Virus record (IMG/VR): IMGVR_UViG_3300010885_045053
Location: 1 to 20,844 of that record
Length of the DNA stretch: 20,844 nucleotides
Origin: a virus
Direction: 5' to 3' (one strand)
Numbering within the stretch: position 1 is the first letter of the stretch; each line of letters opens with the position of its first letter. Shown piece by piece: positions 1 through 20,844 of the stretch. The notes under the pieces were generated by a model. The model saw only the letters and a list, made by a program, of their open reading frames with translations. It was not told the DNA's origin and did no database searches. The position numbers were made by a program, and so were the translations under genes.

Positions 1-1083
1 GAATCTATTATCAATTTAATATTTGATGAACCTATAAGTTCATACGATCAAGAATGGGTTGAAGAAACCTGCCAATCTTGGATCTTGTGGAAATCTTTAG
101 ATAAATCACTTATTGATACTTTAGAATATGTAAAAACCGTTAAAGTTAATCCAAACAACGTTAAAGAAGTAATTCAAAAGGTTAAAACTCTGATTAATGA
201 AAGAAACAACATCACATTTAATCAAGACTTAGGTAAGAATTTCTTTGAAGCTGCATCTCACATACCTGAAGCAAATTCGAAAATTACTACCTGTCATAAT
301 TGGATTGACCAATATACCGGTGGTTATCGTACAAAATCTCTTGTAATATATGCAGGTGAACAAAACATTGGTAAGTCAATTTGGTTAGCTAATGATGCCG
401 TAAATTATGTTAAAGCCGGTTATGATGTTGCAGTAATTACTGCTGAAATGGCAGACATTGATTTCATTCATCGTATAGGATCGAATTTACTTAGTGTTAA
501 AGTTTCCGAATACGAAAAGCTATCAAAACAACCTAATTTCATTAAAGGTAGATTATCAAATTTGACTAATGGCGTAATTCCACCTGGAAATCTTTTTGTT
601 AAGGAATATCCAACTTCACAAGCAACTGTGCCAGACATTGAAACCTACTTAAAGGAATTAGAAACAGTTAATGGAATAAAATTAAAAGCAATTATTATTG
701 ACTATATCAATATTCTTGCAAATTACAGAAACCCAAATACTGAAAATACCTACATGAAAATCAAACAAATTGCTGAAGATTTAAGAGCAATGGCTGTAAG
801 AAATGATTGGATAGTTATATCAGCAACGCAAATTAATAGAGGTGGTTACGATTCAACTGAAATCTCTCTAGGAAATATTGCAGAATCAGCAGGTCTTTCA
901 CACACCGCCGATATCATTTATGGTATCATTCAAGATTCATCAATGCACATTAGTAATGAGTATTGGTTGAAGCTATTGAAAGTGAGAAATGGATCAGGTA
1001 AAAACAGTCGATGCAGGTACAATATAGATTACTCATATATGAGACTTCTAGAAACTACCGACATCATAAACACATCAATTTAA
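1..1083 (+). CDS. 41: Replicative DNA helicase, T4 gp41/DnaB family (5' end outside window)
   Basis: The reading frame is open from base 1, so the TTG at 85 is not the start; the window holds the last 360 codons of a longer gene. This is the RecA-fold motor domain of a hexameric 5'-3' helicase that unwinds the phage replication fork with the primase. A Walker A motif GEQNIGKS lies at 355-378, followed by the strand carrying the catalytic glutamate (ITAEMAD). The Walker B strand IIIDYINI starts at 691, and the SATQINRGG segment with its conserved Gln follows around 820. The C-terminal KLLKVRNGSGK segment, which carries the arginine-finger-like region, is present. The N-terminal domain that contacts primase is missing only because of the window edge. 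The next gene begins 1 base after the stop, so it is the head of a tight operon. The family call is firm; orthology to gp41 rather than another phage DnaB rests on the gp47/gp46 neighbours. Confidence 0.9.
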   Translation, partial: ESIINLIFDEPISSYDQEWVEETCQSWILWKSLDKSLIDTLEYVKTVKVNPNNVKEVIQKVKTLINERNNITFNQDLGKNFFEAASHIPEANSKITTCHNWIDQYTGGYRTKSLVIYAGEQNIGKSIWLANDAVNYVKAGYDVAVITAEMADIDFIHRIGSNLLSVKVSEYEKLSKQPNFIKGRLSNLTNGVIPPGNLFVKEYPTSQATVPDIETYLKELETVNGIKLKAIIIDYINILANYRNPNTENTYMKIKQIAEDLRAMAVRNDWIVISATQINRGGYDSTEISLGNIAESAGLSHTADIIYGIIQDSSMHISNEYWLKLLKVRNGSGKNSRCRYNIDYSYMRLLETTDIINTSI

Positions 1084-1084
1084 T

Positions 1085-1555
1085 ATGGTAAATCCAGAAG
1101 AAGTAGTTCCGGATGAATTTGAAAATGACGGTCACAAAAAAGACAAGATATTTGATAATTCATACGATGAAATAGAGATTGATACTTCAGAAATCAATTT
1201 TGCAGTAGATCCAGCATATCAACCTAAAACTTACGAATACACTATCGATGAGAAAATGATTCTCGAAAAGGTAGAAGAAGTTTTATCAGAAGAAACTAAG
1301 TTTTCAAAGTTTCAAACGCCAGATGAAGCAGGAAATTACAGAAAAATGCACAAAAGTGACATAAATGAAATTTATCTTTATGTTACCACTAAATTGCCAA
1401 AAGAACCTCGAATAGAAATATTTTCAATTGTATCTTCAATGTTTGATATAAATTCAGAGAAATTTTATGATTCATTATCTAATTCATTTAAGACTGAATT
1501 AATAACTGAACTAAGAGGTAGAGGTTATTTAAAGGATAGAAACACATTATTTTAG
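1085..1555 (+). CDS. Small acidic protein, possible gp33-like late transcription co-activator
   Basis: 156 residues. The first ~50 are acidic and probably disordered; residues ~55-150 look helical. The last third (helix, short turn, helix with LITELRGRGYL, then the terminal KDRNTLF) resembles the end of T4-type gp33 proteins as I remember them, where a helix is followed by a short tail containing NTL and hydrophobic residues that touch the sliding clamp. gp33 bridges the host RNA polymerase beta-flap and the clamp during late transcription. The gene sits 1 base after gp41 and 3 bases before gp47, in a replication operon, which is a plausible place for a replication-coupled transcription factor. 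The similarity is short and remembered, not computed. The protein is also longer than T4 gp33 (about 112 residues), so a plain hypothetical protein is the alternative. Confidence 0.4.
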   Translation: MVNPEEVVPDEFENDGHKKDKIFDNSYDEIEIDTSEINFAVDPAYQPKTYEYTIDEKMILEKVEEVLSEETKFSKFQTPDEAGNYRKMHKSDINEIYLYVTTKLPKEPRIEIFSIVSSMFDINSEKFYDSLSNSFKTELITELRGRGYLKDRNTLF

Positions 1556-1558
1556 AAT

Positions 1559-2650
1559 ATGGAGATTAAAGCTAAAAGAGCATTTATTATATCCGATACT
1601 CATTTAGGAGCTCGTTCGAATTCTGTTGAGTGGTTAGAAGTAATGCGAGATTGGTTCTATTCTGATTTTTTACCAAGAGTAGAAAGAGAATATCGACCAG
1701 GTGATATACTTATTCATTGTGGTGATGTTTTTGACAACCGACAATCGGTTAACTTATTAGTACTTCATGAAGGCATTAGATTATTTGAAGAATTTTCAAG
1801 AATCTTTGTTGATGGAGTATATGTTATTGCCGGTAATCATGACGTAATGAGAAAAACTACGAATGATGTCTCTTCATTAGATTCTTTAAAATATATTCCT
1901 AGAATCAATATTATCAAAGAACCTGTAATTGCAGAAATTGGTGAAGTTAAAGCACTTTTTATGCCATGGAGAACTAATGACGAAGAAGAACGAGAATGCA
2001 TCAAAGCTCATAATGTTCATGAATTGCAATATCTATTCTGTCATACAAACATTAGAAATTTAAAGTTTGATAACAATCGAGATGTAGAAGAAGGCTTAAA
2101 TATTTCTGAACTGAACGATTTTAAGAGAGTGTATTCTGGACATATTCATTGGGGTCAATCTAGAAGAAACGTCACTATGGTTGGTAATCCATATCAAATG
2201 ACTCGTTCTGATGCCGGAAACAAAAAAGGATTTTATATCTTAGATTTTGAAAAGGCTGAAGAAACTTTCTACGAAAACGAATACTCACCTAAATTCGTAA
2301 GAGTATATTTGAATAAATTCTTAGATAAAACTACTAAAGAACTTGAAGATATATGCAGAAATAATCGAGTAGATTTATATGTACCTTCAAGTTTCTTAAT
2401 CAAATATCAAATCAATCCTATTATTGACATTTTAAGCTTAATAACTAAAAAGCTTGAAGTAATTCCGTTTGAAGATGATTTGTCTTCTGATGTTGATTTA
2501 TCAGACGACATTGAACAATCATATAACATTTACGGTTTATGCGAACGATATGTGAAAAATATATCTACATTAGATGATAGCACAAAAGAACGAGTTTTGA
2601 CAAAAATCAATTCTCTGTACACAAATGTAATAAAAGAAACACGAGACTAA
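1559..2650 (+). CDS. 47: Recombination endonuclease subunit gp47 (Mre11/SbcD-like)
   Basis: 363 residues, close to T4 gp47. It is a metallophosphoesterase nuclease that pairs with gp46 to resect double-strand ends for recombination-dependent replication. The metal-binding motifs appear in order: SDTHLG (D13, H15), CGDVFDNR (D56), AGNHD (N93, H94), a histidine in FCHTNI near residue 160, and SGHIHWG near 195. The region after ~240 is the part that normally forms the capping domain and the segment binding the ATPase. The start ATG follows the previous stop by 3 bases. The stop TAA shares a base with the ATG of gp46 (TAATG), implying translational coupling of the two subunits. All catalytic residues expected for an active nuclease can be seen. 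Confidence 0.95.
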   Translation: MEIKAKRAFIISDTHLGARSNSVEWLEVMRDWFYSDFLPRVEREYRPGDILIHCGDVFDNRQSVNLLVLHEGIRLFEEFSRIFVDGVYVIAGNHDVMRKTTNDVSSLDSLKYIPRINIIKEPVIAEIGEVKALFMPWRTNDEEERECIKAHNVHELQYLFCHTNIRNLKFDNNRDVEEGLNISELNDFKRVYSGHIHWGQSRRNVTMVGNPYQMTRSDAGNKKGFYILDFEKAEETFYENEYSPKFVRVYLNKFLDKTTKELEDICRNNRVDLYVPSSFLIKYQINPIIDILSLITKKLEVIPFEDDLSSDVDLSDDIEQSYNIYGLCERYVKNISTLDDSTKERVLTKINSLYTNVIKETRD

Positions 2651-4320
2651 TGAGAATCGAATCAATTTCATTTAAGAATTTCAATTCATATGGCAACCAA
2701 TTACAGCATATTGAATTTGCAGAAACTAGAGGAGATTTATATCTTCTTTTAGGTGGTAATGGCCATGGAAAATCGACAATAGCCGAAGTAATTACTTTTG
2801 CTCTTTATGGCAGAATTGAAAAGAAAAACAAATCAGATTTACCTAATCGAATCAACAAAAACCTTTGGTGTAAGATTGTGGTTCGTTGTAAAAATAAAAA
2901 AGTAGAAATAAGTAGAGGAGTTGCTCCAGGTTTATTTGAAGTACTTATTGATGGCTTACCGTATGAAACTGCAGGTAATTCAAATGTACAAGATTATTTA
3001 GAATTCGAGATGTTTGACATACCATATCAGGTCTTTAAAAATATTATTGTATTGTCCATTAACGATTTTAGATCGTTCCTTACGATGTCTCCTGGAGACA
3101 AGAGAAACATTATAGATAGGCTTTTTGGTTTCACATTGATTAATCAAATGAAGGATTCAGTAAGAAATGAACGCAAAGAAATCCGAGAGCAAGTAAAAAC
3201 TCTACAAGATGAATTAGGAGTTATTGAAGAAGGAATTGAATCTATCAATCAAAAAATTAAAAACTTAGAAGAAACTAAGAAAGAAGATAAAACTAAATTA
3301 GCACAAGAGTTTAAGGATAAAATAGTTGAATTAATTGAATCTATAAAGAAAATTGAAGAAAATCTTGCAAAGTTAAAGGCAGCTGAAAAAAGTATTTCAA
3401 AAGTATTTGACGAAAAGAAAACCGAATTCGGTGCTTTAGGGTATGAATTAAAATCCATCGACGAAAAGATAACACTATACGAAAATTCTCAATGTCCTAC
3501 TTGCGGTTCATCTTTTGATACTGCCGATCACATTCATACACAAGAACTTTTATGTGAAAGTAAAAAGACTAAGAAAGATGAATTTGATATTTTAAAAGCC
3601 GAACTTACTGAAAGTAAAACTAAAATAGATTCAGTAAAAGAGAAAGTAAAAGAAATGGATTCTAGTATGACTAGAATTGGTATGTTAGTTAATCAATATA
3701 AACGAGAAGTAGAAAAGGCAGTAACTGAAAGTAAAGAACTTGATTCTGAATATCTTCAACAGTTGGTAATAGAAAATGTTACAAAAAGAGAAGACAAAAG
3801 GAAAACCCACTCTACTAAATCAATGGAAGATAATTTCCTAGAAACAGTAGAAGCTGTACTTGGTGAAGATGGTGTTAAGAATTTAGCAATGAAAACTATC
3901 CTGCCTTCATTAAATCAAAACATCTCTAATATGAGTAAACAAATGCACTTGCCTTATTCAGTTAAATTTAATGACAAATTTGATTGTGTAATAAATGCAT
4001 TAGGAGAAGAAATCAACCCTCGAAGTATGTCAACCGGTGAAAGGAAGAAAGCTGATTTTATTATCATTATTGCTTTACTTAAAATCCTTAAGATTCGATA
4101 TCCTTCACTAAATATTCTTTTCTTAGATGAAATTTTCTCTTCAGTGGATTCTGCCGGAGTGTATGAGATTGTTAAAATTCTAAACGAAGTCTCTAAAGAA
4201 AACAACCTAAACACATGGGTAATTAATCACACTGAATTACCTATGGAGCTTTTTGATAAAAAAGTAGAAGCTATTAAAGAAGGTGGATTCTCTAAATTGA
4301 TAATCGAAAACATCACATAA
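2650..4320 (+). CDS. 46: Recombination endonuclease subunit gp46 (Rad50/SbcC-like ATPase)
   Basis: 556 residues, similar to T4 gp46. It is an SMC-type ATPase that tethers and opens DNA ends for gp47. Visible in order: an N-terminal strand block (RIESISFKNFNSYG); Walker A GGNGHGKST at residues 35-43; a long Lys/Glu coiled coil from ~170; a zinc-hook CPTC at 282-285; the returning coil to ~390; the ABC signature MSTGERKK starting at 460; Walker B ILFLDE at 489-494; and the H-loop histidine H527. The coiled coil is short compared with cellular Rad50, as in other phages. It overlaps gp47 by one base. A late-promoter-like box starts 9 bases after the stop, so this is probably the end of the early/middle operon. 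No hairpin terminator is visible after it. Confidence 0.95.
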   Translation: MRIESISFKNFNSYGNQLQHIEFAETRGDLYLLLGGNGHGKSTIAEVITFALYGRIEKKNKSDLPNRINKNLWCKIVVRCKNKKVEISRGVAPGLFEVLIDGLPYETAGNSNVQDYLEFEMFDIPYQVFKNIIVLSINDFRSFLTMSPGDKRNIIDRLFGFTLINQMKDSVRNERKEIREQVKTLQDELGVIEEGIESINQKIKNLEETKKEDKTKLAQEFKDKIVELIESIKKIEENLAKLKAAEKSISKVFDEKKTEFGALGYELKSIDEKITLYENSQCPTCGSSFDTADHIHTQELLCESKKTKKDEFDILKAELTESKTKIDSVKEKVKEMDSSMTRIGMLVNQYKREVEKAVTESKELDSEYLQQLVIENVTKREDKRKTHSTKSMEDNFLETVEAVLGEDGVKNLAMKTILPSLNQNISNMSKQMHLPYSVKFNDKFDCVINALGEEINPRSMSTGERKKADFIIIIALLKILKIRYPSLNILFLDEIFSSVDSAGVYEIVKILNEVSKENNLNTWVINHTELPMELFDKKVEAIKEGGFSKLIIENIT

Positions 4321-4328
4321 GTTTAGAG

Positions 4329-4342
4329 GATATATACTAAAA
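4329..4342 (+). promoter_or_regulatory. Late-promoter-like box GATATATACTAAAA
   Basis: The sequence is GATATATACTAAAA, 26 bases (first base to first base) before the GTG of the gp15-like gene. It is one of six copies of a RATATATAnnWAAA motif that occur only just upstream of structural genes in this window. T4 late promoters consist of a TATAAATA -10 box read by gp55, and this looks like the local equivalent. It separates the replication operon from the late region. Confidence 0.65.
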
Positions 4343-4354
4343 TAAGTTAAATTA

Positions 4355-5557
4355 GTGTCAGCATACGATTTACATTTTAATAAAGATAACGTTGCATTAC
4401 GTAACATTTTAGTAGGAAGCTTAGCTACCTTAGCAGATCATATAGGGTGGAATAATCAAATTGGAACCTCAATAGAACAAAAATTACCTATTAGGGTTCC
4501 TTTTTATTTTAGTACTACCGGTTCAGAACGTTACCTTAATGATAACTTCCTTAATAACCTAGATTTCGATCCTGAACTTTTACAGGCAGAAGCATTCTAT
4601 AATCAAATCCCTAGAGGAATTGTAGATTTTAGTTCATTTTCAATAGAAACTCAGGCTATAACTAATAAATATGTTAGGATGGACCATATAGTTCAAGAAG
4701 ATAATGGAACTCTAAATCAATATAACTCAGAAGCCTTTATGGTTCCTATTTTGATGTCACTGAAAATTGAAATTTACTTAGATTCGATTTTAGATCAGCT
4801 TAAATGTTCAGAATCAATTATTAGAACTTTTTATAAAGCAAAATCTTATAATGTAGATATTGGCTACACTAGAATTCCATGTTTGATGTTATTTCCTGAT
4901 GAATTTACTCAAGAAAGATCTGTCGAATTTTCGTTTACGGACAAAAAGGAATTCAAAGTTACTTTTGATATTGACATCAAATCATATATTCCAGTATTTA
5001 AAGATGGAACTACTATCTTTGCCGGTAATAATATGGGTAATATTCAATCTAATATTTTAGTAACAAATGGTGGTATAAATGGATCTACTTCAATGACTAC
5101 TAACGATCCAGGACCAAGAATAGAAACTAATGCATTGCCAGTAGGTGGTACTGAAATTGGTGAAATGGGTGGTATAAACTCAAATCCTCTTACTAATAGT
5201 TATATCGGTCAATCAGGATATAATTGGAAAGGCTCTTGGTCAGCTGGTGCTACATATTCTGCTAGTACTACAATTCCAATAGGAACACCAACTCCTAATG
5301 AATTACCTACTCCTGGTGCTACTGTAGGAACTGGCACTGATGTTTCAGTGATTGTAGGAGATTTAGTAATATACGAAGGAGTTTCATATAATTGTATATT
5401 AGATATAATAGATCCGGTAATTGCATCATTACCTCCTTCACAAAATCCTACCTGTTGGAAAGTTTATGTTGCTCCAGCAACTCCATATAATCGACCATTC
5501 CCAGAAACACCACCATGGCCTACTGGTATGAATCCATCAACAATACCTGGTTCATAA
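4355..5557 (+). CDS. 15: Putative gp15-like tail completion/sheath stabiliser with C-terminal carbohydrate-binding-like extension
   Basis: 400 residues with a GTG start, placed just after a late-promoter box. Residues ~1-225 match T4 gp15 in layout: a helical start, then KLPIRVPFYF (T4 has FIRVPITY), IPRGIVDFSSF (T4 LPRINLHLVDFSY), YNSEAFMVPILMSLKIEIYLD, and a closing beta region with VTFDIDIKSYIPVF. gp15 forms the ring that caps the contracted tail and docks it to the neck. Residues ~230-285 are a Gly/Asn/Thr/Pro linker. Residues ~291-371 run from WKGSWSAGATYS through GDLVIYEGVSYNCI to CWKVY, the pattern of the CBM5/12-like carbohydrate-binding module often found on phage tail proteins. The end is Pro-rich. 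T4 gp15 is ~270 residues, so the module accounts for most of the extra length. Similarities are by eye. Another neck or tail protein is possible. Confidence 0.55.
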   Translation: MSAYDLHFNKDNVALRNILVGSLATLADHIGWNNQIGTSIEQKLPIRVPFYFSTTGSERYLNDNFLNNLDFDPELLQAEAFYNQIPRGIVDFSSFSIETQAITNKYVRMDHIVQEDNGTLNQYNSEAFMVPILMSLKIEIYLDSILDQLKCSESIIRTFYKAKSYNVDIGYTRIPCLMLFPDEFTQERSVEFSFTDKKEFKVTFDIDIKSYIPVFKDGTTIFAGNNMGNIQSNILVTNGGINGSTSMTTNDPGPRIETNALPVGGTEIGEMGGINSNPLTNSYIGQSGYNWKGSWSAGATYSASTTIPIGTPTPNELPTPGATVGTGTDVSVIVGDLVIYEGVSYNCILDIIDPVIASLPPSQNPTCWKVYVAPATPYNRPFPETPPWPTGMNPSTIPGS

Positions 5558-5564
5558 TAACTAA

Positions 5565-5578
5565 GATATATAAATAAA
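5565..5578 (+). promoter_or_regulatory. Late-promoter-like box GATATATAAATAAA
   Basis: A copy of the RATATATAnnWAAA motif lies in the 35-base gap after the gp15-like gene, 28 bases before the ATG at 5593. It also contains TATAAATA, the T4 late-promoter core, exactly. It probably drives the run of internal-protein genes that follows. Confidence 0.7.
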
Positions 5579-5592
5579 AATTTAGTCTATCA

Positions 5593-6831
5593 ATGTCAAA
5601 AATTAAATCATACGAGCAATTCGTAAATGAGAACTTATTCGGTCAATATTCATATTACGGAGCAGGTTCTTTATTTCCTATTGTTCAAAAACTAGCATCT
5701 GAAGGAAAAAATCCAGAACAGATATACCTTTTCTTGACTACAATTGGAGTTGATGAAGAGAGAAAAATAAATGTACTTAAAAAAGTATTTTTAAACGAAT
5801 CAATAGATGTTGATTCATTAACCGAAGCTTCTAGAAGCAAATTTAAAGGAAAAACCGCACATGATTTATACACTCAATTGAATGGAAAATCAGCAGAGGT
5901 TTTCATTAAAAACGAATGGTATAGTGTTGATCCGAAAGAATTAAAGGCAGAGAAAGGAACTTCTTTCACTGGATATACTCATGATGGTTCTGATTATGAA
6001 TTTGATGTTAGTGACATTGATTTTATACAAGAATCAGTAAATGAAGGTAATGCTTTTGCTGATAAACATGCAAAGGTTATTGTTAACGATGAATGGGTAG
6101 ATCCAGAAGATTTTAAAACTTCATGGGATATTACAAAATTCCGAGAATACGTTGATAATAAATTAGACCAATATAATAGTGAAGAACTTAAAAATAACGT
6201 AAAGTTCGATAATAGTAAAGGAGATGTTTTGATAGCAATCGAGAAATTATTACAGGCTAAATTTGGTTCTAAATTTCCATTCTTAAATGAAGGTGGTCTT
6301 TATGAAGAAGATGACATCCTTAAAGCTGATACAAAAGATTTAGCAAAAGGAATTTCTCCAGATAAAGCTAAAGCTGACGATGAAGTAAAAAACGCAATCG
6401 ACAAATTAAAAAATGACGATAAAGAAAAGAAAGATGCTGAAGAAAAACCAGAAGGTGAAGGTTCAGATGATACTGCAAAAATCGATGCTTTAAAAGATGC
6501 TTTAAAAGATGCACAGAAAATGGAAAAAATCAAAAAGATTCTTTCTGAATCAATGGGTTTTGATATGACTGGTCTTGAAGATGAAGTATTAGAATCAGTA
6601 TTAGAATATCATACAGTTCTTGAAAAATTATCCCAAGCAGAGAAAGATAAATTAAAACCAACTGATTTTGTATTTCCTGATAGAAAATCATGGCCAATAC
6701 ATGATGAGAAACATGCAAAAACTGCATTAGTTTGGGCTACATGGCCACAATATGCTGACTTGAAAAAACAAGTAGTTGCATCAGTAATAAAAAGATACCC
6801 TAACCTTAAAGGAGTAGGAGCTGCTAAATAA
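5593..6831 (+). CDS. Putative capsid-internal protein with shared N-terminal targeting motif, 412 aa
   Basis: The product starts MSKIKSYEQFVNE, one of seven N-termini in this window with the pattern M(K)xLxS(F/Y)xxFxxE, which resembles the T4 capsid-targeting sequence; a gp21-type cut would fall after VNE. Further LxE/IxE-like sites occur near residues 76-78 (LTE). Residues ~25-70 are helical. Residues ~100-180 contain two related segments, AEVFIKNEWYSVDPKEL at 101-117 and AKVIVNDEWVDPEDF at 160-174, probably a duplicated small fold. A Lys/Asp/Glu-rich low-complexity stretch covers ~245-310, with a twice-repeated ALKDALKDA. The C-terminus (~350-412) is a basic, helical, tryptophan-containing region. 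No enzyme motif was recognised. A late box lies just upstream, and the next gene starts 1 base after the stop. Confidence 0.8.
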   Translation: MSKIKSYEQFVNENLFGQYSYYGAGSLFPIVQKLASEGKNPEQIYLFLTTIGVDEERKINVLKKVFLNESIDVDSLTEASRSKFKGKTAHDLYTQLNGKSAEVFIKNEWYSVDPKELKAEKGTSFTGYTHDGSDYEFDVSDIDFIQESVNEGNAFADKHAKVIVNDEWVDPEDFKTSWDITKFREYVDNKLDQYNSEELKNNVKFDNSKGDVLIAIEKLLQAKFGSKFPFLNEGGLYEEDDILKADTKDLAKGISPDKAKADDEVKNAIDKLKNDDKEKKDAEEKPEGEGSDDTAKIDALKDALKDAQKMEKIKKILSESMGFDMTGLEDEVLESVLEYHTVLEKLSQAEKDKLKPTDFVFPDRKSWPIHDEKHAKTALVWATWPQYADLKKQVVASVIKRYPNLKGVGAAK

Positions 6832-6832
6832 T

Positions 6833-7510
6833 ATGAAAAATTTACAAACATACGAAGATTTCATTTTAGAGTCTTTAGTTCTTGAAGCTACTCAAAAAGA
6901 TGTACAAAGAATTCAAGATATTGTTACTAAATCTAAGGGTGATGAGGCTAAAATGTTAATGTTAGCTAACACAATGTGTAAGTTAATTACCGACAAAAAC
7001 AAAGCATTCGATAGAGGTGTTGCAGCTGACCAAATTTTAGGCAAAGACCATGCAGTAACAAAAGTATTTTTTGATAGAGCTGCCGGATTAGGAATGGATG
7101 TTGATAAATCAATGAATTCTGTACATGTTTTACCTGGTTCAAAAAGACCTTCTTCTGAACAATTCAAAACTACTAGACAATTTACTAGTGGTTATAGAGG
7201 CGGTGGTTGTGCTATTTTACCTTGTGGTAGTTTAAATCTTACTACTGGTGAAAACAAGTACTTTAATGTAAAAACTAACGGCGCTTCAACTATTGAGGTT
7301 TGGAAAACTAACGGAGATGAAAAATACCGAGCAGTAATTACCTCAGGTTCTACTCCATTATGGCAAATAGGAACTCAAGGACATTTCAGTCACGATCAAA
7401 CAGGTAAAGGATTATTTACTGGTACGATGGTCGATTATATCGAATCTGCACACATGGAAGAATTAATACCACTTTATGGTAAATCTATTACATGTGCTGT
7501 GTATAAATAA
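6833..7510 (+). CDS. Putative capsid-internal protein with shared N-terminal targeting motif, 225 aa
   Basis: The product starts MKNLQTYEDFILE followed by SLVLEA, the shared motif with a possible processing site after ILE and a second after VLE. The rest (to residue ~100) is helical, including KVFFDRAAGLGMDVDKS. The region from ~120 is Gly/Thr-rich and looks mostly beta (GGGCAILPCGSLNL, VWKTNGDEKYRAVITSGS). Two close cysteines (GGCAILPCG) and a further one near the end could bind metal or form a disulphide, but no family was recognised. The first 17 bases of the gene are identical to those of the gene at 16067, although the bodies are unrelated. The ATG lies 2 bases after the upstream stop. 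Confidence 0.78.
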   Translation: MKNLQTYEDFILESLVLEATQKDVQRIQDIVTKSKGDEAKMLMLANTMCKLITDKNKAFDRGVAADQILGKDHAVTKVFFDRAAGLGMDVDKSMNSVHVLPGSKRPSSEQFKTTRQFTSGYRGGGCAILPCGSLNLTTGENKYFNVKTNGASTIEVWKTNGDEKYRAVITSGSTPLWQIGTQGHFSHDQTGKGLFTGTMVDYIESAHMEELIPLYGKSITCAVYK

Positions 7511-7538
7511 TAAAATACAAAAAAACCAAATATAAAAC

Positions 7539-9203
7539 ATGTCAAAATTAAAAACTACCTTTGATTCTGCATCTCTTAAATCTAAATTTTCTGAATTACT
7601 TGAGAGCATAGACAGAAACAATACATCGAAATTGATTGTTGAAAGACACTACGGTAACATAGCTTCATTAGAAATTGCTGAAGGATCTGTTTCTGCTAAA
7701 GATGCTTATGCTGAATTAATCGGTAAAGGTGTTGAACAAAACAGAGCTAGACATATTGCTACCGCTTCAACTTTATCTGAAGCTAAAACTCAAATCGCAG
7801 ATTCTTACCTTTTAGGTAGAATAGCTATCCTTGAGTCAGCAATGAAAGAATTAAATTCTTATTCTTGGATGCCACAAATCAAAACTTTCATCACAGAAGG
7901 TCAAGCATTCATCAAAGCTAATCAAACTTATATTCTTATTGAATCTGTAATTAGAGACTTAGAATTAGATAGAAACAAAGCTTATTATACAAAAGCAATC
8001 AATTCTCTTAGAGAAGCTTCTAATGCTGAAAATCCTACATTTGCTGTAGTTGAAGGTTTAGAAACTGAAGTTTGGATTCCTATTGTTAAAAGACTTTATG
8101 AATATTGTTCATCTCAAAAAGGTGAAGTTAATGGACAAAATCCTAATTTTAAAGTTCAGAAAATATATTCACCAATCGAAGTTATTGATGAAAATACTTT
8201 TGCTTTTTACTCTTCAGGTAAATTCCTAGAAATTAAAGGAAATACAATATCTGAATCTGCTTTTGCTGGTAACAATGATTTTAATTCATTAGTTAAAATT
8301 ACAGAATCTGCTAAATTTGGTGATAATCAAATGAGAATGTACCCTAATCCTAATTCAGTATTAGATATTACATTTGGTGAAACTCCTAAAGTTACTCTTA
8401 ACGGACAAGTTGTTGAATCTACTTCACTTGCTACTCAATTAGTTACTTCTGGATTTGTTAGATTTAACGAACAAGATAAACTAGCTCTTATACAAAGAGC
8501 AGTTAGTGAAGGAGCTAAAGTTAAAGAATTAGATTTCGGTTACAAAGTAACTTCTTCAGTTTTTGAAGGTCTTTCAGTTTCTATATTCAATGTTGAAGAT
8601 AGAGTATTTGTACAAAAGATAAACAAAGGAATGAAAGAAAATTCTATCGTTGAAGCTTCTTCAGCTAATGAAGCAGTAGAAATGGTGAAAGATTTCATGA
8701 ACTATGACATAACTGAATCATTATCTCATTTAGTAGAAAATGAAAAGGCTGAAATTTCTAGAAAAAATGCTGAACTTGGAAAGGTTGAAAGTAGAATCAA
8801 ATTTATCATCGAGAAACTTGCTGATATAGATGCTGCAGAAAGAACTTTAGGTAAATCAGAATTTATCGATCAAGCAAAATCATTACTAGAATCTCAAATC
8901 AAAGAACAAAACGTAATTCTTGCTAAATTAAAAGGTGAAGTAGTTGAAGGTGTTGAAACTCCTTTCTTACCAAAAGCTGGAGAAACTGCAGTTGCAGGAA
9001 CAATGCCTTTACAATCAGTTGCTGATTTAATTCCAGGTAAAGAATTTACAGTTAAAAATGTTGCAGGTTACATATATCAAGGAGAAGCTGACGGATCATT
9101 TATGTTCAACCATAAAGATCTTGAAACTAATGCTCAACCTTTGCATATGACTGAGATAGAGGTGCTTGCCGCGATTAAAAACGGCGAAATCACTTGCTGC
9201 TAA
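7539..9203 (+). CDS. Large late protein of unknown function sharing a C-terminal domain with the 10783 gene
   Basis: 554 residues, function not recognised. Residues ~1-165 are helical (SKFSELLESI, SYLLGRIAILESAMKEL), ~165-400 are mixed with many strands, and ~400-470 form a probable coiled coil (ENEKAEISRKNAELGKVESR). Residues ~491-551 form a small domain, LQSVADLIPGKEF ... YIYQGEADGSFMFN ... TEIEVLAAIKNGEI. It matches residues ~41-105 of the product at 10783 (LKSVAELLPGKEY ... MIYQGVTNGVHIFN). The N-terminus MSKLKTTFDSASLKSKFSELLES is only loosely like the shared targeting motif. Codon use matches its neighbours. The position between internal-protein genes suggests a head or core component, which is inference. 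It may be a prohead core or another virion protein. Confidence 0.75.
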   Translation: MSKLKTTFDSASLKSKFSELLESIDRNNTSKLIVERHYGNIASLEIAEGSVSAKDAYAELIGKGVEQNRARHIATASTLSEAKTQIADSYLLGRIAILESAMKELNSYSWMPQIKTFITEGQAFIKANQTYILIESVIRDLELDRNKAYYTKAINSLREASNAENPTFAVVEGLETEVWIPIVKRLYEYCSSQKGEVNGQNPNFKVQKIYSPIEVIDENTFAFYSSGKFLEIKGNTISESAFAGNNDFNSLVKITESAKFGDNQMRMYPNPNSVLDITFGETPKVTLNGQVVESTSLATQLVTSGFVRFNEQDKLALIQRAVSEGAKVKELDFGYKVTSSVFEGLSVSIFNVEDRVFVQKINKGMKENSIVEASSANEAVEMVKDFMNYDITESLSHLVENEKAEISRKNAELGKVESRIKFIIEKLADIDAAERTLGKSEFIDQAKSLLESQIKEQNVILAKLKGEVVEGVETPFLPKAGETAVAGTMPLQSVADLIPGKEFTVKNVAGYIYQGEADGSFMFNHKDLETNAQPLHMTEIEVLAAIKNGEITCC

Positions 9204-9217
9204 AACAAATTTCAATA

Positions 9218-9439
9218 ATGAAACTATCCACATTCGATGAATGGTTAAATGAATCGAAATCAGAAGAATTTGTAAATGCTACACTAACATCTCCTTTTAA
9301 AACATCTAAAAAAGGAGATGTAGTTAAAGTAAATGCTTTACAATACACTAAAAGTGCAGATTCTGATAAAATAGAAATCATTTTGCCTAATGGAAAACCT
9401 GAACTAATTGATAAAAAGTTTTTAGTAGTTAAATTCTAA
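9218..9439 (+). CDS. Small putative capsid-internal protein with targeting motif, 73 aa
   Basis: The ATG at 9218 is chosen over an in-frame TTG at 9194. The TTG lies inside the previous gene, whereas 9218 follows an A-rich leader and gives MKLSTFDEWLNE, the shared N-terminal motif with a Trp in place of the usual Phe. A cut after LNE would leave a ~61-residue basic, probably beta-rich mini-protein (GDVVKVNAL, KIEIILPNG, KKFLVVKF) that resembles a small SH3-like barrel in strand pattern only. No function was recognised. It lies 14 bases after the 554-residue protein gene and 12 before the gp55-like gene. Confidence 0.7.
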   Translation: MKLSTFDEWLNESKSEEFVNATLTSPFKTSKKGDVVKVNALQYTKSADSDKIEIILPNGKPELIDKKFLVVKF

Positions 9440-9451
9440 AACCTCAAATCA

Positions 9452-9811
9452 ATGTCAATTTACGTAAAACCAAAAGAACTCTACGAGGAAATATGCATTT
9501 CCTTAAAACAAGAAAAATTAACCAAGAAGGCGGAAGAAATGCTTATCTTAATTGCCTATCGAGCTAATACAAGATTAACGTATGAAGATCCGATGGACAG
9601 AGAAGATTGCATAGCTTTTGCCCTTTTGGATTTGTTTAAATATTGGAAATCATTTAAACCAGAAAAAACAAAAAACGCATTCTCCTATTTTACTCAAATA
9701 GCAAAAAATGGATATGCAAAAGGATGGAATAAATTACATCCAGGAAAATACAAAGGAACTATTTCTCTAAGTGGAGGTAATGGTGATTCCGAAGGTATTT
9801 ATTCCGTTTAA
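9452..9811 (+). CDS. 55: Late-promoter sigma factor, gp55-like (short form)
   Basis: 119 residues. Residues ~7-100 fit the T4-type gp55 pattern: KELYEEICISLKQEKLTKKAEEMLILIAYR, then MDREDCIAFALLDLFKYWKSF, then KTKNAFSYFTQIAKNGYAKGWNK. In T4 the last part reads [21 protein letters not shown]. This is the sigma region 2-like module that binds the beta' coiled coil and reads the late -10 box. The protein is much shorter than T4 gp55 (185 residues), and its Gly/Ser-rich end shows no clear copy of the T4 clamp-binding tail (SLDFLYE). In T4 the gene lies near 46/47 in the middle region; here it sits among late head genes. Its likely targets are the RATATATAnnWAAA boxes in this window. Confidence 0.7.
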   Translation: MSIYVKPKELYEEICISLKQEKLTKKAEEMLILIAYRANTRLTYEDPMDREDCIAFALLDLFKYWKSFKPEKTKNAFSYFTQIAKNGYAKGWNKLHPGKYKGTISLSGGNGDSEGIYSV

Positions 9812-9824
9812 AATAATAGTTGCG

Positions 9825-10355
9825 ATGAATCGTCTTTTAAAATTTGCTGATTTTGTTAATGAATCAGTTAGCTTAGCTAAATTAAATCGAGTATATGCTA
9901 TGACACCAGAATGGTGGTCAGCTTGGAAGCTTGAAAATATTGAAAAGTACAATTTTGAACAGGATGCTTTCTCTAAAACCTTTAACGTATACGATCAAAA
10001 TAAGAAATTAATTTTTGTTTTTGATTATTCTAGAAGTAAAATATTTACTAACGAAAAACCTTCTACTTTTATTCTTAAAGACGAATTAACTCAAGATGAA
10101 ATGAATAAAGTTAAGGATAAAGCAGAACAAATACAAAATCCAGAAGCTTTAGATGCTCAAAAAGACTTAAAAAAGGAATTGGAACAAAATCCACCTGAGA
10201 AAAAAGAAGGCGAAAAGGAAGTTGAAGAAGCTGAAATGGTTGGCACCGGAACAATAAATCCTGTATCTGCTGCAGATCAAAATCTAAAAGTTAAAGGTTA
10301 TCGTAACAATCAAGATTCTGCATCAGGTGGAAGTTACCCAACATACATTGGATAA
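9825..10355 (+). CDS. Putative capsid-internal protein with targeting motif, 176 aa
   Basis: An in-frame GTG at 9771 would extend this gene into the gp55-like gene. The ATG at 9825 is preferred because it gives MNRLLKFADFVNE, the shared N-terminal motif, and lies 13 bases after the upstream stop. Residues ~20-75 hold a compact region (RVYAMTPEWWSAWKLENIEKY, FNVYDQNKKLIFVFDY), probably mixed alpha/beta with a WW pair. Residues ~85-145 are a highly charged Lys/Glu/Pro stretch, and the last 30 are Gly/Ser/Asn-rich. No enzyme family was recognised. Confidence 0.75.
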   Translation: MNRLLKFADFVNESVSLAKLNRVYAMTPEWWSAWKLENIEKYNFEQDAFSKTFNVYDQNKKLIFVFDYSRSKIFTNEKPSTFILKDELTQDEMNKVKDKAEQIQNPEALDAQKDLKKELEQNPPEKKEGEKEVEEAEMVGTGTINPVSAADQNLKVKGYRNNQDSASGGSYPTYIG

Positions 10356-10374
10356 ATATAAAAAAAACAATTAA

Positions 10375-10752
10375 ATGAAAAATTTACTTTCCTTTGACGA
10401 ATTTGTCAATGAACAATTAAATGAAAGTACGGTTAATGGAGATACATTTATAGAAGGATTAGCTAATATTATAGCAAATGAATTAGGTGTTACTGTTACT
10501 GGTACTGCTCATTCTTCAGGTAATGAAAAAAGCATAGACGGTATTCAATTGTATAATGTTTCTAGTGATTATAATATGTCAATTGATTACGATTTACTTT
10601 CTAAGAAATCTAAAAAATCACAAGATGAATTAGTTAAAATAATTGATAAAGCAATAAAAGGAGCTAAGAAAACCGTTGGCGATGCAAAAGTTAAACGTTG
10701 GAGTCCTAAACCTACTAGCACCGTATTTTCGGTATCTGCAAAATCTAGATAA
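10375..10752 (+). CDS. Putative capsid-internal protein with targeting motif, 125 aa
   Basis: The product starts MKNLLSFDEFVNE then QLNES; a cut after VNE or LNE would fit gp21-type specificity. The remainder is a small alpha/beta protein (TFIEGLANIIANELGVTVTG, SIDGIQLYNVSSDYNMSIDYDLL, KKSQDELVKIIDKAIKGAKK) with a basic Ser/Pro/Lys-rich tail. The mature form would be basic, as is common for proteins packaged with DNA. It has an A-rich leader and lies 19 bases after the previous gene. Function not recognised. Confidence 0.78.
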   Translation: MKNLLSFDEFVNEQLNESTVNGDTFIEGLANIIANELGVTVTGTAHSSGNEKSIDGIQLYNVSSDYNMSIDYDLLSKKSKKSQDELVKIIDKAIKGAKKTVGDAKVKRWSPKPTSTVFSVSAKSR

Positions 10753-10782
10753 TTAAAAAACAAAAAACAACAATAAATTAAA

Positions 10783-11139
10783 ATGAAAAAATTATTATCA
10801 TTTGACGAGTTCGTAAACGAACATTACAAGATTCAAGAAGCTACTGATGCTGATGGATTTAACCCTCAAAATACTACTGGAGAAGATCCAACTGGACCAG
10901 CTTTAAAATCTGTTGCTGAATTACTTCCAGGTAAAGAATACGTTTTTACTGTAGATGGAGCTGTTAATACCGATATGATATATCAAGGTGTTACTAATGG
11001 AGTTCACATCTTTAATGGCGAAGATAAAGCTAATGACATTCAATTTACCGATGTAGAAATTGCTGATGTTATCGCTAAAGGAGGTTTTATGCAAGTTTTA
11101 GAAGGTAATGCTACTGAAGCTGCTACTACTGAAGAGTAA
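10783..11139 (+). CDS. Putative capsid-internal protein: targeting motif plus domain shared with the 7539 gene, 118 aa
   Basis: The product starts MKKLLSFDEFVNE, almost the same as the product at 10375. A ~27-residue acidic linker follows, then a domain at ~41-105 (LKSVAELLPGKEY, MIYQGVTNGVHIFN, TDVEIADVIAKGGF) that matches the C-terminal domain of the 554-residue protein encoded at 7539-9203. The tail is Ala/Thr/Glu-rich. The gene looks like a modular join of targeting motif and a borrowed domain. Function not recognised. A co-packaged partner or competitor of the larger protein is one inference. Confidence 0.78.
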   Translation: MKKLLSFDEFVNEHYKIQEATDADGFNPQNTTGEDPTGPALKSVAELLPGKEYVFTVDGAVNTDMIYQGVTNGVHIFNGEDKANDIQFTDVEIADVIAKGGFMQVLEGNATEAATTEE

Positions 11140-11150
11140 TTAATTAAAAC

Positions 11151-11627
11151 ATGCATTCAATAAAAGGTAATAAACCTTCTAAAAAATCAGGGTTTATTCA
11201 AGGATATTTCCCTATTAATGAATGCAAGAAATATTCAGGAAGTGGTCCAATCATATACCGATCTTCCTGGGAAAAGAAATTCTGCTTATATTGTGAAAGA
11301 AATCCGGAGATACTTAGTTGGTCTTCGGAATCTTTCTCGATTCCTTATTTCCTCCCATTGGACAATAAATATCATAAATACTTCCCTGACTACATATTGA
11401 AGCTTTCTAGCGGTGAAATTATCATCGTTGAAATTAAACCAAAAGCTCAATTAATTAAGCCAACTTTACCTGTTAGAAAAACCGCTAAGGCACTAAACTC
11501 TTATAAATGCAGTTACGAAACTTGGATTACAAACCTAAGTAAACGTAATGCTGCTGAAGCTTACTCTAAAGCCAGAGGTTGGAAATTTATGTATGTGACG
11601 GAAGATTTTTTTGCCGGTAAATCATGA
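11151..11627 (+). CDS. 4: Head completion nuclease-fold protein gp4
   Basis: 158 residues, like T4 gp4 (also called 50/65), which is needed to finish filled heads before tail joining. The TnsA/PD-(D/E)xK-type layout is visible. YRSSWEKKF carries E41; WSSESFSIPY is the conserved beta strand; KYHKYFPDY carries D80; and GEIIIVEIKPKAQ carries E94 and K96. T4 gp4 has the same RYRSSWE ... IPY ... HRYF.D ... VEIKPK order. All putative catalytic residues are kept. The stop overlaps the next start by four bases (ATGA at 11624), so the two genes are likely coupled in translation. Confidence 0.88.
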   Translation: MHSIKGNKPSKKSGFIQGYFPINECKKYSGSGPIIYRSSWEKKFCLYCERNPEILSWSSESFSIPYFLPLDNKYHKYFPDYILKLSSGEIIIVEIKPKAQLIKPTLPVRKTAKALNSYKCSYETWITNLSKRNAAEAYSKARGWKFMYVTEDFFAGKS

Positions 11628-12367
11628 GCGTAGTTTTAGATTTTTTACAAGACATTATTAAGTTACTGACTCTTCAATCTAAAATGGGGTCAGAATCACC
11701 AAAGTCGGTTTTAGATTCTAAAGCGGCGTATCAATGGTTTCTTGATGAATCTAAAAACAAAAAGAGTACTCGAGTACAAGTAGATCGAGACCCTAATTTT
11801 ATACCAGGTAAGATTTATATCTTTAAATATGATGCTAAATGTAAAACTACATTAGATTATTGGGACAAACATCCTATAGTTTTATGTATAGGTATGATTC
11901 AAGGAGATAAAGGTAAAATGATGGTAGGTCTTAATATTAGTTGGTACCCTCCATCTGCTAGAAAATATATAGTTGAAAAAATTAGACAATTATATAAGAA
12001 TACTTATGACAAAAATGTAAAGGCTAAACCTCTTAATGCTAAAGACCAAGGACCAGTTTTATTAGATTTGTATCGATTGAAGGTGGCATTAGATCAGGTT
12101 GGATTATCTTTTGCACTAAGACAATATATTCCTACTAGAGTACTTTCACCAAAACTTTGTATATGTTATGAAGATTGGGATAAAGCAATTAAATTAGATC
12201 AGCCTAGAATTTTTCCAGAATTAGCAATAAATGCTCCAGGAACAAGTTTGAATAGCATTTATGAAGATTATAAAAAATACATCAGATATCAAAGAAGTCA
12301 CAGTTCCGAGATAAAGTTGGTTAGAGAAGACTCAAAGGCCAAAAATAAATTCAAATTTATAAAGTAA
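11624..12367 (+). CDS. Conserved phage protein of unknown role, coupled to gp4, 247 aa
   Basis: The ATG overlaps the stop of gp4. Residues ~50-110 carry a pattern I recall from many T4-like and giant phage genomes: FIPGKIYIFKYDAKCKTTLDYWDKHPIVLCIG, then MMVGLNISWYPPSARKYIVEKI, here listed in pieces of one continuous region. Residues ~140-185 continue with LYRLKVALDQVGLSFALRQY and SPKLCICYEDWDKAIKLD, followed by a Pro/Ala turn and a basic tail. The family is usually annotated as hypothetical or with weak virion roles. Because the neighbour is gp4 and T4 encodes gp2 (DNA end protector) beside gene 4, a role in head completion or DNA-end handling is a reasonable but unproven guess. No signal peptide or membrane segment is seen. 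Confidence 0.7.
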   Translation: MSVVLDFLQDIIKLLTLQSKMGSESPKSVLDSKAAYQWFLDESKNKKSTRVQVDRDPNFIPGKIYIFKYDAKCKTTLDYWDKHPIVLCIGMIQGDKGKMMVGLNISWYPPSARKYIVEKIRQLYKNTYDKNVKAKPLNAKDQGPVLLDLYRLKVALDQVGLSFALRQYIPTRVLSPKLCICYEDWDKAIKLDQPRIFPELAINAPGTSLNSIYEDYKKYIRYQRSHSSEIKLVREDSKAKNKFKFIK

Positions 12368-12380
12368 TTATTTCGACACG

Positions 12381-12395
12381 AATATATACTTAAAC
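12381..12395 (+). promoter_or_regulatory. Late-promoter-like box AATATATACTTAAA (weaker copy)
   Basis: The box lies in the 44-base gap before the portal gene, 31 bases upstream of its ATG. It matches the RATATATAnnWAAA motif with A instead of G at the first position. Confidence 0.55.
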
Positions 12396-12411
12396 CCATA
12401 ATAATAAACTT

Positions 12412-14025
12412 ATGCCAGGATTTGTAAATAGAGACGAAACTTCAAACGGTAAACCAACACCGGCTTCAAGGAATATAGTCAGCAAAGCACTTAAATCATT
12501 ATCATCATTTGGAATGATGTATGACGATATGGTGCTGAAAAACTCTAAAGCTATCGGTATCAACGAAGACCAATATGGTTGGAGACTTGATCCGAGAAAT
12601 GTTGCTGGTGGTGAATACGATGATTATGCTCTTTTTGCTAATTTATCGATGACGGATATTAATCTTCGTAAATCTATTTCCATTTTCGATAAATCATATC
12701 CTAAAAAGAGAGAAGACCTTAGAAAATTCGCTATTCAAGATGAGATCGAAGATATTCTTGATACTCTTTGTGATGAATGTGTAGTTTATGATGATAAAAA
12801 TTACTTTTGTATGCCATTATCTTTTGATGATGATACATTAGAACCTACAACGTTAGAAGCAGTTAAAATTGCTTTAGATACTAATTTTAAAAGAATCTAT
12901 CAATACTTTGGATTCAATAATGATATTGCCGCTTGGTCTTATTTTAGAAAATGGTTAGTTGATGGTTATCTTGCATTTGAGATAATCTACGACAAAGAAC
13001 AATCAAGAATCATTGGATTTAAAGAATTAGACCCAATCAATCTTGAACCAGGAATCGATAAAGAAGGTAAGAAAATTTGGAAACAATTTAAAGGTATGCC
13101 TAACAAAGAAAGAATAGTATATGACTCACAAGTTATTTACATCTCTTATGCTAACGTTAATACCGTAAATAGAGTTTCTTATGTTGAAAGACTTATTCGA
13201 TCTTTTAACTTACTTAGAATTATGGAACACTCAAGAGTTATTTGGGCTACCGTTAATGCTTCGTTTAAAACTAAATTTGTAATTCCAGTTGGTGGTAAAT
13301 CAAAAACTAGAGCAAAACAATCTCTTGGAGTTTTAATGCAAAACTATAGAGAGCAAATAGATTTTGACACTGAATCCGGTGAATTAAAAGTTAATGGTAA
13401 AGCAATGATGCCATTTAACAAAGAATATTGGTTGCCATCTGGTGATGCTGGTGAACCTACAATTGAGACTATTGGAAACGATGGTCCAGATCTTTCAGAT
13501 ACTGATGCTCTTAAATACTTCAGAGAGAAATTAATTAAAGTATCTAAAATTCCACTTTCTCGTTTTGATATGGAATCCCCACCTTCATGGGAAATGAATG
13601 CTGAGGGTATGACTAGGGATGAGATTAAATTTGGACGATTCGTTACTCGTTTACGTTCAGTTTTTCAAGAAATACTTACAAAACCTCTTTGGATTCAAAT
13701 GTGTTTAGACTTTCCGGAAATTAAGGAAGATGATGCATTTAAAGCTCAAATTGGTGTAAAATATAACACAATGAACATCTTTGAAGAGATGAAAGAAATT
13801 GAAATCTTACAGAAAAGATTAGATTTTGTAACTTCAATGAAAGATGGTCTTGTTGATACTGATGCAAACATGAATGAAGTAAAATACTTTGCTTCTGAAT
13901 TCTTAATACAAAGATTCTTAGGTTTATCTAATGACGATTTACGTCTTAACAAGAAACTAAAAGATATCGAAGATGTAGAAAGAAGAGAAGCTGCCAAAAA
14001 AGATGCAGAAGCAACAGGAATGTAA
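12412..14025 (+). CDS. 20: Portal vertex protein gp20
   Basis: 537 residues (T4 gp20 is ~524). It forms the dodecameric ring through which DNA is packaged and to which the neck binds. T4-type portal signatures are present: NDIAAWSYFRKWLVDGYLAFEIIYD and ELDPINLEPG in the first half. In the core, KEYWLPSGDAGEPTIETI, DLSDTDALKYFREKLIKVSKIPLSR and TRDEIKFGRFVTRLRSVF match T4-type EYWLP ... D.D....F..KL....K.P.SR ... .DE.KF..F...LR. The C-terminus is a charged helix. A late box and A-rich leader precede it. The portal-protease-scaffold-capsid order is the same as in T4 (20-21-22-23). Confidence 0.95.
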   Translation: MPGFVNRDETSNGKPTPASRNIVSKALKSLSSFGMMYDDMVLKNSKAIGINEDQYGWRLDPRNVAGGEYDDYALFANLSMTDINLRKSISIFDKSYPKKREDLRKFAIQDEIEDILDTLCDECVVYDDKNYFCMPLSFDDDTLEPTTLEAVKIALDTNFKRIYQYFGFNNDIAAWSYFRKWLVDGYLAFEIIYDKEQSRIIGFKELDPINLEPGIDKEGKKIWKQFKGMPNKERIVYDSQVIYISYANVNTVNRVSYVERLIRSFNLLRIMEHSRVIWATVNASFKTKFVIPVGGKSKTRAKQSLGVLMQNYREQIDFDTESGELKVNGKAMMPFNKEYWLPSGDAGEPTIETIGNDGPDLSDTDALKYFREKLIKVSKIPLSRFDMESPPSWEMNAEGMTRDEIKFGRFVTRLRSVFQEILTKPLWIQMCLDFPEIKEDDAFKAQIGVKYNTMNIFEEMKEIEILQKRLDFVTSMKDGLVDTDANMNEVKYFASEFLIQRFLGLSNDDLRLNKKLKDIEDVERREAAKKDAEATGM

Positions 14026-14054
14026 TCAAATTTCAATTGTTTCCAAACATCATT

Positions 14055-14068
14055 GATATATAACTAAA
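14055..14068 (+). promoter_or_regulatory. Late-promoter-like box GATATATAACTAAA
   Basis: A copy of the RATATATAnnWAAA motif lies 27 bases before the ATG of the protease-scaffold gene, in the 56-base gap after the portal gene. Confidence 0.65.
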
Positions 14069-14081
14069 AATAGAAGCCATA

Positions 14082-15995
14082 ATGAGCAATAATAAATATC
14101 TACTTGTATTAGAAAGATCGGAAGGAAATCTTACATCTTCTAAGGATGGAGATAAATATGTGTTAGAAGGTGTTTTCACCGAAATAGGCATTAGAAACAA
14201 GAATAATCGTATTTATGATGAAGCTGAGTTAATGCCACACATACAAGACTTACAAGAAAAACTTAAAGGTAACAAATTACTTGGAGAACTTGACCACCCT
14301 AAATCTTTTGATATATCGTTAAAGAATGCTTCACATATTATCGAAGATCTTCAATACGATAAAGCTAGCAAAACCGTTACTGGTAGAATCAGATTACTTA
14401 ATACTGATGCTGGAAAACAAGCAATGGCATTAGTAGATGCTGGTGTACCTCTTCATATTTCATCTAGAGCTGCCGGTGTTGTTGAATCAAATGGCCATGT
14501 TAAAATTAAAAAAATGTTTACTTATGATTTAGTTGCAGATCCAGGATTTGCCAATGCTGAATTAAAAAGAGTAAACGAATCTTTTGGATTAGACAACGAT
14601 TCATTGACTCAAATCTATGAAATCGATTCAGATTTAAGCGAATCTGATTTACAAGTTTTAACCTATCAACAAGAAGAAACACCCCAAACCACAATAAACG
14701 AAACAAAAAACGACAAAATGGATCCTAAAAAATACATTACCGTTGAAGATTTTAACGAATATACTAAACATGTTAAAAACGAAGTAGAAAATCTTAAAAA
14801 GTCTTTAACCGAATCATCAGCTAAAGATTCTTCATCTGTTAATGAAGGATTGATACGTTACACTGAAGAAACTGCAAAAAGAGTTAATCAAATTAATTCT
14901 TATGTTGAAAAATTAGCAGAATCAGTTGATGGTTTAATTTCTCATAATGATTATATCATTGAAAACCTTGAAAGAGTTAAAAACTATGCTGAATTAGTAG
15001 GTGAAAAATCTAATCAAGGAATTAACTATTCCGAAAAACTTTCTGAATCAGTTGACCACTTAATTGAGTACACTAAATTAGTTGCTGAAATGAGCGATAG
15101 AGGTATTGAATATACTAAAGTAGTTGCAGAAAAAGCAGATCAAAATATTGAGTTCTCTAAATATATTGCTAATGAATCTAATTCACGTTGGGCTTATCAA
15201 CAACATATGAACGAGCAATTAGATAATGTAATTTCACATAATGATTATATCGTTGAAGGTACTTCATCTATCATCGAATATACTGAGTACTTAAAAGAAA
15301 ATACACAAAATCTTGCAGGTTACCTTAACCACATCGTTAAAGAAATTAATGAAGGTAAAGTTACAGGTTTAGAAAATGCTGAAGCAATTGACGAAAACCT
15401 TATATTACATTCAACTCCTACTAGAACTATTTTAGCTAAGGTTGAAGGTAATGAAGAAGATGCATTCCAAAAGACTTTAACTGATAAATTAAATTCTATC
15501 TTAGAAAGTGCAAAAACTGTTAATGAATCAGTAGATGCTAACAAATTACACTTCTTAAATTTCCTATCAGAAAATAAAAGAAATCAATTTGAATCATTAA
15601 CTCCTGAGAAAAAAGACGAAGTTATAGCTACTTTTGAAAATAATAAATTTTACGGATCAGTTGATGCTGAAAGATTATATGAATCAGTATTTATTGCATT
15701 TAGACCAGTTACAAATTGGTTGACTAATATGCCAGCTAAATACAAAGATTCTTGGAATGGATTAAACGAATCTCAAAGAAATGCAATTAAAGCTCAAGCT
15801 ACAATGAAAGTTTTAGATAACCAATATAAAATCGATGATTTCTGGTCTACTAGAGATTTAAGATCAGTAAAAGTTGATGCTCCATTAAATGAAGGTGCAG
15901 CGCCAGCAATTGTTAATGAAACTGCTGAATACAAAACTCCAGCTAATTATATGGACACTGTACAAGCTGAGTTAAGAAGAAGATTTAACAGATAA
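14082..15995 (+). CDS. 21: Prohead protease gp21 fused in frame to a long coiled-coil scaffold
   Basis: 637 residues. Residues ~1-170 are a gp21-type prohead protease (herpesvirus assemblin-like serine protease fold). They include LEGVFTEIGIRNKNNRIY, the catalytic His in GELDHP (H72), and the Ser in HISSRAAG (S127/S128), then LVADPGF near 155. It cleaves after (L/I)xE during head maturation. Residues ~170-212 are an acidic linker ending near TTINE. From M213 the protein is a probable scaffold (T4 gp22 role). It has a helical start, then eleven 14-residue repeats at ~272-425, then a C-terminal region (~500-637) with RPVTNWLTNMPAKYKDSW and ending RRRFNR. Many internal LSE/LAE/INE sites would allow self-processing. 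T4 encodes these functions in separate genes of 212 and ~269 codons; here they are joined, with an ATG at codon 213. Confidence 0.85.
   Translation: MSNNKYLLVLERSEGNLTSSKDGDKYVLEGVFTEIGIRNKNNRIYDEAELMPHIQDLQEKLKGNKLLGELDHPKSFDISLKNASHIIEDLQYDKASKTVTGRIRLLNTDAGKQAMALVDAGVPLHISSRAAGVVESNGHVKIKKMFTYDLVADPGFANAELKRVNESFGLDNDSLTQIYEIDSDLSESDLQVLTYQQEETPQTTINETKNDKMDPKKYITVEDFNEYTKHVKNEVENLKKSLTESSAKDSSSVNEGLIRYTEETAKRVNQINSYVEKLAESVDGLISHNDYIIENLERVKNYAELVGEKSNQGINYSEKLSESVDHLIEYTKLVAEMSDRGIEYTKVVAEKADQNIEFSKYIANESNSRWAYQQHMNEQLDNVISHNDYIVEGTSSIIEYTEYLKENTQNLAGYLNHIVKEINEGKVTGLENAEAIDENLILHSTPTRTILAKVEGNEEDAFQKTLTDKLNSILESAKTVNESVDANKLHFLNFLSENKRNQFESLTPEKKDEVIATFENNKFYGSVDAERLYESVFIAFRPVTNWLTNMPAKYKDSWNGLNESQRNAIKAQATMKVLDNQYKIDDFWSTRDLRSVKVDAPLNEGAAPAIVNETAEYKTPANYMDTVQAELRRRFNR
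14718..15995 (+). CDS. Possible nested in-frame scaffold product starting at internal ATG
   Basis: The ATG at 14718 is in frame with the protease gene (codon 213) and is preceded by a run of A-rich bases (14693-14717) that looks like the leaders in front of this phage's ordinary start codons and unlike surrounding coding sequence. The product would be 425 residues: MDPKKYITVEDFNEYTKHV, then coiled-coil repeats and the C-terminal region. Phage lambda makes its scaffold from an internal start in the protease gene, and the same layout is inferred here. It could instead simply be a linker codon. Confidence 0.45.
   Translation: MDPKKYITVEDFNEYTKHVKNEVENLKKSLTESSAKDSSSVNEGLIRYTEETAKRVNQINSYVEKLAESVDGLISHNDYIIENLERVKNYAELVGEKSNQGINYSEKLSESVDHLIEYTKLVAEMSDRGIEYTKVVAEKADQNIEFSKYIANESNSRWAYQQHMNEQLDNVISHNDYIVEGTSSIIEYTEYLKENTQNLAGYLNHIVKEINEGKVTGLENAEAIDENLILHSTPTRTILAKVEGNEEDAFQKTLTDKLNSILESAKTVNESVDANKLHFLNFLSENKRNQFESLTPEKKDEVIATFENNKFYGSVDAERLYESVFIAFRPVTNWLTNMPAKYKDSWNGLNESQRNAIKAQATMKVLDNQYKIDDFWSTRDLRSVKVDAPLNEGAAPAIVNETAEYKTPANYMDTVQAELRRRFNR
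14895..15356 (+). repeat. Eleven 14-residue (42-bp) coding repeats in the scaffold
   Basis: The encoded units align without gaps in 14-residue steps, for example INYSEKLSESVDHL, IEYTKLVAEMSDRG, IEYTKVVAEKADQN and IEFSKYIANESNSR. The pattern is a hydrophobic residue, any residue, Tyr/His/Phe, a variable stretch, Leu/Ile/Val, any residue, then often Glu. ISHNDYI occurs at the start of two units. Fourteen residues equal two heptads, so this is a coiled coil built by tandem expansion. Confidence 0.8.
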
Positions 15996-16016
15996 TAAAT
16001 AATCACAAAATTCACT

Positions 16017-16042
16017 AAACTCATCTGAAAGGGTGAGTTTTT
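16017..16042 (+). terminator. Hairpin terminator after the protease-scaffold gene
   Basis: AAACTCATC (16017-16025) pairs with GGTGAGTTT (16032-16040) around a 6-base loop, with one G-T wobble, followed by TT. The T-run is short (about five including the stem end), so termination may be partial, letting transcripts reach the next gene. Confidence 0.7.
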
Positions 16043-16066
16043 GTGCTAAGTAAAAAAATAACATAA

Positions 16067-16480
16067 ATGAAAAATTTACAAACTTTTGCTGAATTTATTA
16101 ATGAATCAATTCTTAATGAAGCTAAAGCCTATAAGCTTAAATACGATTATCAATACGGTAACGAAACACTCAGAACTCATTCAAGAACATTAGACGGTAA
16201 TGCTGGAACCGAAGTAGAAAAGCTTTTTAATAAAGAATGGGGTACAATATATGATATTTGTTTTATGAGATCTAATTGGGACCCTAAAATGACCAAAGAT
16301 CGTGAATGGGCTATTTCTAATTTCGAACCTGGAAAAACCATCAATCTTAGTAACGGAATACAAATAATATTTCATAAAGATCCTTCAATTAAAATCGCTA
16401 AAACTCCTAATTGGACGTTCACTGGTTATAATGGAAAAATATTAGAACCTGAAGAATTCTATTTATACTTAAACGAATAA
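16067..16480 (+). CDS. Putative capsid-internal protein with targeting motif, between scaffold and capsid genes, 137 aa
   Basis: The product starts MKNLQTFAEFINE then SILNEA; FINE and ILNE are both (L/I)xE-type sites. A mature part after residue 13 or 18 would be a basic, beta-rich ~120-residue protein (KLKYDYQYGNETLRTHSRTL, WGTIYDICFMRSNWDPKM, GIQIIFHKDPSIKIAKTPNW). No family was recognised. It lies between the protease-scaffold and gp23, the strongest positional support for a head role. A terminator lies just upstream and no late box is seen for it, so it may depend on read-through. The DNA of its first 17 bases equals that of the gene at 6833. Confidence 0.78.
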   Translation: MKNLQTFAEFINESILNEAKAYKLKYDYQYGNETLRTHSRTLDGNAGTEVEKLFNKEWGTIYDICFMRSNWDPKMTKDREWAISNFEPGKTINLSNGIQIIFHKDPSIKIAKTPNWTFTGYNGKILEPEEFYLYLNE

Positions 16481-16483
16481 AAA

Positions 16484-16501
16484 ATCTAAGGCGACTTAGA
16501 T
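16484..16501 (+). promoter_or_regulatory. Perfect 7-bp inverted repeat with GCGA loop at the gp23 promoter
   Basis: ATCTAAG (16484-16490), loop GCGA, CTTAGAT (16495-16501). Its right arm overlaps the first three bases of the late box at 16499. There is no T-run, so it is not a standard terminator. It could be an operator, a transcript-end hairpin with a GNRA loop, or chance. Confidence 0.5.
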
Positions 16502-16512
16502 ATATACTAAAA
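16499..16512 (+). promoter_or_regulatory. Late-promoter-like box GATATATACTAAAA of the capsid gene
   Basis: The box is identical over 14 bases to the one at 4329. It lies 85 bases before the gp23 ATG, giving an unusually long, A-rich 5' leader (16513-16583) compared with the other late genes. Confidence 0.7.
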
Positions 16513-16583
16513 CGCTAATTATTGCTAAAACACAAAAAGCATCAGCGTAAAATCAAAACACAAAACAAAATAAAACATTTTAA

Positions 16584-18206
16584 ATGTATTTAATTAACGA
16601 ACAAGAAATATTCGGTAAATGGGCTCCAATCATTGAGTCTACTACAGGAATTCAAGAACGTGCTAGAGTAGAGTGGATGTCTAAATACTGTCATTACCAT
16701 GAATTGTATGAAAACAATAACTTAGCTCAATTAGGCGCTGTAAACGGTATGGGTTCAACTCGTTTCCCAGGTGACCCAGGTACTCAATCAGGTTTCCCAG
16801 GACAAGAAACTGGTTCAGGCGATAAAGCTCACACACTTCTTCCATTAGCAATGCAAGTTGCTGCTCAAACTATCGGTCTTGACTTGGTACCAGTTGTACC
16901 AATGCCTGGTCCAATGGGTGTATTAACATATTTAGACTTTGTATATGCAGGTGGTCAAACATCTTCTACTGACAATGCTCCATTGTTAATCAAAATAAAC
17001 TACGGTTCTACTGCAGTTCCTGCATTCGTAGTTGGTGGAACTTCTGCTCAAACTAACGGTGTTACTCTTGCTTATGTTGGAGCTTCACGTTTAGATGGTT
17101 ATCCAATCTTCCACGTTAGAGGTATTCTTTCTAATGCTACAATCCTTGCAACATTCGCTACTGTATTAGGTGCTTCTGGTATCTCAGGTGTAACTGGTTC
17201 ATCTGCTGGATTAAACGTAGAATTAGTAAAAGCTTTAGAAGACCACATCACTGGATTCTCAGGTGCTGCTTTAAAAGGAAACGATTACGGTACAACTTCA
17301 TCTAACGATCCTTACTCTAGAGCTACAGGTGAGTCTACAATGGACAACGTAATGAACTTAAGTCTTTTCAACAAATCAGTTGAAGCTAAAACTTTCCAAG
17401 TTGCAGCTGCTGTTACTAGAGAGCAAGTTCAAGATTTGAAACAATTCGGAGTTGATGCTGTATCTCAAGTAGAATCAGTACTTATCAACGAATTGACTCA
17501 ATCAATCAACAAAAACATTCTTTCTAGATTGTTTAATCTTGGTGAAATTAACCACAAAAATGTTGTTAATTCTCAAGGAATCAACTTCTTCTTGAATATC
17601 GGTGCTACTGCTACTACAGTTACTAATACTAACTCTAATATACAAACTGCATTTGGTAACTATATCCAAGATGCTACTCTTAAACTTGTAACCATTGCTG
17701 CTTCAGAAGTTGCTAACTCTGCTTCAGAAAACCTTTCTACTCGTCAGAGAAAAATTATGTCTAAGATCCTTGCAATCGCTAACCTTATTGCAATTAGAGG
17801 TCGTAGAGGACCAGCTACTTTCATCGTTACAAACGGTCAAGTATGTTCTGCTCTTCAAGATATAGCTGGTTTCGTTCCTGCTCCTATGGCTAATACAATT
17901 AACCAAATGAGTGGTTCACTTTACCCAATTGGAACAGTTGCAGGTCTTGCTATCTACAACGATCCTAACATGGCTTGGAACGATACTCGTTTCTTAGTTG
18001 GACGTAAAGGTGATGGTAACTCTCCAGGTTTAGTATTCATGCCTTACTTAATGGCTGAATCAGTACAAACAATTGCTGAAGGAACTATGGCTCCTAAAGT
18101 TGCTGTTAAATCAAGATACGCTTTAGTTGAAGCAGGTTTCCACCCAGAAACTATGTATATCACTTCAGGTGTATTCTTACAAGCTACCCTTGGTTCTTTA
18201 GTATAA
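16584..18206 (+). CDS. 23: Major capsid protein gp23
   Basis: 540 residues (T4 gp23 521), HK97 fold, assembled as hexamers on the scaffold. The N-terminus contains the T4-like KWAPIIE. Later conserved segments are seen: LDLVPVVPMPGPMGVLTYLDFVYAGG, given here in the order found near residues 93-118, KSVEAKTFQVAAAVTREQVQDLKQFG, LSTRQRKIMSKILAIANLIA, RRGPATFIVTNGQVCSALQ and GLVFMPYLMAESVQTIAEGTMAPKVAVKSRYAL. In T4 the first 65 residues are removed by gp21; here the exact site is not obvious. The codon mix (more GGT, CGT, AAC, TTC) differs slightly from neighbours, as expected for the most highly expressed gene. A strong terminator follows. Confidence 0.97.
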   Translation: MYLINEQEIFGKWAPIIESTTGIQERARVEWMSKYCHYHELYENNNLAQLGAVNGMGSTRFPGDPGTQSGFPGQETGSGDKAHTLLPLAMQVAAQTIGLDLVPVVPMPGPMGVLTYLDFVYAGGQTSSTDNAPLLIKINYGSTAVPAFVVGGTSAQTNGVTLAYVGASRLDGYPIFHVRGILSNATILATFATVLGASGISGVTGSSAGLNVELVKALEDHITGFSGAALKGNDYGTTSSNDPYSRATGESTMDNVMNLSLFNKSVEAKTFQVAAAVTREQVQDLKQFGVDAVSQVESVLINELTQSINKNILSRLFNLGEINHKNVVNSQGINFFLNIGATATTVTNTNSNIQTAFGNYIQDATLKLVTIAASEVANSASENLSTRQRKIMSKILAIANLIAIRGRRGPATFIVTNGQVCSALQDIAGFVPAPMANTINQMSGSLYPIGTVAGLAIYNDPNMAWNDTRFLVGRKGDGNSPGLVFMPYLMAESVQTIAEGTMAPKVAVKSRYALVEAGFHPETMYITSGVFLQATLGSLV

Positions 18207-18230
18207 TCTTTATACTTCATATATTCAAAA

Positions 18231-18259
18231 GAGCTCTTCTCACGAAGAGCTCTTTTTTT
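18231..18259 (+). terminator. Strong intrinsic terminator after gp23
   Basis: GAGCTCTTC (18231-18239) pairs perfectly with GAAGAGCTC (18244-18252) around the loop TCAC, followed by seven Ts. It is the clearest terminator in the window. Flanking A and T runs could make it work on the other strand too. Confidence 0.92.
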
Positions 18260-18274
18260 GTCACAAATTCTAGA

Positions 18275-18288
18275 GATATATAATTAAA
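18275..18288 (+). promoter_or_regulatory. Late-promoter-like box GATATATAATTAAA
   Basis: The box lies just after the gp23 terminator and 39 bases before the next ATG, so transcription is restarted for the downstream genes. Confidence 0.65.
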
Positions 18289-18313
18289 TTGAATAGTAAC
18301 CCTACATTATATT

Positions 18314-18859
18314 ATGACTTTTATCCTACCTACAAATGTTCTCGGAATCCAAAACGAGATGAAGCATTATAAACAATTATGTTTACAATACGATTATACA
18401 CCTGCACAAAAAGAATACGAGGAAATTGTTAGATTTCTATTATTATTTTCTGGAGATGGAATTAGTGAATCTATAATAAATGAAAATTCATCATCATTAG
18501 ATTATCTTTATGAATCTTTTATTGAAGATTTGAATGAAGCTCACGTTGAAACTGATGGTGCCGAGATGTTTGATAAAGTTGCAGGAGAAACAATTAAAGG
18601 AGTTCAAAAGGCCGGTAAAGTTGCCGCAGTAGGTGCAGCAGCAGTAGGAGCTGGAGCAGTTTTAGCTGGTGCAAGTATTGGTGCTTGGATTTCTTACATG
18701 TTTAAAAAGGGTAAAGTCAAAAAGGCGGCTAATAAAGAATATGATGCCGCAGTTACACAACTTAACGACTACGCAAAAATATATCAACTTAAATCAAAAA
18801 AGGCAGAATTAGAAGGAAAAGAAGCTCCTAAAGGTGATTTTCCAGGATATCCTGCATAA
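18314..18859 (+). CDS. Late protein with Gly/Ala-rich membrane-like segment, 181 aa
   Basis: Residues ~1-80 are helical and acidic (EYEEIVRFLLLFSGDGISESI, SLDYLYESFIEDLNEA). Residues ~100-132 are a Gly/Ala-rich hydrophobic stretch (KVAAVGAAAVGAGAVLAGAS followed by IGAWISYMF) with small residues spaced as in glycine-zipper helices, followed at once by a basic run (KKGKVKKAANKEY). The tail is a charged helix. FIE and LNE are possible prohead-protease sites, and a cut after LNE would leave a basic membrane-active mature protein. No family was recognised. Options are a virion protein that enters the envelope at infection, or a holin-like protein, which is less likely here. The next gene starts 11 bases later. 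Confidence 0.75.
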   Translation: MTFILPTNVLGIQNEMKHYKQLCLQYDYTPAQKEYEEIVRFLLLFSGDGISESIINENSSSLDYLYESFIEDLNEAHVETDGAEMFDKVAGETIKGVQKAGKVAAVGAAAVGAGAVLAGASIGAWISYMFKKGKVKKAANKEYDAAVTQLNDYAKIYQLKSKKAELEGKEAPKGDFPGYPA

Positions 18860-18870
18860 CATTATTATAT

Positions 18871-20844
18871 ATGAACCCACTTGAAAAAATAATCCTTGAA
18901 TCTTACGAGGATGCTAATTATTTTGATATCCTCGATCAATTAGTTGAATTTGTTTTAGAATCTCATGACATCTATATCGATGAAGATTGTACAATCGAAG
19001 AGTTGTTAGAATCATTAAATGAAATCGATCTTTCTCAAAATCCTTTATATCTTTCTTTGACTGAAAGACAAACCCCGGCAAGAAAGAGGGCTGCAAGAAA
19101 AAGAGTACCATCACAAAAAAAATCTTCTGGTCCAGCTAAAGACAAAGGACCTAAGAAAGCAAAGGTCGAACCTAAGAAGGAAAAACCTGAATCGGCGAAG
19201 CCTGAAAGTCCTGAAGCTAAGAAAACTGAGTCACCAGAACCAAAGAAAGAAAAGGGTGGTAATGAATCTGAAAAAATTGAACAGCTTAAAAGCCAATCAT
19301 CTAAATTATCAGATCAAATAAACGATGTTAAAAAACAAGAGGAAACCGTTGATGGTAAAAAAGATCCTAAGAAAGCTACTGAACTAGAATTAAAGAAAAC
19401 GGAATTACAAGCACAAAAAGATGAAATCATATCTAAAAGTAAATCTTTAGAAGGAGATGATGAAGGTGCTAAGAAATATAAAAAAATAGCTGATTTGCGT
19501 AAAGATAACACTAAACAATTAGGTGTTATTGTTAAGCTGAAAGAATCAGTTAATGAAGCCGAAGATGACGAATCAACTAAAGAATTAATTACTGCTAAAT
19601 TACAAATAGCAAAAAATAATTTTGAGATAGCTAAAACTTCTGCACCTGATGGTAAACTTGACGCAACAGTTCAAAAAGGACACGAAGATGAAATCGCTAG
19701 ATTAGAAGCTAAGTTGAATGAAGAACCTAAAGTCGATCAAGCGGCTATTGATGCAGCACAAACAAAAGTTAATGCTGCAACAGATAAAGTTAAAACTGCA
19801 AATGATGCTAAGTCTGCTTTAACGGCCGAAGCTACTCCAGAAGAAAAGGCTGCTGCTGAAAAGGCAGTAACCGATGCTCAAACCGAATTAGATACTGCTA
19901 ATACTGAATTAACTAAGGCTAAAGGAGAAGATGTAAAAACTCCTAAAGTAGATCCACCTAAAGTAGATCCACCTAAAGTCGATCAAGCGGCTATTGATGC
20001 AGCACAAACAAAAGTTAATGCTGCAAAAGATAAAGTTAAAACTGCAAATGATGCTAAGGCTGGTCTAAAAGACGAAGCTACTCCTGAAGAAAAGGCTGCT
20101 GCTGAAAAGGCAGTAACCGATGCAAACACTGAATTAGATACTGCTAATACTGAATTAACTAAGGCTAAAGGAGAAGATGTAAAAACTCCTCCGGCTGAAG
20201 ATTCGGAAGAATCTAAAAAATGGAAAGACGATAAAGAAAAGTTATCTAAGGCTACTACTGAGGCTAAGGCTAAGGCTGATGAAACTCAAAAGGCTGTCGA
20301 TGCTGCAAAAGAAGCTAAAACTAAATTAGCTCCTGATGCATCAGATGAAGATAAAGCTGCTGCTGATGCAGCAATCACTGCTGCTGAAACCGCTCATAAA
20401 CCTAATCAAGATGCATTAGATGCTGCAACTGCGACAGAAGCTGAGCATGATAAAAATAAACCTAAAGATTCTACTACTCCACCTGCTGAAAAGAAAGTCG
20501 ATCCAGAAAAGAAAGAAGGTGAAGCAGAAGATGAAGCGGAAGATGAAGGTGACGCTGAATTAAAAGCAAAAAATAAAGATGAAATCGAGAAATTAAATGC
20601 TCAAATTGAATCTCTAGAAACAGCTTACGATTCTAAAAAAGAACCAACTGATGAACTCATTAATGCAGCAAAAGAAAAAACAGATACATTAGCTTCTAGT
20701 GATATGTTAAAAACTTTAGTATCTAAAACTCGTCTAGAAAATAAGTTAAAATATCAAAACAAATTATTATCAATTATTGGTGATGAAGAATCTAAGAAAG
20801 CTTTATCTAAAACAGTTAAAAAAGAAGAAGCTGCTTTAACGAAA
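18871..20844 (+). CDS. Very long Lys/Ala/Glu-rich repeat protein, N-terminal 658 codons (3' end outside window)
   Basis: The frame is open from the ATG at 18871 to the last base. Residues 1-66 are acidic and helical (MNPLEKIILESYEDANYF, IEELLESLNEIDLS, ending YLSLTE), with several LxE sites. Residues ~67-135 are strongly basic and Pro/Ala/Lys-rich (RQTPARKRAARKRVPSQKKS and on), like a histone H1 tail or packaged DNA-binding peptide. From ~135 the protein is low-complexity coiled coil, with two near-identical 73-residue repeats and shorter PKVDP repeats. The end of the visible part (~570-658) is a more regular charged coil. It may be a head-core or internal protein processed by the protease, or a fibrous virion protein. 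The family was not recognised and its full length is unknown. Confidence 0.8.
   Translation, partial: MNPLEKIILESYEDANYFDILDQLVEFVLESHDIYIDEDCTIEELLESLNEIDLSQNPLYLSLTERQTPARKRAARKRVPSQKKSSGPAKDKGPKKAKVEPKKEKPESAKPESPEAKKTESPEPKKEKGGNESEKIEQLKSQSSKLSDQINDVKKQEETVDGKKDPKKATELELKKTELQAQKDEIISKSKSLEGDDEGAKKYKKIADLRKDNTKQLGVIVKLKESVNEAEDDESTKELITAKLQIAKNNFEIAKTSAPDGKLDATVQKGHEDEIARLEAKLNEEPKVDQAAIDAAQTKVNAATDKVKTANDAKSALTAEATPEEKAAAEKAVTDAQTELDTANTELTKAKGEDVKTPKVDPPKVDPPKVDQAAIDAAQTKVNAAKDKVKTANDAKAGLKDEATPEEKAAAEKAVTDANTELDTANTELTKAKGEDVKTPPAEDSEESKKWKDDKEKLSKATTEAKAKADETQKAVDAAKEAKTKLAPDASDEDKAAADAAITAAETAHKPNQDALDAATATEAEHDKNKPKDSTTPPAEKKVDPEKKEGEAEDEAEDEGDAELKAKNKDEIEKLNAQIESLETAYDSKKEPTDELINAAKEKTDTLASSDMLKTLVSKTRLENKLKYQNKLLSIIGDEESKKALSKTVKKEEAALTK
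19726..20190 (+). repeat. Two 219-bp tandem coding repeats separated by a short PKVDP spacer
   Basis: Unit 1 is 19726-19944 and unit 2 is 19972-20190; both begin CCTAAAGTCGATCAAGCGG and end AAAACTCCT. I count about 12 base differences between them, clustered in two places. The 27-base spacer 19945-19971 carries extra copies of a 15-bp AAAGTAGATCCACCT unit. The encoded unit (DQAAIDAAQTKVNAA and on) is an Ala/Lys/Glu coil. The high nucleotide identity points to a recent duplication. Confidence 0.9.

Follow-up and report, generated by a model that had tools for sequence, protein, structure and literature searches.

The window analysed here is the whole of a 20,844-base virus record and encodes, in order, a portal protein, a head maturation protease and a major head protein (12412-18206). 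Directly 3′ of the major capsid protein (MCP) gene and a second ORF, A, lies ORF B, with the T4-type portal, protease and MCP just upstream. The prohead protease matches phrog_207 (E 2.6e-39), a gp21-type protease in the same phage as ORF B. ORF B spans 658 codons on the + strand (18871..>20844) with no stop before the window ends. Based on a relative that shares its C-terminal part (L003), the full protein is approximately 817 amino acids, for which "giant", the word used in the initial annotation, was an overstatement. The features are listed below, with slashes marking cut positions.

12412..14025, + strand: portal protein (phrog_213)
14082..15995, + strand: prohead protease and acidic scaffold-like coil in one fusion, with 27 [LIVY]xE sites past residue 225
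16584..18206, + strand: MCP (phrog_138)
18314..18859, + strand: ORF A, partner of ORF B, with an [LIV]xE-rich N-terminal part, a Gly/Ala-rich hydrophobic stretch and a basic helix
18871..20844, + strand: ORF B, predicted precursor of a prohead-core or internal head protein, with no stop before the window ends and with homologues in related contigs, likewise located behind the MCP
18871..19065, + strand: acidic helical domain, residues 1-65, the predicted propeptide, with eight [LIVY]xE sites, the last being LTE/R
19063..19068, + strand: predicted protease cut E65/R66 (E65 in 11 of 11 aligned sequences, L63 in at least 90%)
19066..19245, + strand: Lys/Pro/Ala-rich basic tail (residues 66-125, net +13), with disorder predicted from residue 79
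19066..19545, + strand: basic module (tail and first coil), residues 66-225, net +16, with the first [LIVY]xE only at its end
19543..19557, + strand: possible second cut region LKE/SVNE/A, after residues 225 and 229 (suggestive)
19725..20190, + strand: 246-bp tandem repeat, 1.9 copies, within the acidic coil
20486..20844, + strand: start of the conserved C-terminal body common to L003, where DNA identity is back at 80%

Residues 1-65 of ORF B contain 18 D/E and 1 K/R (net -17) and end in LTE. The initial annotation described this acidic start correctly apart from its length, given as 66 residues; the new N-terminus that it placed at Arg67 is numbered one too high, and the predicted cut after E65 gives Arg66. 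The very basic Pro/Ala/Lys stretch that it reported after LTE is present: the next 30 residues have net charge +11, and the next 60 have net +13 with 63% K/R/P/A. The most basic 40-residue window of the protein begins at residue 66 (net +14), a value reached anywhere in 12 of 2000 residue shuffles. The basic tail had been thought to lead into a long coil, and the chain beyond it turns acidic (residues 126-658, net -25). Nor is the whole protein a repeat, as repetition is confined to the 1.9 copies at 19725-20190 and some short runs.

AlphaFold2 predicts helices at residues 3-31, 42-50 and 58-65 of the pro-domain (block pLDDT 84-91 up to residue 60), and pLDDT is below 50 for residues 79-105 of the tail. 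ORF B has no family match in PHROGs or Pfam and no tblastn match among 50,697 phage records. A fold search of the PDB with the pro-domain model gave nothing useful (best E 5.4), and the best match of the pro-domain profile to PDB sequences (E 0.072) was taken as chance. No paper found in a search of open-licence PMC describes ORF B.

The closest named phage by DNA is LR756500.1 (462 kb), with 72% identity over 2% of the window and 57% identity at the MCP, where Lak phages come next at approximately 37%. LR756500.1 has neither A nor B right behind its MCP, and nothing like B was seen in the region listed for PAU, PTm1 and MA9V-2.

Seven window ORFs have a start similar to the T4 CTS (MKxLxSFxEFxNE/) at or near their first residues (5593-6831, 6833-7510, 9194-9439, 9771-10355, 10375-10752, 10783-11139 and 16067-16480), and the phage may thus load many proteins into its head. 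The start of ORF B does not carry this short signal. Another window ORF (7539-9203) is rich in [LI]xE (18 versus 8.8 expected) and may, judging by this count, be another degraded core protein. It belongs to the largest family of the ORF set (39 representatives, O/E 1.90), a set that includes some spurious reverse-strand ORFs.

Protease sites in ORF B and in T4

The T4 protease gp21 cuts after L/I-X-E (PMC9026906, in part). We learned the motif from these phages themselves, using the scaffold coils behind the protease domain in 13 related protease fusions compared with shuffles. At P3 before x-E, the 13 coils have O/E values of 2.74 for L, 2.49 for I, 2.06 for V and 2.12 for Y.

In ORF B, the pro-domain is rich in such sites and the rest of the protein is depleted. 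Across homologues, the pro-domain has 66 [LI]xE versus 35.6 expected (O/E 1.85, 8.15 per 100 amino acids), and the mature part has 38 versus 105.7 expected (O/E 0.36; none of 500 shuffles is as low), a count that leaves out the last 45 residues of complete proteins. Pooled z-scores overstate the significance of these values, as the B homologues are related to each other. The depletion is specific to Glu at P1 ([LIV]xE 0.40, xD 1.24, xQ 1.02 and xK 1.21) and persists when only polar residues are shuffled (O/E 0.34). The residues that B avoids are those in excess in the scaffold (Pearson -0.85, 17 residues compared), although the rank correlation is not significant (Spearman -0.41, p 0.10). Enrichment over the last 45 residues of B (1.38) is not significant.

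Of the [LIVY]xE sites in the window ORF B alone, eight lie within residues 1-65 and three (225, 229 and 284) within the remaining 593 residues. Its two [LI]xE compare with 6.9 expected, and 36 of 2000 shuffles are as low. All 11 long forms of B (defined below) fall below expectation, nine of them with at most 5% of shuffles as low. The short forms are weakly depleted (n=6; O/E 0.70 when both ends are removed and 0.82 when the first 25 residues are), and one of them, L010, shows no depletion (15 sites versus 9.6 expected). Six distant single-ORF homologues at the same place have the same pattern, with O/E 2.02 in the first 60 residues, 0.20 in the body and 1.45 in the last 40. Two distant B-like proteins (L059 11715-13334 and L081 4514-6043) carry a CTS-like motif, LKSFKDFVxEK, at the C-terminus.

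Known T4 proteins served as controls. The degraded scaffold gp22 has 16 sites versus 5.8 expected (O/E 2.74), and IPI, IPII and IPIII have one site each, the clip site (residues 19, 10 and 10, respectively), with none in the mature part. T4 gp67 is not enriched (3 versus 2.5 expected) yet is degraded in T4 (PMC9958956, in part), so the composition test can miss such proteins. An Asp at position 10 of T4 IPIII blocks processing and keeps targeting (PMC9026906, in part), a result that fits the Glu-specific avoidance in B.

By the same measure, we consider it very unlikely that B is a gp22-like scaffold, shredded and lost during maturation. Like gp22, it is a long acidic chain whose gene adjoins that of the MCP, and gp22 is itself an acidic core protein encoded near the MCP gene. 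However, gp22 is rich in cut sites and degraded, and the B body is depleted (0.36, versus 2.74 in gp22 and 2.61 in the coil fused to the protease). The [LI]xE density is 0.60 per 100 amino acids in the B mature body and 4.26 in the protease-fused coil, which better fills the scaffold role in the window phage.

Of the 21 families in which 15 or more [LIV]xE are expected, three alone fall below 0.9: portal (0.54), B (0.76, a figure that counts the pro-domain too) and a distant B-like family (0.78). The protease-scaffold family is at 2.27. The portal value rests on 9 sites versus 16.7 expected in 2 representatives only (e.g., L059 5666-7360). Because the portal is low in sites too, depletion indicates that a protein is exposed to the protease and does not by itself identify an internal protein. 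We find it highly improbable that B belongs to the tail or fibres, acts as a tape measure, or is of low complexity with no head role, given that depletion is found in just these three families and that the gene is syntenic with head genes. Tape measures can hold long coiled repeats, and ORF A matches the tape-measure family phrog_4211, but weakly (E 0.0046), and this was judged a poor basis for calling A a tape measure.

The site-rich pro-domain and depleted body, as in T4, point to a prohead-core protein that would lose its N-terminal propeptide and keep its body in the head. We therefore retain two proposals of the initial annotation: cleavage after LTE by a T4-type prohead protease (the site is conserved, the protease is present, the pro-domain is site-rich and the remainder is depleted) and a location in the head (the body is depleted and the gene lies directly behind the MCP and ORF A). 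It is quite likely from these patterns that B, in this T4-like jumbo phage, is an internal head protein that is cut by the prohead protease and resides in the head.

Relatives and exchange of the N-terminal module

A search with the MCP recovered 80 loci in viral contigs, and in many the order A, B, C, D is kept behind the MCP (C is approximately 165 amino acids; D is a RimK-like ATP-grasp protein of approximately 500). The RimK-like ORFs (PF08443, E 1.9e-34 in L005) lie downstream of B at 14096-15592 in L003, at 14875-16371 in L005 and in other relatives. They start with a CTS-like MKNRLAYFxEFVxNEA and may encode a head-packaged enzyme.

B was read from 18 of the 80 loci, giving 19 sequences with the window. 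Excluded were near-copies (such as L004, L011, L015, L026, L031, L034, L037, L042 and L052), loci whose sequence runs out too soon after the MCP, L038, and distant loci (L035 onwards), except for the six used for single-ORF homologue counts. L021 and L041 have no ORF of the B kind. Eleven sequences are long forms with the acidic start (window, L005, L006, L008, L013, L014, L018, L020, L022, L024 and L025), six are short forms without it (L003, L010, L016, L019, L027 and L029), and in two loci A and B are one ORF (L030 and L033). Contig ends cut B in L006, L014, L022 and the window, and residue numbers of L003 and L020 are low by one.

Ten loci thus encode a start homologous to that of the window ORF B. 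In an alignment of the first approximately 105 residues (n=11, mean column identity 42%), invariance is limited to M1 and E65, and L63 (at least 90%) and N57 come close to it. The 60 residues after the cut have net charge +13 to +17 in 10 of the 11 long forms and +5 in L020; in the short forms, the 60-residue stretch that follows the last N-terminal site ranges from -5 to +7. A profile of the pro-domain, searched over 8 long contigs, found one copy each in four, which are those with a long B. The pro-domain is therefore not a general signal on other proteins there.

The nearest relative by MCP (L003, 91% identical) has a short-form N-terminus with no basic tail. Its DNA matches the window at 83% over 18314-18875, up to the start of B, is unmatched until 20486 and then matches at 80%. 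It follows that approximately 1.6 kb, coding for the N-terminal module of B, has been exchanged in a pair of phages whose MCPs are 91% identical. Mapped on the MCP tree, for which the bootstrap had not settled, the long form requires 5 changes, compared with 3 for the short form.

Basic module and possible second cut

The initial annotation predicted a DNA-condensing core protein. The tail is indeed basic and predicted to be disordered, but in 9 of 10 long forms the mature chain carries a net negative charge (the exception, the incomplete L014, is +7), six relatives lack both the acidic domain and the tail, and no histone-type family matches were found. With PF07432 (histone Hc1), the whole B of the window and L005 gave no match at E up to 0.1, and the basic modules of the window, L005, L014, L024 and L025 gave none at E up to 1. 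A Pfam search with the basic module found nothing near the cut-off. Bulk condensation of DNA by B, as first stated, is unlikely; the observations agree better with a long acidic coil whose tail touches DNA. Small Hc1-like (PF07432) genes occur separately from B in 3 of 8 related contigs (L096, L097 and L098). An H1-like Hc1 (PF07432) protein is reported in "moraphages", related Bacteroidota jumbo phages (PMC12619734, in part), which shares the idea of H1-like DNA binding with B, although B itself has no PF07432 match.

Nine sequences have net charge +11 to +25 over the 111-189 residues from the predicted cut to an [LIV]xE near residue 225, and net -18 to -99 in the remainder. This second site was picked by eye in each sequence, with L013 left out. 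As many aligned sites within 8 columns are shared in 55 of 2000 random placements, and 29 of 2000 are as near to the charge turn. A second cut near 225/229 that marks the charge border is suggestive from these sequences. T4 Alt is cut at both ends (PMC9026906, in part), so a cut near the C-terminus of B is possible.

At low salt, the basic internal proteins (IPs) of T4 bind DNA (PMC9026906, in part), and inside the T4 head the DNA phosphates are contacted by internal-protein lysines (PMC3012670), which makes a DNA-touching tail plausible. By this analogy, the chances that the B tail lies on packaged DNA are about even. The tail could instead serve assembly, binding the acidic scaffold coil (or RNA) and remaining a passenger after maturation. 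We regard this as possible but doubtful: all 13 fusions have scaffold coils with net charges of -17 to -33 and T4 IPs co-purify with gp22 (PMC9026906, in part), but the tail lies behind the cut on a protected mature body and would outlive the scaffold, and the T4 binding and lysine contacts just cited involve DNA.

A further idea, which we hold to be quite unlikely, is that the acidic propeptide (-12 to -23) masks the charge of the basic module. It would block nucleic-acid binding in the cytoplasm until the prohead protease destroys the mask, possibly freeing the module at the second site, to give a chromatin-like protein active only inside the head. Domain and tail would then be one swappable cassette.

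ORF A, known systems and the role of ORF B

ORF A (n=17) is split near an LNE/A motif, with [LIV]xE O/E of 1.81 in the N-terminal part and 0.36 after it. Its C-terminal part has a Gly/Ala-rich hydrophobic stretch followed by a basic helix. In L014 (6898-8106), ORF A is extended by repeats like those in B of the window and L014, as if the repeat had spread from B to its neighbor.

The shared site signature, the hydrophobic stretch of A and the joining of A and B in one ORF in L030 and L033 would also suit a pair that leaves the head with the DNA, with A acting at the host membrane and B coating or escorting the DNA. T4 IPs and Alt are ejected (PMC9026906, in part). The AlphaFold2 model of A is too poor for use (mean pLDDT 56.5). 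On balance we find an ejected pair unlikely, and ejection of B into the host is only guessed. The propeptide, the site, the protected body and the linkage to A are supported by sequence statistics.

Our preferred reading is that of an internal head protein. The acidic helical 65-residue domain would dock B into the prohead core, and the activated protease would cleave it at multiple LxE-type sites, of which the one at E65 is the last, and the peptides would leave. The body would survive in the head owing to its very few sites. Mature B would start with a flexible basic tail, most likely against packaged DNA, followed by coils, and probably works with ORF A, which has the same pattern of propeptide and protected body.

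On its predicted processing, B is a variant of the T4 internal-head-protein kind. T4 IPI, IPII, IPIII and Alt lose an N-terminal propeptide after [LI]xE to a gp21-type protease (predicted for B) and have bodies free or nearly free of further sites, basic character near the cut and diverse bodies behind the targeting part. In contrast, the signals in T4 have 10-19 residues (Alt has 7; PMC9026906, in part) and B has a 65-residue helical acidic domain. The T4 IPs are small and net basic when mature (+2, +5 and +10), whereas B is approximately 817 amino acids and net acidic, with no sequence match to them.

The abundant internal proteins gp53 and gp54 of SPN3US and phiKZ have long N-terminal propeptides with several cut sites (PMC10052503 and PMC5694885, both in part). 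B would share such a multi-site propeptide (eight [LIVY]xE in 65 residues, all cuts predicted), but the SPN3US protease cuts after AXE and most propeptides are 111-254 residues (same sources, in part). No relation of B to gp53/gp54 was found by PHROG and phage tblastn searches. Adenovirus precursor pVII is likewise a core DNA-binding precursor trimmed by a viral protease (PMC3829898, in part), a role only predicted for B; virus, protease and sequence are unrelated, and the likeness is an analogy.

The protease-site pattern provides a sequence-only test for proteins that enter the prohead and for the parts that survive there. In T4 it separates the scaffold gp22 from IPI-III, though gp67 is missed. 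Applied here, it singles out A and B as processed head proteins, in phages of which no cultured representative turned up in our searches. Little is known of how heads are filled and organised in uncultured jumbo phages, and naming A and B makes their role in arranging the DNA a testable question.
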